Of a stretch of DNA of 64,000 bases, positions 1 through 64,000 are shown piece after piece; position 1 is the first letter of the stretch; each line of letters starts with the position of its first letter. The position numbers and the translations under genes were made by a program. This stretch comes from Phycisphaerae bacterium. Lineage in GTDB: Bacteria; Planctomycetota; Phycisphaerae; UBA1845. The notes under the pieces are model-generated. The model had not been told where the DNA came from, did no database searches, and saw only the letters and a list, made by a program, of their open reading frames with translations. The stretch lies in contig JAJDDQ010000046.1 of NCBI GenBank assembly GCA_029260215.1, forward strand, positions 1 to 64,000, given 5' to 3'.

Positions 1-305
1 ATGGGGCTGGCTCGAAATCGTTAAATGGCACACCCTGGTGGCGATGCCGAATAGATGCTTGGAAAGATCCCGAATTCTTCCCGCAACCCTCTTGACGGAG
101 ACTCGCTCATAGATGCCACCCTGCACTGCGAATTGCCACCCGTTTGGGGATGCACCTAACAGATCAGCGGATCGTCACAGCACGTTGACACGTTGCAGCC
201 GTTCTAAGTATCATCGCAGCCGCTGGGAAACCGGGAAAAGGTTTAGGCATCTAAGGTGTCGCGCATCAGCCGACGCCGATCTAACCGCTATGGAGATACA
301 CGACT
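1..305. other. Upstream region without a recognisable gene
   Basis: No reading frame here has convincing coding character on either strand. A short frame from the left edge closes with TAA at 22-24 and could be the tail of an upstream gene, but too little is visible to say. GGAG at 292-295 lies ten bases before the ATG at 306 and is the likely ribosome binding site of the dioxygenase gene. Confidence 0.4.
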
Positions 306-833
306 ATGGCAGTCATGCCCCCGATCAATCTGTCCAAATGGGTCGAAGAGAACCGGCACCTTTTGAAGCCGCCGGTCGGGAACAAATATCTGTACCGGGG
401 GAATGATTTCTTCGTAATGGTGGTCGGTGGGCCTAACGCCCGGAATGACTTCCACATCACAGCCTCCGAAGAGTATTTCTACCAGGTCAAGGGCGACGTG
501 ACCGTGCGCATTCGCGAGGACGACAAGATCACCGACTACCGGATTCACGAGGGCGAAACCTTCTTCATCCCGCCGAACGTGCCGCATTCTCCGCAGCGTG
601 GGCCGGACACGGTGGGCATCGTCGTCGAACGGAACCGCCCCGACGGCGAGTTGGAGCATTGTGTTTTCTATTGTGAAGACTGCCACGGGCTTGTTTGCGA
701 TATCGAATTCGACTGCAAGGACATCGTCGTCCACTTCGCCGAGACGATGGAAGGGTTCTGGAAAAACGACGAACAACGGACCTGCAAGAAATGCGGGACG
801 AAGGTTGAAAAGCCGGGGCCGAGGGAGAGTTAG
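306..833 (+). CDS. nbaC: 3-hydroxyanthranilate 3,4-dioxygenase
   Basis: Predicted cytosolic non-heme iron dioxygenase of the cupin superfamily that opens the ring of 3-hydroxyanthranilate to 2-amino-3-carboxymuconate semialdehyde. At 175 residues it has the usual bacterial length. Visible features are Arg46 and the iron ligands His50 and Glu56 in ARNDFH...SEEYFYQ, His94 in NVPHS, and the C-terminal rubredoxin-like cysteine pairs CEDC (123/126) and CKKC (160/163). The ATG at 306 has GGAG ten bases upstream. The next gene, ACMSD, consumes its product, so the pair forms the 3-hydroxyanthranilate degradation step of the kynurenine route. The stop codon TAG at 831-833 is also the first three bases of a TA-flanked miniature element. 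The family assignment is firm; the wider pathway is inferred, since kynureninase and KMO are not in view. Confidence 0.93.
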   Translation: MAVMPPINLSKWVEENRHLLKPPVGNKYLYRGNDFFVMVVGGPNARNDFHITASEEYFYQVKGDVTVRIREDDKITDYRIHEGETFFIPPNVPHSPQRGPDTVGIVVERNRPDGELEHCVFYCEDCHGLVCDIEFDCKDIVVHFAETMEGFWKNDEQRTCKKCGTKVEKPGPRES

Positions 834-925
834 TGCTTTGTCAAAGCTGAAACGACAGATTGGGTGCCCCACTTCTTCAGAGGTAGGAGAGTCGAATCCG
901 TCAATTGAGTTGTGACAAAGCACTA
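831..925 (+). mobile_element. Miniature inverted-repeat element, family 1, internally deleted copy (95 bp)
   Basis: Perfect 13-bp terminal inverted repeats TAGTGCTTTGTCA and TGACAAAGCACTA bound this copy. The interior matches the 143-bp copies at 35332 and 55690, in the same orientation, but lacks 48 bp from the middle. The ends begin and finish with TA, as expected for TA-targeting Tc1/mariner-IS630-type elements. It has no coding capacity. Its first three bases are the stop codon of the dioxygenase gene. Confidence 0.85.
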
Positions 926-998
926 GCGTCTGGCGACTCGGCGCGATGTGTCGTCTCACCGGGACTAAATAGTCCCATCCAGTGAATAATCTCACACC

Positions 999-2009
999 GT
1001 GAAAATCGACGTTCACACGCACATTTTGCCCAAAAACTGGCCCGACCTGCGCGAGCGTTACGGCTACGGCGGGTTCATTCGTCTTGAGCATTGCGCCCCC
1101 TGCCGAGCGCGCATGTTTTGCGACGACAAATTCTTTCGCGAAATCGAATCGAACTGCTGGGATTCTGTCGTGCGCATCAGCGACTGCGATGAGGCCGGTG
1201 TCGATGTTCAGGTGCTCTCGACCGTGCCGGTGATGTTCAGCTACTGGGCCAAGCCGGAAGACGCGCTCGATCTGTCGCGTTTCCTGAACGATCATATCGC
1301 GGGCGTCGTGCGTGCGCATCCGAAACGATTCGCGGGTTTGGGAACGATCCCGATGCAAGCGCCGGAGCTTGCGGTTCGTGAGTTGGAACGCTGCGTTGGG
1401 GAGCTTGGGTTGGCTGGTGTGGAAATAGGATCGCACGTCAATAAGTGGAACCTGAACGAAGCCGCAATGTTTCCGGTGTTTGAGGCCGCGGCTGAGCTTG
1501 GGGCTGCGGTTTTCGTGCACCCGTGGGACATGATGGGTAAAGGAGACATGCCGGATTACTGGCTTCCGTGGCTGGTGGGTATGCCCGCGGAGACATGTCG
1601 TGCGATCTGTTCGATGATTTTCGGGGGCGTGCTGGAGCGTCTGCCGAATCTTCGGGTCATGTTCGCACATGGCGGCGGGTCGTTTCCGGGGACGGTCGGG
1701 CGTATCGAACACGGATACAACTGTCGGCCTGACTTGTGCGCGGTGGATAATGATTCCAATCCGCGAACCTATCTCGACCGATTCTACGTCGATTCTCTGA
1801 CGCACGATGCCGACACACTGCGCTACCTTATCTCATTGATGGGGGCGGAACGCATCGCCCTCGGATCGGACTATCCGTTTCCGCTCGGCGAGGCTGTTCC
1901 GGGAAGTCTGATTCAGAGCATGAGCGATCTGTCGCCCGACACCGTTGACCGATTGCTCAGCGGGACGGCGCTGGACTTTCTTGGCTTGGACAAGTCGCTA
2001 TTTCTTTGA
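999..2009 (+). CDS. nbaD: 2-amino-3-carboxymuconate-6-semialdehyde decarboxylase (ACMSD), amidohydrolase family
   Basis: Predicted zinc-dependent decarboxylase that acts on the product of the upstream dioxygenase, diverting it from quinolinate towards 2-aminomuconate semialdehyde. The 336-residue length matches the family. The metal-site residues fall where expected: His6 and His8 (HTH near the N terminus), His174 in VFVHPWD, His224 in MFAHGGG and Asp291 in GSDYPF. The start is GTG at 999, because the conserved VHTHILP motif follows directly. A family-1 miniature element separates it from the dioxygenase, but the orientation still fits a functional pair. Its 3' end overlaps the converging TPR lipoprotein gene by 12 bases. 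ACMSD is better supported than a generic amidohydrolase because of the neighbour and the HPWDMMG and GSDYPFPLGE signatures. Confidence 0.9.
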   Translation: MKIDVHTHILPKNWPDLRERYGYGGFIRLEHCAPCRARMFCDDKFFREIESNCWDSVVRISDCDEAGVDVQVLSTVPVMFSYWAKPEDALDLSRFLNDHIAGVVRAHPKRFAGLGTIPMQAPELAVRELERCVGELGLAGVEIGSHVNKWNLNEAAMFPVFEAAAELGAAVFVHPWDMMGKGDMPDYWLPWLVGMPAETCRAICSMIFGGVLERLPNLRVMFAHGGGSFPGTVGRIEHGYNCRPDLCAVDNDSNPRTYLDRFYVDSLTHDADTLRYLISLMGAERIALGSDYPFPLGEAVPGSLIQSMSDLSPDTVDRLLSGTALDFLGLDKSLFL

Positions 2010-3116
2010 TTGATCGGGCGACGCGGAATTAAGCCGACCCAGGAAGGCGCGGGCTTCGGGCAGGTCGGGGTGTTCTGCGAGCAGTGTGTTGAGCGTCGCG
2101 CGGGCGTTTTCGGTTTGCCCGAGTCGCCAGGAAATGTAGGCATTCGCAAGCGACCACTCCAACCGTGCGGGCGACAGGAATTCACCCTTGCAAATGCTCG
2201 ATTGCGCGAGGCGCCAGCTCTCGTCCGCCATCGCCGCTTCAGTCAACAGCCACCAGGCCTGCGCGTCGTCGGGGTTGGTTCTCAAATGCTTCTGCAGGAT
2301 TGTTCGCGACTTGTTCTGTCGGCCGACTCTGTTGTACGCCCTGGCGAGTGAGCGGATGGCGTTTCCGGATTCTTCATCGTCGCGATCCTCGCGGTCGATG
2401 ATTCCCTCCAGCAGAGAGACCGCTTCGCGAAAATCCCCGGCCCGCATGAGGGCGAGTGCGTAGCGTTCTTCCATCGCGGGGTCGTCGGATACGTTGGCGT
2501 AGAGTTCGGCGTAGTCTGCGACGGCCGGTTTCGGCTGCCCGTTCAGATCGAATACGGCGGCGCGAAGGTGCAGCAGTCTTGGATCGCGGTCACACAACTC
2601 GATGTGTCTGTTCAGAAGCGTAAGCGCTTCGTCGCGGCGGTTCAATTCGATCAGGCACTCTGCGGCTGCGGCCGCGAAATCCGGATTGTCGGGTTCGATC
2701 GACGCGGCGCGACCATAGTGATCAGCGGCTGCGGCTGGGCGACGCTGGTGCTCAGCCAGCAGCCCGCGTAAACCGGCAAGTTCCGCGGACTTGTCGCCAA
2801 GTTCCTCAGCCCGATCCAACGCGATTCTGGCTGCGGGAACCTCGTGTCGCTCGATGCAGCATCTGGCGGTAAACCGGTGATAGGCTGGGTTGTCCGGGCA
2901 GAGTCTAGTGGCTTCGGTGATGGCGACGTAGGCCTGAAGATATTCGCCGCGATCGAACTGCTGCCGGGCGAGGCCTGCCTTCATGTCGGCGCGGAGTCGC
3001 GTCCAGCTTTTTTCCGCAGCGACACGACTCTGCTCGTGGCCTGTGGTCGCACACCCCGCGCACGCAGCCGCGACAACGATCGCAAAACACAAATATCGCT
3101 GTACGGTTATGTTCAC
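1998..3116 (-). CDS. TPR-repeat lipoprotein
   Basis: A 372-residue protein with an N-terminal lipoprotein signal peptide (lipobox ACAGC, lipidated Cys22) followed by about eight tetratricopeptide-like helix pairs. Examples are the segments around YLQAYVAITEATRLCPDNPAY and AAADHYGRAASIEPDNPDF (residues about 60-150). TPR lipoproteins next to secretins often act as pilotins or assembly scaffolds. Here the start codon overlaps the stop of the secretin gene (3113-3116), which argues for translational coupling and a shared role, possibly as a PilF-like pilotin. That role is inference; the sequence shows only a membrane-anchored TPR solenoid. Confidence 0.85.
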   Translation of the reverse strand: MNITVQRYLCFAIVVAAACAGCATTGHEQSRVAAEKSWTRLRADMKAGLARQQFDRGEYLQAYVAITEATRLCPDNPAYHRFTARCCIERHEVPAARIALDRAEELGDKSAELAGLRGLLAEHQRRPAAAADHYGRAASIEPDNPDFAAAAAECLIELNRRDEALTLLNRHIELCDRDPRLLHLRAAVFDLNGQPKPAVADYAELYANVSDDPAMEERYALALMRAGDFREAVSLLEGIIDREDRDDEESGNAIRSLARAYNRVGRQNKSRTILQKHLRTNPDDAQAWWLLTEAAMADESWRLAQSSICKGEFLSPARLEWSLANAYISWRLGQTENARATLNTLLAEHPDLPEARAFLGRLNSASPDQSKK

Positions 3117-4912
3117 GGACTATTCTCCTGGTTTGGGAGCGGTGCATCCTGCCAGGCAGGACGACCGAAATGGTCTGATGACTCGTTCTGTGCGTTGTGA
3201 ATCAGCCCGAACACAAAATTCCGGCCGGTCGTGGTGTCGTCTTCCCATCCGCGGACGCGGGTTATTTCCTCGCGGAGGCGGATGGCATTGAGGAAGCGAG
3301 GGTAGTTGTGAATAGCCTGGTCAATATTCCACAGCGCCAGTTTGTTTTGCCCCTTCGCGAAATGCTTCGTGGCGCGTCGGTAGAATCCCTGTGACAGTCT
3401 CTCTCGGCTGTGCCAGTGCATGTTGCGACGCAGCGTCACGCGCGTTCGCTCCATGTCGTGCATGAGTTTCAGGCTGGCATCCGCATACTCGCTCTCATTC
3501 TTGATGATGTGAACCGTGAGCAAAATGATAACTTCTTCCCGGTCGAGAGAATCGCTCTTGGACCGGAATGCGTCGCCGATGAATGGAATATCGCCCAGCA
3601 ACGGCAGTTGGCCTCTGGATTCTGATCCGAGTTCCCGAAACAAACCGCCAATAAGAATCGTATGCCCGTCGCGAACAATGATGTTCGTGGTGACTTCCGT
3701 GGTTTGCTCGAACGGGAGTTGCGCAGCGGTCAGCCCGCCGACACTGTCCTCGGGGTGCAGCTCCATGCGCACGAAATCGTCAGTGCCGATGAACGGGCGG
3801 AATGTCAGTTGTGTGCCGGTTTCCAGAAATTCGACCTTCTGAATGGACTGGGTCTGGGTCACGGTCGTTGTGATGTAGCCGTCACGACGGCCGACGATAA
3901 CGTTTCCGGTCTGTTTGTTCAGTGCGAGCACCTTGGGGTTGGCGATGACGCTCGTGTCGGTGATTTGCTCCAGCGCCCGGATGAACACACCGACGTTGTC
4001 CTTGATGACTCCGAACGTCAGGCCTCCGTCCGGCACGTTGCTGGCGAAGCTGGTAGATGCGTTCGCGTTGAATTTTTCGAACCGCTCGGTCGGCAGCGCG
4101 CCGACGGAAAGATTCTGCACACCGATGGAGGTTGAGTTGAGCAGCTCGAGATCCACACCGCCCACAACCGTGAAATCGACGCCCAGCGCGTTGTCGTCTG
4201 TCAGACGGGCGCGCAGGATCGTCGCTTCGACCAGAACCTGTCGCGGCCGCTCGTCGAGTTCGCGGACGATCTGACCTATGCGCTGGAGATTTTCGGGATA
4301 GTCGTACACGACGACAAAGTCCTGGTAAGTCAGACTGTCTCCGCCGGCATCAGCGCCTTCGCCTTCGATACCGACCTCTGCGTCGGGCGACTTTGCCACT
4401 TTCCCGTCGAGACTGAGAAGCGGTTCGACGACGGGAATCACGTCGGCGGCGCGAATGTAATTCAAGCGGTAGATGCGCGTGCTGATCGGCGACTCCTCGA
4501 TTTGCAGCGTCTTGAATTCCTCGCGGGTGTAGATGTAGATGAATCCGTCTTCGCGAATGCGATACGTGCAGTTGTTGGCGGTCAGGGCGGCCGCGAGGGC
4601 TTGTTCAAACGTAGCGCCGTACAGATCAGCCGTCACGGTTCCCTTGACCGCTGCCGACGCGATGATGTTGCGTCTGCCCTGCAAGCTGAGCATGCGCAGA
4701 ACCGTGCCGAGCGGCATGTCGACAACGTGCAGCTCGACCATGTCATCGTCGCCAACCGCGATTTCGTCTTCACCGCCGGACCACTGGTCTTCCCGTTCTT
4801 GCACTTGCTCCTGCGGTGCACCCTGAGCATGCGCGTGTATGGGCAGCCGTGCAACGGCTGTGGCGGCGAGCAATATGATTGTAAACGCCTTCGGTCGAAG
4901 ACCGTTCATCAT
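3113..4912 (-). CDS. Secretin (type II secretion / type IV pilus GspD-PilQ family)
   Basis: A 599-residue exported outer-membrane channel protein. A signal peptide covers the first ~29 residues, followed by an acidic linker and an STN/N0-like domain (about 60-110, VELHVVDMPLGTVLRMLS). Next comes an N1-like ring domain with LNYIRAADVIPVVEPLL (about 145-170). The secretin core near residues 315-460 carries VIANPKVLALNKQTG, a VTTNIIVRDGHT strand and the closing signature LLGDIPFIGDAFRSK. About 110 residues after the core may contain a TPR-like tail. It sits in a minus-strand operon: pseudopilin, small membrane protein, secretin, TPR lipoprotein. No ATPase, inner-membrane platform or prepilin peptidase is in view, so GspD and PilQ cannot be separated. 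Confidence 0.9.
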   Translation of the reverse strand: MMNGLRPKAFTIILLAATAVARLPIHAHAQGAPQEQVQEREDQWSGGEDEIAVGDDDMVELHVVDMPLGTVLRMLSLQGRRNIIASAAVKGTVTADLYGATFEQALAAALTANNCTYRIREDGFIYIYTREEFKTLQIEESPISTRIYRLNYIRAADVIPVVEPLLSLDGKVAKSPDAEVGIEGEGADAGGDSLTYQDFVVVYDYPENLQRIGQIVRELDERPRQVLVEATILRARLTDDNALGVDFTVVGGVDLELLNSTSIGVQNLSVGALPTERFEKFNANASTSFASNVPDGGLTFGVIKDNVGVFIRALEQITDTSVIANPKVLALNKQTGNVIVGRRDGYITTTVTQTQSIQKVEFLETGTQLTFRPFIGTDDFVRMELHPEDSVGGLTAAQLPFEQTTEVTTNIIVRDGHTILIGGLFRELGSESRGQLPLLGDIPFIGDAFRSKSDSLDREEVIILLTVHIIKNESEYADASLKLMHDMERTRVTLRRNMHWHSRERLSQGFYRRATKHFAKGQNKLALWNIDQAIHNYPRFLNAIRLREEITRVRGWEDDTTTGRNFVFGLIHNAQNESSDHFGRPAWQDAPLPNQENSP

Positions 4913-4943
4913 CCGAACCTCCGTGGGCGACGTGTTAGGGCTT

Positions 4944-5240
4944 TTACCTGCCTGTCGCAGTCCGTCGCTTCGTCGCGGACTTTTTATCGGCGTCCACGCA
5001 TTCGACCTTGATGACCCCGCTCGTCAAAGCACGTTCGATCCTGGAAAGAATCCGGTTCGATTTCTCGACGGCCTCCAGCAAATGCAGACGTTGCGCTCCG
5101 GCGTCGGGAATTTGAGCCTGGACTCGGGTGCCGAGATCAAAGGCTCCGAACCAGACCCGGCACAGGGTGGCCAACAGCACAAACCCGCCGATCAACCGCA
5201 GGAATTTGGAAGAATTGGGCGCGTGACGGTTTGCAAACAT
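4944..5240 (-). CDS. Small single-pass membrane protein of the secretin operon
   Basis: A 98-residue protein not recognised by family. It has a short basic N terminus, one hydrophobic segment (about residues 12-32, LRLIGGFVLLATLCRVWFG), then about 65 mostly polar residues with a possible helix (LHLLEAVEKSNRILSRIERAL) and a basic C terminus. The topology suggests an inner-membrane anchor with a periplasmic helix. It lies 31 bases upstream of the secretin and 45 bases downstream of the pseudopilin, all on the minus strand, so it probably belongs to that export machine. GAGCC near the ATG at 5240 is only a weak ribosome binding site. Confidence 0.65.
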   Translation of the reverse strand: MFANRHAPNSSKFLRLIGGFVLLATLCRVWFGAFDLGTRVQAQIPDAGAQRLHLLEAVEKSNRILSRIERALTSGVIKVECVDADKKSATKRRTATGR

Positions 5241-5285
5241 GATCGAGCCTCCTTGCTCGCCAAAGATGGGGATTTTCGCGACGGC

Positions 5286-5693
5286 TTACAAAGCCCGGTT
5301 TTCAGCGCAGTCGTTGGCTTTGAAAACACCGTTTTCAGCATCGTAAACCCAGGCGGACGTGCCCACGGGCGCGTCTGCGGGCGCAATATCGTTCGATTTG
5401 GAAAACGGGTTTTCCGGCACGCGGTCAAGGTAGGCAGCCAGATCGCCGCGGGATTTAACTCTCACCGGAGCCTGAGACAACTCGGCGAGCTGCTCGAACG
5501 TTGGGTAAGCGGCGTCGTGGTCACTCCAATAGCGATCCACGGCGGTGCGCGTCCGTTCGAGGCTTTTTAACAACGCCCGATGTGTCGTCTCGGGTTTCTG
5601 CATGTCGTGGTCCGGGATGGCTACCACGGCAAACAGTCCGGCAACGAACAATACGGCGATCACTTCGACCAACAAGCTTGCTTTTCGTCTCAT
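5286..5693 (-). CDS. Type IV pilin-like / pseudopilin protein
   Basis: A 135-residue protein whose first 30 residues form a class-III-type prepilin N terminus: a basic leader MRRKA, a probable cleavage site A|SLLVE with glutamate at +5, and a hydrophobic stretch EVIAVLFVAGLFAVVAI. The rest resembles a minor pseudopilin head, with a helix containing RTRTAVDRYWSDHDAAYPTFEQL and a proline-rich C-terminal part mentioning PENPF, as in GspG-like proteins. The start was set at 5693 because the leader begins there; the frame stays open further upstream but that extension is unlike a pilin. It is the first gene of the operon ending in the secretin and TPR lipoprotein. Confidence 0.8.
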   Translation of the reverse strand: MRRKASLLVEVIAVLFVAGLFAVVAIPDHDMQKPETTHRALLKSLERTRTAVDRYWSDHDAAYPTFEQLAELSQAPVRVKSRGDLAAYLDRVPENPFSKSNDIAPADAPVGTSAWVYDAENGVFKANDCAENRAL

Positions 5694-5849
5694 GGCAGTT
5701 GAGATATCGGATGGCTGAGGGTGTTCCTGTAGTATCAAAAACGCACGGGATTCGGATTGCAACGGCGGGATGGGGAAATACCGAAACCTCCGCCGCGCAG
5801 ATTCCGATAACCCACACGCGTACGCGGATTCGTACGCCGTCGGAAGATT

Positions 5850-6539
5850 ATGGTGCAATCAGCGGTGGGTCCGAAAATGCTCGACTCCTTTTCCCCGGAA
5901 CATCTGAATTTCACGATCAGCCAGGTTTTGCTCAATCTGTTGTTGTCGTTCGCATTGGCGTTCCTGGCTGCGACGCTTTATCGGCGAACCCACACAGGCC
6001 CGTCGTCCATGCAGTCGTTTTACGTCACGCTGCTCGTGGTTCCGGTGGTGGTGTGCATGATCATGATGGCCATCGGCAGCAATGTAGCGTTGTCGCTGGG
6101 CCTGGTGGGCGCGTTGTCGATCATTCGATTTCGGACCGTCATCAAAGACACGCGCGACATGTCGTTTCTGTTCCTGATGATCGGTATCGGACTGTGCTGC
6201 GGATCGGGCGGGTATGCGTTGGCCATTGTCGGCACGGTGTTTGTATGCGGGGTTCTGCTCGTGGTGAGTTGGTCGTCGAGCGGGCGTCCTGCGTCGGCGG
6301 AGTACATTCTGGTGTTTCGCGAGCAGACAGGGCGCGGCGCGGAAGATGCGATGGCCGACCTGTCGTGGCGAAAACTTCACGGCGTATCAGACCTTGGGCC
6401 TGATGAGGGTTGCGAGTACACGTATCGCGTGCGTCTGGGGAAGGGCTTGCGTCCCGAGACACTCATCAGCCGGTTGCGCAATGCGGAGGGTGTGAGTCAG
6501 ACCGCGTTGATCAGTCCGGAAACGTCGCTGGTCATTTAA
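5850..6539 (+). CDS. DUF4956 multi-pass membrane protein
   Basis: A 229-residue integral membrane protein with four clear hydrophobic segments between about residues 20 and 145. The signature VALSLGLVGALSIIRFRTVIKDTRD (near residues 78-103) is characteristic of the DUF4956 family, followed by a cytosolic domain of about 80 residues. DUF4956 genes are repeatedly found beside VTC-domain polyphosphate polymerases and CotH-like proteins, and exactly that order follows here. A role in a polyphosphate- or surface-linked membrane complex is therefore inferred, not shown. The ATG at 5850 is preceded by GGAAG; an internal ATG at 5877 (MLDSF) is an alternative start nearer the usual family N terminus. 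Confidence 0.85.
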   Translation: MVQSAVGPKMLDSFSPEHLNFTISQVLLNLLLSFALAFLAATLYRRTHTGPSSMQSFYVTLLVVPVVVCMIMMAIGSNVALSLGLVGALSIIRFRTVIKDTRDMSFLFLMIGIGLCCGSGGYALAIVGTVFVCGVLLVVSWSSSGRPASAEYILVFREQTGRGAEDAMADLSWRKLHGVSDLGPDEGCEYTYRVRLGKGLRPETLISRLRNAEGVSQTALISPETSLVI

Positions 6540-6556
6540 CGTGCTTGAACACGGCT

Positions 6557-9355
6557 ATGCTCCGGAAACTCAATAGCTTTTGGTCTAACGGGCGCGAGCG
6601 GGCGGTCGGCGTGGTGGCGGCCTGCGTTGTGCTGCTGGCATGTCTTACGCTTTCGAGCAGGCTGACGCGATGGACGCAAAAGGCTGTCGAGCCGTCGTGG
6701 AAACTTCGCCGAGCCGGTCTTCATATCAATCCGTTTCGCACGCGACATGCGCTATTGGACAGCGGGTTGCCGATCTTCGACCTGCGCATCAAATCGGATC
6801 AGTACCGAATCGTCGAAGAGGTCGTGGCCGCTGCTCGGCTGCGCGGCACGCTGGACGATGATCTCAAGCGATGGGCCAAAGCGACTTTCGTGCATGGCGA
6901 CTTCAAGACTAAGGTGAAGATTCGCGTACGCGGCGACTTGCCCAACCACTGGCGCGGTTCGCGCAAATCCTGGCGTGTGCGATTCCCGGATGAAGCCCCC
7001 TTTCGGAGCATGCGTGAGCTGAACCTGATTATCGCGAGCGATACGAAGTCATTGAGCGAGGCGTTTACGAATTCCGTCTTTCGTCGCCTTGGCGGGCTGA
7101 CGCTGCGTGACGGGTACGGAATCGTGCGGGTCAATGGTGCGCTTCAGGGCGTTTACTACCTTGTGGAACATCCGACGGCCTCCATGCTGGCTTCGCGGCG
7201 TAGGGCAGAAAGTTCCGTTTTCGTCCAGCCGGTCGGCATGTACAAGGAGCAGGTCACCAACGGAGACACGTCGGCGCTGCCCCCGTTGCAAGCGCTGTAC
7301 GACCACGAGAACGATCCGAATGCCGAGACGTTCGCGCGGGCCGTTGGTGTGACGGACATGGCGGACTACGCGCGGTTCGTGTCACTCACAACGCTATTCT
7401 ATTCCGACCACACGTTTCTGTCGGGTGACAACCACAAGATCTACTACGACGCAAGCCGGGGGCTATTCGAACGAATTCCCTGGGACATTCTGCCTCGGAA
7501 AATGCGCGTGTTCGTCGACCGCAGCGCACCGATCAGCGAATTGACCCTCGACAGCTTTGAGTATTACCCGATGTCATACTTTCGCGAGTCGGCACTACGC
7601 GATGACGCTTTTCGACTGACGCGAAATCGGATGTTGTGGGAGCTGGTGCGAGACGATTCCCTGCTGGACGCGCTCGATGAACTGTTCGACCCGCTCATGG
7701 TACCACTCTGGGCTGATGTGCGCGGTACGGGCGACGAGACGGAGACGCTGCGCGAGCTGCGTGAAGCGATCGCGCACAATGTTGGATTCGTCCGCCGCTG
7801 CCTCGCGAACAACAAAGGGGCGATGCGTCTGCGCAACGTTTCCAAGAGCGTCGTGAATTTGCGTTTTTCCGTCGAGAACTTGAGCGGCTTAACGCTCGAT
7901 TCGGTTCGCCTGGACCAGTCGATTTCGTCGGCGGGTCATTATGTTTTGTGGCGCGACGCAGATGGCGATGGCCTGCTCTCTGCGCACGATCACAACATGG
8001 GCGACCTCCACATTGATGCGGGGCAGTTCGACCTTTTCGACAATCTGCACACGGACATGCCGGTAGGCGTGGAAATGCACCGAAACATCGATCGGCCTTT
8101 CGCGCGACGCATCGACGGCGGCGGGACGTGGGGCAAGACGGTGTTCACGTCCGTCCTGTCGCCGGTAACGCGCGTTCACGATTTTTTCCTGGCCCGTTCG
8201 ACCGACGAAACCGGAGATTGGCCTGTCGTCTCCGTCGGCGTACGCAACACCGTGACGGAGCAGGGCATCGTCGATTTTCCCACGCGATCGTACCTGTCCC
8301 CGAAACCGTTCGATGCGTCCCTGCGCGTTTGCTCGATCGAACGATTTCTGTCGGAAAACCCGGCCTTTTCCAAGCGTACCGGCGAAGTAAATGTCGTGAC
8401 ATTTCGCGATGCGAATGTTCGGCTGACCGGCACCGTCGTGGTACCGAAAGGCGTAACGCTGTACATCAATCCCGGCACAACCATCTCTATGGGCGCCGAT
8501 GCGTCCCTTATTTCTTTCGGCCCGATTCATGCCGTCGGAACAGCCGATGCACCGATCGTCATCCGACAGGCGGACACTTCGGCTTGGGGTACTTTCGCAT
8601 CCGTGAACGGTGGGGCTGAAACGCAACACATACACGTGCATGTTTCCGGCGGCCGCGGCGGGCATGTGCAAGGCATACTGTTCACCGGTGCGGTAGCGGT
8701 ACACAACGCGGATGCCGAGGTCGTATCGTGCGTTTTCGAGGACAATCCGAGCGAGGACGCCCTGAATCTCAAAGACGGAGAGATCGAGCTGACCGATACG
8801 GTTTTCCTGCGCAACGCGAGCGACGGCGTGGACCTTGACTTCGTTCGCGGGACGGTGGCGCGCTGCCGATTCGATGACCACGGCGGGGATGCTCTGGACA
8901 TGTCCGGGTCCGACGTTTCGATCGAATCGTGTCGCATCGCGAGCGCCGGCGACAAGGGCATCAGCGTTGGAGAGCGGACGAAATGCACGGTAGCCGACAG
9001 CGTAATCGAGCATTGTGCGATCGGCATCGCGGTCAAGGATTTGTCGAACGCCCGCGTCGAGCGATGTGCGCTTCTGGAAAACGAGACAGCTATCGCGGCG
9101 TATCAGAAGAAGCCGATCTTCGGCGGCGGTCGCGCGGACATAGTCGATTGCGACTTGATCGCCAACGCTCAGCACGCCTCGATCGACGCGCGATCGGTTG
9201 TTTCGTGGACACGCTGCCGGTCGGATCAGCCGCTGGGCGGTGTGGGAAACGCGATTGCGTCGAAGGAACAGGTGGCTGCGATCAGGAGAAGGATTCATGT
9301 CGACGTTGACCCGCTCACAATCGGAAGTTTTGCCGGCACCGATTCATCGCCATAG
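6557..9355 (+). CDS. CotH-kinase-like domain protein with C-terminal right-handed beta-helix
   Basis: A 932-residue protein starting at the ATG at 6557, 17 bases after the DUF4956 stop. A transmembrane or signal segment lies at residues 14-31. A CotH-type domain occupies about residues 70-420: KVKIRVRGDLPNHW, KSWRVRFPDEAPF, YYLVEHP and the DNHKIYYD...IPWDILP region. CotH proteins have a protein-kinase-like fold and can phosphorylate spore-coat proteins in Bacillus. The C-terminal part, from about residue 620, is a parallel beta-helix built of repeated VxxCxFxDNxxxxALNLxDG-like turns. The start of the VTC gene overlaps its end by 59 bases. Surface or periplasmic location is likely; kinase activity is not demonstrated. 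Confidence 0.87.
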   Translation: MLRKLNSFWSNGRERAVGVVAACVVLLACLTLSSRLTRWTQKAVEPSWKLRRAGLHINPFRTRHALLDSGLPIFDLRIKSDQYRIVEEVVAAARLRGTLDDDLKRWAKATFVHGDFKTKVKIRVRGDLPNHWRGSRKSWRVRFPDEAPFRSMRELNLIIASDTKSLSEAFTNSVFRRLGGLTLRDGYGIVRVNGALQGVYYLVEHPTASMLASRRRAESSVFVQPVGMYKEQVTNGDTSALPPLQALYDHENDPNAETFARAVGVTDMADYARFVSLTTLFYSDHTFLSGDNHKIYYDASRGLFERIPWDILPRKMRVFVDRSAPISELTLDSFEYYPMSYFRESALRDDAFRLTRNRMLWELVRDDSLLDALDELFDPLMVPLWADVRGTGDETETLRELREAIAHNVGFVRRCLANNKGAMRLRNVSKSVVNLRFSVENLSGLTLDSVRLDQSISSAGHYVLWRDADGDGLLSAHDHNMGDLHIDAGQFDLFDNLHTDMPVGVEMHRNIDRPFARRIDGGGTWGKTVFTSVLSPVTRVHDFFLARSTDETGDWPVVSVGVRNTVTEQGIVDFPTRSYLSPKPFDASLRVCSIERFLSENPAFSKRTGEVNVVTFRDANVRLTGTVVVPKGVTLYINPGTTISMGADASLISFGPIHAVGTADAPIVIRQADTSAWGTFASVNGGAETQHIHVHVSGGRGGHVQGILFTGAVAVHNADAEVVSCVFEDNPSEDALNLKDGEIELTDTVFLRNASDGVDLDFVRGTVARCRFDDHGGDALDMSGSDVSIESCRIASAGDKGISVGERTKCTVADSVIEHCAIGIAVKDLSNARVERCALLENETAIAAYQKKPIFGGGRADIVDCDLIANAQHASIDARSVVSWTRCRSDQPLGGVGNAIASKEQVAAIRRRIHVDVDPLTIGSFAGTDSSP

Positions 9356-10142
9356 GCCTGTCGCCGAAACGCGCGTTGAATCGGTCGCGGTCGCCAAGAA
9401 GCCCCGGCTCGCTCCGGCGGCGTGGCGGTTTGAATTCAAGTATCTCGCACCGGCCCATGTTCGGTCCGCGTTGGTGGCTGACTTGCGGGCGTTCTGTGAG
9501 AAGGACGATCACGCGCCGCGCGACGGGTTTTACGGTGTGCGCAGCGTCTACTTCGACTCGCCGGACTGGGCCTGCTTTCACGAAAAGTGCGATGGCACAG
9601 CCGTTCGCCGCAAGCTGCGGCTGCGACGCTATGTAGACGGCGACTCCGAATCGGATTTCGTTAAATTCGAGATCAAGCACAAGCACGGCAACCGCGTGCT
9701 CAAAGAGGCAGCCACAGTCGGCAGGGAGATGTTTGAAACGTTGACGACGTTCCTGCATCCCGCGCGTTCGCGTTTCGACCTGTCCCCGATGGGTTGCGAA
9801 GCCCTCAACCGGTTCTTTCAGTTAAAATCTCTGTCGGCTCAATCGCCCGTTATGACAATCGAATACCGCAGGCAGGCTTTTCGAGCACGGTTCGACCGGT
9901 CGGTACGCGTAACGATCGACGATCGCATTGCGGCTTCGCGTCAAATCGATCCGTTCCGCACGCCGAGGCCCGCATGGCGTGTGCTCGACACTGCGTGGAC
10001 GGTTGTGGAGATCAAGGTAGCGGACCTGCTGCCCTTATGGACGCGACGTCTGATCGAGAAGTACCGGCTAATACCGCAAACGGTGAGCAAGTACGCCCTG
10101 TCGGCGGCGACGGGGCCTTTCGGTTTGGATGGCGTGTTCTGA
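9297..10142 (+). CDS. VTC-domain polyphosphate polymerase-like protein
   Basis: A 281-residue protein matching the catalytic tunnel domain of the VTC4 family, which makes polyphosphate from ATP. Visible tunnel-strand signatures are RFEFKYL (about 42-48), VRSVYFDSPDW (about 78-88), a basic RRKLRLRRY, FVKFEIKHKHG, MTIEYRRQAF, RVTIDDRI and VVEIKVAD near the C terminus. The terminal helix contains KYRLIPQTVSKY. The ATG at 9297 has an AGGAGAAGG ribosome binding site and overlaps the CotH-like gene by 59 bases, so the two are co-translated. No SPX domain is present. The bacterial substrate and regulator are unknown, and the DUF4956 partner may handle the product at the membrane. Confidence 0.88.
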   Translation: MSTLTRSQSEVLPAPIHRHRPVAETRVESVAVAKKPRLAPAAWRFEFKYLAPAHVRSALVADLRAFCEKDDHAPRDGFYGVRSVYFDSPDWACFHEKCDGTAVRRKLRLRRYVDGDSESDFVKFEIKHKHGNRVLKEAATVGREMFETLTTFLHPARSRFDLSPMGCEALNRFFQLKSLSAQSPVMTIEYRRQAFRARFDRSVRVTIDDRIAASRQIDPFRTPRPAWRVLDTAWTVVEIKVADLLPLWTRRLIEKYRLIPQTVSKYALSAATGPFGLDGVF

Positions 10143-10210
10143 TGCGATTCTCGCAAACGGTCAGGCGCGCCGTGACCCCTCGACCCGGCTTGTCGGCTGG
10201 CTAGCGTGTG

Positions 10211-11098
10211 CTACGGGCGCGGGTTGTTGAAAGTTTCGCCGCTCCACGATTGTGTCGCCGGCGTTACTCCGGTGATTAGTTTTCGATAGCGCAGAAGATC
10301 GAACGCGTCAATGCTACCGTTACGGTTGACGTCCACATAGTCAGTCCCAACTCCTTCAGCCGGAGTGAATTGTCCGTTCAATATCATTCGCAGTCGCAGC
10401 AAATCGAACGGGCGGACAATCCCGGACTGGTTCACGTCAGCCGGCAGGAAACCTATGTCGATTCGGTCGGGTTCGTTGTCTACAGGCCCCAAGTCGCCAA
10501 CATTCCGTATGACAACTCCGCCGACGTTCTGGACGTTGGCGATGATCGTCGTCCATTCACGAACCGCCAAAATCGGTTGACTGAGCGTGAGGCGAAACCT
10601 GGAATCATCAACAGCTTCAACGGTCGCCACGATGGGCGCCATGCCGTCTCCCGTCTGAGTGATCTTGAACGACGCAGGCGAGACAGCCCCCCCACCGATG
10701 GCGAACACCGCTTCGGTGAAACCAATGACGACTTCGTTAATGCCGAGATTGATATCCACGCCGTTGGAGCTTTCCAGGCGCGGGTCGATGTAGCCGCCGA
10801 ATGCATGGTCCCGGAAGGAGACACCCGGCTGACCGTGGACAATCTCCGGGCCGGCAGCGTCGCCGTTTTCGGCCGTGCGACCAACAAGTGCGCCATCCTC
10901 GTCTACGTCTTCCCAAGTGAAAACTTCCTCGCCTGATTCGTCAGTGCTGACGGCAGCATCCACAGCGGTGTGCCGGGGCGTCTGTTCGACGAATGGCACA
11001 CGAGGGTTTTCCGCATTTGCAAACTCGGCAAAGAGCATGGCTACCAAGGCGGCACACAGGGAGAGGTAAGTGGTTCCACGCGAGAATACCATGTACAT
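10211..11098 (-). CDS. Secreted dockerin-type protein (short, internally deleted paralogue)
   Basis: A 295-residue exported protein with a signal peptide (about residues 1-28, ending FANAE). A conserved domain begins near residue 82 with EIVHGQPGVSFRDHAFGGYI. Two dockerin-like calcium loops close it, DVNQSGIVRPFDLLRLR and DVNRNGSIDAFDLLRYR (about 225-275), and the C terminus is NNPRP. It is a paralogue of the 940-residue protein encoded next door. The signal peptide, FVEQT...DAAVST, FTW.DVD.DG and the whole C-terminal third align, but the FG-GAP middle is missing. Two junctions are visible, DEDG|ALVGRT and AENG|DAAGPEI, each corresponding to a large in-frame deletion in the long copy. It may be a working minimal secreted protein or a decaying duplicate; the frame is intact. 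Confidence 0.8.
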   Translation of the reverse strand: MYMVFSRGTTYLSLCAALVAMLFAEFANAENPRVPFVEQTPRHTAVDAAVSTDESGEEVFTWEDVDEDGALVGRTAENGDAAGPEIVHGQPGVSFRDHAFGGYIDPRLESSNGVDINLGINEVVIGFTEAVFAIGGGAVSPASFKITQTGDGMAPIVATVEAVDDSRFRLTLSQPILAVREWTTIIANVQNVGGVVIRNVGDLGPVDNEPDRIDIGFLPADVNQSGIVRPFDLLRLRMILNGQFTPAEGVGTDYVDVNRNGSIDAFDLLRYRKLITGVTPATQSWSGETFNNPRP

Positions 11099-11225
11099 GA
11101 TCTTCCTCCGTAAAGTGTGCTGTTCCGCATCAGGCAGTCATCCATCGAACGCGCATTTTATCACACCGAGAGGTTCAATTGCAATCGAGAAATCCCGACT
11201 CGAGTCTTCCATCGATCAACCTGTT

Positions 11226-14048
11226 CTACGGGCGCGGGTTGTTCATGCTCGTGTTTCCCCATACCTGCGTAGCAGGAAAGACGCCGTTGACAATCTGTCG
11301 GAAACGCAGGAGATCAAACGCGTCGACTTGAAGATTGCGATTAACATCTACGAAGTCTATTGCCAAACCTTCCTGGGGCACATAATTGTCGTGGAGCAAC
11401 AACCGAAGGCGTAGCAAGTCAAATGGACTTGTACTTCCGGATTGATTCACGTCGCCTGGCAAGTACGCGATATCGAGACGGTTCGGCTCGTTGATGCCCG
11501 CCCCCAAGTTGCCGCGATTCTCGATAAAAACACCGTCCTCGTTCTTCACGCTGGCGATGATTGTCGTCCATTCCTGGAGAGCAATTATCTTGCTGAGTGT
11601 GAGGCGGAACGTGGATTCATCGATCGCGTTGACAGCAATCACCGATGGCGCTGGACCGATTCCCGTTTGCGTGACCTCGAACGACGAAGGCGAAACAGCT
11701 CCACCGTCTATAGCAAACACCGCTTCGGTAAAGCCAATGACAACCTTGTTAATACCGTTTTCGATGTCCACACCGTTGCCGCTTTCAATACTCGGGTCAA
11801 TGTAACCGCCGAATGCGTGGTCTCTGAAGGAGACACCCGGTTGGCCGTGGACAATCTCCGGGCCAGCTGCGTTGTCGCAAAGAAGTTTGGTCACGGTGAA
11901 GTTGTCAATGCCGGATTCGGTAATCGATCCGTCGCCGTCCATAACCATGAAGCGAACGCGAACGTTGGCGGTGGGTTCAACAAGAGCACCGACGCGGAAT
12001 GCGTGCGACTCCCAACCAACGCCCGTGCCGAACGTCTCCGAAACATCGACCCAGTCAACACCGTTGTCGGAGACCTGGGTCTTGAGGCTGTCGGGCGTTC
12101 CGGACTGCGTGAAGTGCCAGCGAGCGTATTCGATCATCGCGTCGGTTCCCGCCAAATCAATCGGCGGCGAGGTCAGGATCGTGGGGCCGCCGTCGACATC
12201 CGACGAGAAGGCCGACCCGCCGGTGTGCTGCTGCGTAATGAAGCACATCGTCTCGCCTTCGGGGCCGGCATCGTTTTCGGGTTGCGCGGGCACGCCGCCG
12301 AACATCGTGCCGACCGGATCGACACGCTCCCACGCGCCTGCGGTGAGATCGATATTCTGAACGGTCCAGCCCGGTGTTTCCCCTTCGAAACGTTGATCGA
12401 GCGTAAGGTCGGCCCCCAACGACACGAGCGCTGAGTACGTTACATTCGGCGCGTCGAAGGGGTTTGTATAGGTCGCGCCGTTGGTGGCTTCCGCGCTGAA
12501 ATAATAGTTCGCCGCCGATGGGCAATTCAAAGCAGGCAGGGTCGCGCGATACGAACCGTCGCCCAACGATACCAATACACTTTCGACGAAAAACCCGCCA
12601 TCAACCGAAACGTGTTGCCTGACGGTACTCGGCACAACGTCTCCAAATTCCGAGGACACGTTTACAAGCACCTCGGTTTCAGTTTCAGGAGCCAACGCGT
12701 TCGGAGCACCGCCGACAACATCAAATTGCACACTGACCGTCGCATTGATATATACGCGCAGGCCATCACACCCGCCTAGCACGACATCGTTGAGACTGTC
12801 GCCGTTGATATCGAACACGGCGAAGTCGTAGGCTGACACGTTGTTCCACGGTACGCCGAATTCGCGCGTGAGAACAGGACTCGATCCTCCCGAATTGCGA
12901 AACGTATCGGTTTCAAACCCGCAGCAGCAGAAATCGACGTCAACATCGGACACAAGAACGTCGTTCCAACCATCCATGTCCAAGTCCGCAATCAGCGAGC
13001 TTCCGCCAATGCCTTCACTCTGCGGTAATGGTGTCTGGCTGAACGTGGCTCGGCCTGAACCGTCCACGCCCTCGCCGATGTGATAAAAATCGGATCCGTC
13101 CGCGACGACGACCATGTCAGGCCACTCGTCATTATTCAGGTTGCCGACGGAAAAGAAATAGGTCGAGCCGCTGCCCAAACCGCCATTGAGTACGTCAAAG
13201 TATCCCACATTACTGGGATCGTTGTAGGAAATGCGTACTTCGTACGGGCTGAGCGATGCGTTCTTGATGATGTCCGCATAGCCGTCCAGATTTAAGTCAG
13301 CGATCTCAGCCGTCGTGCTGAAGGAGGCGTCGGTCAGCCACGAAGTCACGCGTGATTCCGTCTGGTCTTCGAAGTGCCCGCTGCCGTTGTTGATCAAGAG
13401 ACGATCTTCGAGATCCCCGTAATCGGCGAAGTAGAGGTCCAGATCGCCGTCGTCATCCACATCGCCCACGCCGACATCGCAGAAAGTCGGCGTCGAAGGC
13501 AATTGCGGGAAGCGGGCTTCCTCGTACCTGAAACCCTGCCATGCACCGAGAGCGTTGTTCTTCAAGTTGATGTAGACGCGCGGGTGCGAAATCGTCTTGG
13601 CCAATCCTTCGCCGTAGGTTGTAGCAGTAATAATATCCAACCACGAATCGCCGTTCAGGTCGGCCAGTTGAACGTCGCGATCGTTGGTCTCGTCCAGGAA
13701 ACCTTGGCCGCCGTCGTCGGCAGCGCTGGCATATTCAACCGTACGGTCCACAAGCAAGCCCGCCTCGTTCATGAACAAAACATTGCGATAGCGCCCTGCA
13801 GTACTGAATGGCTGCTTACGTACGGAGATGAGGTCGATGTCGCCGTCCTTGTCCACGTCGCCCCACGTGAAATCCTTTTCTCGCGAATCGCCGGTGCTGA
13901 CGGCTGCGTCAGCCACAACGCGCTGGGAAGTTTGCTCAACAAATTGCACCCACTGACTTCCCGCGATCGCGAACTCGGCTAAGAGCACGGTTACCAGGGC
14001 TGCACACCAATAGAAACGAATATTTCCGCGCGAGCATACCGTGTACAT
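11226..14048 (-). CDS. Secreted FG-GAP/VCBS-repeat protein with dockerin-type C terminus
   Basis: A 940-residue exported protein. The signal peptide spans about residues 1-28 (ends EFAIAG). An FG-GAP/VCBS beta-propeller follows (about 40-420) with repeated calcium-binding D.D.DGD.DL motifs such as DVDKDGDIDLISV, DVDDDGDLDLYFAD and DLDMDGWNDVLVSD. Then come Ig-like and carbohydrate-binding-like beta domains (about 420-700). The C-terminal module shared with the neighbour carries EIVHGQPGVSFRDHAFGGYI and two dockerin loops, DVNQSGSTSPFDLLRLR and DVNRNLQVDAFDLLRFR. The ATG at 14048 was chosen because it begins the signal peptide; the frame remains open upstream. Probable role: a large extracellular or surface-attached adhesion or binding protein. 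No enzymatic domain was recognised. Confidence 0.85.
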   Translation of the reverse strand: MYTVCSRGNIRFYWCAALVTVLLAEFAIAGSQWVQFVEQTSQRVVADAAVSTGDSREKDFTWGDVDKDGDIDLISVRKQPFSTAGRYRNVLFMNEAGLLVDRTVEYASAADDGGQGFLDETNDRDVQLADLNGDSWLDIITATTYGEGLAKTISHPRVYINLKNNALGAWQGFRYEEARFPQLPSTPTFCDVGVGDVDDDGDLDLYFADYGDLEDRLLINNGSGHFEDQTESRVTSWLTDASFSTTAEIADLNLDGYADIIKNASLSPYEVRISYNDPSNVGYFDVLNGGLGSGSTYFFSVGNLNNDEWPDMVVVADGSDFYHIGEGVDGSGRATFSQTPLPQSEGIGGSSLIADLDMDGWNDVLVSDVDVDFCCCGFETDTFRNSGGSSPVLTREFGVPWNNVSAYDFAVFDINGDSLNDVVLGGCDGLRVYINATVSVQFDVVGGAPNALAPETETEVLVNVSSEFGDVVPSTVRQHVSVDGGFFVESVLVSLGDGSYRATLPALNCPSAANYYFSAEATNGATYTNPFDAPNVTYSALVSLGADLTLDQRFEGETPGWTVQNIDLTAGAWERVDPVGTMFGGVPAQPENDAGPEGETMCFITQQHTGGSAFSSDVDGGPTILTSPPIDLAGTDAMIEYARWHFTQSGTPDSLKTQVSDNGVDWVDVSETFGTGVGWESHAFRVGALVEPTANVRVRFMVMDGDGSITESGIDNFTVTKLLCDNAAGPEIVHGQPGVSFRDHAFGGYIDPSIESGNGVDIENGINKVVIGFTEAVFAIDGGAVSPSSFEVTQTGIGPAPSVIAVNAIDESTFRLTLSKIIALQEWTTIIASVKNEDGVFIENRGNLGAGINEPNRLDIAYLPGDVNQSGSTSPFDLLRLRLLLHDNYVPQEGLAIDFVDVNRNLQVDAFDLLRFRQIVNGVFPATQVWGNTSMNNPRP

Positions 14049-14321
14049 GGTCTTCCTCCGTAAAATGTACCGATCCGCACCGAACAACGAATGGAGAGGC
14101 ATTTTATCGCACCTGGGAATCCAAACGCAACAGAGAAATCTCGGCAACACAGAGCGATAAAACTCCCACTGGAATTGTTGCACAGATAGTGAAATATGGC
14201 GGGTCTAAATCGAGCGTGGCATAAAGTGCCATATCGTGGCACTAAATAGAACGCAACACTCACACGGCGAATCGCTGTCGTCGCCCTGCGAACGTCCGCG
14301 CGAAACGGATCTTGCAACGCG
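14049..14321. other. Intergenic region with a terminator-like hairpin
   Basis: No gene is seen. A 7-bp inverted repeat, AGTGCCA and TGGCACT around the loop TATCG (14225-14243), follows the stop of the membrane-protein gene when read on the minus strand. It is followed there by TTTAT, so it may be a weak intrinsic terminator. The leader of the dockerin gene next to its start codon is nearly identical to that of its short paralogue (tcttcctccgtaaa at both), so the duplication included upstream sequence. Confidence 0.4.
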
Positions 14322-15641
14322 CTACACAGTGCCCGCAAGGCGTGATCGGCCACGCAGCGGCAGTGTCGCACCGCTCGCACACATCATCAGCGATGCCAAC
14401 ACCGGCAGAATCTGAACTGCAAAACTCCCGTAAGGAATGACCCAAAACACCGCCACCGTCACGCCAGGCCACCACAGCACGTCGGACAAGAATCGTGCCG
14501 ACAAGATGTGGGGCCTGCCACTTGCCCGTTCAAGAACACACTGAAGACACCCCACGGCAAACGCATGGCAGAGCGTAACGACGGCTGCGATCGGCATTGC
14601 AGCCGCGGACTCGGACCGCACAGCCAATACTCCGAGCACGGCCACGGGAATTCCGATCGACCCGATCATCAACACAACAAGCCAGACAGAATTCGGCGGC
14701 ATGTCGATACGCCGAGCCAACGCCATCCCCACGGCGAACGCGATGGCGAGACATGCACCGGCGATGGGTACCGCCGTCGATTCGGCTGCGACGAGCAGGT
14801 GAATCCAGCCAACGGAGCAGACGGCTGTCGCAAGCATGCCCACGGTTGCAGCCGTCCGCACGACCGGTTGTTCCGTTCGGCACGATTCGATTCGAGATTC
14901 CGAAGATCGCGACAACACGTCGCCCACCGCCCCCGCCCGCCTGCCGGCCAACACAGCCGCAGTCAGAAGTGGCAGGGTACACAGGAGTATGCCGACATGC
15001 GGCGGAATCCCTGCCGATGCAACAAAGTGAGCCGGCGCGACTCCAGCCGCTCCGCCCAAGACCAGGCACGAAACAACGGGAATCGCAACCGAACCGCGCT
15101 GTGCGAGACGGTTCGCACACGCAGCCGCGAACCCAATCAACACCAGCGGCAAGCCAATCGAAAACGAGGCCACAAACTCGGCGAGAAGTGCGTCCGTCGG
15201 CGCAGGCCAAAAAAACAAGCCTCGTACCAAACGATACAAGTCCGCGCTCCAACCAAGGGCCACCGTCATGACGGCCACCCCCACCCCCGCCGTCAACGCG
15301 GACAGGCTCAAGAGCATCCACAGGAAGCGACCGTTCTCGCGCGAGTCGCTCGCAAGCACACCCGCCGAATTCGGAGCGAATCTCGAAACCAGTCGGCCAA
15401 CCACCATCGCCAACCGATGCGGCAAGCGGACGCCGACAGCCAACGCACACAGACACGAAGCAAGCCCCACACCCGACGGCAATCCCTCAGCCACCAGCGC
15501 TCGATTCGCACCAATGCAAATCCAACCAATGGCTAAACCAACAAGCCCGCTCACCAGACAGATGGATTGGTCCGCATGTTGAGGCAGCGTTCTACTGTCA
15601 TCCCTCTTTGATCGTTTTCCCGAGCGTCGTTTCGTTTTCAT
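14322..15641 (-). CDS. Multi-pass membrane protein of unknown function
   Basis: A 439-residue protein with about eleven hydrophobic segments spread over the whole length, after a short basic N terminus (MKTKRRSGKRSKR). No catalytic or transport motif was recognised. The layout, with helices grouped into two halves around a polar loop near residue 250, recalls major-facilitator or spermidine-synthase-like membrane domains, but neither signature is clear. Its start overlaps the last four bases of birA (15638-15641), so it is translationally coupled downstream of birA and the GT39 gene. An exporter or a membrane partner of surface synthesis is possible, with no direct support. Confidence 0.75.
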   Translation of the reverse strand: MKTKRRSGKRSKRDDSRTLPQHADQSICLVSGLVGLAIGWICIGANRALVAEGLPSGVGLASCLCALAVGVRLPHRLAMVVGRLVSRFAPNSAGVLASDSRENGRFLWMLLSLSALTAGVGVAVMTVALGWSADLYRLVRGLFFWPAPTDALLAEFVASFSIGLPLVLIGFAAACANRLAQRGSVAIPVVSCLVLGGAAGVAPAHFVASAGIPPHVGILLCTLPLLTAAVLAGRRAGAVGDVLSRSSESRIESCRTEQPVVRTAATVGMLATAVCSVGWIHLLVAAESTAVPIAGACLAIAFAVGMALARRIDMPPNSVWLVVLMIGSIGIPVAVLGVLAVRSESAAAMPIAAVVTLCHAFAVGCLQCVLERASGRPHILSARFLSDVLWWPGVTVAVFWVIPYGSFAVQILPVLASLMMCASGATLPLRGRSRLAGTV

Positions 15642-16477
15642 GCGTCGGTGTCCGCCGGTTCGTACAACAAAGCTGTCCCAGAAGCGGGAAACGACATCCG
15701 CCCGCCCTCGTCCAACTCGATCACAATGGCAGTCGTCGGATCGATGTCAATCGTACGACCGCGATAATCGCGTCCGGCATGGGTCAACTGCACGCACGCA
15801 CCCAGTGGAACAGTCAGTTCGTGAAAAGATTTGCGGACGAATTCAGGCGTCCACCGGCTCGCATCACCGAAACACCGGTCCAGTTCGCGAAGAAGCTCGG
15901 CTGCGACACGCTCGCGCACGACCGGCGATGACGTTTCAAGATCGAGCGAGGTGGCCCGAGTACGCAGTTCGGGCGGGAAGTGATCCGCAGTTTGCAGGCA
16001 ATTCACGCCCAGACCAATCACATACGCCCGCGAACCATTGCGCAACGTGCGCATTTCCGTCAGCACGCCCGCGAGCTTGCGTCGGCCAACATAAACATCG
16101 TTAGGCCAAGACACCCGCGCATCAACATCAGCCGATGATCGAATCGCCCGCGTAACGGCGATGCCAACCAGAATACTGACGGTCTCGGGCGGTGGGTTGC
16201 GATGGTGTGCATCATCAAGAAGCAAAAGGCTCAGCATGACACCCGCTCCGCGCGGCATGAGCCAGGTACGCCCAAGTCGACCTCGCCCGCAAGTCTGATG
16301 CTCGGTGAACACAACGTATCCGTCCGAAGCCCCCTCTTCCGCAACCGCCCAGACATAATCGTTGCTGCTGCCCGTCTGCTCAACCAATTCCACACGCGTG
16401 CCGATGCGCTCAAGCGACAGACCGTCGAGAATCTTCGAAATCGAAAGTAAACCCCGGGGTTCGATCAAGGTCGCCAC
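15638..16477 (-). CDS. birA: Biotin--[acetyl-CoA-carboxylase] ligase
   Basis: A 279-residue enzyme that activates biotin with ATP and attaches it to the biotin carboxyl carrier protein. Visible motifs are the TGSSNDYVW substrate segment (about 35-43), the biotinyl-AMP loop CGRGRLGRTW (about 62-71), the core WPNDVYVGRRKLAGVLTE (about 123-140) and IGLGVNC (about 154-160). A small C-terminal beta domain (about 235-279) closes the protein. There is no N-terminal helix-turn-helix, so this is a monofunctional ligase and not a repressor. It overlaps the preceding GT39 gene by 13 bases and the following membrane-protein gene by 4. Confidence 0.93.
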   Translation of the reverse strand: MATLIEPRGLLSISKILDGLSLERIGTRVELVEQTGSSNDYVWAVAEEGASDGYVVFTEHQTCGRGRLGRTWLMPRGAGVMLSLLLLDDAHHRNPPPETVSILVGIAVTRAIRSSADVDARVSWPNDVYVGRRKLAGVLTEMRTLRNGSRAYVIGLGVNCLQTADHFPPELRTRATSLDLETSSPVVRERVAAELLRELDRCFGDASRWTPEFVRKSFHELTVPLGACVQLTHAGRDYRGRTIDIDPTTAIVIELDEGGRMSFPASGTALLYEPADTDA

Positions 16478-18180
16478 TCCCAGTCGATCGGCTGAACCGG
16501 GTTACGGCGGTCGGTCAGAACGACGAGGATTCTCTTCCGGGGATCGGCATCGTCCATGTCGAACGGCTTCGCACTCGCGAATACATAGTTCGATTTGAGA
16601 AACGACTCCAACTCGGAGAACTCCGGCTCTACGATGAACACCAGTCGCGGGCGATTGCGCTCCATCTCCTCGAGCAAAATCGTCCTGCGCTCCGCAGCAC
16701 CAATTGCACCTTCCAGCAAACCGCCGACCATCGTATAGCGCGAAGCGCATCGACGCTGAGAGTAGTAGTAAAATCCCGCATCCTGCCCCCACACGAAAAT
16801 CGTATCGTCCGCATCGGTCACCGCCATCGCCCTCAACCCCTGCGCCTTCGACCAGGCCTGCCGGTATCGATAGACCGGGTGCGGCAGAGTCAAATCGCCG
16901 GGCGACAAAAGCGCGTAATTGAGCGACTCGGAGACCAGCACCGCCCCGCAAACAAGCAAAGCCGCCGATCGAGTCATCCGAACATTGACGCCCGATCGTT
17001 CGAGGCTGCTGAGCCAATAAACCGTCACAAGAATCAACACTGGATGCAGCAGATAGTAGTAGTGAGGCCAAAACTTGCCGGGCAGACAAACCGCAAGGAA
17101 TGTCCCAAACGCAAAGGCCATGATGGCCCCGTCCCCGACAGATGTACGCCGAACACGGGCACATCCTGAAACGGGTTGCAATTCGTGGTGTTGGGTGGCA
17201 CGGTCTGCTGGCGTAGCCGGTAGGCCGTGGGGATTGCGGAACGCCACGGCCTGGCTACGCCAGACCGTGCCACTCAAGATGGGACGCACCTTTCGAACAC
17301 GCATCAGGATCAGCCCACCAAAACCGACGGCTGCGGACACCCAAAGCGGGGCTGCACTGGTAAAAACGTCGAATACGGGATCGAAAAACCCGGTGAATCG
17401 GCTCAAGATTCCGCCGTCACCCGCGCTGTACCCCAGGTTGTAACCAAAGACCGCGTCGCCGAACGCCCGAAACCTCCCCGTAGCCGCAAAATAGCCCGTA
17501 ACGACCAGCCAGACCATCGCCGGACCGGCTCCGAACAACGCGATTGACGCGATCGTTTTTCGCGGCGATCGCGTTTGGCTCCACTGTCGACCCGCATACC
17601 ACACCGCCAAACAAAGCCAGGGCGCTGACAGGACATATTTGAACACCGACCCCACCCCCAAAAGCAGGCCGGCGAAAAACGTCCGCGCGGGGCAGGATTT
17701 CTCATTGGCGAGCAGCAGCAGCGCAGCCATCGCGAACGTGTTCATGAAAATTTCGCGATTACACCCCTCGCCGGCCAATCCGGGGTCCGACGAAGTAATC
17801 GAAAACAAAGCCGCCGCGACCGCAGCGTAGAACCAACCGCACCGCCGCCGCGTAACAGCATAGACACATGCGAGCGTCACAATCGAAAATGCGGCGGCAG
17901 CGAGGCGGAATGTCGCGTCGTGTCGCCCCAGAACCGTGGCAGCCGCAGCGTAAAGCGTGAATATCGCGGGTGGCTGATGATCCCAAATGTCGATATAGAG
18001 CTGATCGCCCGCGAGCAATCGTTCGGCGATGTAGACATAGTTGCACTCGTCGGTTTCGAGCGGAAGATCGAACGCATGCAGGCGAAAACCGATCATGACC
18101 ATCGACGCAAAGACGACCGTGGCGATATCCACGAAGCCGATCGCGCGCCGCGCGCCTGGGTTTTCGACGGTCGAAGGCAT
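16465..18180 (-). CDS. Glycosyltransferase family 39-like membrane protein (ArnT/PMT type) carrying an in-frame inserted element
   Basis: A 571-residue polytopic membrane protein. The first periplasmic loop has the family motif LETDECNYVY (about 41-50), followed by WDHQPPAIF (about 66-74). Roughly ten transmembrane segments follow and the C terminus is soluble. Members transfer sugars from polyprenyl-phosphate donors to lipid or protein. Residues about 297-344 do not belong to the family: they are encoded by a 135-bp palindromic element plus its 9-bp target duplication, read in frame (48 codons) in a loop between RVR and RRTSVGDG. Removing them restores a continuous family-like sequence. The element has not broken the frame, so the protein may still be made. 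The gene is divergent from the WecA-like gene at 18300 and starts a GT39-birA-membrane protein operon. Confidence 0.83.
   Translation of the reverse strand: MPSTVENPGARRAIGFVDIATVVFASMVMIGFRLHAFDLPLETDECNYVYIAERLLAGDQLYIDIWDHQPPAIFTLYAAAATVLGRHDATFRLAAAAFSIVTLACVYAVTRRRCGWFYAAVAAALFSITSSDPGLAGEGCNREIFMNTFAMAALLLLANEKSCPARTFFAGLLLGVGSVFKYVLSAPWLCLAVWYAGRQWSQTRSPRKTIASIALFGAGPAMVWLVVTGYFAATGRFRAFGDAVFGYNLGYSAGDGGILSRFTGFFDPVFDVFTSAAPLWVSAAVGFGGLILMRVRKVRPILSGTVWRSQAVAFRNPHGLPATPADRATQHHELQPVSGCARVRRTSVGDGAIMAFAFGTFLAVCLPGKFWPHYYYLLHPVLILVTVYWLSSLERSGVNVRMTRSAALLVCGAVLVSESLNYALLSPGDLTLPHPVYRYRQAWSKAQGLRAMAVTDADDTIFVWGQDAGFYYYSQRRCASRYTMVGGLLEGAIGAAERRTILLEEMERNRPRLVFIVEPEFSELESFLKSNYVFASAKPFDMDDADPRKRILVVLTDRRNPVQPIDWEWRP
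17157..17291 (-). mobile_element. 135-bp palindromic in-frame insertion element, copy A
   Basis: This copy has degenerate 12-bp terminal inverted repeats (GGGCACATCCTG and TGGGACGCACCT) and perfect inner arms GTGGCACGGTCT/AGACCGTGCCAC. It aligns without gaps with the copy at 43076-43210, with 108 of 135 bases identical by hand count. The flanks GCCGAACAC (17148-17156) and TTCGAACAC (17292-17300) are a 9-bp target-site duplication with two changes. Element plus duplication is 144 bp, or 48 codons. On the minus strand it is read through as part of the GT39 protein, containing GTVWRSQAVAFRNPHGLP. Confidence 0.85.
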
Positions 18181-18299
18181 AGAGCGCGGATCGTAAGGGC
18201 ACGCGATGCGACGGACAAACGAGGGTCCGGGACTTTGCAGAAGTCAGCCTGTGGATAAAATCACCGACATGTTGAACCTGTTCCGAAATCGTCGCCGAC

Positions 18300-19487
18300 A
18301 TGCCTGAACCCACCTACAACACATTGGCTGAGCTGGTCACCACTTATTGGCCTGTTCCAGCCGCAGCGATGGGCGTCTCGCTCTTGACGACACCGCTCTG
18401 CCGCAAGTTCGCACTCGCACGCAACATCGTCGATCGCCCGGACGATTGGCTGAAAACACACAAAAAACCGATCCCCTACCTCGGCGGAGTGGGTATTTTT
18501 CTAGGCTGGGCGGCTGGCATCGCAATTGCGCTGGTGCTTTTTGACGGAGCCGACGGCCCCGAGCACATTTTCGCGGATCGCCCCTCGCTGAACCGGTTCA
18601 AGATCGGCGGCGTGCTGCTGGCGGGCGGGCTGGTGACGCTGCTGGGTTTGATCGACGACCTTCGCGCAATCAGCCCCAAAATAAAGCTGGCCGGCAACAT
18701 TCTCATCGCCCTGTTCGTCGTCTGGCTGGGCGTTGGCGACGACATTGTCAAAGTTTTCTCGGACGTGGCCCGCGTGCGCTTCGAGTCCGGCGAAACGTGG
18801 CTCATCTTCCTGTACTCGGTCCCATTCAGTGTGTTTGTCATCGTTGGCGCCTGCAACGCAACAAATCTGATCGACGGCCTCGACGGCCTGTGCGGGGGTG
18901 TGTTGAGCATTATCGCGACGGGCTTCGTGATCCTGGCTGCCTTCATGCACCTATACAGTCACTGGGCACCGCAAGAGGCCCATCGTGTGATTCTCGCGCT
19001 GAGCCTGCTTGGTGCCGCACTAGGGTTTTTACCCTATAATCGCAACCCGGCCCGCATTTTTATGGGCGACGCAGGGTCCATGCTGCTCGGTCTCAATGCA
19101 GCCATTCTCCTGCTCATGTTCGCGGACGAAGCCAGCATCAACTGGATGATGGGCGCACTCATGGTTTTCGGTTTGCCCGTCGCGGATATGGTGTTGACCT
19201 TGGCAAGGCGGTGGCGTGCCCAGCGGCCGCTGATGGAAGGCGACCGAAGCCACTTTTACGATCAACTCATCGACCGGGGGTTCAGCGTACGCGCCGTCGT
19301 GCGTATCAGCTATCTTTCGACGGCGGTTTTCGTGCTTCTGGGGCTTCTGCCGATTGTATTGCGCACGCGATATGTGTTTCTCGCATACGGCGCATCCGCC
19401 GTCGCCCTCGCATACGTCGTGCATCGGTTCCGGATGGTACGCGTCGACGCGCCGCCTGTTTCGACAAACCGCGACAGCAACGCCTGA
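18300..19487 (+). CDS. Undecaprenyl-phosphate N-acetylglucosaminyl 1-phosphate transferase (WecA/TagO-like)
   Basis: A 395-residue integral membrane enzyme with about eleven transmembrane helices. It transfers a sugar-1-phosphate from a UDP-sugar to undecaprenyl phosphate, the first step in making surface glycans. Motifs in order are GLIDDLRAISPKIKL (about 117-131, Mg-binding aspartates), CNATNLIDGLDGLCGG (about 184-199), NRNPARIFMGDAGSM (about 247-261) and GDRSHFYDQLIDRG (about 313-326). The last, in place of MraY's UDP-MurNAc-pentapeptide site, points to WecA/TagO specificity. The ATG at 18300 is 119 bases from the divergent GT39 gene, so the two probably share a promoter region and a surface-glycan function. 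Confidence 0.88.
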   Translation: MPEPTYNTLAELVTTYWPVPAAAMGVSLLTTPLCRKFALARNIVDRPDDWLKTHKKPIPYLGGVGIFLGWAAGIAIALVLFDGADGPEHIFADRPSLNRFKIGGVLLAGGLVTLLGLIDDLRAISPKIKLAGNILIALFVVWLGVGDDIVKVFSDVARVRFESGETWLIFLYSVPFSVFVIVGACNATNLIDGLDGLCGGVLSIIATGFVILAAFMHLYSHWAPQEAHRVILALSLLGAALGFLPYNRNPARIFMGDAGSMLLGLNAAILLLMFADEASINWMMGALMVFGLPVADMVLTLARRWRAQRPLMEGDRSHFYDQLIDRGFSVRAVVRISYLSTAVFVLLGLLPIVLRTRYVFLAYGASAVALAYVVHRFRMVRVDAPPVSTNRDSNA

Positions 19488-19490
19488 GCT

Positions 19491-19781
19491 TCAGTCCTCG
19501 TCGTCGGGTTCGTCATCGAGCGGACCAGTCTTCCAGCGGTCCGCCTCATCGAGATCGTTCATCTCGTGTTCGAGATAACGAATCATTTTTTCCTGAAGCG
19601 GGGCAAGCCTTTGCTGCATGGTGCCGGCGGATTGATGCGCCCGGACCATCGCTTCGAGCTTGAAAAGCTGCAATTTTTGCAGGCACTCAGGTTCTTTGAT
19701 GGTCGAGAACGGATCGCAACGCAGAATGACCGTTCCGCCCGGTGCCCGATCGAAAAATTCGCAATCTATGCATTGAATCAT
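19491..19781 (-). CDS. Small cysteine-motif protein of unknown function
   Basis: A 96-residue soluble protein not recognised by name. Its N terminus has four cysteines (Cys4, Cys7, Cys22, Cys33, beginning MIQCIDCEFF) that could bind zinc or an Fe-S cluster. The middle is a probable helix and the C terminus is strongly acidic (DDEPDDED). The start was placed at the ATG at 19781. The frame extends to a GTG at 19802, but that extension lies in the end of a miniature element. The stop is four bases from the end of the converging WecA-like gene. Confidence 0.65.
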   Translation of the reverse strand: MIQCIDCEFFDRAPGGTVILRCDPFSTIKEPECLQKLQLFKLEAMVRAHQSAGTMQQRLAPLQEKMIRYLEHEMNDLDEADRWKTGPLDDEPDDED

Positions 19782-19788
19782 AACGCCC

Positions 19789-19931
19789 TGCCGCTTTGTC
19801 ACGACTCAATTGACGGGTTGGGTGCCCCACGGCTTTAGCCGTGGGCAAGTCGATTCCGAGGGACCATTCGACTTTCCCACCTCTGAAGAGGTGGGGCACC
19901 CGACCGTTGTTTTAGGCTTGACAAAGCACTA
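19789..19931 (-). mobile_element. Miniature inverted-repeat element, family 1 (143 bp)
   Basis: A full-length 143-bp copy in the same orientation as the one at 33626 and opposite to those at 831, 35332 and 55690. The right end TGACAAAGCACTA is perfect; the left end has decayed in its first bases but keeps GCTTTGTCA. The interior holds two nested palindromes: CCCACGGCTTTAGCCGTGGG and CCCACCTCTGAAGAGGTGGG. It lies between two minus-strand genes and has no coding function. Confidence 0.85.
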
Positions 19932-19953
19932 CCGCCGCGAAATCGCCTCCCGC

Positions 19954-20526
19954 CTAACCGTTAGGGTGAGACGCTTTCTCGGCAAACTCGCGAATGGAAC
20001 GCAGAACCTGACGTTCCTGAACTCGATCACGCTCTCGATCCCGCCAGACCGTATTTTGCGCACGCGTGGTGCCCGCACCGCGATCAACTGGTGTGTCACG
20101 TGGAACATCCAGAACCCCGCGATCTCGCGAGAGCATCTGAACCGTTTCGGTTGCGTTTTCCTGCTGAACAACCCTGCAATAAATCTCGACGCCCTGCTCC
20201 CGCCTGCGAACCTTCACTTCAGCCAGATGCCGGCCTCGTTGCGGTGAGCCGATGGATTCCCCCGTGACAAGCGATGGCCTCGTCAGCGGAACCGAATTCC
20301 GCGATACGCCGCGTACGACACCGTTTTTTCGGTCGATGTGCGTGACATTGAACCGCTCGCGCATAGCCTGCCGAGCCGCCCTGAACGCATCGTCGTACTG
20401 CGCGCCGACGATCTGCTCGCGCTGGTAAGACGCCCCGAAGGTCGAGCGGTGGCCCGATCCCGGCGCAGTGCATGCCGATGTCAGAAGTGGGAACATCACC
20501 GCCACAACAATTAAATTCTTAAGCAT
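19954..20526 (-). CDS. Lipoprotein of unknown function
   Basis: A 190-residue protein with a lipoprotein signal peptide (lipobox LTSAC, Cys19). The mature part contains YDDAFRAARQAMRERFNVTHIDRKNGVVRG (about 43-72), an alpha/beta arrangement like that of small periplasmic lipoproteins, and a very basic C-terminal region (DRERDRVQERQVLRSIREF). The family was not recognised. It is preceded by a 78-base gap to the divergent small membrane protein at 20605. Outer-membrane or periplasmic location is expected. Confidence 0.75.
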   Translation of the reverse strand: MLKNLIVVAVMFPLLTSACTAPGSGHRSTFGASYQREQIVGAQYDDAFRAARQAMRERFNVTHIDRKNGVVRGVSRNSVPLTRPSLVTGESIGSPQRGRHLAEVKVRRREQGVEIYCRVVQQENATETVQMLSRDRGVLDVPRDTPVDRGAGTTRAQNTVWRDRERDRVQERQVLRSIREFAEKASHPNG

Positions 20527-20604
20527 CGATTGAACATCCCAGGAACACCAAAGTGCGTCTGTCGTGCATTATCGCGCGGCTTGCCGTAGGATCAACCCGC
20601 GCAC

Positions 20605-20889
20605 ATGAAACAACGACGAAATCGATGGATCGCCGTTTTGAACCTGATCGCACCGGGAACCGGGCTGATCGCGGTTGGCCGACCCTGGCTGGGCGTCGCC
20701 ACGGCGATTCTGTTCGTCACGCCCGCCGAAATCGCCGTCGGAGGAATCTGGATCGCACCCGCCACGGTCTCCACAACAATCATAGTCGGCTGTAGCGTTT
20801 TCGCCCTCACGGTTTGGATCACAGCCCAGTGGCTGGTGTTCACCGCCTCAAGACGCGCGGCTGGCGAGTCCGCCACGATTCAGCTTTGA
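20605..20889 (+). CDS. Small hydrophobic membrane protein
   Basis: A 94-residue protein with two to three hydrophobic segments (about 9-30, 31-52 and 54-82) separated by short loops, a basic N terminus (MKQRRNRW) and no recognised motif. The GLIAVGRPWLGVATAILF arrangement resembles TM2-like or DUF5683-type small membrane proteins, but the similarity is weak. It is isolated on the plus strand. Confidence 0.6.
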   Translation: MKQRRNRWIAVLNLIAPGTGLIAVGRPWLGVATAILFVTPAEIAVGGIWIAPATVSTTIIVGCSVFALTVWITAQWLVFTASRRAAGESATIQL

Positions 20890-21253
20890 AAGAGTGCCGA
20901 CAGCACCGTGAGGCGGGTCTTGTGAAAAAAAGTGCTCGCCGGAAATCAATACATCGTCCGACAATACTACCCGTGAGACTGCCCTAACGCATGCGCCAAT
21001 CGCGGTTTGGACGCGCTGGCGGCGCGCGCCGATACAATCTTCATCCGGGATTCTGCCGCCGTACCGGCGTTCCTTGATGGGGCCGTGTGTGGGTGCTAAC
21101 ATTCGATGCGGCATGAGTAGTATTCTCGGACGTATCCCGCAATCGCGTTGAACGGGTGTCCGTGGGCGGATTTCCGATTCCGCTGGTGTGTCGACGCAGC
21201 CGTCCGAGCTTGAATGTTTCAGGAAATGGCGGCTGCCAGGAGATATTGGAAAG
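20890..21253. other. clpC upstream region
   Basis: There is no convincing gene in these 364 bases. The clpC frame is open for 22 codons upstream of its ATG, but the conserved ClpC N terminus starts at 21254, preceded by AGGAGATATTGGAAAG. A possible -10 box TACAAT lies at 21033-21038 with TTGGAC 20 bases upstream; the spacing is poor, so this promoter is only tentative. No CIRCE or CtsR-type operator was found. Confidence 0.35.
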
Positions 21254-23767
<2,514 letters not shown>

Positions 23768-23802
23768 GCGCTGCCAAGCTACAGATTCTCAAGAAACTCA
23801 AC

Positions 23803-23832
23803 AAAGCCCGCGCGATGCGCGGGCTTTTTTCT
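23803..23832 (+). terminator. Intrinsic terminator of clpC
   Basis: An 8-bp perfect GC-rich stem, GCCCGCGC and GCGCGGGC, around the loop GAT (23806-23824), is flanked by AAA and a run of six T. It lies 36 bases after the clpC stop and is the clearest terminator in the window. Confidence 0.95.
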
Positions 23833-23836
23833 TTCG

Positions 23837-24118
23837 GTGCGTCATGACCTGGCGCTGCTGACCGGCTGGCGAAAGCGATTCAGGAAGTGACTGTGTGGGT
23901 GAAAGTCCCGGCGGAGGCCTTGATGGCAGAAACTCCCAGCCGAACCATAAGGGTGTCCGTCGCGAGTCGGAATCTGATAGGATGAACGGGGCCAAGACGG
24001 GGGCGTGAATGAAGGCAAACTCCCGGCCCGAGATGCACGTTTTCGTGTTCGTCATGCAAACGTCTCGGTCCACGATGGTCGCGGGTTGCAACTCCGTGTG
24101 AATTGAAGTTCGCGGCTC
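23837..24118 (+). mobile_element. Group II intron remnant (5' / domain I part only)
   Basis: The sequence from 23837 begins GTGCG, matching the group II 5' consensus GUGYG. It continues with segments typical of bacterial group II domain I: GGGTGAAAGTCCC, AACTCCCAGCCGAA, AAGGGTGTCCGTCGCGAG, GGAATCTGA and GGCAAACTCCCGGCCCGAG. Recognition is by these remembered conserved blocks, not by an alignment. The reverse transcriptase and the domain V/VI hairpins expected at the 3' end are absent, so it cannot splice alone. It starts 12 bases after the clpC terminator stem, which is where class C group II introns characteristically insert. The 3' limit is approximate. Confidence 0.72.
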
Positions 24119-24151
24119 GTTGGGTTTGGGTTGAAATTTTTCTAAACTGTA

Positions 24152-24616
24152 TTGGGGTATGAATTGGGCACCGAGACGGGGATCGTTCGCGGCGCGGTGG
24201 GTATTATTGCGCGAGACGGCTGCTGGCTGGTGATTCAACGCGCGCAGCACATCGTCGCTGGCGGCGCGTGGTGTTTTCCGGGCGGTACGCTCGAAGATGG
24301 AGAAACGTTCGCCGAGGCTGTCGTCCGCGAAATCTCGGAAGAGTTGAGCCTCGTCGTGACGCCGTCCGCCTGTGTCTGGCAGTGGTCGCGGGACGATGGG
24401 CGGTTGCATCTCGAATGGTGGACGACAACGTTGGCCGGCGACGCAGCACCCGTGCCTGATCCAAGCGAGGTCGCGGATTTTCAGTGGCTGCCGCCGTCAG
24501 AGATACGCGAACTACCCGGCCTGCTGCCGAACAATATCGAATTTCTCGATCACGCGGAGCGCATCAACTTTTGGCCTGATGGCGAAGGGTGCCCTCCTGA
24601 TCTCCGCGCGAACTGA
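24152..24616 (+). CDS. Nudix hydrolase
   Basis: A 154-residue cytosolic pyrophosphohydrolase. The complete Nudix box GGTLEDGETFAEAVVREISEEL lies at about residues 44-65 (G-x5-E-x7-RE-x2-EE-x-L), with WCFPGG just before it. The substrate cannot be told; a C-terminal WLPPSEIRELP segment is common in MutT-like members acting on nucleotides or alcohol pyrophosphates. The start is probably the TTG at 24152 or the in-frame TTG at 24164, since no ATG lies upstream of the first beta strand. The intron remnant lies immediately upstream, so the native promoter region may have been altered. Confidence 0.85.
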   Translation: MGYELGTETGIVRGAVGIIARDGCWLVIQRAQHIVAGGAWCFPGGTLEDGETFAEAVVREISEELSLVVTPSACVWQWSRDDGRLHLEWWTTTLAGDAAPVPDPSEVADFQWLPPSEIRELPGLLPNNIEFLDHAERINFWPDGEGCPPDLRAN

Positions 24617-24631
24617 CGTTGCAATTCAACG

Positions 24632-26644
24632 TCACTGAGCGGTGCCGAACGCGACCTGGAACAATACGAAATCGCGAAAGTCCACGTCTCCGTCCTTGTC
24701 AATGTCGCCAGCCACGCAGGGCGGCAGCGGCAGGGAATCGGGTAAAGCCATGCAATCGAAGAGCAGGCTGTAGTCGTCGATGTCTACATCGGCATCGCCG
24801 TCGAGATCACCGGTCACACCGCTACACGGCAGCACAGTCAACCACGCAGTCTGGGAATCCACAGTGCCGCACTGACTGGTCAACGACAAATGGTATTCCC
24901 CAGCGTCTGTAGCCTGCGCCGCCTGAAAAGACAAGATAATGCCGGTTTCGCCGGGCACGGGGTCGCCATTCCTGAACCACTGGGCTGTATACGCAGCACC
25001 GGTTTGCGGAAAAGCGAACAGGAAAACCGCTTCGCCGACGCAATCGGTCACATCTTCCGGCTGCCCGGCAAACACCACCTCGGGCAGCCATTGCAGTGTG
25101 GCGGAATTGGAAACGCGCGGGCCGCATGCGTTGAAGACGACAACGTCATACTCGCCGGCGTCCGACTGTGCCGCTGACGGCAGAGTCAATATGGATTCCG
25201 TCGCACCCGGCAGATCAACGCCTTCATGTCGCCACTGGTATTGAACATCTTCCCCGGTCGCGACAACCGTCACCGCTACGGTGTCGTCGTCACAGAAGCC
25301 CTGCGATGTCGGCTGCGAGATGATAATCGGGCGCGCACAATCAACAGTCGCCGTCCAGTTTCGGCTGCCGGTCATGCTCGACTGACGGAAGGTCTCGTCG
25401 CGTACTTTGGCAGTACTGTCGACGACATCGACGCTCACACTGAAAGAGCCGACACCGAGATTCAACTGCGAGAGACTCAGAGTTGGCAGGTTAGCGCCGG
25501 GTACAATCTCGCCATCCACGCGCCACGTGTATACGAGCGTGTCGGGAACCGGGGTCACCGCGTCAAGAAAAAACTCTGTGTCCTGGTCGTAATCACCCTG
25601 GGCGGGCAGTGGCGGTGTCGCATCATCGATGATATCCACAATCTGGTAGATCTTCATGATGATCTGCTCTTCGTTGACTTGTTCGAATGGTCGCCCAAGC
25701 GAGCGCATCAACGAATTGGACGTCGGCCTGAAAATTCCGAGTTCCGAATACCCGCCACCCTCGAACGTGTCGACGTTCGCGGCATCGAGCCAGAGGTGCC
25801 ATTTGCGCTGCATCGCGCCAAGCTCAGCCGTAGTGAAAGTCGTAAGGTTTATCGAGCTGGGTTCGCCCCCCGGCCATTGCGTGGGACCGCCGTAGTCGTA
25901 CTCATCGGCAAGGTTTCCGAATGAATGTCCGAATTCGTGGAGCGCAATGTCCAGCGCAGAGCTGTTCGCACCAGCCAATGTGCCTAAATTCTGCGATGGA
26001 TAACCCGCGCCGCCGTAGCGCGTCGAGTTGGCCAACGCCAAGATCTGGTCTGTTTCAGGAGCACTGGCGGCGGCGGCGTACGCCTTGGATACGCTCAGAC
26101 ACAGCAGGCGTGCGACATTACCGCAGTTGTAGTACATGTCCAGTTCCGTGTCGCGGAAAATACCCAGGTCAGGCTCATCGACCCCGGACTCTGCCGAAAT
26201 AACGTCGACGCGATGCACGTTGAAAAAATTTCGGTAATTCCGGAGTGGTATTTCCCCGCCAGTGCCGAAGAATGCGTCGAACACATCGTCCGCATCGTTG
26301 CTGTAGACGCCCAATTCCGCGGCGGTGTAGCCGTCGCCCAACAACACGACGTCTACTCTGTTGGTGCTCGGCCCGGACGACCAAATGGACGTGCTCGCCC
26401 ACGCGCCGCCTTCAGCCGCCTGGGCCTTGGGATCCACGACCTGGGCCGGGTCGCGAGCATCCAATTCGATACGCCCGCCAAACAACAGTCCACGCTCATC
26501 CGGTCGGCAGGTGTGCAAATAATGCGCTTGCCCTGCTTGAGCGTCTCCGCCGTCGTCAGCCCGCCCGACACTCCCGGCAGTCGCGAGAAAAGTGATCAAA
26601 CCAAGCACAAATCGCCGGACGGTCACACACGAATCAGAATTCAT
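24632..26644 (-). CDS. Secreted M64-family metallopeptidase with Ig-like domains
   Basis: A 670-residue exported protein with a signal peptide over the first ~29 residues. The peptidase domain (about 75-330) carries the M64 (IgA peptidase-like) hallmarks VVLLGDGYTAAEL, FNVHRVDVISAESG and the zinc site HEFGHSFGNLADEY (HExxHxxGxxxxE). Two or three Ig-like beta domains follow (about 340-600), each with a Q.W..G.....SLS pattern. The C terminus has two dockerin-like EF loops, DLDGDADVDIDDYSLLF and DIDKDGDVDFRDFVLF (about 620-665). It is probably a secreted or surface-bound protease. It runs on the minus strand, with an 89-base gap after purQ. Confidence 0.88.
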   Translation of the reverse strand: MNSDSCVTVRRFVLGLITFLATAGSVGRADDGGDAQAGQAHYLHTCRPDERGLLFGGRIELDARDPAQVVDPKAQAAEGGAWASTSIWSSGPSTNRVDVVLLGDGYTAAELGVYSNDADDVFDAFFGTGGEIPLRNYRNFFNVHRVDVISAESGVDEPDLGIFRDTELDMYYNCGNVARLLCLSVSKAYAAAASAPETDQILALANSTRYGGAGYPSQNLGTLAGANSSALDIALHEFGHSFGNLADEYDYGGPTQWPGGEPSSINLTTFTTAELGAMQRKWHLWLDAANVDTFEGGGYSELGIFRPTSNSLMRSLGRPFEQVNEEQIIMKIYQIVDIIDDATPPLPAQGDYDQDTEFFLDAVTPVPDTLVYTWRVDGEIVPGANLPTLSLSQLNLGVGSFSVSVDVVDSTAKVRDETFRQSSMTGSRNWTATVDCARPIIISQPTSQGFCDDDTVAVTVVATGEDVQYQWRHEGVDLPGATESILTLPSAAQSDAGEYDVVVFNACGPRVSNSATLQWLPEVVFAGQPEDVTDCVGEAVFLFAFPQTGAAYTAQWFRNGDPVPGETGIILSFQAAQATDAGEYHLSLTSQCGTVDSQTAWLTVLPCSGVTGDLDGDADVDIDDYSLLFDCMALPDSLPLPPCVAGDIDKDGDVDFRDFVLFQVAFGTAQ

Positions 26645-26733
26645 ATCTCACTTCCGAACACCACAAGCACCGCGTCATACAAGAACGCCATAAGCCGAGT
26701 ATACACATTCGCCGACGAATTCCCAAAGTTGCT

Positions 26734-27504
26734 CTAACGCATAACGTTCACGGCGGTTTGAAACAGGCGCATGCCGTCGGGCTGACGGTCGCGCGTCAGG
26801 CGCGTCCAGAGCGGGTGATGAGTGAAATGGCTGTTGCGCTCCGGGTGGGGCATCAGGCCCAGCACTTGGCCTGTGTGATCGGTCAGCCCGGCGATTGAGT
26901 CGATGCTGCCGTTCGGGTTCACCGGGTAGTCCTGCGGCTGTCCTCGCTCATCGACATAGCGGTATGCGACGTATCCTCCGTCGGCCAACGTTCGCAATGA
27001 TGCTTCATTGTGCGTGACGATGCGGCCCTCGGCGTGGGCGACCGGAGCGTGGAGCAGTGCGTCGCCGTCGATGAACTTGCATCGCGTGGTGCTCGGCTTG
27101 AGGTGGACCCAGCGGTCCTCGTATCGCCCGGAGTTGTTGAGGGTCAGCGTGACCTGACTTTCACCGACCACGGGCCCAGGCAGCAAACCCGTTTTGACCA
27201 GTACCTGAAACCCGTTGCAGATTCCGAGCACGAGCTTGCCGGCTGCCACGAAGTTCTGCAACGCGTCGGCCAACCTCAAACGCAGTTCGCAGGCCATGAT
27301 CTTGCCGGCGGCGATATCGTCGCCGTAACAGAATCCGCCCGGAATCGTCAGAATGTGCGCGTCGAGCAGCCACTGAGGATGTTCGATCAGGGCGTGCACG
27401 TGAACTGCTCGCGCGACTGCACCGGCTTGCTTCCACACGTGGGCTGTCTCGATCTCGCAATTCGTCCCCGGCCCGCGAATAAGCAATGCACGCACTTCCG
27501 CCAT
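26734..27504 (-). CDS. purQ: Phosphoribosylformylglycinamidine synthase, glutaminase subunit
   Basis: A 256-residue class I glutamine amidotransferase subunit that releases ammonia from glutamine for the PurL synthetase. Its residues are the nucleophile cysteine in GICNGFQVL (about 98-106), the oxyanion region PGGFCYGDD (about 54-62) and the histidine of MPHPERN near the C terminus (about 223-229). It starts at the ATG at 27504, four bases after the purL stop, so the two are co-translated. The protein is longer than the ~225 residues of Bacillus PurQ, as is common in PurQ of the PurS-containing system. Function is clear. Confidence 0.95.
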   Translation of the reverse strand: MAEVRALLIRGPGTNCEIETAHVWKQAGAVARAVHVHALIEHPQWLLDAHILTIPGGFCYGDDIAAGKIMACELRLRLADALQNFVAAGKLVLGICNGFQVLVKTGLLPGPVVGESQVTLTLNNSGRYEDRWVHLKPSTTRCKFIDGDALLHAPVAHAEGRIVTHNEASLRTLADGGYVAYRYVDERGQPQDYPVNPNGSIDSIAGLTDHTGQVLGLMPHPERNSHFTHHPLWTRLTRDRQPDGMRLFQTAVNVMR

Positions 27505-27508
27505 CGCC

Positions 27509-30406
27509 CTAAACTCCCGCCACCGAAGACAAAGGTCGCCGCCAAGCGTCGGCCAACGCTTGAACAGGCACGTCGGCCAATCGCTCGCCCGCTCGTTCGA
27601 TGGTCAATGTTGCCCCCGCATGTACCGATCCGATCACGACAACGTCGTCCGCTTTGAGGAGCTTTTCATCCGCACATTCCAGCACGTAACAGCATCGCTG
27701 CGACGTGAATAGATCGTCCTCGGAATTGATGAATCTCGCCAAGTCGTCCAATTGAACGACGGCACCGCAATCGCCCGCGATGCACATTTCCGCGACGGCT
27801 ACCAGCAATCCACCGTCGCTCACATCATGCGCGGACGCGACCAACCCCTCGCGAATCCAATCGGCTACACGACGGTGAACGGCTGCCGAATTCTCAAGAC
27901 TTCGACGCGAGAATCCACCGACGCAATACAATCGGTTGCCGGGCTGCTTGAGGTCCATCGTGACACAGCGTGATACATCGGCAATCACGCTCACCGCGCT
28001 AATCAACAACGTGTCGGGAATCGACACGCACGCGGGCATGCCCACGCGCCGGGCTTCCTCCTCGCTCTGCGAAAACTGGTTGTTCAGGGAATCTTTGCCC
28101 GAGATGAACGGCAGCCCGTACGCAACGGCTGCGTCGTATGCGCCTCGACACGCGCGCACCAGGGCACCCAACGCACGCGGCGAATCCACACTTCCCCAGC
28201 AGAAGTTGTCGAGAATGGCTGTCCGGTTCGGATCGCCGCCGCTGCAAATCACATTTCGCAAGGCTTCGTCCACGGCGCTGACCGCCATCTCATAAGGATC
28301 ATCATCCGCAAGCTCCGGACACAATCCGCAGCCAACGACGATGCCTCGATCGCTGTCCAGTCGCGGACGCAGGACGGCTGCATCAGCCGGTCCTTGCCCC
28401 GGTCCGGCCAACGGTTTGACCACGCTGCCAGCTTGAACCTCGTGATCGTACTGGCGAATCACCCACTCCTTCGATGCGACGTTGAGATGCCCCAATTCCG
28501 CGAGCAACCGCGCTCCCAGCGACTGCCCGCTCAACGAGCCTTCGGTCGGCTGGATTTGGTTTTTCTCAGGTGCATACCACTCAGCCGCACGCGAAGTGCG
28601 GGGCAGACCGTTGTGCAGAAACTGCATTTCGATCTCGCCGACCTGCACGCCGTCGTAACGCAAGCGGAGCAGGCCGTCGCCGGTGAAGCGCCCGATCACA
28701 GCGGCCTCCACGTCCTCAGCCTCAAACACCGACAGAAGCTTCGCGAGTTTTTCCTGCGGCACGGAGAGCACCATGCGTTCCTGAGCTTCGGATATCCATA
28801 TTTCGTCGTAACGCAGGCCCGCGTATTTGAGCGGAACGTCAGCCAACTCGATGTCCGCCCCAAGCTCCTCGCCCATCTCCCCCACCGCGCTGCTCAGCCC
28901 GCCCGCACCGCAATCCGTGATGGATGAATAAAGGCATCCCGATTCGTGATCGCGGGCAGCCAACACGGCGTCGAGTACCTTCTTCTCTTCGATGGGGTTT
29001 CCGATCTGCACCGCGTGGGCGAACTCATCGACGTGCGTATCGGTCAACTCGCTCGAAGAAAACGTCGCACCGTGAATTCCGTCTCGACCGGTTCGACCGC
29101 CAGCCACCACAACAGCATCGCCCGGCATCACACGTTTGACGATTTTGTCTCGCGGGATCAAACCGAGGCAACCGCAGAATACGAGCGGGTTGGTCAGATA
29201 CCGAGGCTCAAAGTGAATCGCACCGTTGACCGTGGGGATGCCCATGCGGTTGCCGTAATCGCGCACACCGGCAACCACACCCGCCAGCACGCGGCGCGGA
29301 TGCAACACGCCGGTCTGCAACCGGTCCTCGGGCCAATCCGGCGGGGCGAGGCAAAAGACATCGGTGGACGCGATCGGCTTGGCCCCCAGTCCACACCCGA
29401 TGATGTCGCGAATGCATCCGCCCGTGCCGGTGGCAGCCCCACCGTAAGGCTCGATGGCCGACGGGTGGTTGTGCGTTTCGACCTTGAATGCAACGCCCCA
29501 ATCGTCGTCAAACGCGATGACGCCCGCGTTGTCCTCGAACACGGACAGGCACCAGTCCCGATCAAGCTCGCGCGTTGCACGGACGATGGTGTCGGCCAGC
29601 AAATTGTCGAAATGGGCCTCGACATCGCCCGCACGCCCGAAGTCTTGGCCTTTGTAGTCGATGGCGCTCTTCAGCGTTTTGTGAACACAGTGCTCGGACC
29701 ATGTCTGGGCGAATGTTTCAAGCTCAATGTCGGTCGGCTCGCGACCCAACTTGCGATAATGCGCGCGAAGCGTCGCCATCTCTTCCAGCGAAAGAAACAG
29801 ATGTCCTTCGCGCGAAAGCCTGCTCAGCGAAGAGTCGTCAAGCTCGCGCAACCGCACTTCACGCAGTTCGAATTCGGTGGCCGGCGCAGTGGGAAAGTCG
29901 GTCGGTCGCGGATCTTTGCGATCGAACCCGTCGATGTAGGCTGTCTCGATGCAATCGTTGGCCAACACATTTCGAGCGATGGATTCGAGTTCGACATGAT
30001 CGCGTACGCCGACCAGCGCGTATCGCCACGCGGTACGCACGTCGCACTCGGATTTCGGATCCCCCCCCCACTCTCGCACCATGCGTCGGGCTGTCCGCAG
30101 CGTTGTCTGCGCGACGGGGTCCATCACGCCGGGCTGACAATGCACTTCAACGCTTGCAGCCTCTTGCAAACCGTCCGTCATGCCCTCGAATACGCGAAAT
30201 GTCTCGATGACAGGGTCAACGAGCAATTCCGTCGCCAGCCGCGTCGCCATCGGTTTACCGAGATCGCCCTTTAGGAAAAACAGACGCGTCGTGCGCACGG
30301 AGGAAATGTGCGTCAACCCACGGCGATGAATATCCGCCAGCACCCCCGCCGCCCGGACATCGTTATCAGCCGACTTGGCTCGCAATGCGACACAAAACAC
30401 GCTCAT
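27509..30406 (-). CDS. purL: PurS-PurL fusion, phosphoribosylformylglycinamidine synthase
   Basis: A 965-residue synthetase for the fourth step of de novo purine synthesis. The core from about residue 190 shows small-type PurL signatures: QTWSEHCVHKTLK (about 240-252), KVETHNHPSAIEPYGGAATGTGGCIRD (about 308-334), GAGGLSSAVGEMGEELG and, in the second half, DNFCWGSVD and GKDSLNNQF. The first ~170 residues look like two tandem PurS-type ferredoxin-like units (VALRAKSADNDVRAAGVLADI and VEVHCQPGVMDPVAQTTL), so the separate PurS is fused to PurL. PurQ remains separate and follows at once. The ATG at 30406 begins the first PurS-like strand. Confidence 0.95.
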   Translation of the reverse strand: MSVFCVALRAKSADNDVRAAGVLADIHRRGLTHISSVRTTRLFFLKGDLGKPMATRLATELLVDPVIETFRVFEGMTDGLQEAASVEVHCQPGVMDPVAQTTLRTARRMVREWGGDPKSECDVRTAWRYALVGVRDHVELESIARNVLANDCIETAYIDGFDRKDPRPTDFPTAPATEFELREVRLRELDDSSLSRLSREGHLFLSLEEMATLRAHYRKLGREPTDIELETFAQTWSEHCVHKTLKSAIDYKGQDFGRAGDVEAHFDNLLADTIVRATRELDRDWCLSVFEDNAGVIAFDDDWGVAFKVETHNHPSAIEPYGGAATGTGGCIRDIIGCGLGAKPIASTDVFCLAPPDWPEDRLQTGVLHPRRVLAGVVAGVRDYGNRMGIPTVNGAIHFEPRYLTNPLVFCGCLGLIPRDKIVKRVMPGDAVVVAGGRTGRDGIHGATFSSSELTDTHVDEFAHAVQIGNPIEEKKVLDAVLAARDHESGCLYSSITDCGAGGLSSAVGEMGEELGADIELADVPLKYAGLRYDEIWISEAQERMVLSVPQEKLAKLLSVFEAEDVEAAVIGRFTGDGLLRLRYDGVQVGEIEMQFLHNGLPRTSRAAEWYAPEKNQIQPTEGSLSGQSLGARLLAELGHLNVASKEWVIRQYDHEVQAGSVVKPLAGPGQGPADAAVLRPRLDSDRGIVVGCGLCPELADDDPYEMAVSAVDEALRNVICSGGDPNRTAILDNFCWGSVDSPRALGALVRACRGAYDAAVAYGLPFISGKDSLNNQFSQSEEEARRVGMPACVSIPDTLLISAVSVIADVSRCVTMDLKQPGNRLYCVGGFSRRSLENSAAVHRRVADWIREGLVASAHDVSDGGLLVAVAEMCIAGDCGAVVQLDDLARFINSEDDLFTSQRCCYVLECADEKLLKADDVVVIGSVHAGATLTIERAGERLADVPVQALADAWRRPLSSVAGV

Positions 30407-30471
30407 CTCTCACGGCTCCGTCGGTGCAATGCGTCGCGACGTCGATGCAGACGACGAACACGTGCGGCATG

Positions 30472-32166
30472 TCAATCGAGATAGCCCAAGTCAGCCAGCC
30501 GCTCTGACAACTGACGCTCCTGTTCTTCGTCAAAGACACTGTCCGCCGATGCGGCTGCCTGGTTGGATTCAACTGCTCGCTCGGACTCAAATTCGATCGG
30601 CGACGCGAACAATTCTTCAATCACGCGGCCCTCGACATCGTCCGGAATGCGCAAGCCCAGCATGGCTAATATGGTCGGTGTGGAATCGAGAATCGCCGCC
30701 CGGGCCTTTGCGTTTGCAACGATGCCCGGCCCTGCGGCTGCGAACATTCCCTCGAAACGGTGCGTGCCCTCGATCCTTCGCCAAGGCAGCCAGTGAACCG
30801 CCCCGCGCCCGCGAATCTTGCGCACCACCGACACGCCGTCGGCGGCTTTGAGGAACAAATCGGGCATCCACTCGCGACCCGCGCGCGTGCAACCGTACAC
30901 GTCTTCGGGCTTGGTCACGTGCTGAAACAGTTGCAGCTCGCGCCCATCAGGCCCCTTCGCGCGCTCAGACAAAAATCGCTCGCGAATCTCGTCACGCAAG
31001 CGTTCGTAGTCCGCCGGATCGACAATGCCGCCCGGTTGCCGGCCCTTGAGATTCAGATACAAATGGCCATATTCCCCGGCATGCATCACACACGCCTGCG
31101 TTTTCGTGAAATCGACGGCCAACTCCTGCGTAATCTGCCGCTGACTGTTGAACCGGCCCTTTTTCCGGCGCAGCGCGCGATCGGCGAGATACGTCAGCCG
31201 CGTACGCGCCCGCGTCGGGGCGGAATCCAAGGCGAGGTAGCCCCACTCCTTCAGCAGCCAATTGGCTTGAGCCTTGCCCTCAAGACTGCCATGCCCGTGG
31301 TCGGACATGATGAACACCGTCGCGTTGTGACGATCCGCGTGCTCGAACAGTTTGCCCAGCGCGTCGTCCAACTCATTGAAACAGTCAGCCACCGCAGCCG
31401 CCCGCGCTTCGTGCCCCGCGTTCAAACGGGGGTCGATGTATTTCCAGGCTTTGTGCTGAAGATTGTCCACCAGCTTGAACACGACCATCGACACGTCCCA
31501 GCCGAGCTTGTCACCAAAGTGGATCGTGATTTCCGCGTTCTGGTGAAAACTCCGGCAGAAACGCCGAAGATTGTCGTGAAAAACGGCTTCACCCCCGAAC
31601 GTCTTCCGTCGCCAAGTCGATTTGAACGTATAGTCAGGCCAACGCGAAAGAAGCTCACCCTTGAGGTCGGCGGGGTGCGTGAAATCGACTTTCGTATTCG
31701 GCGTTTCGAAGCCCGTCACCAGAAAACCGTTCACCGTACGCGGCGGGTAGGTCATGGGCACAGCCACCACGCCGACCTTCAGCCCCTTGTCCCCGAGCAT
31801 GTCCCACAGCGTGCGAACGTGCGCCACCGAGCGATGGCTGTTGAAAACGAGGCTGTTGGTCTCGATATCGTAGCGCTCGAAATCGACAATGCCGTGCGTC
31901 CCCGGACATTTACCGGTCATGAACGTCGTCCACGCAGCCGGCGTGACCGGCGGCTTTGTCGATTCCAGTATGCCGCTCGTCCCGCGTTCCACGAACGCCT
32001 TCAGATTCGGCATCTGCCCGGCGGCCATCATCGGGTTCAGCACATCCCACGTCGCGCCGTCCAGACCGACAACCAACACCCGTTCCGCAATCGCGCGCAA
32101 ATCGCGATGCACACTTCCACCGGCGACATCAACCGCAGCCTGACTTTGAGGCGATACCTTCTTCAC
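30472..32166 (-). CDS. Type I phosphodiesterase/nucleotide pyrophosphatase family protein
   Basis: A 564-residue member of the alkaline-phosphatase superfamily, predicted to hydrolyse phosphodiester or pyrophosphate bonds with two metal ions. Visible parts are VVGLDGATWDVL (about 33-44, first metal Asp), PPVTPAAWTTFMTGKCPGTHGI (about 77-98, with the threonine nucleophile region) and IMSDHGHGSLEG (about 288-299, second metal Asp-His). A C-terminal histidine is in EGTHRFEG. There is no signal peptide, so it is probably cytosolic, unlike many family members. The GTG start at 32166 has GAGGG upstream. It is 65 bases upstream of purL on the same strand and could be co-transcribed; the physiological substrate is unknown. 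Confidence 0.85.
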   Translation of the reverse strand: MKKVSPQSQAAVDVAGGSVHRDLRAIAERVLVVGLDGATWDVLNPMMAAGQMPNLKAFVERGTSGILESTKPPVTPAAWTTFMTGKCPGTHGIVDFERYDIETNSLVFNSHRSVAHVRTLWDMLGDKGLKVGVVAVPMTYPPRTVNGFLVTGFETPNTKVDFTHPADLKGELLSRWPDYTFKSTWRRKTFGGEAVFHDNLRRFCRSFHQNAEITIHFGDKLGWDVSMVVFKLVDNLQHKAWKYIDPRLNAGHEARAAAVADCFNELDDALGKLFEHADRHNATVFIMSDHGHGSLEGKAQANWLLKEWGYLALDSAPTRARTRLTYLADRALRRKKGRFNSQRQITQELAVDFTKTQACVMHAGEYGHLYLNLKGRQPGGIVDPADYERLRDEIRERFLSERAKGPDGRELQLFQHVTKPEDVYGCTRAGREWMPDLFLKAADGVSVVRKIRGRGAVHWLPWRRIEGTHRFEGMFAAAGPGIVANAKARAAILDSTPTILAMLGLRIPDDVEGRVIEELFASPIEFESERAVESNQAAASADSVFDEEQERQLSERLADLGYLD

Positions 32167-32410
32167 ACGTTACCCTCGCGACAACTGTTCCTTCGGATCG
32201 CCACGGGTTTTACGGGGAATCAGACACGTTGCCAACACGCGTCGCCAACGTTCGATCGCGGAAGGCCTGTGAAATTCCCGGTGTGAGCGGGAGAACACCA
32301 ACCGCCGCGTATGATAATGTGTCAACATTCAACAGGCGTGCAGAAAAGCATCACCCGGAACTGAATCGAACGGTACGCTCAAGCGCACCGCAGCCCATCG
32401 TCAGGAAATG

Positions 32411-33532
32411 CTACGGAACATACCCATCGGCAGCCGCGCTGCTCTTGGCATCCGGCGTGGCGATTTCCTTTACCGGCGGCAGCGTCTTTTGAATCTCCGC
32501 AATGCGTGAGCTTTGCGGGAAAAACTCCAACCCGCGCTCAGCGAATTTCGCAGCGTCATTCAATCGCCCCACCCGCTTCAAAAGCGTCAAGACGTCGATG
32601 ACATGAACCTCAGTGGGCGGCTTCGTCCCGGACCGCTGTATGCCCAGCATCGTCCACTGCAACGCACTGTGCGCCGCCAACTCAGAGGCCACGTCCGCCT
32701 GCTCCTGAATCAAACGCGACATCTCAAGGAACAGCTTCACGTTGTCCGGCTCGACATTGATTCTCGATTGCGTGATCGACAAAACCAAACGAATGCACTC
32801 GTCCAGCTTTTTCAACGTCGTCGAAGAACTCCCCTGCTTCCGAACCGCCCTCTCAGCCAGGTCGTGCGCCGTGCGGGCCGCGACCTCCGCCTGACTCAAA
32901 TCCTCGTTCAGCGCATGCGCCTCAGCCACAAGAATAAACGTATCCGCCGTCGCGTCAGGCCCCAGCAATCGAACCGCCTGCTCCGCCCGCCGAACCGCCT
33001 CCTGCGGCTTGAGCAATTTCGTCTCACACTTGCACAGCACGGAGCAAATCTCCGCCGCGCGCGGGTTCAACTCCATCGCCTTTTCCAACACCGGTTTGGC
33101 CAATTTGTAATATTCGGTGTCGAAATATACTTTTCCGAGAATGTAATGACCTTCCCAATCCGTCGCCCCATGACGGGATTTGGTCCACTCCAGAAGACGA
33201 TTGATACCCAGATTCGACCGACCCTCCAGAATCAACACCCGAGCCAGATAATACTCCGCCCGAACGTTACGCGGATCGCGCTTGCGGACCAGGTCCAGCC
33301 GAGTCCGCGCCCGCGCGAACGCTTCCTGCCAGTTCGGACCCTTCGCCTCCGACTCACGCAAATCCAGCAAAATCTGATCCAGAAGGACGGGAATCTCCAC
33401 CGCCGTGTTGGACATCGCAGCGTCCGGACCGGACGGCACATCCACCGGCTCAACATCCTGCCCACGCGCGGACACGAAGCAGACCGAAAACACGGAAAGT
33501 GAAATCAAAAATCGCTGTCGAAAACAGGGCAT
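32411..33532 (-). CDS. Exported TPR-repeat protein
   Basis: A 373-residue protein with a signal peptide (about 1-24, cleavage near SARGQ) and four or more TPR-like helix pairs, for example EYYLARVLILEGRSNLGINRLLEW and YKLAKPVLEKAMELNPRAAEICSV (about 100-160). A final unit, LNDAAKFAERGLEFFPQSSRI, lies near residue 330. It has no enzyme motif. A periplasmic scaffold role is likely; partners are unknown. Confidence 0.8.
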   Translation of the reverse strand: MPCFRQRFLISLSVFSVCFVSARGQDVEPVDVPSGPDAAMSNTAVEIPVLLDQILLDLRESEAKGPNWQEAFARARTRLDLVRKRDPRNVRAEYYLARVLILEGRSNLGINRLLEWTKSRHGATDWEGHYILGKVYFDTEYYKLAKPVLEKAMELNPRAAEICSVLCKCETKLLKPQEAVRRAEQAVRLLGPDATADTFILVAEAHALNEDLSQAEVAARTAHDLAERAVRKQGSSSTTLKKLDECIRLVLSITQSRINVEPDNVKLFLEMSRLIQEQADVASELAAHSALQWTMLGIQRSGTKPPTEVHVIDVLTLLKRVGRLNDAAKFAERGLEFFPQSSRIAEIQKTLPPVKEIATPDAKSSAAADGYVP

Positions 33533-33625
33533 GATATTGAACCGCCGGAGTCTTGTGGTCGTTCTTGCAATTCAGACCACGGGACTATATGTCGCGCGCG
33601 ACGAGTCGGTCAAGGCCGAGGTCGC

Positions 33626-33768
33626 TAGTACTTTGTCACGACTCAATTGACGGATTGGGTGCCCCATGGCTTTAGCCGTGGGGAAGTCGAATCGAGGGGG
33701 CCATCCGACTCCCCACCTCTGAAGAGGTGGGGCACCCAATCCGTCGTTTCAGGCGCGACAAAGCACTA
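33626..33768 (-). mobile_element. Miniature inverted-repeat element, family 1 (143 bp)
   Basis: A full-length copy with ends TAGTACTTTGTCA and GCGACAAAGCACTA and nested palindromes around CCACCTCTGAAGAGGTGG. It has the same orientation as the copy at 19789. Its last three bases, CTA on the plus strand, are the TAG stop codon of fliS read on the minus strand. Confidence 0.88.
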
Positions 33769-34215
33769 CCCCTCCAGCGAAAGCGTGCAGGATTCCCGCG
33801 ACGCGTCCGATGACGACGCCCCAGGAACCTCCGGATGCTCCTTCGCCACCCGATCCATCAACATCACCCACGTCTCACGCTGATGCCGAAGAATCTTCAA
33901 AGCGTCGTCCACCGCTTCCGCATCACGATGAATTGAAGCGTGGATGAATTTGCGATAGACGAAGTTGTACAACGCCCCAACCTGATCGCAAAGCTCCTCG
34001 TTCACTTCCCAGCGAAGCCCGCTCTCCATCTCCAGAACGATGCGTTGCGCACGCGAAAAACTCTCGTAAACCTGCTCGTAGTCCTTCTTCTCAATCGCCT
34101 CACGCCCCTTCAGCGCGAACCGAATCGCCCCGTCATAGAGCATCAATTGCAACTGCGCAGGCGACGCCTGAAGCACCGCGTTGCGAAAATAAACATTGGG
34201 ACCGGGCGAACTCAT
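33766..34215 (-). CDS. fliS: Flagellar secretion chaperone FliS
   Basis: A 149-residue flagellin chaperone that keeps FliC from polymerising before export. The family core is clear: NAVLQASPAQLQLMLYDGAIRF (about 11-32) then a four-helix bundle with VYESFSRAQRIVLEMESGLRW and VGALYNFVYRKFIHASIHRD. The ATG at 34215 gives the usual N terminus; the frame upstream is open but unlike FliS. A sigma-28-type promoter ends 10 bases upstream. The last stop codon bases belong to a transposed miniature element, so the natural C terminus may have been changed; the serine-rich tail after PEVPG is not conserved in the family. No other flagellar gene is in the window. Confidence 0.93.
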   Translation of the reverse strand: MSSPGPNVYFRNAVLQASPAQLQLMLYDGAIRFALKGREAIEKKDYEQVYESFSRAQRIVLEMESGLRWEVNEELCDQVGALYNFVYRKFIHASIHRDAEAVDDALKILRHQRETWVMLMDRVAKEHPEVPGASSSDASRESCTLSLEG

Positions 34216-34225
34216 GACACACGCT

Positions 34226-34253
34226 TTATCGACCGCGCCAACCTCCACGTTTA
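34226..34253 (-). promoter_or_regulatory. Sigma-28 (FliA)-type promoter of fliS
   Basis: Read on the minus strand, TAAACGTG, a 12-base spacer and GTCGATAA match the broad sigma-28 consensus TAAAGWWY-n11/12-RYCGAWRN except at the edge of the -35 box. Transcription would begin about four bases before the fliS ATG. No Shine-Dalgarno sequence is present, so the mRNA would be nearly leaderless. FliA-type control is expected for late flagellar genes. Confidence 0.5.
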
Positions 34254-34515
34254 GCCGCAAACAATCCCTTTTGGCCCGATTCCAGCCAATCGTGACACTG
34301 ATATCGGCTTCGGCAGAAGCGCGACAAAAACAGCCCCCGTGCCGCACAATCGCCATTTTATGAGGACTTTCTTTGTCTTGGGGGCGAGACAGCCCTATGA
34401 TCCCAAGGCTGATGCTGGCGAAATTCGGAGGCCATATTCGCCATTCGAGCCGCGTCCCAAATCCGAAATGAGGCCGGGGTCGATCACACAGGGCTTAGGC
34501 CCGACGGGTAGTTAC
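34254..34515. other. Region between fliS and the pseudopilin gene
   Basis: No gene is supported here beyond the fliS promoter. The pseudopilin frame is open for 59 codons before its ATG at 34516, but lacks coding character. No ribosome binding site stronger than GGGTAG, six bases before the ATG, was seen. Confidence 0.35.
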
Positions 34516-35319
34516 ATGAAGCGTCACCACAACCCCCCGCCACACACACCCGCATTCACACTGATCGAACTCCTCGTTGTCGTGTCCATCATCGGCCTGC
34601 TCATCTCCATCCTCATGCCCTCGCTGGGCAGAGCACGCGACCAGGCCAAAGCGGTCCACTGTGCAGCCCGACTCAAAGACATGGGCAACGCCCTCGCCGC
34701 ATACGAAAACGACAATGGGGACTTGCTCCCCCCGGCTTTGTGGAGACCGGACCCCGAAAACGAGCAACTCGTCTACGGCTGGTCCGAAACGCTCTTCGGC
34801 TACGTTTACAAGGAACGCGTCTACAGACCGCTCGACATCGCCCCCGATTCGCTCCCCGTCCAGCGCAACATAGACCCCGACCGATGGCACAACTACTTCA
34901 TCTGCAAAGCCAGCCGGCACACTGGCGAAAGCAGCGGCCACTATCGCGTCTATCTGCCCAGTTGGGTGATGGGCAGCTTCCGGCTCGACGCCGACGAACG
35001 CTACGACATCCAGAACACTATACTGAACCCGTTCCTGGCCGCCTCAAGAAGCCAGATCGCCGCCCGCATGCCCCTCATCGGAGATGCGAACGAATCCTCC
35101 GAGCGAATCGACACCAGCTACATCGACGCCGGCGAAGCCAACACCGCCGGCTTGAGCGGTTACGACGGCAACCGATTCAGCGACCGGCACTACGGCGGTA
35201 CGAACTTCCTCTTCCAGGATTTTCACGCAGCCACAATGCCCCAGAAATTCCGCAACCAGCTCGCCTACGACATCGACCTCAACGGCATCCCCGACGTAGC
35301 CGTCAACCCCGGACTGTAG
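34516..35319 (+). CDS. Type II secretion pseudopilin-like protein (prepilin-type N-terminal domain)
   Basis: A 267-residue protein with the prepilin signature near its N terminus: PAFTLIELLVVVSIIGLLISILMPSLGRAR (about 11-40), with cleavage expected at A|FTLIE and glutamate at +5. The C-terminal two thirds form the large head common in planctomycete proteins of the DUF1559/H-X9-DG class, with LIGDANESSERIDTSY and HYGGTNFLFQDFHAATMP (about 225-242). Such proteins are abundant in Planctomycetota and presumed to be minor pseudopilins or adhesins. The ATG at 34516 was chosen from the prepilin leader. It is followed within 13 bases by a miniature element. Confidence 0.87.
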   Translation: MKRHHNPPPHTPAFTLIELLVVVSIIGLLISILMPSLGRARDQAKAVHCAARLKDMGNALAAYENDNGDLLPPALWRPDPENEQLVYGWSETLFGYVYKERVYRPLDIAPDSLPVQRNIDPDRWHNYFICKASRHTGESSGHYRVYLPSWVMGSFRLDADERYDIQNTILNPFLAASRSQIAARMPLIGDANESSERIDTSYIDAGEANTAGLSGYDGNRFSDRHYGGTNFLFQDFHAATMPQKFRNQLAYDIDLNGIPDVAVNPGL

Positions 35320-35331
35320 CCGTCACGCCGC

Positions 35332-35474
35332 TGCTGCTTTGTCAGGCCCAAAACGACAGTTGGGTGCCCCACCTCTTCAGAGGTGGGGGAGTCGAGTAGT
35401 CTCTCGGTTTCGACTCCCCCACGGCTAAAGCCGTGGGGCACCCAACCCGTCAATTGAGTTGTGACAAAGTACTA
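35332..35474 (+). mobile_element. Miniature inverted-repeat element, family 1 (143 bp)
   Basis: A full-length copy with right end TGACAAAGTACTA and a left end retaining GCTTTGTCA. The interior carries CCCCACCTCTTCAGAGGTGGGG and CCCCACGGCTAAAGCCGTGGGG. It has the same orientation as the copies at 831 and 55690. It sits in the intergenic space after the pseudopilin gene. Confidence 0.87.
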
Positions 35475-35542
35475 CGCCACGCACAAACAAAATTTCCCGT
35501 AATTCATCCGCCGCTCGCAGAGAAGAGCGACGCCTCAGAAGA

Positions 35543-35637
35543 TGGGTGGCACGGTCTTGCGAAGCACAGCGTGGCAAGGCTGTGAATTGCCCCAGAGTCC
35601 CCACGGCCTGACTTCGCCAGACCGTGTCACCCGCATC
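35543..35637. repeat. Palindromic repeat related to the 135-bp element core
   Basis: GTGGCACGGTCT at 35547-35558 and AGACCGTGTCAC at 35619-35630 are the inner inverted arms of the 135-bp element, but the terminal repeats are missing and the centre differs, keeping only a CCACGGCCTG segment. It is either a decayed copy or a member of a sister family. It is intergenic, so it reveals nothing about reading frame. The surrounding region from 35475 to 35691 holds no gene. Confidence 0.55.
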
Positions 35638-35691
35638 ATTGCAGGTAACTGATGAATATACGATTGTCGCACCCCGAAATGCACGCGCCCG

Positions 35692-37155
35692 CTACTCGCC
35701 CTTAACGAACCGCTTCAACGACCCCTGCAACGTGATTTTCGCAAATTCGTTATCACAAAGCGAAATCGCCTTCGTCTCCAGTGCGATCGCATCTTCCACC
35801 GCACCGTTCTCAAACTTCGCCAGCGCGAGCGTATCCAGATGTGTCCACGAATCCCCGCCGGGCGACTTGTGCATCGCCTCAGCCGCAGCCAGCGCTAACG
35901 CATTGAACTTGCCCTTCGTGTTCGCACCGGTCAAAAGCTCCCACGCAAAGCCGTTCAGGAAATCCGCATTGCCAGCCGCCTTCTGAACCAGATATTGACC
36001 CGCCCGTGCCGCCGCATCCCGATCCTTCTTGCACTCCCACAATATGTAGAATTGGCCGAGGTAATGACGCGGCTCTTCCGGGTCAGCCTCAATCGCCAAT
36101 TGCGCAGCCCGCAACGCCAAGTCACCACAAAGCTTCGCCCGCGGCGGCGACGAAAGTACGCCCGCGAACTCGCTCAGATCGTTGGCCTGCCCCTTGAAGA
36201 TGTCGATGGTCTCCGCCGCGAACTTAACCGCCTCGCCATCCTTGCCGGCAGCCGCCAGCGATCGAAACCGCGCGATCCGCAACCCCGCATGATCCGGATT
36301 CTTCACCAGCGAACGCTCCAGCGCAGCCTCCGCAACCGCGTTGTAGCCGTCCGCAGCGTCCTCGGAAATAATCTGCATCGCGAGACCAGCTGTGTAGTCC
36401 GCATCCCCCCGCATCATGTCGAATGCGCGTTCCGCCGCCCTTTTCGCCTTCTCAGTATCATCGAGATAGTTCGCGTAGATGAAGAACTGCTCCATCACGC
36501 GGTCCGGGCTGTTCGGCTTGAGTGCGATGATCCGATCCAAACCAGCCAGCACCTTTTTCCAATCACCGTCCCATCGCGCCGCCTCCAGAGATTTGTCGAT
36601 CTCCGCAACTCTCATGGCCAACCCAATATCGAATGTCCCCGCGAGCATCTCATTGATCGTCGCGTCCAGCATGCGATCCGGAAAACCAATCCACGCGATT
36701 CGCCCCGACTTGTCGATCACGAACGCCGTCGGAATCCCCTGCTGCTCAGACGCTTCCATGTACGCCTTCGCAACGTCGCGCTTCCCGTCAAACGCCACCG
36801 CGTAACCCATCTTGTCGCCCCAGGCTTCGACAAAGTTCTTCACCTTGTCCAGCGTGTTGTCCTCCCGACCCGGCGTGACGCCGATCACCTGTACGCCCTT
36901 GGGGCCAAGCTCTTTTTGAATGTTCGTAAGGTGCGGAATGGATGCGACGCAAGACGGGCACCACGTAGCCCAGAATTCGACCACGTAAATGGTCTTGCCC
37001 TTGCCAGCTGCGATGTCAATCGCCTCACCCTTGACCCAATCGGTCACGTTCAACGCCGGTGCAGCCGAGCCGATCCCCAGCGTCTCCGCCCGAACCAGAC
37101 CCGACATCATCAGCCACACCACCGACAACGCTGCGATCGTGCGCGCGTTACTCAT
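35692..37155 (-). CDS. Exported thioredoxin-like (TlpA-type) protein with TPR-like C terminus
   Basis: A 487-residue protein with a signal peptide (about 1-24, MSNARTIAALSVVWLMMSGLVRA). A TlpA/AhpC-TSA domain (about 25-165) carries the redox motif WATWCPSCVAS (about 62-72) and the cis-proline region GIPTAFVIDKSGRI. A helical C-terminal half (about 180-487) has TPR-like units such as RSLVKNPDHAGLRIARFRSLA and GDLALRAAQLAIEADPEEPRHYL. It probably catalyses periplasmic disulfide exchange, with the solenoid binding a partner. The ATG at 37155 was chosen because the signal peptide starts there. The gene stands alone on the minus strand between repeat-rich regions. Confidence 0.87.
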   Translation of the reverse strand: MSNARTIAALSVVWLMMSGLVRAETLGIGSAAPALNVTDWVKGEAIDIAAGKGKTIYVVEFWATWCPSCVASIPHLTNIQKELGPKGVQVIGVTPGREDNTLDKVKNFVEAWGDKMGYAVAFDGKRDVAKAYMEASEQQGIPTAFVIDKSGRIAWIGFPDRMLDATINEMLAGTFDIGLAMRVAEIDKSLEAARWDGDWKKVLAGLDRIIALKPNSPDRVMEQFFIYANYLDDTEKAKRAAERAFDMMRGDADYTAGLAMQIISEDAADGYNAVAEAALERSLVKNPDHAGLRIARFRSLAAAGKDGEAVKFAAETIDIFKGQANDLSEFAGVLSSPPRAKLCGDLALRAAQLAIEADPEEPRHYLGQFYILWECKKDRDAAARAGQYLVQKAAGNADFLNGFAWELLTGANTKGKFNALALAAAEAMHKSPGGDSWTHLDTLALAKFENGAVEDAIALETKAISLCDNEFAKITLQGSLKRFVKGE

Positions 37156-37506
37156 CGAACACCTCCAACGGTCGCCGCCAAACGACGACCGGATCCATCC
37201 ACCACAAAAATCCAAACAGGCGACCACCGCCGTGTACGCCAACCACACAACCCTACCATCCCCCCCGAATCATTGTCGTCATTAACACGCCAGTGCGTTG
37301 ACACGCGTTAATTGACGGGTGACATGCCCGCCTCGAAGGCGGGCATGTTGCGCCTGCAGCGCAATCATGGCTGCGCTACGCCCAACAATGCCGCCCAACC
37401 TATCAATATAAGCTGTGTCGAACCACCAATTCGCAGGGAATCCTGCACGAAATTGTCGGCCAATTCCCACTTTCAACCCGGCGAGCGTCGCGTTAAGATT
37501 CCCCGC
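37156..37506. other. Divergent intergenic region containing hairpin repeats
   Basis: There is no convincing gene between the thioredoxin-like gene and the methyltransferase. The main content is the palindromic block at 37322-37364, described separately. No clear promoter boxes were identified, though both genes must be transcribed from this space. Confidence 0.4.
37322..37364. repeat. Tandem perfect hairpins (12-bp and 6-bp stems)
   Basis: ACATGCCCGCCT (37322-37333), loop CGA, AGGCGGGCATGT (37337-37348) form a perfect 12-bp palindrome. It is immediately followed by TTGCGC-CTGCA-GCGCAA (37348-37364). It lies between divergent gene starts, so termination is not its job. The flank AATTGACGGGT just upstream also occurs at the edge of the family-1 miniature elements, suggesting a further element family. 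Confidence 0.6.
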
Positions 37507-38235
37507 ATGGCAAAAAAAGACGCTCCACAGGTTGTCGCCGCTGCCGACAGACCGGTCAACGGAACATGGACGTTTCTCCGAACCTTTCTGTCCAAACCGG
37601 ACGTCGTCGGTGCTGCGATCCCCAGCTCCAGATACCTTGCACGTTCGCTGATAACCCCCTACCTCGACCACAAGGGGCCAGTCACCATACTCGAAGCCGG
37701 CGCGGGAACCGGCACGGTAACCGCGCGCATAGGTCAATCGCTCAAACCCGATGATCGCCTCGACATCTGCGAGATGGAACCCGATTTCGTGCGGTTCCTC
37801 GACACGCAAGTCCTGACTCAGCCGCAGTTTGCCGACGCGAAACGCACAGGCCGACTCCGGCTGCTCGGTTGCCCCGTGCAGGATATCGAAGGCGAAAACA
37901 AGTACGACTACATTATCGGCGGTTTGCCTTTCACCGCCTTCAACCCCAGCGCCATCCGGGAAATCTTCACCGTGCTGCATCGGCTGCTCAAGCCCGGCGG
38001 TGTCTTCTCCTACTTCGAGTACCGCGTTCTGCGGCGTCTGCGAAAACACGCCACACTGGGGCATGCCCGTCTGCGAGCGGCTGAGGTAGGCGAAATCCTC
38101 GATGACCAGATTCAACGGTTCCAATTCGACCGCCGATCCGTTTGGCTCAACATCCCGCCATGTAGTGCCCGCTACCTCCGCTTTCACGCAACGAAACACA
38201 ACGGAAGCAAAGCGTCCAAACAGACGCAGCGTTGA
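37507..38235 (+). CDS. SAM-dependent methyltransferase (phospholipid N-methyltransferase-like)
   Basis: A 242-residue class I methyltransferase. Motif I is ILEAGAGTGTVTARIG (about 61-76), motif II is the acidic DICEMEPDF (about 85-93), and YDYIIGGLPFTAF (about 126-138) is the motif IV region, with FSVVF-like PPGGVFSYFEY near residue 165. The N-terminal FLRTFLSKPDVVGAAIPSSRYLAR segment is typical of bacterial phosphatidylethanolamine and related phospholipid N-methyltransferases, also seen in rRNA-adenine-type folds. Substrate is inferred. The ATG at 37507 is chosen because the longer frame lacks similarity. It ends 43 bases before the tRNA-Leu gene. Confidence 0.8.
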   Translation: MAKKDAPQVVAAADRPVNGTWTFLRTFLSKPDVVGAAIPSSRYLARSLITPYLDHKGPVTILEAGAGTGTVTARIGQSLKPDDRLDICEMEPDFVRFLDTQVLTQPQFADAKRTGRLRLLGCPVQDIEGENKYDYIIGGLPFTAFNPSAIREIFTVLHRLLKPGGVFSYFEYRVLRRLRKHATLGHARLRAAEVGEILDDQIQRFQFDRRSVWLNIPPCSARYLRFHATKHNGSKASKQTQR

Positions 38236-38278
38236 CACACCCCAACGCCCAAATTAGCATCCACGTTCCCAAACCCAC

Positions 38279-38362
38279 GCCCGGGTGGCGGAATTGGCAG
38301 ACGCGCATGGTTGAGGGCCATGTCTACGCAAGTAGGTGGAGGTTCGAGTCCTCTCCCGGGCA
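38279..38362 (+). tRNA. tRNA-Leu (anticodon GAG)
   Basis: An 84-base class II tRNA. The acceptor arms are GCCCGGG and CCCGGGC with discriminator A. The D arm contains GGCGGAATTGGCAGACGC. The anticodon stem CATGG/CCATG encloses TTGAGGG (anticodon GAG, reading CUC and CUU). There is a variable arm, and the T arm is GGAGGTTCGAGTCCTCT. The CCA end is not encoded. Confidence 0.97.
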
Positions 38363-38376
38363 TCCCGAATCACATC

Positions 38377-38405
38377 TTGACAAGGGACTGGGCGCGTTCT
38401 ATACT
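38377..38405 (+). promoter_or_regulatory. Sigma-70-type promoter of the dksA-like/lspA/ribD operon
   Basis: TTGACA (38377-38382), a 17-base spacer and TATACT (38400-38405) match the vegetative consensus almost perfectly. It lies just after the tRNA-Leu gene and 67 bases before the GTG start of the DksA-like gene. Confidence 0.75.
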
Positions 38406-38472
38406 GCCCCGTTAATTTGCATTGCCCTTGTAATGACAAGGACTTACGTGCATTTGCCCCTCGGAGGATCGC

Positions 38473-39372
38473 GTGGCCAAACGCAGCAAAGTCGCAGCCG
38501 GGAAAAAGAGCGGATCGCCCAGGAAGCGGGCCGCCGCAAAGCCGGTTAGACGCGCCACCAGGAAGGCGAAAACCGGTCCAGCCAAGTCGGCCAAAGCCAA
38601 GGCGAAAAAGAAGGCGTCAGTCGCGCGCAAGCCAGCCGCCAAGAAGAAGGCTCCGGTCAAAAAGACCAAGCCCGCCGCTCGCAAAACGACAAAAAAAGTC
38701 GCCAAGACTATCGCGAAGAAGGTCAGGAGTCGCAAGCCTGTCGCGAAGAAGTCCGCACCGCGAAAAACGACAAGAGCAAAAGCAACCACTGCGCGGACCA
38801 GGAAAACAGTCGCCCCCCCCCCGAAAAAGAAGGTCGCCACCAAAAAGGTCGCACCTAAGAAAGTACAAGCTCCCGCCGCAAAAAAGGCTCCGCGCAAACG
38901 GGCTACTCTGCCCACGCCCGAGCCTGAACCCACCGGCCCCATCACGGTCCAGTGGGGGACAAAAACCATTATTCTCGCAGATGAGAATAAAAAAGTTCCC
39001 AAAACGAAATTATCGAAGAAGGAATTACGCGAATTCGCAAAAATGTTGCACGACAAGCGTCGCGAGCTCATCGGCGACATGCAGCACATGAGCATCGAAG
39101 CCTCATCCGGACGCACGGGATCGACCGTGCCCCTGCACATGGCCGACGTCGGCAGCGACAATTGGGAGCAGGAATTCACCTTCGGCCTGATCGAAAATGA
39201 GCGATCGCTCATTCGCGAAATCGACGAAGCTCTTGAGCGTATCGAAAACAGAACCTACGGCATTTGTATCGCCACACACGAACCTATCGACAACGCAAGA
39301 CTCCGCGCCAAACCGTGGGCCAAGTACTGCATCGAATACGCCCGCCTGCGCGAGCTTGGACGCGTGCCATAA
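38473..39372 (+). CDS. DksA/TraR-family protein with lysine-rich histone-H1-like N terminus
   Basis: A 299-residue protein. The first ~150 residues are almost entirely Lys, Ala, Arg, Pro and Thr in KKAP/KKVA-type repeats, like bacterial and eukaryotic linker-histone tails, which suggests DNA or RNA binding. From about residue 175 a DksA coiled coil follows (LSKKELREFAKMLHDKRREL, then FGLIENERSLIREIDEALERIENRTYG). The zinc-finger region has canonical spacing but only the first cysteine of each pair: C-I-A-T and C-I-E-Y instead of C-x2-C. Zinc binding is therefore doubtful. The start is GTG at 38473 with GGAGG seven bases before. It leads an operon with lspA and ribD behind a consensus promoter. 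Role in RNA polymerase or nucleoid control is inferred. Confidence 0.87.
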   Translation: MAKRSKVAAGKKSGSPRKRAAAKPVRRATRKAKTGPAKSAKAKAKKKASVARKPAAKKKAPVKKTKPAARKTTKKVAKTIAKKVRSRKPVAKKSAPRKTTRAKATTARTRKTVAPPPKKKVATKKVAPKKVQAPAAKKAPRKRATLPTPEPEPTGPITVQWGTKTIILADENKKVPKTKLSKKELREFAKMLHDKRRELIGDMQHMSIEASSGRTGSTVPLHMADVGSDNWEQEFTFGLIENERSLIREIDEALERIENRTYGICIATHEPIDNARLRAKPWAKYCIEYARLRELGRVP

Positions 39373-39382
39373 GCCACCAAAC

Positions 39383-40126
39383 ATGACCGAGTCCGCTTCA
39401 CACAAAGCCGAGCAGCCGACGGAGGAACAATTCCGCTCGGCATTCTCCGACCCGATTGCCCATGTACGCCTTTGGGTAGTCGCCGTCGCGGCGCTCGCGC
39501 TCGATCTTTGGTCCAAAAGCTGGGCATTTGCCAATCTCGGACCATACGACGTGCGCGAAGTTGTTCCCAAGGTGTTCGAGTTTCGCCGCTCCGTGAACCC
39601 CGGCGCACTCTTCGGCATGGGCAAGGGGCTTGTCCCGCTGTTCATCGTCGCCTCGTTCGCCGCCCTCGGATTCGTCCTCTATCTGTTCGCGACCAGCAGC
39701 TACCGTCAAAAGTGGCTGCACCTGTCGCTCTCGCTCGTATTGGCTGGCTCACTGGGCAATCTATACGACCGCAGTTTCATCATTGTGGACAAAGTGGTCC
39801 TGACCGACGGCAGCGACCGCGTCTGTCGCATCGTTGAAAACGACCCGGAAAAACCCTACATCATGATCGGCCACGCCCCCGACGGTGCGGACCGCATCAT
39901 GCTCGATCGAGCGGAAATCGCCTCGATGTCGAGCGTCGGCGTTGTGCGGGATTTTATGAAAATCGTTCCCAAAATCGGCAAACGCGATATTTGGCCTTGG
40001 GTGTTCAACGTCGCCGATTCAGCCCTGGTAGTCGGCGTCGGTATGCTCATGCTGAATCTCTGGTCCGAGCGCCGCACCATCGCCCTGCGTGAGCGACGTG
40101 GCGAAACCTGCACGTCATCAGCGTGA
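39383..40126 (+). CDS. lspA: Lipoprotein signal peptidase (signal peptidase II) with large insertion
   Basis: A 247-residue inner-membrane aspartyl peptidase that removes lipoprotein signal peptides. Four transmembrane segments are visible, plus the conserved SVNPGALFG (about 71-79). The first catalytic aspartate lies in GSLGNLYDR (about 118-126) and the second in FNVADSALVVG (about 209-219). Between them lies an insertion of about 60 residues (LTDGSDRVCRIVENDPEKPYI onward), making the protein some 80 residues longer than E. coli LspA. The region after DFMKIVPKIG is the usual periplasmic strand before WPWVFN. The ATG at 39383 is 10 bases after the DksA-like stop and it overlaps ribD by GTGA. 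Confidence 0.93.
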   Translation: MTESASHKAEQPTEEQFRSAFSDPIAHVRLWVVAVAALALDLWSKSWAFANLGPYDVREVVPKVFEFRRSVNPGALFGMGKGLVPLFIVASFAALGFVLYLFATSSYRQKWLHLSLSLVLAGSLGNLYDRSFIIVDKVVLTDGSDRVCRIVENDPEKPYIMIGHAPDGADRIMLDRAEIASMSSVGVVRDFMKIVPKIGKRDIWPWVFNVADSALVVGVGMLMLNLWSERRTIALRERRGETCTSSA

Positions 40127-41235
40127 CCCACAAACCATTCACATCGCAGGACAATGCATGGATGCGTAGGGCATTTACCCTGGCTCGTCGTGGCGAGGGA
40201 CGCGTCGAACCCAACCCTATGGTCGGGTGCGTCATTGTGCGCGGCTCACGTATCGTCGGGGAGGGGTACCACCGTCGCTTTGGCAGTCACCACGCGGAGG
40301 TCTACGCGCTCCGAGCCGCCGGCCGCCGTGCCGCAGCAGCCACCGCATATGTGACGCTCGAACCCTGTGGCCACACCGGCAAAACACCGCCCTGCACCGA
40401 CGCCCTCATCGCCGCGAAAGTCAAATACGTCGTCGCAGCCATGTCCGACCCCGCCCCCGAGGTGGCTGGCCGCGGGTTTAGAAAACTTCGAGCGGCTGGT
40501 ATCGAGGTCCGCACCGGTTGTCTCAACGACGAAGCCCGCAGCTTGACTCGCCCCTATGTGACACGACTCAAGCTTCAGCGCCCGTACATCATCCTGAAAT
40601 GGGCCCAAGCCCTCGACGGCTGGCTCAGCGCGCCTGACGGCCAACGCCGACAGCTAACTGGTCAGGCAGCCGCCCGAATCGTCCACCGGCTCCGCGCCCG
40701 CGTCGATGCGATTATCGTCGGTGCCAGCACTGCCATCGTCGATAATCCCCTTCTCACCGCCCGCGACGTCCCCATCAAACGGATCGCCACCCGCGTTATT
40801 CTGGACTCGCGTCTGCGTATCCCCCCGACATTGAAACTGGTCCGCACGGCGGTTCAAGCTCCCACAATCGTATTCACGCAACGCAGCCGCGACGATCACG
40901 CGCGCGCAGCCCAGCTTTTGACCCAAAGAGGCGTCGAAATCCTGCCGTGTAAGTCAAGAAACCAGCGTATCGACCTGCGAGACGCTCTGCACCAGCTTTA
41001 TCAGCGCGGCATGAGTAACGTTTTGGTCGAAGCAGGCCCGACCCTCGCCACCGCATTTCTCGCTGCCGACCTGGCCGATGAGGTCATGTGTTTTGTCGCC
41101 CCCGAAGCTTTGGGCCGGGAGGCGAAATCCGTACGTTTTCCCGCTCGATTCGCCGAGCGATTCGATATTTCGCACCATTCCGCCGACTCCGACGCGCTTT
41201 TCCACGCCGTCCGCCGATCCCCGGTCAGAACTTGA
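40123..41235 (+). CDS. ribD: Bifunctional riboflavin deaminase-reductase
   Basis: A 370-residue two-domain enzyme of riboflavin synthesis. The deaminase domain (about 1-145) has EPNPMVGCVIV, the zinc ligands in HHAEVYAL (about 65-72) and PCGHTGKTPPC (about 88-98). The reductase domain (about 150-370) begins RPYIILKWAQALDGWL and includes the NADPH-binding IIVGASTAIVDNPLLTAR region and GMSNVLVEAGPTLATAF. It starts at a GTG that overlaps the lspA stop (GTGA at 40123-40126), so it is translationally coupled. No FMN riboswitch was seen upstream, consistent with being internal to an operon. Confidence 0.95.
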   Translation: MTHKPFTSQDNAWMRRAFTLARRGEGRVEPNPMVGCVIVRGSRIVGEGYHRRFGSHHAEVYALRAAGRRAAAATAYVTLEPCGHTGKTPPCTDALIAAKVKYVVAAMSDPAPEVAGRGFRKLRAAGIEVRTGCLNDEARSLTRPYVTRLKLQRPYIILKWAQALDGWLSAPDGQRRQLTGQAAARIVHRLRARVDAIIVGASTAIVDNPLLTARDVPIKRIATRVILDSRLRIPPTLKLVRTAVQAPTIVFTQRSRDDHARAAQLLTQRGVEILPCKSRNQRIDLRDALHQLYQRGMSNVLVEAGPTLATAFLAADLADEVMCFVAPEALGREAKSVRFPARFAERFDISHHSADSDALFHAVRRSPVRT

Positions 41236-41292
41236 CACACGCAGCCAGCAGCCTCAAAATTAGCGTTTGCGACGCGGGCTAGGACATTGAGG

Positions 41293-42411
41293 GTGAGGTC
41301 TGCAAGCATTTCTAAAATAGACGGTGCCGAGGACAATATCGCCGCAGCCGTCAGGCACCTTGACGACGGCGACCTCGTCGTTCTGCCCACGGAAACCGTG
41401 TACGGCGTCGCGGCGCGGGCCGATCTGGCGTCCGCTCGCGCTAAACTGGCGGAAATCAAGGACAGGCCGACCGGGAAGCCCTTTACGGTTCATATAGGGC
41501 ATAAGGACCAGGTCGCGCGTTACGTCACCGAACTCGGCGGTGTCGCTAGGCGTCTGATAGAAAAGGCTTGGCCTGGACCGATGACCCTTGTGTTGCAGCA
41601 ACCGAAACCGGCTGACGCGCCGGCAGCGGCGGACATGGATGAAGCCGGCATCGCAGCCATGTACCATGAGGGAACCATCGGTCTGCGATTGCCCGATGAC
41701 GACGTCACCGCCGAGATTCTTCAGCGTGTCGGCGGGCCTGTCGTGATGGCCAGCGCCAACCGCGCCGGCCAACCGCCGCCCGGCGACTACCGATCCGCGA
41801 TGGCCGCTCTGGGGCGTTCGGTTGCCTTCGGAGTCGATGGCGGGCCGACGCGTTACAACAAAGCCTCAACCGTGGTGGGCATCGAAGGCGGCAAATTCCG
41901 CGTGCTCCGCGAAGGCGTTTTTGATGAGAGAATGATCCGCGACATGGCCAACCGAAACATACTTTTCGTTTGCTCCGGAAACACCTGCCGAAGCCCGATG
42001 GCCAAAGCGCTTGCGGAAAGGCTCGTCTCCGAGAAGCTGGGCTGCCAGCCGCAGGACCTCCCCGACTACAGTCTTCAGGTCAGCTCCGCAGGCGCGTCCG
42101 CATTCCCCGGTTCGCCCGCTTCCCCGAACGCGGTCAAGGTGCTGGCCGACCGCGATATCGACATGGCAGACCATCGCTCCCAGCCGTTGACCCTCGACCT
42201 CACGCGTAAAGCGAACCACATTTTCACCATGACTGCCGCCCACCGGGCAGCCGTCCTGTCCATCGACCCGACAGCCGAGGACCGGGTAACATGCTTGTCG
42301 CCCGATGGCGACATCGAAGACCCCTTCGGCGGCGACGTGGAGGATTATGCCCGCTGCGCCGAACGCATCGAAACCGCGCTCAGAAAACGCCTCCAGGAGA
42401 TCGAACTGTGA
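41293..42411 (+). CDS. TsaC/Sua5 threonylcarbamoyl-AMP synthase fused to low-molecular-weight protein tyrosine phosphatase
   Basis: A two-domain fusion of 372 residues. The first ~215 form a YrdC/Sua5 domain that makes threonylcarbamoyl-AMP for tRNA t6A: VVLPTETVYGVAARAD (about 31-46), IKDRPTGKPF (about 57-66), WPGPMTLVL (about 94-102) and MASANRAGQPP (about 152-162). The rest is a low-molecular-weight tyrosine phosphatase/arsenate reductase fold with the P-loop FVCSGNTCRSPMA (about 222-234) and the general-acid region DPFGG. GTG at 41293 is preferred, with AGGA eight bases upstream; TTG at 41287 is an alternative. The stop overlaps the rpiB start (GTGA). The phosphatase target is unknown. 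Confidence 0.9.
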   Translation: MRSASISKIDGAEDNIAAAVRHLDDGDLVVLPTETVYGVAARADLASARAKLAEIKDRPTGKPFTVHIGHKDQVARYVTELGGVARRLIEKAWPGPMTLVLQQPKPADAPAAADMDEAGIAAMYHEGTIGLRLPDDDVTAEILQRVGGPVVMASANRAGQPPPGDYRSAMAALGRSVAFGVDGGPTRYNKASTVVGIEGGKFRVLREGVFDERMIRDMANRNILFVCSGNTCRSPMAKALAERLVSEKLGCQPQDLPDYSLQVSSAGASAFPGSPASPNAVKVLADRDIDMADHRSQPLTLDLTRKANHIFTMTAAHRAAVLSIDPTAEDRVTCLSPDGDIEDPFGGDVEDYARCAERIETALRKRLQEIEL

Positions 42412-42860
42412 AAGTCGCCGTCGCCTCGGACCATCGCGGATTCAACGCCAAAGACAAGATCGTCGCATTCCTCGCCAAAGAAGGCCATGAGGTCGACGAC
42501 CACGGCTGCAAAGCGGAGGACAGTTGCGACTACCCCGACCACGCATTCACCGCGGCTGAAGCCGTCGCCAAGGGAGACGTGGACTACGGCATACTCTTCT
42601 GCGGCACGGGAATCGGCATGTCCATCACAGCCAACAAAGTCAAAGGCATCCGTGCCGCGCTCTGTCATGATGAACTGACGGCTGAACTGTCGCGACGTCA
42701 CAATGAATCCAACGTCCTCTGTCTCCCGGCTGACCTCGTAGGCGACGCTCTCATGAAACGCATCATTGAGACCTGGCTTAAGACGGAATTCGAAGCGGGC
42801 AGACACAAACGCCGAGTCGACAAAATCTCCCGCTACGAATCAGACGGCCACGCCTCGTAA
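42408..42860 (+). CDS. rpiB: Ribose-5-phosphate isomerase B
   Basis: A 150-residue pentose phosphate enzyme interconverting ribose 5-phosphate and ribulose 5-phosphate. Conserved parts are VAVASDHRGF (3-12, active-site His10 region), DYPDHAFTAAEAVA (about 41-54), ILFCGTGIGMSITANKVKGIRAAL (about 64-87, catalytic cysteine in CGTG), and SRRHNESNVLCL (about 96-107). It starts at a GTG overlapping the stop of the TsaC-phosphatase gene. The same order, a low-molecular-weight phosphatase gene before rpiB, occurs in other bacteria, which supports a conserved link. Confidence 0.95.
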   Translation: MKVAVASDHRGFNAKDKIVAFLAKEGHEVDDHGCKAEDSCDYPDHAFTAAEAVAKGDVDYGILFCGTGIGMSITANKVKGIRAALCHDELTAELSRRHNESNVLCLPADLVGDALMKRIIETWLKTEFEAGRHKRRVDKISRYESDGHAS

Positions 42861-42926
42861 ACCGGGCCAGTGCGAGTTCGCCAAGACGAACCATGACGCC
42901 AACAACCGCGTTGTCGCCTTATCCGT

Positions 42927-43530
42927 TCACGACTGCGTCCCTCTCGCCAAAGCGCCTCGCGAAGCGTACAGGAGCAGCATCGCTGAAAAAGGCCACAAGA
43001 TCATTCCCACTACCCCGAGGCTCCCGCACATTGTACCGGTCTGTCGCGATTGGCTCGAACTCACCAGTTCCACCTGGGTGCATCCCAATACGGGTGGCAA
43101 TGCGCAGTGCAGTGTGGCACGGTCTACCGGCGCAGTCGGTAGGCCGTGGGAGTTGCGGATATCCACGGCCTGGCTGCGCCAGACCGTGCCACCCAGAATG
43201 GGATGCACCCGTTCCACCTGCGAAGCCGTTTCCTGCTCATCATCTTCCCCTGTAAACGATTCGCCTGAATCAAACCCCCCGGAATCCGGGTCGTCCGGTT
43301 GGGTGGATTCATGCTGCGTCGGATCGTCCGGCGTAACCAATGGGACGCCGTTGGCTCCGAAATCATCGAACTGATCGCAGGCATCGCCGATTTCGTCATT
43401 GTCTGCATCAGTTTGACTGACATTGCTGATTTCCGGGCAATTGTCCGCATGGGCGCAGTACCCACCCTCGTCGCCATCATCCTCGGCATCGAACGGGCAT
43501 TCGTCGCAGGCGTCTCCTGCCAGGCCTAGC
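42927..43530 (-). pseudogene. C-terminal fragment of a thrombospondin type-3 repeat surface protein
   Basis: Minus-strand sequence from about 43530 encodes calcium-binding type-3 repeats (GDACDECPFDAEDDGDEGG, DNCPEISNVSQTDADNDEIG) followed by an acidic linker. A C-terminal hydrophobic anchor comes next (GTMCGSLGVVGMILWPFSAMLLLYASRGALARG), with the stop at 42927. The frame is open but has no start codon upstream of the repeats, and an IS66 end abuts it at 43540. This is therefore the 3' remnant of a longer gene for a secreted, membrane-anchored protein. Between linker and anchor lies copy B of the 135-bp in-frame element. A TTG-start version of 137 residues could be drawn, but it would lack a signal peptide. 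Confidence 0.8.
43076..43210 (-). mobile_element. 135-bp palindromic in-frame insertion element, copy B
   Basis: Perfect 12-bp terminal inverted repeats GGGTGCATCCCA (43076-43087) and TGGGATGCACCC (43199-43210), with inner arms GTGGCACGGTCT/AGACCGTGCCAC. It is flanked by a perfect 9-bp target-site duplication GTTCCACCT (43067-43075 and 43211-43219). Element plus duplication is 144 bp. Read on the minus strand in the host frame it gives GTVWRSQAVDIRNSHGLP, the same peptide and phase as copy A. The duplication encodes QVE on both sides. Confidence 0.93.
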
Positions 43531-43539
43531 AGTCTGTCG

Positions 43540-43900
43540 GTAAGCGCCCGACAAACGACAGGCGGCGATATTTGTTGGCGGGGGCAGGGCGGCTATGCGG
43601 CTGGCTGGGCGTGGTGGTGATTGGGCGTGCCCGCGCCGAAGCGCTGTTTCCATCGACGGGGCGCGATCTCGTGGATGCAATCGGCGGGATGGGCGTGAAT
43701 CCGGGTGAGAACGTCTCGGAGATACGCGAACGAATCCACGCCGGCGAGCTTGCAGGAGACCACGATGCTGAACAAGATGGCCGCGTTCTCGGTGCCAGTC
43801 TCACTGCCGGCGAACATCCAATCCTTGCGGCCAATGACCATCTGTTTGATCTAACGCTCCGAATGGTTGTTGTCGATCGAGAGGTAAGGAGTCGCGCAAA
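43540..43900 (-). mobile_element. IS66-family insertion sequence remnant (3' end)
   Basis: The outer end at 43540 reads GTAAGCGCCCG, matching the IS66 terminal repeat start. The transposase C terminus lies inward, between 43593 and about 43900. Nothing of the rest of the element is found, so the far end has been deleted or replaced. The IS end joins directly to the truncated thrombospondin-repeat gene. Confidence 0.8.
43593..43900 (-). pseudogene. IS66 transposase C-terminal fragment with premature stop
   Basis: The minus-strand reading YLSIDNNHSER, then an in-frame TAG at 43851-43853, then IKQMVIGRKDWMFAGSETG and AYLRDVLTRIHAHPADCI is the conserved C terminus of IS66 transposases (DNN..ER motif, GRKNWLFAGS and YLRDVL blocks). 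Only about 100 of roughly 500 residues remain, and the TAG breaks the frame. The reading is clear and the gene is dead. Confidence 0.88.
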
Positions 43901-43941
43901 ATAAGTTAAATGATTCTGCATGACTTATCCAATAAAGAGGT

Positions 43942-44571
43942 ATGCCGGATTCCACCGTAGTGCAATGGGTCAGGGAGAAATACCTTTCGTTGTCGGAGGT
44001 GCTGAATGAGCGTTCCCGGCGTGTGTGGGCAGCCACTGAGGCACGCTCGCTGGGCCGCGGGGGTATTGCGGCGGTGGTGGCGGCCACGGGAATGTCGTCT
44101 GCGACGGTACACAAGGGGATCCGCGAAGTAGAAGCTGCGGCTGCGGGCGAGGACGTCTTCTCGACTCCGCGTATTCGGAGCAAGGGCGGCGGCCGCAAAC
44201 GTGCCCGTGACAGTCAATCGGGAGTAATCGAGGCATTGGATTTGCTTGTGGAACCAACGGCACGTGGCGATCCGGAATTTGCACTGCGTTGGACATGCAA
44301 GAGCACGTACAATCTGGCGGCGGCGTTGCAGCATCAGGGTTTTCAGGTCGGCCCGCGAACCGTGGCGCGAGAACTGAAAGAGCAGGAGTTCCATCTGCAG
44401 GGGAATCGAAAGACGCGCGAGGGCAACACCCACCCCGACCGTGACGCCCAGTTTCACTACATCAACGAACAGGTTCTTCGTTTTCAGCGCCGCGGCCAGC
44501 CTGTGGTCTCGGTGGACACGAAGAAGAAAGAGCTTGTGGGCCAGTACAAATTATTTTTGCGCGAATCCTAA
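43942..44571 (+). pseudogene. ISAzo13-like transposase, N-terminal fragment
   Basis: A 209-residue open frame from the ATG at 43942. It has an N-terminal helix-turn-helix region (GRGGIAAVVAATGMSSATVHKGIREVE, about 37-63) and the RWTCKSTYNLAAALQHQGFQVGPRTVARELKEQ block (about 113-145). It ends in the family motif QPVVSVDTKKKELVG (about 187-201) that precedes the catalytic core. Full-length ISAzo13 transposases are about twice as long, and the match ends abruptly near 44550, followed by a foreign LFLRES tail. The protein would lack most of the DDE core and be inactive. Confidence 0.82.
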
Positions 44572-44821
44572 ACGGCAAGCCACGGTCGCGCTCGCTGAAT
44601 CTTTCGGGGTTGACCGGTATTTTGTTGCGCGTGGGGTGGAGGGTAATTCGCACTGGTTCGGGTAATTGCGAGCGCGGGTGTAAATTGCGGTTGTTGTGGG
44701 GCACCGCTTCCTTACGGGCGCGGCTCTGTTTGTCTGTTCGTGTCGAACGATTGGCCCGGAGTATTGTTCATCCCCCCGTTGCGGATAGACTGCTTGCAAT
44801 ACGTAGGGGCTGTCAGACTGT
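44572..44821. other. Region between the ISAzo13 remnant and the ABC exporter operon
   Basis: No gene is seen. It contains a 50-bp repeat at 44701-44750, described separately, and must hold the promoter of the ABC operon. No consensus boxes stand out. Confidence 0.4.
44701..44750 (+). repeat. 50-bp repeat, copy 1
   Basis: Matches the reverse complement of 55571-55620 without gaps (about 42 of 50 bases by hand count); the shared core is CCTTACGG.CGCGGCTCTGTT. It lies 71 bases upstream of the first gene of the ABC operon and is oriented towards it. Confidence 0.7.
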
Positions 44822-47167
44822 ATGAAAGGAATTGGGCCGGTATTGCTTACGCTGTTGTTTGCCTCCGTCGGACGGGCGGTGGTCATCGGGGATTTTGTGC
44901 GCGTTGGCTACCCATCGGTCGGCGGACAGGCTGAGGGACGCGACCTGATTCGCAACGGTGCGTGGGTGCCGATCGTCGTGGACCTGAGCGTGCAAGGTGA
45001 AGCCTCCTTCGACGGTTGGATTCGCGCAGCTCAGCCCGACAAGGACGGCGACCTGTGCTACGACATGCAGCGTGTGCAACTCATGCCCGACGCCGGCGTT
45101 CGTCAATACACGCTTTATGTGCCCGCCAACGTCGTCGGCCACAGTGCCCGGGCGATCAGCGTCACGCTGCTCGACGATCAAGGCGGTCTGGCTGACCTCG
45201 AATCGCGCGGCGAGCGTGTTAAGGAACTGATCCCGAATCTACCGCCCGAAACGCTCACGGCCAACGATTACCTGATACTCTCGCTGTCCAAAACCGCGAC
45301 GGGGGCTGTGTCGAAATTGCGGAGCCTGGAACTGGCGGATTTATTCGCCAAAACGATGCACGTGTCTCATCTGTCGCCTTCGGACGTTCCATCGCAATGG
45401 ATCGGTCTGGAAATCGTGGACGCGATTGTTTGGGACGATGCGGACCCGTCGGACCTGACGGCTGCCCAACTGAACGCCCTGCTCGACTGGACGCGAAACG
45501 GCGGCATGCTGGTGGTGGCAGCCGGCAGGACATCCGACACGCTGGCGGGCGCGCCGGAATTACGCGACGCCCTTCCCGCCACGGTCGGCCCGGTGTATTT
45601 GCGCTCACGCTTTCCCATCCTTCGTCGGAATCTGCTGGGCATCGATAACGAAAAAGGTCTGGACTACAAGAAGCCGGTCACGGCCGCGCAATGCAGCGTC
45701 AAACCCGATGCCGACATCGTGCTCACCGAGAAGGCGCACGAAGATCAGCCGGCGATCGATCTCATCACACGACGACGCCTCGATCGCGGGCGTATCGTCT
45801 TCGTCGCTGCCTCCATACGCGACCTCTTTCAGGATGGCGGACAAGCCGAAAAATTCTTCAAGCGAACGCTCGAGCTTCGCCAGCCGAAGGTGACGGTCAG
45901 CTCGGGGATGTCGGAACCGCTCCTCAAGCACATCGATGGGTGGATCGGCTTTTCACAGGTGGGTGCGCTCTATCTTGGGACGGCGATGGTGGCTGCGTTT
46001 TTGTATGCGTCGGTGGCGACGTTCGGCGCTTGGCACTTTCTGGGCCGGCGCGTTTGGCGGAGGCACAGTTGGACCGTGTTCGCCGCGACGGCCATTGTTT
46101 TCAACATTTTGACGGTCATGGGTGTGCAGATCGTTCGGGGCGGCATAGGCCAACGATTGATTCAACTGGCTGTCATCGACGGGACCGCCGGCGAGTCGCG
46201 CGGGCTTGCGACCGCGTATTTCGGACTCAAGACGAGTTTGTTCGATGTATTCAACGTCTGGTCGCCGCCGGACTACCCGCAGGTGATCTCGCCGACGGCC
46301 ACGTCGTGCGCACTGAGGCCGTTCGCCGCGCCGTCGGACATGATTTCCGAATCCACGTTCATCAACCCGAAGCGCTACAAGCTCGCACCCTCGCGTGCGG
46401 AACTGATCGACGTGCCGATTCGCGGTACGGTGAAACAATTTGAAGCCCGCTGGTCCGGCTCGCTGAACGGTCGTTTGGAGGCTGACCTGTCCATAGAGAC
46501 TGACCCGGAGCAGAAATACGACGTGCGCATCACGCAGGGCAGCACGATCACGAATCGGCTGGGCGTCGATTTTGAACGGGCGTTCCTCGTCTACACGACG
46601 CAGGATGTATTCGTGGGCCGTGGTTCAAACGACAACTTCAACCGGGCAGCGTTCACCTATTTCTTCGAGCTTCCGCCTATCGACGACGGACAGACCATAT
46701 TGCCCCGCCGGTGGTTGTATCGTGATGCGACTGGCAGCCCGCTTTCGTTCGATGTTTGGAACCGAAGCGCGGACCTTGACGTGCGTATGAAAGGTTGGGG
46801 CGCGTCGTTTGGAACCTTCGGTGCGATCGGAAGCGGCGACACGGGGCGTTTCGAAAACCATGAGAAGGCGATACTCCTGGCCACGTTCTTTTCGGAATAC
46901 GCACCCAAGGACGGCACGAATGTGTTGACGCCGACGCTCATGACCGACGGCCTGCGTCAACTGGATATCAGCCACTTCCTCGACAAGGGGAACGCTCTGC
47001 TGATCGGTTTCGCGCGTGAACCCGGGCCGATCCACCTTTGCACCGGCGACGGCGAAGAGTACGACGCGACGGTGCCGAGCGAGACGCTCACCATCTACCG
47101 CATTCAGATTCCTTTGACTCGAAATCAGGCACCGCCCGCGACGTCAGGCCGTGGGCAGGATTCATAG
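44822..47167 (+). CDS. Large membrane-anchored protein of the ABC exporter operon
   Basis: A 781-residue protein with an N-terminal signal (about 1-19). A beta-rich extracytoplasmic domain follows, then a Rossmann-like region (about 140-260) with DAIVWDDADPSDLTAAQLNALLDWTRNGGMLVVAAG. That region resembles the glutamine-amidotransferase-like domains of GldG/DUF4350-type ABC accessory proteins. Two transmembrane helices lie near residues 380-445 (VGALYLGTAMVAAFLYASVATFGAW, WTVFAATAIVFNILTVMGVQIV). The rest is soluble and extracytoplasmic with a final beta domain. The ABC ATPase starts nine bases after its stop, so they form an operon. A substrate-handling or regulatory role is inferred from context only. 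Confidence 0.8.
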   Translation: MKGIGPVLLTLLFASVGRAVVIGDFVRVGYPSVGGQAEGRDLIRNGAWVPIVVDLSVQGEASFDGWIRAAQPDKDGDLCYDMQRVQLMPDAGVRQYTLYVPANVVGHSARAISVTLLDDQGGLADLESRGERVKELIPNLPPETLTANDYLILSLSKTATGAVSKLRSLELADLFAKTMHVSHLSPSDVPSQWIGLEIVDAIVWDDADPSDLTAAQLNALLDWTRNGGMLVVAAGRTSDTLAGAPELRDALPATVGPVYLRSRFPILRRNLLGIDNEKGLDYKKPVTAAQCSVKPDADIVLTEKAHEDQPAIDLITRRRLDRGRIVFVAASIRDLFQDGGQAEKFFKRTLELRQPKVTVSSGMSEPLLKHIDGWIGFSQVGALYLGTAMVAAFLYASVATFGAWHFLGRRVWRRHSWTVFAATAIVFNILTVMGVQIVRGGIGQRLIQLAVIDGTAGESRGLATAYFGLKTSLFDVFNVWSPPDYPQVISPTATSCALRPFAAPSDMISESTFINPKRYKLAPSRAELIDVPIRGTVKQFEARWSGSLNGRLEADLSIETDPEQKYDVRITQGSTITNRLGVDFERAFLVYTTQDVFVGRGSNDNFNRAAFTYFFELPPIDDGQTILPRRWLYRDATGSPLSFDVWNRSADLDVRMKGWGASFGTFGAIGSGDTGRFENHEKAILLATFFSEYAPKDGTNVLTPTLMTDGLRQLDISHFLDKGNALLIGFAREPGPIHLCTGDGEEYDATVPSETLTIYRIQIPLTRNQAPPATSGRGQDS

Positions 47168-47176
47168 AGATATTAC

Positions 47177-48106
47177 GTGATCATCCAGACGATCAACTTA
47201 ACAAAACGCTACGGAAAGCTCGTCGCCCTTAACAACCTCAACCTCAACATCGAGGATGGCGAGTGCTTCGGCTACATCGGTCCGAACGGTGCGGGGAAAA
47301 CGACTACCATCAAAATCCTGTCGACGCTGCTTCAGCCGACGTGGGGCGAAGCGCGCGTCTGCGGGCACGTGGTCGGGTACGAATCGCGCAAAATCAGGCC
47401 GCTTATTGGATACGTTCCCGATTTCTTCGGCGCTTACGAAGACATGGTCGTGCAGGAGTATCTCGAATTCTTCGCGAGCGCCTACAACATCACCGGAAAA
47501 GACCGTGACCGCATCGTGGGAGACGTGTTCGAGTTAACCGACCTCTCGCACAAGCGCGACGCATTGGTCGATTCGCTGTCGCGCGGCATGCAGCAGCGGT
47601 TGAGTATCGCCCGCGTTCTGCTGCACGATCCCAAAGTGCTCCTGCTCGACGAGCCGGCCAGCGGGCTGGACCCGCGGGCGCGCATCGAAATTCGAGAGCT
47701 GCTCAAAGAACTGCGCAACATGGGCAAGACCATCATCATCAGCTCGCACATTCTGCATGAATTGGCTGAATTGTGTACGACGGTCGGCATCATCGAGCAC
47801 GGTGAAATGCTCCACCACGCGCCGATCGCCAACATCGTGCGCCAGGCGAAGTTGGCCACGCGCGTTCACGTTCGCGTCGTCGAGCAGCAGGACTTGGCTG
47901 CGCTGATGCTTCAAAAGCTGAACGGCGTGCGCGGCGTCGAAGAACAAAACGGAGCCGTCATCGTCGAGCTTGACGAGCAGACGCACGACTTCTCGCACAT
48001 CGCCGCTGCCCTGGTGAAAAACAACTTCAAGATTCGCGAGATTAAAGAGGAAGAGGTCAATCTGGAGACAGCGTTCATGCGCCTGACCAAAGGCCTCGTT
48101 CAATGA
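47177..48106 (+). CDS. ABC transporter ATP-binding protein
   Basis: A 309-residue ATPase of the ABC-2 exporter type. Walker A is GPNGAGKTTTIKIL (about 38-51). The Q-loop region is GYVPDFFGAYEDM, the signature is DSLSRGMQQRLSIARVL (about 132-148), Walker B is VLLLDEPASGLDPRARIE (about 153-170) and the H-loop is IIISSHILHELAE. A C-terminal ~80-residue domain after HHAPIANIVRQ is shared with CcmA/NatA-like subunits. The start is GTG at 47177. Its stop overlaps the permease start (ATGA at 48103-48106). With the permease it energises export of an unknown substrate. Confidence 0.95.
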   Translation: MIIQTINLTKRYGKLVALNNLNLNIEDGECFGYIGPNGAGKTTTIKILSTLLQPTWGEARVCGHVVGYESRKIRPLIGYVPDFFGAYEDMVVQEYLEFFASAYNITGKDRDRIVGDVFELTDLSHKRDALVDSLSRGMQQRLSIARVLLHDPKVLLLDEPASGLDPRARIEIRELLKELRNMGKTIIISSHILHELAELCTTVGIIEHGEMLHHAPIANIVRQAKLATRVHVRVVEQQDLAALMLQKLNGVRGVEEQNGAVIVELDEQTHDFSHIAAALVKNNFKIREIKEEEVNLETAFMRLTKGLVQ

Positions 48107-49917
48107 ACGATGCCAGGACAAGAATCTTCGAGTGGTTCTGGCGATTGGTGCCCGCCAATCCGATTCTCGTGCGCGTGGTGCAGGGCGGATCGCGTCGTGT
48201 GCGGCATCTCTGGCTTCGCGCGGGCTACCTTGCGGCGTTGATTTTCGTCGTTCTGCTGGTCATGGTCGGGGGCAGCGGCTCCGCATCGACGCTCTCGGAC
48301 CTGGCCAAGAACGCTTCGAAAATGTTCATGTGGGCGTCTATTACGCAACTGGCGCTGATGTGTTTTCTCGCGCCAGTCTTCACCGCAGGCGCCATCACGC
48401 AGGAGCGCGACGCGCAGACGTTCAACATCCTTCTGTCCACGCCGTTGTCCAATGCGCAGATCGTGCTCGGCTCGCTGATGAGCAGGCTGTTCTTTGTGCT
48501 CGTGCTCCTTCTCGGCGGGCTGCCCATTTTCCTGATGACGATGGTCTATGGCGGTGTCACGTTTGATCAGATTATGCAGAGCTTCGCGATTGCCGGTGCG
48601 ACGGCGATCATCACGGGGTCGCTGGCCATCTCCATCAGCATGATTCGCGTCGGCACGCGGCGTACGATTTTCTCTTTTTTTCTCATGATCGGGCTGTACT
48701 TGCTGGCTGTGTACGCGCTGGGCAAGTGGGACCGGACGTGGATACCCGAAGCGCCGGCCAACACGAACGGCGAACGTGTCAGTTGGCTCGCACCGATTCA
48801 CCCGTTTCTCGCGCTCGATGTCGCCCTGAACCGCGTGCCCGCACCGGACCCCGCCACGCTGACAGGTCGGGGTGCGATCGCGCGTTTCTGCGCTTCCCAG
48901 CCGCACACCGCGTACGTCATCATCACACTGACAGCCTCATTTTTGCTGACCGTGTTGGCCGCCGTATTCGTGCGCCGTCCGAAGGACAATGAGGTCGGCA
49001 TCTTCGGCCGACTTAAGAATCGCATCCTCAAGCACGAACCGGGCGAGCGTCGCCGCAAGCCGCGCAAAGTCTGGCGCAATCCCATCGCATGGCGTGAGGC
49101 TGTCACCCGCGCGTCGGCCGCTGCGCGCGGCTTTCTCCAGATCGTCCTGCTCGGCGGCGGAGTCGTCACAGCCATCGGACTCCTGATTTTCTACATCGAT
49201 TCTCAGGACGTCGCAGCCGCACGGACCTGGCTCGCGGTTGTCATCATGATCGAACTCGGTTTGATCCTGCTGGTCGCTACCAACACCGCCGCCACAGCCA
49301 TGACCAAGGAGAAGGAATCCCTGACGCTCGAGCTGCTGATGACCACACCGCTGACCAGCCGCGATATTGTCTGGGGCAAACTTCGCGGGTTGATCACGTT
49401 TACCGTTCCGATGATCGGCATCCCCACATTCACCGTTTTACTGTTCGGATTCCACGGCTTGATCGTCGGCGCAGACGACCCGGTCGTGCCCATAGAAGCC
49501 GGTTTTCTTGCGGCGGCTCTGATGTTTTCCTATTCCTCCGCCGCCTGCATGCTCGGATTGCATGTCTCGCTGCACAGCCGAAAAACCGTGCAGGCTGTCA
49601 TGGTCGGCGTTGGCATTGGTATTGGAACGTGTTTGATTCTGACGTTCGTCGTCGATTCGATCACCTCCGCCGCCGATCAGTTCGGTGCGAGCATCGCACC
49701 GTTTTCGCCCTTCACGGCGCTCAGTACGCTGGTCAACCCGGTACGGCTGTTCGATTCACCGCAACGACTGGCGGACAGCAGACATGGCCTGCGCGTCTGG
49801 AGCCTGATCGGATCCAGCATCGCTATCCTGGTCTATATGGCCGGCGTCGCGTGGACGTACAAATCGATGGTCCGCAATTTCGACATGACACTGCGCAAGC
49901 AATCCGCCCGCGTGTGA
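48103..49917 (+). CDS. ABC-2 type permease
   Basis: A 604-residue membrane subunit with about twelve hydrophobic segments in two similar halves: residues about 35-290 and 345-600, separated by a basic cytosolic linker KHEPGERRRKPRKVWRNPIAW. Both halves contain the ABC-2 coupling pattern, GAITQERDAQTFNILLSTPLSNAQIVLG in the first and AMTKEKESLTLELLMTTPLTSRDIVWG in the second. One chain therefore carries two permease units and could form the whole channel with two ATPases. It overlaps the ATPase gene by four bases. Confidence 0.92.
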   Translation: MNDARTRIFEWFWRLVPANPILVRVVQGGSRRVRHLWLRAGYLAALIFVVLLVMVGGSGSASTLSDLAKNASKMFMWASITQLALMCFLAPVFTAGAITQERDAQTFNILLSTPLSNAQIVLGSLMSRLFFVLVLLLGGLPIFLMTMVYGGVTFDQIMQSFAIAGATAIITGSLAISISMIRVGTRRTIFSFFLMIGLYLLAVYALGKWDRTWIPEAPANTNGERVSWLAPIHPFLALDVALNRVPAPDPATLTGRGAIARFCASQPHTAYVIITLTASFLLTVLAAVFVRRPKDNEVGIFGRLKNRILKHEPGERRRKPRKVWRNPIAWREAVTRASAAARGFLQIVLLGGGVVTAIGLLIFYIDSQDVAAARTWLAVVIMIELGLILLVATNTAATAMTKEKESLTLELLMTTPLTSRDIVWGKLRGLITFTVPMIGIPTFTVLLFGFHGLIVGADDPVVPIEAGFLAAALMFSYSSAACMLGLHVSLHSRKTVQAVMVGVGIGIGTCLILTFVVDSITSAADQFGASIAPFSPFTALSTLVNPVRLFDSPQRLADSRHGLRVWSLIGSSIAILVYMAGVAWTYKSMVRNFDMTLRKQSARV

Positions 49918-49925
49918 CGCACGCT

Positions 49926-50300
49926 TTATCCGAAACCCAATGCATCGAGTTCGTCCTCATCCAGACCGAAATGATGGCCTATCTCGTGCAGGACGGTCGT
50001 GCGAATTTCGTCAACAATCGCCTCGCGCGACGCGACACCCGCCTCGACGCTTTCCTGGTAAATCACGATGCGATCCGGCAGCGCGAAAGAATCGTCGATA
50101 CCACGTTCCGTCAGCGGCGTCCCCTGATACAATCCCATCAACTCAAGCGGGTCGTCGATGCCCATCTCGCGACAGGTTCGCGCGTCGGGGCGCGACGCGA
50201 CATCGATCGCGACGTTGTCGAGGTAACGGGCCAGCGACGACGGAATGCCATCGAGCGCCCGCGACACGAGCTTTCGAAACTCACGACGTGAAAGGTTCAT
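49926..50300 (-). CDS. Small zincin-like metallopeptidase
   Basis: A 124-residue protein of the small bacterial metallopeptidase family (DUF1025/zincin type). The zinc motif HEIGHHFGLDEDEL (HExxHxxGxxxxE) lies at about residues 105-118, after TVL. Upstream are LMGLYQGTPLTERG and ALPDRIVIYQESVE, conserved in the family. It has no signal peptide and is probably cytosolic; substrates are unknown. The ATG at 50300 is only five bases from the divergent ATG of sppA, so each promoter must lie inside the other gene. Confidence 0.87.
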   Translation of the reverse strand: MNLSRREFRKLVSRALDGIPSSLARYLDNVAIDVASRPDARTCREMGIDDPLELMGLYQGTPLTERGIDDSFALPDRIVIYQESVEAGVASREAIVDEIRTTVLHEIGHHFGLDEDELDALGFG

Positions 50301-50305
50301 GATCC

Positions 50306-51301
50306 ATGAATATCCGCCGACGCGCCTTGTGCAAAGCAGTAACTCTGATGACGCTCGGTGCGACGCTGGCAACCGTGCCCGGCTGCGCGCCCAAAGGCCT
50401 GTTGATCATTCCGGTCAGCCCGAATCAAACCGTCAGAGAGGAAACGCTCGAAAACGCGGGCTTCCTCGCGCCCAAAATCGCCGTAATCGACATCGACGGC
50501 CTGATCGTCAACACATCGTCGCCCACTCTGCTCGGCGGCGGCGAACATCCGGTCAGCTTCCTGGTTGAAAAACTCGATCGGGCTGCTTCGGATAAACGCG
50601 TCAAAGCCGTCGTGCTGCGTATCAACTCCCCCGGCGGCGGGGTCACCGCGAGCGAATTGATGCACACGGAAATCAAGCGATTTCGCGAACGCACCGGCAA
50701 GCCCATCGTGACCGTCATGATGGATGTGGCAGCCAGCGGCGGCTACTACATCGCCTGCGCCACCGACGAAATCATCGCCCACCGCTCCACGGTCACGGGC
50801 AGCATCGGCGTCATCATTCAATTGTTCGATGTCACCGGCACGATGGCCAAGATCGGCATAACGCCCACCATCCTGCGCAGCGGAGACCTCAAGGGCGGCG
50901 GCTCACCTTTCAAGAAACTAAGCGACGCCGACCGCGCGGTCTTCCAGGGCTTGATCGATCACATGTACGGCGAATTCGTCAAAGTCGTGGTCGACGGCCG
51001 CCCCGGTCTCACCGAAAGTCGCGTGCGTGAACTGGCCGACGGCCGGGTGTACACCGCCCCGCAGGCGCTCGACAACGGATTGATCGACGGCATCGGCACC
51101 GTGCGCGACGCCGTCACGGCGGCCAAACACCGCGCGGGAATCGCAAAGGCCAGTGTCGTCATCTACCACCGGCCATTCGTCCACACGCCGAATATCTACG
51201 CCAAAAGCCCCGTCGGCGGCGACATCAACATCATCAACGTCCAACTGCCGTCATGGCTCAAAGGCCATTCCGCGCGTTGCATGTACCTGTGGGCACCGTA
51301 G
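50306..51301 (+). CDS. sppA: Signal peptide peptidase SppA-like, S49 family, lipoprotein
   Basis: A 331-residue serine peptidase with a twin-arginine-like, lipoprotein-type leader (RRRALCKAVTLMTLGATLATVPGC, lipobox VPGC at about Cys26). The S49 domain carries VLRINSPGGGVTASEL (about 105-120), the serine nucleophile in DVAASGGYYIACATDEIIA (about 138-156), TGSIGVI (about 162-168) and the probable catalytic lysine near SGDLKGGGSPFKK (about 191-203). It degrades cleaved signal peptides or membrane fragments, acting outside the cytoplasmic membrane. ATG 50306 is preferred, with AAAGG upstream; ATG 50348 is a shorter alternative lacking part of the leader. Confidence 0.9.
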   Translation: MNIRRRALCKAVTLMTLGATLATVPGCAPKGLLIIPVSPNQTVREETLENAGFLAPKIAVIDIDGLIVNTSSPTLLGGGEHPVSFLVEKLDRAASDKRVKAVVLRINSPGGGVTASELMHTEIKRFRERTGKPIVTVMMDVAASGGYYIACATDEIIAHRSTVTGSIGVIIQLFDVTGTMAKIGITPTILRSGDLKGGGSPFKKLSDADRAVFQGLIDHMYGEFVKVVVDGRPGLTESRVRELADGRVYTAPQALDNGLIDGIGTVRDAVTAAKHRAGIAKASVVIYHRPFVHTPNIYAKSPVGGDINIINVQLPSWLKGHSARCMYLWAP

Positions 51302-51349
51302 CGCGTCGCCGGCTAATGCGTGGCCATACCTGATTTTGCAGGTTTTCGC

Positions 51350-51377
51350 CAACCGCCCCCTCACGGTCGCGGCTCTG
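51350..51377 (+). repeat. Partial copy of the 50-bp repeat
   Basis: AACCGCCCCCTCACGGTCGC followed by GGCTCTG matches the first 28 bases of the 50-bp repeat found upstream of the ABC operon and of leuS. Here it lies between converging genes, so it is more likely a dispersed repeat than a promoter. Confidence 0.55.
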
Positions 51378-51417
51378 AAAGAGCGAACGGAACCCGCATT
51401 CTTGTCGTGTTGGACCA

Positions 51418-51855
51418 CTAACTGTCGTGCTTGTCGTGGCAGGCGGTGCATGTCGCATTCATCGCGCGGGCCGCCTTCTTCGCTTCCTTGAACTTGCCCG
51501 CCAAACCAAGCTCGCCCAGCTCAGCAGCCTGACTTTGCAACTGCGCCGCCCACTCGCGGTAATCCTGGTACTTGACGGCCTCCTCGTGGAAGCCGTTGAT
51601 GTTGGCCATCTCCGCAAGCGCCATCGCCTCATGATTCAGGCGCTTCTCGCGATCCTTGCCCGAGGCGTCGCGCAAAATCGAGAGAATATTCTCAAAGTGC
51701 CGATCCTGCTCAATCATCAGACCGTGTAAAGACATCACCGGCTTGAACGCTGCCCCACCGCGCGACCGACTCTGTGCGGAACTCTCGCCCGCAGCCAGGT
51801 AAAACGTTACCGCGATCGTCGCACACACCATCATGAAAACACTTCGTTTTAGCAT
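51418..51855 (-). CDS. Class II cytochrome c-like protein
   Basis: A 145-residue exported protein. The signal peptide covers about residues 1-28 (MLKRSVFMMVCATIAVTFYLAAGESSAQ). A four-helix-bundle region follows, and the single heme-binding motif CTACH lies at the extreme C terminus (about 137-141), as in cytochrome c'/c556. It would carry one covalently bound heme in the periplasm; the physiological partner is unknown. The ATG at 51855 has GGAA upstream; a longer frame begins at 51876 without a signal sequence. It is the third gene after leuS and the CYTH gene, with 21 bases between. Confidence 0.88.
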   Translation of the reverse strand: MLKRSVFMMVCATIAVTFYLAAGESSAQSRSRGGAAFKPVMSLHGLMIEQDRHFENILSILRDASGKDREKRLNHEAMALAEMANINGFHEEAVKYQDYREWAAQLQSQAAELGELGLAGKFKEAKKAARAMNATCTACHDKHDS

Positions 51856-51876
51856 TCGGGTTCCTTTCCCCAACAT

Positions 51877-52440
51877 TCAATCAAAATCAATTCCCATCGG
51901 CGAACGTTTCGCACATCGACACGCATCCGCCAACATCCGCACGTAACTTGATCTTACGTGTTCTGCACCACCCAGGCCCAGCCGTTTTCTCACCGATCCT
52001 ATTTTCGGCTCGTCCAGCCCTTCAATCTCCACGAAATCGCCGATCATCGGCACGCGGTCAAGCTCAACATGACACCCTTCCATCACCCATCGCTCGCGAC
52101 GCTTGCGATAAGACAGCCGGACCTCAAATCCCACAGCCTCCAGCAACGCACACGCGCGATCGAAATCCCCCACACTTGTCTCGATCTCCGTACGTCGCTT
52201 GAAAGCGCTCGGCTGCGCAGGCCCCTTGAACGTAATCGTAGCCGGCGCGACCGCACCGTCGAGCGTTTCCATCCCGCGAACACGCAGGCCGCAACCGTCC
52301 GCCACAAGCGAGCCGTCCGGACGATCGAAGATCACATTGTGCTCGATGTATCGCCCGACAAACGCACCCCCGCCGCGCTCAAGCTGGAGCAAGACCGCCG
52401 CGTGATCCTCGACGCGAAACTTAGCCTCCAACTCGATCAA
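51877..52440 (-). CDS. CYTH-domain protein (class IV adenylate cyclase / triphosphatase type)
   Basis: A 187-residue protein of the CYTH triphosphate-tunnel fold. The N-terminal ELEAKF is the ExExK metal and phosphate motif (residues 3-8). Further tunnel strands are RYIEHNVIFDRPDGSL, LRVRGME, ATITFKGP, RRTEIETSV, SYRKRRERWVMEG, HVELDRVPMIGDFVEIEG. Family members hydrolyse inorganic triphosphate, thiamine triphosphate or act as class IV cyclase; the choice cannot be made here. It starts at a TTG preceded by an AGGAGG site seven bases upstream, 11 bases after leuS. Confidence 0.88.
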   Translation of the reverse strand: MIELEAKFRVEDHAAVLLQLERGGGAFVGRYIEHNVIFDRPDGSLVADGCGLRVRGMETLDGAVAPATITFKGPAQPSAFKRRTEIETSVGDFDRACALLEAVGFEVRLSYRKRRERWVMEGCHVELDRVPMIGDFVEIEGLDEPKIGSVRKRLGLGGAEHVRSSYVRMLADACRCAKRSPMGIDFD

Positions 52441-52451
52441 GCGTCCGCCTC

Positions 52452-55400
52452 CTAATTGGCGACGATGTTCACCAAACGCCCCTTAACCACAATAATCTTC
52501 CGCACCGTCTTGCCGGACAATTCCTGCATAATGCGTTCATCGCCCAACGCAGCCTCTTCAATAGTCTTCTCATCCGCATCCGCGTGAACGAAAATGCGAG
52601 AATTCACCTTCCCGAGAATCTGCACCGCAATCTCGACTTCCTCATCCCGAGCAAGCGCCGGATCGAACTCAGGCCAAGGCTCATACGCCAGCGTCTCCGC
52701 ACGCCCCAATCGCGACCAAAGCTCCTCAGCCACATGCGGCGCGAACGGCGAAACCAAAAGCACAAACGGCTCCACAACCGCCCGAGGGCGACGATCACGC
52801 TTCATCATACCATTCACAAACTCGAACATAGCCGCAATGGCTGTGTTGTATTTCAATTGCTCCACATCACCAGTGATGGCCTTGATGGTCTTGTGCAACA
52901 ATCGCAACGTCACGTCGTCCGGTGTATCGTCGGTCAACGCGGGCGAAAGCTGATTCGTCTCCTCGTCAACCACCAGTCGCCAGATACGTTGCACGAGCTT
53001 GAACAGACCCGGCACGTCGCGCGTATTCCACGGCTTCGAAGACTCAATCGGCCCCATGTACATCTCATACAAACGAAATGTATCCGCCCCATACTCCTGA
53101 ATAATATCATCAGGATTGACCACATTCTTCAGGGCTTTGCTCATCTTGGCCACGAATTGCGTAGCAGGCTCACCGGTGGCCGATACGACATACTCCCCCT
53201 GCCCGCGCTGCTCGACTTTGTCATTGGGAATGATACGACCGCCCGGCTCGCGGAACGCAAACGACTGAATCATGCCCTGATTCACAAGTCGGCCGAACGG
53301 CTCGTTCGTCGAAACGTGGCCTAAGTCAAAAAGAACCTTGTGCCAAAAACGTGCGTAAAGCAGATGCAAAACCGCATGCTCCGCACCGCCGACATAAAGG
53401 TCTATCGGCATCCAGTACTTCTCAGCCTCTTCCGCACAGAATCGCTCGGTGTTACTCGGGTCGAGAAAACGCAGGTAATACCAGCACGAGCCAGCCCATT
53501 GCGGCATGGTGTTCAACTCGCGTTTGAACACCTTCCCGTCGCGCACAACCTCGCCCCATTCCTCAGCCCGACCGAGCGGCGGCTTGGGCAACGCAGCCCC
53601 ATCGTCCGTCGAAGGTGCAGGCCGATAGTCGTCCATTTCCGGAAGCTCGATCGGCAGCGACGCGGCTTCCTCGGGAATGATCGTACCGTCCTTCTCCGCA
53701 TGCAGAATCGGAAACGGCTCGCCCCAGTAACGCTGCCGGCTGAACAACCAGTCGCGCAGCTTGTAATTCACCGCCCCGCGACCCATGCCGGTGTCATCAA
53801 GCCAGTCAATAATCTTTGCCTTCGCGTCCGTCGTGGACAGGCCATTAAGGTCGCAAACGTCTTCCCCCAGTTCCGTCGGACCAACCGGCGACTGAATCGC
53901 GACACTCATCTCGCAGAACGGCTCCTCGAACAGGTGCGGGGCAGCCACATAGAGACGCACAATGTCATCGCGTGACACACTGTCATCAACACCGCCGTGT
54001 TCGAGAAAGCTCGTCGCGATCTCCGCCCGCTTCAAAGCATCGGCCGACCCATCCGACTTCCAACGCTCGATGCTCTGCGTCAATGCAGCCCGAGCCTTGT
54101 CCCGAACGTTGGACAACCCGCCCTTCGCCGTAACCGCGACATCGCCAGCCCATTCGACCGTCGGCGCGACAACCGTGCGAATTTCCAAATCAAACGCTTT
54201 CGCAAACGCGAAGTCGCGCGTGTCCGAACCGGGGACAGCCATGATCGCGCCCGTGCCATAGCCCATCAAAACGTAATCCGCCACCCAGATCGGAATACGC
54301 TCGCCATTGACCGGGTTGAATGCATACGCACCGGTGAACACGCCGGTTTTGGTCTTGGCGTCCGTCGTCCGATCCATATCCGATTTGTGCAGGGCGGACG
54401 CAACGTAGCCATCCACCGCCGATTTTTGATCGTGCGTAACTATGCGATCGACGATCGGATGCTCCGGCGCGACAACCATGTACGTCGCCCCGTACAACGT
54501 GTCAGGCCTCGTCGTGTAAATGCGCAGGACGTTGTCCTCAGGACGCTCGCCGAACCCGCCTCGACGCCCGAATCGCCACGCGTTGAAATCCGAAACCGCA
54601 GGCGCGTCAGGACCACCCGATGCGATCGGAAAATCGACCTCAGCCCCAGTGCTCCGCCCCACCCAGTTTCGCTGCATGAGCTTGATCGGCTCAGGCCAAT
54701 CGAGTTCGTCAAGATCACGAACGAGACGATCGGCATAGCGCGTAATACGCAGCATCCACTGCCGCAGCGGCCGGCGAAATACGGGATGATCGCCGCGATC
54801 GCTGCGCCCCTCGTTCGTGACCTCTTCATTGGCCAACACCGTACCCAGCGCCGGACACCAGTTCACCGGCACCTCGCCGATGTAAGCCAACCGCTCACTG
54901 TCGATCACGCGACGTCGATCGCCTTCGCTCAACGTCGCCCATGCAACACATCGCGATGCCTGCGCGTCAAACACGAGTGTCAACGCCTCCGAAACGCGCA
55001 ACGCCCCCGACTCAAGCTCCTCGATAAGGCTCGCTATGGGTCTCGATTTCTCCACCCGACGGTCGTACCAACTGTTGAACAGTTGCAGAAAAATCCATTG
55101 CGTAAACTTGTAGTATTCAGGCTCACAGGTCACCAGCTCGCGATCCCAGTCGTAACTGAAACCGAACATCTTGAGCTGTCGCCGCATGTTGGCAATGTTC
55201 TTTTTCGTTGTGTCAGCCGGATGCACACCGGTCTCGATCGCGTACTGCTCCGCCGGCAACCCGAACGCGTCGAATCCGATCGGATGCAGCACGTTGAACC
55301 CGCGCATACGCTTGAACCGCGAGAGAATATCCGTAGCGCAATAACCGACCGGGTGCCCGACATGAAGACCAGCCCCGCTCGGATAGGGAAACATATCCAG

Positions 55401-55550
55401 CACGTAGCACTTGGGCTTGGACGCATCGAACCCTTCATCACCCGGATTCAGCGTGCGAAACACGCCCTCCCGCGCCCACCGCTCCTGCCACGCAGGCTCG
55501 ATCCGACGATGATCGTACGCCCCCAATTTCGAGCGATCCATTTCCGACAT
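52452..55550 (-). CDS. leuS: Leucyl-tRNA synthetase
   Basis: A 1032-residue class I aminoacyl-tRNA synthetase that charges tRNA-Leu. The HIGH-type motif is GLHVGHPVGY (about 57-66) within the leucine-binding MFPYPSGAG region. The editing domain (CP1) lies at about 230-430 with TTRPDTLYGATYMVVAPEH (about 348-366). DLYVGGAEHAVLHLLYARFWHK (about 715-736) and the KMSKS loop as KMSKALKN (about 796-803) follow, then the anticodon-binding C terminus. The ~150 residues beyond the E. coli length appear as insertions in the editing region. It heads an operon with the CYTH and cytochrome genes. Confidence 0.97.
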   Translation of the reverse strand: MSEMDRSKLGAYDHRRIEPAWQERWAREGVFRTLNPGDEGFDASKPKCYVLDMFPYPSGAGLHVGHPVGYCATDILSRFKRMRGFNVLHPIGFDAFGLPAEQYAIETGVHPADTTKKNIANMRRQLKMFGFSYDWDRELVTCEPEYYKFTQWIFLQLFNSWYDRRVEKSRPIASLIEELESGALRVSEALTLVFDAQASRCVAWATLSEGDRRRVIDSERLAYIGEVPVNWCPALGTVLANEEVTNEGRSDRGDHPVFRRPLRQWMLRITRYADRLVRDLDELDWPEPIKLMQRNWVGRSTGAEVDFPIASGGPDAPAVSDFNAWRFGRRGGFGERPEDNVLRIYTTRPDTLYGATYMVVAPEHPIVDRIVTHDQKSAVDGYVASALHKSDMDRTTDAKTKTGVFTGAYAFNPVNGERIPIWVADYVLMGYGTGAIMAVPGSDTRDFAFAKAFDLEIRTVVAPTVEWAGDVAVTAKGGLSNVRDKARAALTQSIERWKSDGSADALKRAEIATSFLEHGGVDDSVSRDDIVRLYVAAPHLFEEPFCEMSVAIQSPVGPTELGEDVCDLNGLSTTDAKAKIIDWLDDTGMGRGAVNYKLRDWLFSRQRYWGEPFPILHAEKDGTIIPEEAASLPIELPEMDDYRPAPSTDDGAALPKPPLGRAEEWGEVVRDGKVFKRELNTMPQWAGSCWYYLRFLDPSNTERFCAEEAEKYWMPIDLYVGGAEHAVLHLLYARFWHKVLFDLGHVSTNEPFGRLVNQGMIQSFAFREPGGRIIPNDKVEQRGQGEYVVSATGEPATQFVAKMSKALKNVVNPDDIIQEYGADTFRLYEMYMGPIESSKPWNTRDVPGLFKLVQRIWRLVVDEETNQLSPALTDDTPDDVTLRLLHKTIKAITGDVEQLKYNTAIAAMFEFVNGMMKRDRRPRAVVEPFVLLVSPFAPHVAEELWSRLGRAETLAYEPWPEFDPALARDEEVEIAVQILGKVNSRIFVHADADEKTIEEAALGDERIMQELSGKTVRKIIVVKGRLVNIVAN

Positions 55551-55570
55551 AACTATCGCTCCATCAAGCG

Positions 55571-55620
55571 TCGTTCAACACAAAGAGACGAACAGAGCCG
55601 CGACCGTAAGGGAGCGGTTT
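55571..55620 (-). repeat. 50-bp repeat, copy 2
   Basis: The reverse complement aligns without gaps to 44701-44750 (about 42 of 50). It ends 20 bases before the leuS ATG and points towards it, as copy 1 points towards the ABC operon. Confidence 0.7.
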
Positions 55621-55689
55621 GCAAAAGAACACGATCCCAGGAAACCCGCGCCATCACCACCAAACCGATCCGTTTCTTCTGTTTGAATC

Positions 55690-55832
55690 AAGTGTTTTGT
55701 CAAGCCCAAAACAATGAGCGGGTGCCCCACCTCTTCAGAGGTGGGGGAGTCGAATAGTCCCTCGGATTCGACTTCCCCACGGCTAAAGCCGTGCGGCACC
55801 CAACTCATCAATTGAGTTGTGACGAAGCACTA
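55690..55832 (+). mobile_element. Miniature inverted-repeat element, family 1 (143 bp)
   Basis: A full-length copy with ends AAGTGTTTTGTCA and TGACGAAGCACTA and both inner palindromes (CCCCACCTCTTCAGAGGTGG; CCCCACGGCTAAAGCCGTG). It has the same orientation as the copies at 831 and 35332. It lies between leuS and the HEAT-repeat gene; no gene occupies 55551-55924. Confidence 0.87.
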
Positions 55833-55924
55833 TGTGCTCAAGACAAAGGCAAGGAACGTGCTTCCACGGCCCGCACCCGACAACCGAATAAGGCCTTGCG
55901 CGCCGACACGTCCAACCAGCGGAT

Positions 55925-58141
55925 TCAACCCTGTTCGTACTTCAACAGCACCTGATGAGCTTTTTCCGGCGAGAGATCGAGCGCGCCGACAGCGATACTA
56001 GCCGCCGTCCGCAATTGAAGGTTCGGTTCGTCCAACGTGGCAGACAGCAACGCAGTCACCAGCGGCCGATCCAGTTGGTTTCCGTATCTCTTGGCTGAAA
56101 CCGCCAAACGCGCGAACGCCGGCAACCGGACAGACTCCGACTCATTGCCGTCAACAGCCGTACGCGCCAGAGCGATCTGAGCCGTCGCCGAGGTCAGAAG
56201 CGACAGCGGCTTCATCGAAGCAATACGCAACGTCTCGTCGGCCCCGTCGAGCACGGTAATCAAAGCGGTCGCCGCATCGTCGGGATTGAAAACAGACCGC
56301 CCATCCGTTGCGATCAGATTCAAGACACCGGCGGCCTCCATCGCCAACGCACTCGCCCGATCCGGCGACAGCGGCGTCCGACCGATACGCGCTTCCACGC
56401 GATCAAGCTCTACCATCAGTTCATCGCGCTGCGCGCCGCGGTCAACCGATCCTACCGCGACATCGCCACCCACGAGAGTCTCCACGATGACGCGACCCGC
56501 CGGCTGAACCACGAGAATAATGGGCGTGCCAGCCAGCTCGTATCGCTCGCGAACGGAGGCGATCGCCGCCCCCGGCTCCATCAGGTCCGCCGACATGAAA
56601 ATGGCCGTCAGCCACGGAAACTCCTTGCCGGCCCGTTCGATACCAGCCAGCATGTTCGCTTCACCGATCACATTCGTATTCGCCCCGCGCAGCGCATCGA
56701 CCGTCAGATTGCGTTCCCGCTCATCTGCGTCCACAACCAGAATGTTGCGCCGCCCAGTCTGCAAAAGCGCGTTAGACAAAACTGGAATCACCAGTTCGGA
56801 CCCACTGAATCCGCTGCGCGGCAACGACTCTCCCAACGCCAGCGCAGCGCGAATCCGCACCACCAGATCGGAAAAACGAAGCGCCCGAACCAGCGGCTGC
56901 TTGAATCCCTCAGCCCCAATCAGCGACGAAGCACCACCGACGCGACGCAAACCCGCAATCGCGCCAAGCGTGACAGCCGCGTCACCGTCACCGGTCGCAC
57001 GCCCCAACGCCATATGCGCATATCGAGCACCGGCGGCACTGGTAAAATAAATGGCTCTGGGAAAATCAGCCGACTTCGTTGGATCGGTCAACATGCCCCG
57101 CTCAGTCGTGTCGCCGCTTTCGACATCCAGGCCCAGACGAGCCTCACGCCGAATGTTCGCCGCCAACCACAACGCGACCGCGTCACCCATCGACGAATCG
57201 ATCCCCAGCGATCGCACGCAACAACGCATCGCCATCACGGAACCGTATATCTCGCGTGGAACAGCCACAGCCTCAAGAAACTGCTTGTCAGCGTCCCAGT
57301 ACCAAACATTCGCATTGGGAACACGATCGTCCGCCCGAGCAGAACCGCGCTCGTCGTAAAACTGCTCCGCCAATAAAACAAAACCAACCGCAGCCGACGC
57401 AAGTGGCGACATGCCGCCACGATCCCGAATACGCTCGATCACCGTCATGGCAACCGCACGACTGTCGGGGGCCACACCCTCGTCAGCGGCCAACGCGTTC
57501 AAGTATGGCACCGCGTGAGGATAGCCAAGCTCCCCGAGCGCGAAGATGATCGTCTGACAAATGTTCTCGTCATCAACCGCCATCGCCTCGACCAAGGGAT
57601 TCACCGCCTCTTTCCCAATCTGCGGCAACGCCCGAATCACCCTCGGCCAAAGAGCCTTGCTCGCCGGATCCTGCAAGGTTTGAAGCATCCACGGAATCGC
57701 GTATTCACCGGAGTCACGCAGCCGGACGATGGCATTGTGCTCGGTCTGAGGATCACCGCCGAGCTTGGCGATGTTCGCGCGGATGCGCTCGATATCCTGT
57801 CGCTGAAGGTGCTCACCTTCGTTGATCTTCTGAATCACACGCCCCGCAACCTCAGACAACTCCGCATGCCCAACCAGAATCCGCAGCGTGTCCATGCTCC
57901 CCGAATGCGACTCCGACAGTTGGAGCAACAACACGGGATCGAGGTCCGGATGGTCGAGCAACTGCTGCGCATACGTGTCCGCCATCTGGAATCGGCCCAG
58001 AACGCTGTAGTGAAGAAAGTCGGCGAACAGGGTATCGACCGTGGCGCTATCACCGTCATGAGCGTCCTGAGACAGCACAGGCGACGCGACAATCAGCCCC
58101 GCCCCACCCGCCAAACCGAGCAACATCAGCCATCGTTTCAT
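55925..58141 (-). CDS. Exported HEAT-repeat protein with an embedded receiver-like domain
   Basis: A 738-residue protein with a signal peptide (about 1-25, MKRWLMLLGLAGGAGLIVASPVLSQ). HEAT-like helical repeats run over most of its length, such as PWMLQTLQDPASKALWPRVIRALPQIGKEAVNPLVEAM and LVRALRFSDLVVRIRAALALGESL. Residues about 465-575 fold instead like a response-regulator receiver: RNILVVDADERERN, an AIFMSADLME strand in the position of the phospho-acceptor, and GTPIILVVQ. A normal receiver is cytosolic, whereas this protein appears exported, so phosphorylation by a histidine kinase is unlikely. The ATG at 58141 was chosen for the signal peptide. Function unknown. Confidence 0.8.
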   Translation of the reverse strand: MKRWLMLLGLAGGAGLIVASPVLSQDAHDGDSATVDTLFADFLHYSVLGRFQMADTYAQQLLDHPDLDPVLLLQLSESHSGSMDTLRILVGHAELSEVAGRVIQKINEGEHLQRQDIERIRANIAKLGGDPQTEHNAIVRLRDSGEYAIPWMLQTLQDPASKALWPRVIRALPQIGKEAVNPLVEAMAVDDENICQTIIFALGELGYPHAVPYLNALAADEGVAPDSRAVAMTVIERIRDRGGMSPLASAAVGFVLLAEQFYDERGSARADDRVPNANVWYWDADKQFLEAVAVPREIYGSVMAMRCCVRSLGIDSSMGDAVALWLAANIRREARLGLDVESGDTTERGMLTDPTKSADFPRAIYFTSAAGARYAHMALGRATGDGDAAVTLGAIAGLRRVGGASSLIGAEGFKQPLVRALRFSDLVVRIRAALALGESLPRSGFSGSELVIPVLSNALLQTGRRNILVVDADERERNLTVDALRGANTNVIGEANMLAGIERAGKEFPWLTAIFMSADLMEPGAAIASVRERYELAGTPIILVVQPAGRVIVETLVGGDVAVGSVDRGAQRDELMVELDRVEARIGRTPLSPDRASALAMEAAGVLNLIATDGRSVFNPDDAATALITVLDGADETLRIASMKPLSLLTSATAQIALARTAVDGNESESVRLPAFARLAVSAKRYGNQLDRPLVTALLSATLDEPNLQLRTAASIAVGALDLSPEKAHQVLLKYEQG

Positions 58142-58246
58142 GATTGTTCCCGTTCTCAAGCCGCAACCGTCCATTGCATGACCAATACCAAACATTCGCC
58201 AAACTTGGCCCAGCTTCAAGACCAGGCAAACCCGGCGATACGACCT

Positions 58247-58408
58247 CTAGAGATTGCGCAGAATCGCCAGCGATCCCGCCGCCGTGATGCCGAGGAACAC
58301 GGTATTGGCGATATCGAGCAGCGGAATGGGCACACACCCGCCGAACTGCAAGAGCGTGGCGCTGGACAAAAACATCATCATTGATGGAACGATTCGCACG
58401 CGTTTCAT
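58247..58408 (-). CDS. Short lipoprotein-like or membrane peptide (53 residues)
   Basis: A minus-strand gene of 54 codons with start at 58408, stop TAG at 58247 and GGAGC eight bases upstream of the ATG. The peptide MKRVRIVPSMMMFLSSATLL has a basic start and hydrophobic core. A possible lipobox-like QFGGC (about 21-25) is followed by VPIPLLDIANTVFLGITAA. It ends 106 bases upstream of the HEAT-repeat gene on the same strand and may share its transcript. Planctomycete genomes contain many such short peptides with a GGC motif; its function is unknown. Confidence 0.6.
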   Translation of the reverse strand: MKRVRIVPSMMMFLSSATLLQFGGCVPIPLLDIANTVFLGITAAGSLAILRNL

Positions 58409-58579
58409 GAGCTTGCTCCGTGGCTATTGAAATCCCAGCGAAAGTCTACGGGCTAGCCGTGTCACGTCAATAATGCAGCCCGCAACCTGCGAGCGTCCAC
58501 CGCTGGATGGGCTTGCCCGCGTTGGTCGCGCGTGCAAGTATGCTGGAGCACGATGCGGCTTCCGAGCGCACAATCATGT

Positions 58580-60469
58580 TCAGGACGGAACTTCGCCCTT
58601 CTTGGCGTCAAACGGAATTCGAAGATCATAAATGTTTTCGGTTAGCTTGCTTTCCACGCGGTAGCCGCATTTGTGAAAGATGCGCAACATTCCGGTATTC
58701 GCGGCCAAGACACTGGCGGTGAAACCCGAGATGCCGTGTCGTCGGGAGGTTTCCACCAACGCCGTCATCAGCACGGTTCCGATCCCTTTTCCTTGCCAGT
58801 CGTCACGAACGAGGAACGAAGCTTCCGCGAAATTGGTGCGCGGGTTCTTGTTGTAATGCGCGATGGCAATCAACCGAGCATCTTCGTCCTTTCCGGTCAG
58901 GATGACGAGTGCCATATCGGCATCGTAATCAACCTTGAGAAAATCCTGGAGTTTTTCATGCTCCATGGATGTGATCATCCGGAAAAAACGTGAATGCACG
59001 GAGTCCGGTGAGAGCTTGTAAAACATCTCGCGCACCAGGGATTCATCGGTCAGTTTAAGCGGACGCAGAAACACAAGTTCCCCGTCCCGGAGTTCGAGGG
59101 TCTGCTCCAGTTCTTCGGGATAGGTGGGTGTCGAAAACGGTAGCTCCATCTGATCGTGATAGACCAGCCGGTGTGCTTTGGCTTCGGCGAGCAGCCATGG
59201 ACGAAATTTGGGATGGGCGATTTGTATCAGCGCCACGGCACGCTCACGAATGCTTTTCCCATGGAGAAAAGCCATACCGTACTCGGTCACCACATAATGC
59301 ACATCACCCCGACTGGTCACGACGCCGGCGCCTTTCTTGAGAAAGGGAACGATGCGGGAATAAGTTCCATCGGTGGCTGTTGAAGGCAAAGCGATGATCG
59401 GCTTGCCGCCGCGAGAGCGGGCCGTTCCGCGCATGAAATCGACCTGCCCGCCGATGCCGCTGTAAAAGGTTGTTCCGAGCGAGTCGGCACAAACCTGTCC
59501 CGTCAGGTCGACCTCGAGCGCCGCGTTGATGGAAACCATTTTGTCGTTCTGGGCAATGACAAAAGGATCGTTCACATACTCGGTCGGGTGGAACTCGACG
59601 AACGGGTTGTTGTCGATGAAATCGTAGAGCTTGCGTGAGCCCATGACGAAGCTGGCCACGATCTTGCCTCGGTGGATGGATTTTTGTGCGTTGGTGATCA
59701 CTCCCTCTTCGACCAGTCGTATCACCCCGTCACTGAACATCTCCGTGTGAATGCCAAGATTCTTGAATCCATCGAGGAAGGTGAGGACGGCATTGGGAAT
59801 GCTGCCAATGCCGAGTTGGAGCGTAGCTCCGTCCTCGACGAGATTGGCCACATGTTGGGCGATTTTCCGGGACGTTTCACCAGGCTCGTGTGCGGTCAAT
59901 TCCAGAATCGGCCGATTCGTAGACACCAGGTTGTTGATGTCCCGCACATGAATGAAGCAATCACCTAACGCACGGGGCATCTGCTCGTTGACTTCCGCAA
60001 TAACCGTCCGCGCACAACTGGAAGCCGCCTTGACGATGTCCGTGGCTACGCCGTAACTGCAATAGCCATGCTGGTCGGGCGGGCTCACCTGAATGAGGGC
60101 AACGTCGATCACCGTCCGCTTGGAATGAAACAAGGATGGTAATTCTGACAGGAAAATCGGCGTGTAGTCCGCACGCCCCTCGGCCACAGCCTGCCGTACG
60201 TTGCGCCCAATAAAATACGCATTGTGTCGGAATTGGTGCCCGAATCTCGGTTCAACGTAGGGAGCCACGCCGAGAGTCAACAGGTGGACGATTTCAGTAT
60301 CGCTCAAATCCGTTCGCGTGGAGAGCGCCTCAACCAGCGTTTGAGGCTCCCCCGCTCCCGATCCGACAAATACTCGCTGACCATGCTTAACGACGGAGAC
60401 TGCTTCTTCTGGTATCCGCATCTTTTCGCGATAGCGTTCTTGCCATGGGGTCTGGCTCGTGTTGGCCAT
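58580..60469 (-). CDS. Acetyl-CoA hydrolase/CoA-transferase fused to GNAT acetyltransferase
   Basis: A 629-residue two-domain protein. The CoA-transferase part (about 1-440) shows the acetyl-CoA hydrolase/4-hydroxybutyrate CoA-transferase signatures: GSGAGEPQTLVEAL (about 38-51), VSPPDQHGYCSYGVA (about 131-145), LGIGSIPNAVL, TFYSGIGGQVDFMRGTARSRGG (about 336-357) and VTEYGMAFLHGKS. The C-terminal GNAT domain (about 455-629) contains acetyl-CoA-binding VRDDWQGKGIGTVLM (about 563-577). Such fusions occur in other bacteria; they may couple acyl-CoA levels to protein or metabolite acetylation, which is inference. The ATG at 60469 has AGGAG ten bases upstream. It is divergent from the polysaccharide-export gene. 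Confidence 0.9.
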   Translation of the reverse strand: MANTSQTPWQERYREKMRIPEEAVSVVKHGQRVFVGSGAGEPQTLVEALSTRTDLSDTEIVHLLTLGVAPYVEPRFGHQFRHNAYFIGRNVRQAVAEGRADYTPIFLSELPSLFHSKRTVIDVALIQVSPPDQHGYCSYGVATDIVKAASSCARTVIAEVNEQMPRALGDCFIHVRDINNLVSTNRPILELTAHEPGETSRKIAQHVANLVEDGATLQLGIGSIPNAVLTFLDGFKNLGIHTEMFSDGVIRLVEEGVITNAQKSIHRGKIVASFVMGSRKLYDFIDNNPFVEFHPTEYVNDPFVIAQNDKMVSINAALEVDLTGQVCADSLGTTFYSGIGGQVDFMRGTARSRGGKPIIALPSTATDGTYSRIVPFLKKGAGVVTSRGDVHYVVTEYGMAFLHGKSIRERAVALIQIAHPKFRPWLLAEAKAHRLVYHDQMELPFSTPTYPEELEQTLELRDGELVFLRPLKLTDESLVREMFYKLSPDSVHSRFFRMITSMEHEKLQDFLKVDYDADMALVILTGKDEDARLIAIAHYNKNPRTNFAEASFLVRDDWQGKGIGTVLMTALVETSRRHGISGFTASVLAANTGMLRIFHKCGYRVESKLTENIYDLRIPFDAKKGEVPS

Positions 60470-60845
60470 GAGATCAACTCCTGACTGCTCTCCTTGGCGC
60501 ACCTGTGATTCCTGGAAATGTCATCCAAGCGAAAGCTGGCGTGTCGAGCAGCGGGCTATCGTACCAACGCGGGGCCGACAGCGACAGGCTTTCGAGGAAA
60601 CTGAGGTGTCCAGCTACGTGCGTCAGACGCTGCGATTGAAGGGGCTTTGGCACGCGTAAACCTTGACAGCCGGAGACTTTGCACGTACCCATCCGAACGA
60701 TTGCGGGATGGTGTTCGTAGGAATTTGTGGCGGCGTAGTTCTTCAATCAACGGGCGTGCAATTGCCGATAACAAAATGAATGTACGGATGCGCACGGACG
60801 TGGTATGGACTCAACTGCCGCCTAGGTTATAACCAGTTGAAAAAC
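60470..60845. other. Divergent promoter region of the exosortase locus
   Basis: There are no supported genes. A TTGACA at 60663-60668 with TACCCA 17 bases later (60686-60691) could be the promoter of the polysaccharide-export gene, giving a leader of about 150 bases; the -10 match is poor. The SLBB frame is open for 22 codons before its ATG pair at 60846/60849. Confidence 0.35.
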
Positions 60846-62570
60846 ATGATGTTACGACATATTGCACGGATCGCAACCTTTACCGCCGCGGTGGCCGTCG
60901 TCGGGCTTTGCGGATGCAACTCGATACTCAACGGCTGGTTGTCCCCTATTGAGCTGGGGGCATTCGGTCGCGAAACCACGCTGGAAATCCGCCAATCCTT
61001 GAGTATCGAGGATGCACCAGACGGTGTGCGGAATGCCACAGAACCCACACAGGCCGACCGAGCACCCACGTTTGAGGAATACCGACTCGTCCCCGGCGAT
61101 GTTGTAAATGTCTTTGTCTTTGAACTTCGCCAGCGCGGAGCGGATTCCGCCCAACAAGCCACCGTGGACAATCGCGGAATGATCAATCTTCCCGTTCTCG
61201 GGTGGGTGAAGGCTGCACATTTTACAGCCCAGGAGCTTGAAGAATACATCAAGGGAATCCTCGACGAACGCGACATCATTCACAATGCTCAGGTTCTCGT
61301 GGAATTCGGTGCGCAGCGGGGTCTTACCTACACGATTTTCGGAAACGAGACACTGGCGGTTCGCCTGAACCGAGGTCCGGGCGTGTTTCCCATTCCCCGA
61401 CCCGATTTTTCGCTCATTGAGGCGCTTTCCGTCGCGGGCGGGTTGGCACAGCTTGTTACCGAAATCTACGTTTTTCGCGATGTGGAACGCGACGAAGCGG
61501 AAGCCCGCGCATTGCGAAACCTCAAGGGTCTCGGCGACGAAGACGCACCGGACACGTCCAAGATGGAGGAAATACCCCCTGTCCTGCCGTCCTACATGAT
61601 GTCCAGCGCGGTAACGCCCTCACACGCGGTCGCGAGCCTCACCGGAGCGACCTTGGCACAGATTGAGCCAACCGAACGCGAAGCCCCGGTTCCGCCGCCG
61701 TCACGGAACGACCCCGGCGAGACTGATGTGCAGGAAATCATCGATCTCATGCTCTCAGGGGACGAAAACGCCCCTCCGATCGCTAATGAGCAACCTGGCG
61801 AAACGCATCATCAAACGATGGAAAACGACCCGCCGGCCGACCCGGATTCCGGGGTTCAAACTCCACAGCCGATTCCCGCCGAGATCGCTGAACCAAACGA
61901 TGGCGGGCGGCCTACGAATTGGATTTTCCTGAACGATGAGTGGATTGAAGTGTCACCTGAATCTGCCGCCCCAGCCCCACTTCCTCCGCTGGCTGGAGGC
62001 GACGACGACGATGTCGCTCCCGCGATTGACTGGGAAGAGTTGGCCGACCACCGCAGTGAGGTTCGCCTCATCCGGATTTCCGCCGAAGGGCTGCGTCAGG
62101 GCGACCAGCGCTACAACATCGTCATCCGGGCAGGGGACGTGATTCGCCTGTTCAGCGGCGATATCGGCTTCTATTACATGACAGGCCACACGCGTCGCCC
62201 GGGCGTTTACACGTTCCGCAGCGGGGCAACTATCACGCTCAAAACCGCCGTCGCAGCCGCGGGCGGTCTGGGGCCACTCGGCTGGCCCGAACGGGTCACT
62301 GTTTACCGCAGAGTGGGCGACCGGGAGCAGATGTTGCAGGTCAATCTCGATCGCATTTACGCTGGCGTGGAACCGGACTTTTTTCTGAAAAAAGACGACA
62401 TCATCAACATCGGAACCCACCCGATCGCGCCGTTCCTGATTCAGATTCGGAATTTTACGATCCCGCAGATGAACGGATCCATCACATACTTCTACCGGTG
62501 GGTGCGACAGGAAACGTTTTTCCGCAACGAAAACCTCGACGCGCCGTCACAACCCGGTCTGTTCCCGTAA
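60846..62570 (+). CDS. Polysaccharide export outer-membrane lipoprotein (Wza-like, SLBB domains)
   Basis: A 574-residue protein with a lipoprotein leader (lipobox LCGC, Cys24). The Poly_export domain (about 70-165) has YRLVPGDVVNVFVFELRQRG and the beta-grasp VDNRGMINLPVLGWV. A first SLBB-like segment follows: TIFGNETLAVRLNRGPGVFPIP, then ALSVAGGLAQLVTE. A long acidic, proline-rich spacer (about 240-400) has no fold. A second SLBB unit, FYYMTGHTRRPGVYTFRSGATITLKTAVAAAGGLG (about 442-476), ends with ERVTVYRR. It would form the outer-membrane channel of an exopolysaccharide exporter. Exosortase and a Wzz-like gene follow at once. Confidence 0.9.
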   Translation: MMLRHIARIATFTAAVAVVGLCGCNSILNGWLSPIELGAFGRETTLEIRQSLSIEDAPDGVRNATEPTQADRAPTFEEYRLVPGDVVNVFVFELRQRGADSAQQATVDNRGMINLPVLGWVKAAHFTAQELEEYIKGILDERDIIHNAQVLVEFGAQRGLTYTIFGNETLAVRLNRGPGVFPIPRPDFSLIEALSVAGGLAQLVTEIYVFRDVERDEAEARALRNLKGLGDEDAPDTSKMEEIPPVLPSYMMSSAVTPSHAVASLTGATLAQIEPTEREAPVPPPSRNDPGETDVQEIIDLMLSGDENAPPIANEQPGETHHQTMENDPPADPDSGVQTPQPIPAEIAEPNDGGRPTNWIFLNDEWIEVSPESAAPAPLPPLAGGDDDDVAPAIDWEELADHRSEVRLIRISAEGLRQGDQRYNIVIRAGDVIRLFSGDIGFYYMTGHTRRPGVYTFRSGATITLKTAVAAAGGLGPLGWPERVTVYRRVGDREQMLQVNLDRIYAGVEPDFFLKKDDIINIGTHPIAPFLIQIRNFTIPQMNGSITYFYRWVRQETFFRNENLDAPSQPGLFP

Positions 62571-62588
62571 TTTACCGAGTCGCATTAT

Positions 62589-63548
62589 ATGGCAACCGTT
62601 CCCCAATACATCGAAGCCCCCTCGCTCACCAAGGCCATTGGCCGGAATGGGCTTATTCAGACGGCCATCATCGGCGGTCTGCTTCTCGCTGTATTCTGGA
62701 CGCCGATCAACGTCACCGTGCTCTACCGCTGGCAGAACGATCCGGACTGGTCTCACGGTTGGCTTGTGCCGCTTTTCAGTCTCTACTTTATCAACGTACA
62801 CCGCGACAAGCTGGCTGCCGCCGTTCGGAAGCCGAGCTATCTCGGGTTCGCCGTGGTGCTGGCCTGCTTCGCCGTTTATTGCTGGACGCTGTGGGTCACG
62901 CCAATTTCGTATCTCAGACCGCTGTGCCTCATCGGCAGCATGCTCGGGCTAACGCTGTTTCTGGCTGGCTGGGGCGTTTTGAAAATCGTCGGGTTTCCGA
63001 TCGCGTTCCTGTTTTTGGGTGTCCCGCTGCCACAATCACAATACGTCAGCCTCACCATGCCGCTTCGCCGCATCGCGTCGACTGTGGCGTCGTTCGTTCT
63101 CTCCTTGGTTCCCGACTTGCAGACGGAGATTTCGGGCGTGGTCATCGACTACACGTACAAAATGAAATCAGGGTCACTCAACGTCGAGCAGGCGTGCAGC
63201 GGCATGCGCCTCACGATGGCGTTCGTCACGCTGGGCGTGGCTATGGCGTATCTCGGCGACAAGCCTGTCTGGCAGCGTGTCATCATGGCTGCCATGTGCG
63301 TGCCGATCGCGATTTTCTGCAACATCATCCGCGTGACTTCAACAGGCGTGCTTCACATTTTCAAGGACGAACCAATTGGCCAGAAATTCGGCTTTGAAGC
63401 TCTATCGCACGGAACACCGCACGCGCTGCTCGGGATGGCTATGCTGCCGATCGCACTGGGGCTGTTCGCTCTGGTGGGATGGTTGCTCAGCAACTTGTTT
63501 ATTGACGATGCCGAGGAAAGAATAGACGGGGGCGTACCAACATCATGA
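62589..63548 (+). CDS. Exosortase (transpeptidase of the PEP-CTERM-type sorting system)
   Basis: A 319-residue integral membrane cysteine protease/transpeptidase. It has about eight transmembrane segments and the conserved triad: Cys203 in NVEQACSGMRLTMAF, Arg248 in CNIIRVTSTGV and His278 in HGTPHALLGM. The N-terminal WQNDPDWSHGWLVPLFSLYF (about 48-67) is typical of the family. Exosortases cut proteins near a C-terminal tripartite signal. The gene lies between the polysaccharide-export and chain-length genes, the usual setting of biofilm-linked exosortase loci. The subtype was not assigned. The stop overlaps the next start (ATGA at 63545-63548). Confidence 0.93.
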   Translation: MATVPQYIEAPSLTKAIGRNGLIQTAIIGGLLLAVFWTPINVTVLYRWQNDPDWSHGWLVPLFSLYFINVHRDKLAAAVRKPSYLGFAVVLACFAVYCWTLWVTPISYLRPLCLIGSMLGLTLFLAGWGVLKIVGFPIAFLFLGVPLPQSQYVSLTMPLRRIASTVASFVLSLVPDLQTEISGVVIDYTYKMKSGSLNVEQACSGMRLTMAFVTLGVAMAYLGDKPVWQRVIMAAMCVPIAIFCNIIRVTSTGVLHIFKDEPIGQKFGFEALSHGTPHALLGMAMLPIALGLFALVGWLLSNLFIDDAEERIDGGVPTS

Positions 63549-64000
63549 CAACGTTACCGGCCACTGTAACCGAACGCATCGATTCACCGCCCACGCATCC
63601 GTCCGCACCGTCGGCGGCTGGCGGGACGACGGTGACGTTTCAGGACATCATCGCCATCATCAAACGGCGGATTTTCCTGATCCTTTTTCTTTTCCTCCTG
63701 CTCGATGCAATGACCGTCGGCGCGTGGATCGCCTCGTACAAGTATTTCCCGCTCTACCCCGCCGAGGCTTTTATCGAGTGCATTTCCCCCAGCCCCAAGG
63801 CTATGGAAATCGCACCGGTTTCGCCGGACCAGAAGGAATTCGACCGATTCATCCTTACGCAGGCTCACTTTGCGAGCAATCCGGAGATTCTTCTCGAAAC
63901 CCTCAAGCTCGAAGAGGTCAAAGCCACGCAGTGGTACAAGGACACGCCGGGCGAAGACCTGCTTCTCGATTTCATTGATCTGGTTAAGGCGGCTCCGCAG
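63545..64000 (+). CDS. Wzz-type polysaccharide chain-length/co-polymerase protein (partial, runs off the window)
   Basis: The first 152 residues of an inner-membrane protein with a Wzz domain. There is a cytosolic N terminus of about 38 residues, transmembrane helix 1 (RRIFLILFLFLLLDAMTVGAWIA, about 42-64) and then an extracytoplasmic domain beginning YPAEAFIECISPSPK. The helical ERFD...RFILTQAHFASNPEILLETL segment is typical of GumC/EpsB-like co-polymerases, which may carry a tyrosine kinase further on. The start overlaps the exosortase stop. With the upstream export lipoprotein it completes a Wza-Wzz pair. Confidence 0.85.
   Translation, partial: MTTLPATVTERIDSPPTHPSAPSAAGGTTVTFQDIIAIIKRRIFLILFLFLLLDAMTVGAWIASYKYFPLYPAEAFIECISPSPKAMEIAPVSPDQKEFDRFILTQAHFASNPEILLETLKLEEVKATQWYKDTPGEDLLLDFIDLVKAAPQ

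Follow-up and report, generated by a model that had tools for sequence, protein, structure and literature searches.

The TAG stop codon of a 3-hydroxyanthranilate 3,4-dioxygenase gene in the window analyzed here (64,000 nucleotides from a Phycisphaerae bacterium) is at the same time the beginning of a small repeat element, and the overlap recurs in this genome: of 66 distinct copies for which an end could be mapped, 19 supply the stop of a flanking gene (the 66 corresponding to 67 rows, the focal copy being split in two). Probably, this results from the survival of insertions at harmless gene 3' ends bearing CTAG-like sites and not from a targeting of stop codons. The phenomenon as such is known in kind; added here are a new member and a matched null.

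The dioxygenase is full-length and is assigned by PF06052, NF009763 and TIGR03037, all scoring above the curated cut-offs. As TAGTGCTTTGTCA is found exactly at 831-843 and again, inverted, at 913-925 (perfect terminal inverted repeats, 13 of 13 bp), the inverted repeat starts with the three bases of the dioxygenase stop, which is what the earlier note on this DNA had proposed and what is now borne out by the reading frame and the exact repeat match. The focal copy contains one REP unit alone, with positions 2-66 of the family profile aligning at 832-897 and positions 113-143 at 895-925, and is followed after 73 bp by the start of an amidohydrolase gene.

Table 1. Genes, repeat copies and element parts in the 64-kb window.
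Feature	Position	Strand	Remarks
3-Hydroxyanthranilate 3,4-dioxygenase gene	306..833	+	175 aa; ORF; PF06052 (E 1.2e-50); NF009763 and TIGR03037 equivalogs
Trinucleotide common to dioxygenase stop TAG and element's first three bases	831..833	+	
Shortened 95-bp copy of the ~143-bp family	831..925	+	both arms and one REP unit kept, second REP lost
Left terminal inverted repeat TAGTGCTTTGTCA	831..843	+	0 mismatches
Right terminal inverted repeat TAGTGCTTTGTCA	913..925	-	0 mismatches
Single REP unit GGGTGCCCCA...GTCGAAT within focal element	862..897	+	similar unit in relatives and beside a RAYT-like gene
Amidohydrolase gene, downstream	999..2009	+	336 aa; PF04909 (E 9.6e-46)
143-bp copy	19789..19931	-	no called gene ending on copy
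143-bp copy	33626..33768	-	FliS gene stop formed by the TAG at its right end (33766-33768, minus strand)
FliS flagellar chaperone gene	33766..34215	-	149 aa; PF02561 (E 1e-28); ended by the 33626-33768 copy
143-bp copy	35332..35474	+	about 12 bp past a called gene end
143-bp copy	55690..55832	+	no gene ending on copy

Two of the copies in the window supply a stop, those at the dioxygenase and FliS genes. Since TA sites close to 3' ends frequently are stops in any case, the overlap at the dioxygenase gene alone could be taken for a coincidence; however, with 19/66 copies placed on stops, including this second case at fliS, such a reading can practically be dismissed. The copy ending the FliS gene (33626-33768) and the next one (35332-35474) are located on opposite strands about 1.6 kb apart.

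Family members are small, non-coding repeats of about 143 bp, in which a pair of REP sequences is placed between inverted-repeat arms of about 28 bp ending in (C)TAGTGC. The complete genome sequence (4.97 Mb, 88 contigs) was searched and copies were found with five different queries; in two of the searches with DNA queries 40 candidates each were scored, and the copy list may be incomplete. A last search with the arm pattern gave one further place only (C25:251626, outside the 595 kb scanned). Scanning 595 kb around the matches with the family profile resulted in 70 pieces corresponding to 69 copies, since two of them jointly make up the focal copy, and for 48 copies both ends could be mapped. 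Identity to the consensus has a median of 0.887 (47 copies). The two REP palindromes are best conserved (mostly 90-100% per position), while the arms are looser (about 60-100%), and terminal inverted repeats are present across the family. In two copies (L140:5222-5363 and L146:4033-4176), the core fits the profile almost equally well in the opposite orientation and right-arm sequence is found at the left end of the profile, as if the core had been flipped between the arms.

For evaluating the coincidence with stop codons, genes were called with a custom script. Among random controls, 193 of 10,402 TA sites and 11 of 135 CTAG sites are stops. When the 48 two-ended copies were excised in silico, the flanks joined and genes called afresh, the junction was a stop codon in 17 cases, intergenic in 28 and coding in three. 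The restored in-frame stops comprise 16 TAG and one TAA, but the 16 TAG codons are weaker evidence than they look, as the next base at the distal end is a G in most copies, irrespective of whether these are on a stop or not. Noncoding TA sites outside the elements, sorted by a preceding C and a following G, were used as matched controls. Compared to these, stops are clearly overrepresented among the 45 noncoding element sites (17 versus 6.05 expected, P about 2e-5), corroborating the enrichment over random TA sites that the earlier note had envisaged genome-wide. Applying gene-caller thresholds of 6, 12, 20, and 30 resulted in observed/expected values of 17/8.2, 17/6.1, 15/5.0, and 13/3.8, respectively, with P between 1.4e-3 and 3.5e-5. 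Among the called genes around the copies, TAG and TGA stops are about equally frequent (152 TAG, 154 TGA, and 71 TAA), and such a TAG share among stops is unusually high. In relatives, 15 of 29 dioxygenase genes end in TAG.

The enrichment is not specific for the stop codon itself. On a stop or within 100 bp of one are 35 of the 45 noncoding copies versus 688 of 2,593 controls, a 3'-end bias that could be inflated if genes near control sites escaped calling. Of the 35 copies in this 100-bp zone, 17 coincide with the stop versus 16.1 expected, and for the zone of 20 bp it is 17 of 26 versus 22.1 expected, that is, fewer. As the stop fraction is as expected in the wider interval and lower in the narrower one, there is no preference for the stop over adjoining TA sites, and the excess on stops belongs to gene ends generally. 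A mobilizing enzyme actively preferring stop codons, for example by acting on TAG amid terminating ribosomes or transcripts, would be compatible with the 2.8-fold excess in comparison with matched TA sites in noncoding DNA and with 16 of 17 restored stops being TAG, but appears quite improbable in light of the position-matched counts, and the TAG bias of the restored stops follows from the C-TA-G flank preference of the elements. In the favored scenario of survival at harmless sites, copies would have inserted at mostly CTAG-like sites and insertions into coding or 5' sequence would have disappeared, so that the surviving copies are those at gene 3' ends. About a third of these would then coincide precisely with a TAG stop, as the TA met most often near a 3' end is that of the stop codon, and since the element begins with TAG, translation would stop at an unchanged codon and the protein would be unaltered. 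This sequence of events presupposes past mobility of the family, insertion into a TAG already present and selective loss of harmful insertions, all of which we infer. The large excess over random TA sites vanishes once closeness to the 3' end is accounted for in a control-matched measure, which favors the survival of harmless insertions rather than a special targeting; claims of stop-codon targeting consequently need a 3'-end control.

The C termini of the host proteins are in line with this reading. Out of 19 proteins with a stop supplied by the element, 13 have a Pfam match at 1e-5 and six do not. In the 549-aa acetolactate synthase the profile is matched to position 547 of 548, and the profile ends are likewise reached in citrate synthase (430/430), pyruvate kinase (473/477), and ribosomal protein L9 (146/148). 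Judging from these alignments, host proteins are complete wherever this can be evaluated, and an insertion therefore looks silent at the protein level. The proposal that insertions are nearly silent for the host protein is thus supported by an in-frame stop restored at 17 of 48 junctions and by several complete host profiles. The alternative that the element truncated genes and merely gave them a replacement stop could account for the three of 48 junctions that lie within a called coding sequence once the copy is excised as well as for C-terminal tails longer by four to five residues in four of the 11 close dioxygenase relatives. However, it is highly improbable considering that the joined flanks give an in-frame stop in the 17 stop cases and that several host-protein profiles are matched to their ends.

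For comparison of C termini, 30 dioxygenase loci were read, including the gene in the window. Ten residues follow the last CxxCG[TK] motif in the window dioxygenase versus 9-15 in the 11 closest relatives (66-74% identity); hence, longer C termini in homologues, named in the earlier note as an observation contrary to its idea, are not seen as a class. A few C-terminal residues may have been lost from the dioxygenase, whereas no domain is missing. Among eight loci of named relatives found via the dioxygenase, six belong to MAGs of Phycisphaerae or other Planctomycetota, and the contig scan of other genomes gave only relatives at 48-68% identity. Empty orthologous sites were not seen in the genomes searched, which included none from the same genus.

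Inspection of the element ends shows a preference for CTAG-like sites. When 106 ends are read inward, position -3 of the flank is C in 74, position -2 is T in 74, and position -1 is A in 70. As the end dinucleotide, TA is present at 48 of these ends, TG at 22, and CA at 19. The dinucleotides at the left and right end of a copy are identical in 16 of 48 cases versus 14.1 expected from pairing of different copies. As to the idea that the element targets TA, a CTAG-like preference is thus visible, while a TA duplication is not demonstrable, although decay of the ends could hide one. A search for longer direct repeats beyond the ends (48 copies, lengths of 1-4 at offsets of 0-4) did not reveal a common duplication either, with three- and four-base direct matches at offsets 2 and 3 found in just one to three of 48 copies versus 0.1-1.0 expected. 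In the DNA around the copies, CTAG is depleted (334 versus 706 expected from tetranucleotide counts, observed/expected 0.47) and GTAG is raised (1.30, tetranucleotide counts). Conversion of TA ends into CA and TG by Vsr-type repair was also considered but rejected, as neither CCAG nor CTGG is raised (0.98) and a Vsr gene was not found.

The transcript around the dioxygenase stop is predicted to fold strongly, with -61.7 kcal/mol and a z-score of -5.29, and the stop lies within the stem. Beyond this predicted fold, the notion of a hairpin added at the gene 3' end is not sustained in terms of a terminator or a covarying structure. A terminator-like site was not found at the element, and covariation (RNAalifold and pair counts, evaluated for 43 of the 48 two-ended copies after excluding five shorter or rearranged ones) did not go beyond shuffles, standard pairs amounting to 87.9% versus 87.3% in the latter. 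Hence, a regulatory hairpin is not supported here. On-stop copies might still have been kept because a gene-end hairpin is useful to the host, for instance via protection of mRNA 3' ends, ribosome stalling at the stop or RNase III cleavage. This would agree with the strong predicted fold enclosing the stop and with the finding reported for E. coli that REPs at a distance of up to 15 nt from a stop can reduce translation (PMC12306157). Considering the lack of a terminator-like site and of covariation above shuffles and, in addition, the decay of the outermost pairs, as evident from TA being retained in just 48 of 106 end dinucleotides, the proposal is nevertheless unlikely.

In the consensus and the alignment, the element core (about positions 28-118) represents a REP pair, that is, GC-rich imperfect palindromes arranged as an inverted pair. 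As regards the GT(A/G)G head of REP palindromes, the units read GGGTG-CCCC..., with GTGG just ahead of one unit in the consensus only. The family consensus matches 17 of 40 genomes, including its own. None of the relatives' matches listed reaches the arm positions 1-16 and 135-143, while two matches in genome G005, among those listed, extend to position 134 into the right arm. In line with this, TAGTGC ends were absent by eye from the flanks of the 28 relatives' loci read. In the DNA around the copies, which was selected by arm or element matches, 66 of 66 core matches are within armed copies. The element is not a plain MITE, the REP pair in its core being shared with relatives that do not have the arms.

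Four Y1-transposase matches were obtained in the genome, among them a RAYT-like gene (L222:1462-2043) scoring 24.2 bits for Y1_Tnp at a cut-off of 23. Two REP units similar to the element's core, one on either side, flank this gene (L222:1398-2093), albeit in direct orientation and armless, and the element arms were found at none of the four Y1-transposase loci. With the transposase families covered (DDE_3, DDE_Tnp_1, and DDE_Tnp_1_2), a source of the IS630 or IS5 type was not found. DDE_3 gave no match in the genome, and a facing pair of element ends was not present above chance at the eight DDE_Tnp_1 loci or at the single weak locus matching DDE_Tnp_1_2.

Our literature search for repeat ends often supplying stops turned up one article only (PMC3733652), and three stop-codon terms do not occur in a review on prokaryotic MITEs (PMC10969869). 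According to the sections of the former that were available, GTAG-tagged REPs are mostly located 3' of genes and their termini often provide flanking ORFs with a TAG stop. Both systems are short palindromic repeats supplying TAG stops, and the core described here is REP-like. However, TAG is contributed here by arms outside the REP pair instead of a GTAG tag belonging to the REP itself, and the stop rate has been set against matched controls. Inverted-repeat families are also known for TIR-associated tyrosine transposases, some being joined to degenerate REPs (PMC3733652, same sections), whereas the arms described here are absent from all Y1-transposase loci. As far as the accessible portions of PMC2817692 and PMC3116915 go, REPINs and BIMEs with RAYT genes likewise combine an inverted REP pair with a Y1-transposase gene beside similar REPs, but in the present family arms of about 28 bp are added outside the pair and the REPs of the RAYT-like gene are direct and not inverted. 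The TA-target MITEs RUP (PMC2229807) and MITEPsy1, the latter inserting after CTAG or YTAA (PMC3189936), are alike in being short and in having terminal inverted repeats and TA or CTAG flanks, again judged from partial texts. Here, in contrast, a duplication is not demonstrable and the DDE_3 transposase is absent from the genome.

An armed REP pair is now recorded in Planctomycetota. Rather doubtful is a more specific scenario for its origin, in which a REP pair would have been captured between arms ending in (C)TAG and such ends would have been favored for allowing harmless insertion into TAG stops, making stop codons the safe sites of a selfish element. The relatives G005, G022, and G028 (loci L160, L161, and L164) also contain repeats of the family-wide REP pair, TGGGTGGCCCACC...GGTGGGG ... 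CCCCCACGGCTAAAGCCATGGGCCACCC, which could serve as a planctomycete REPIN for study.
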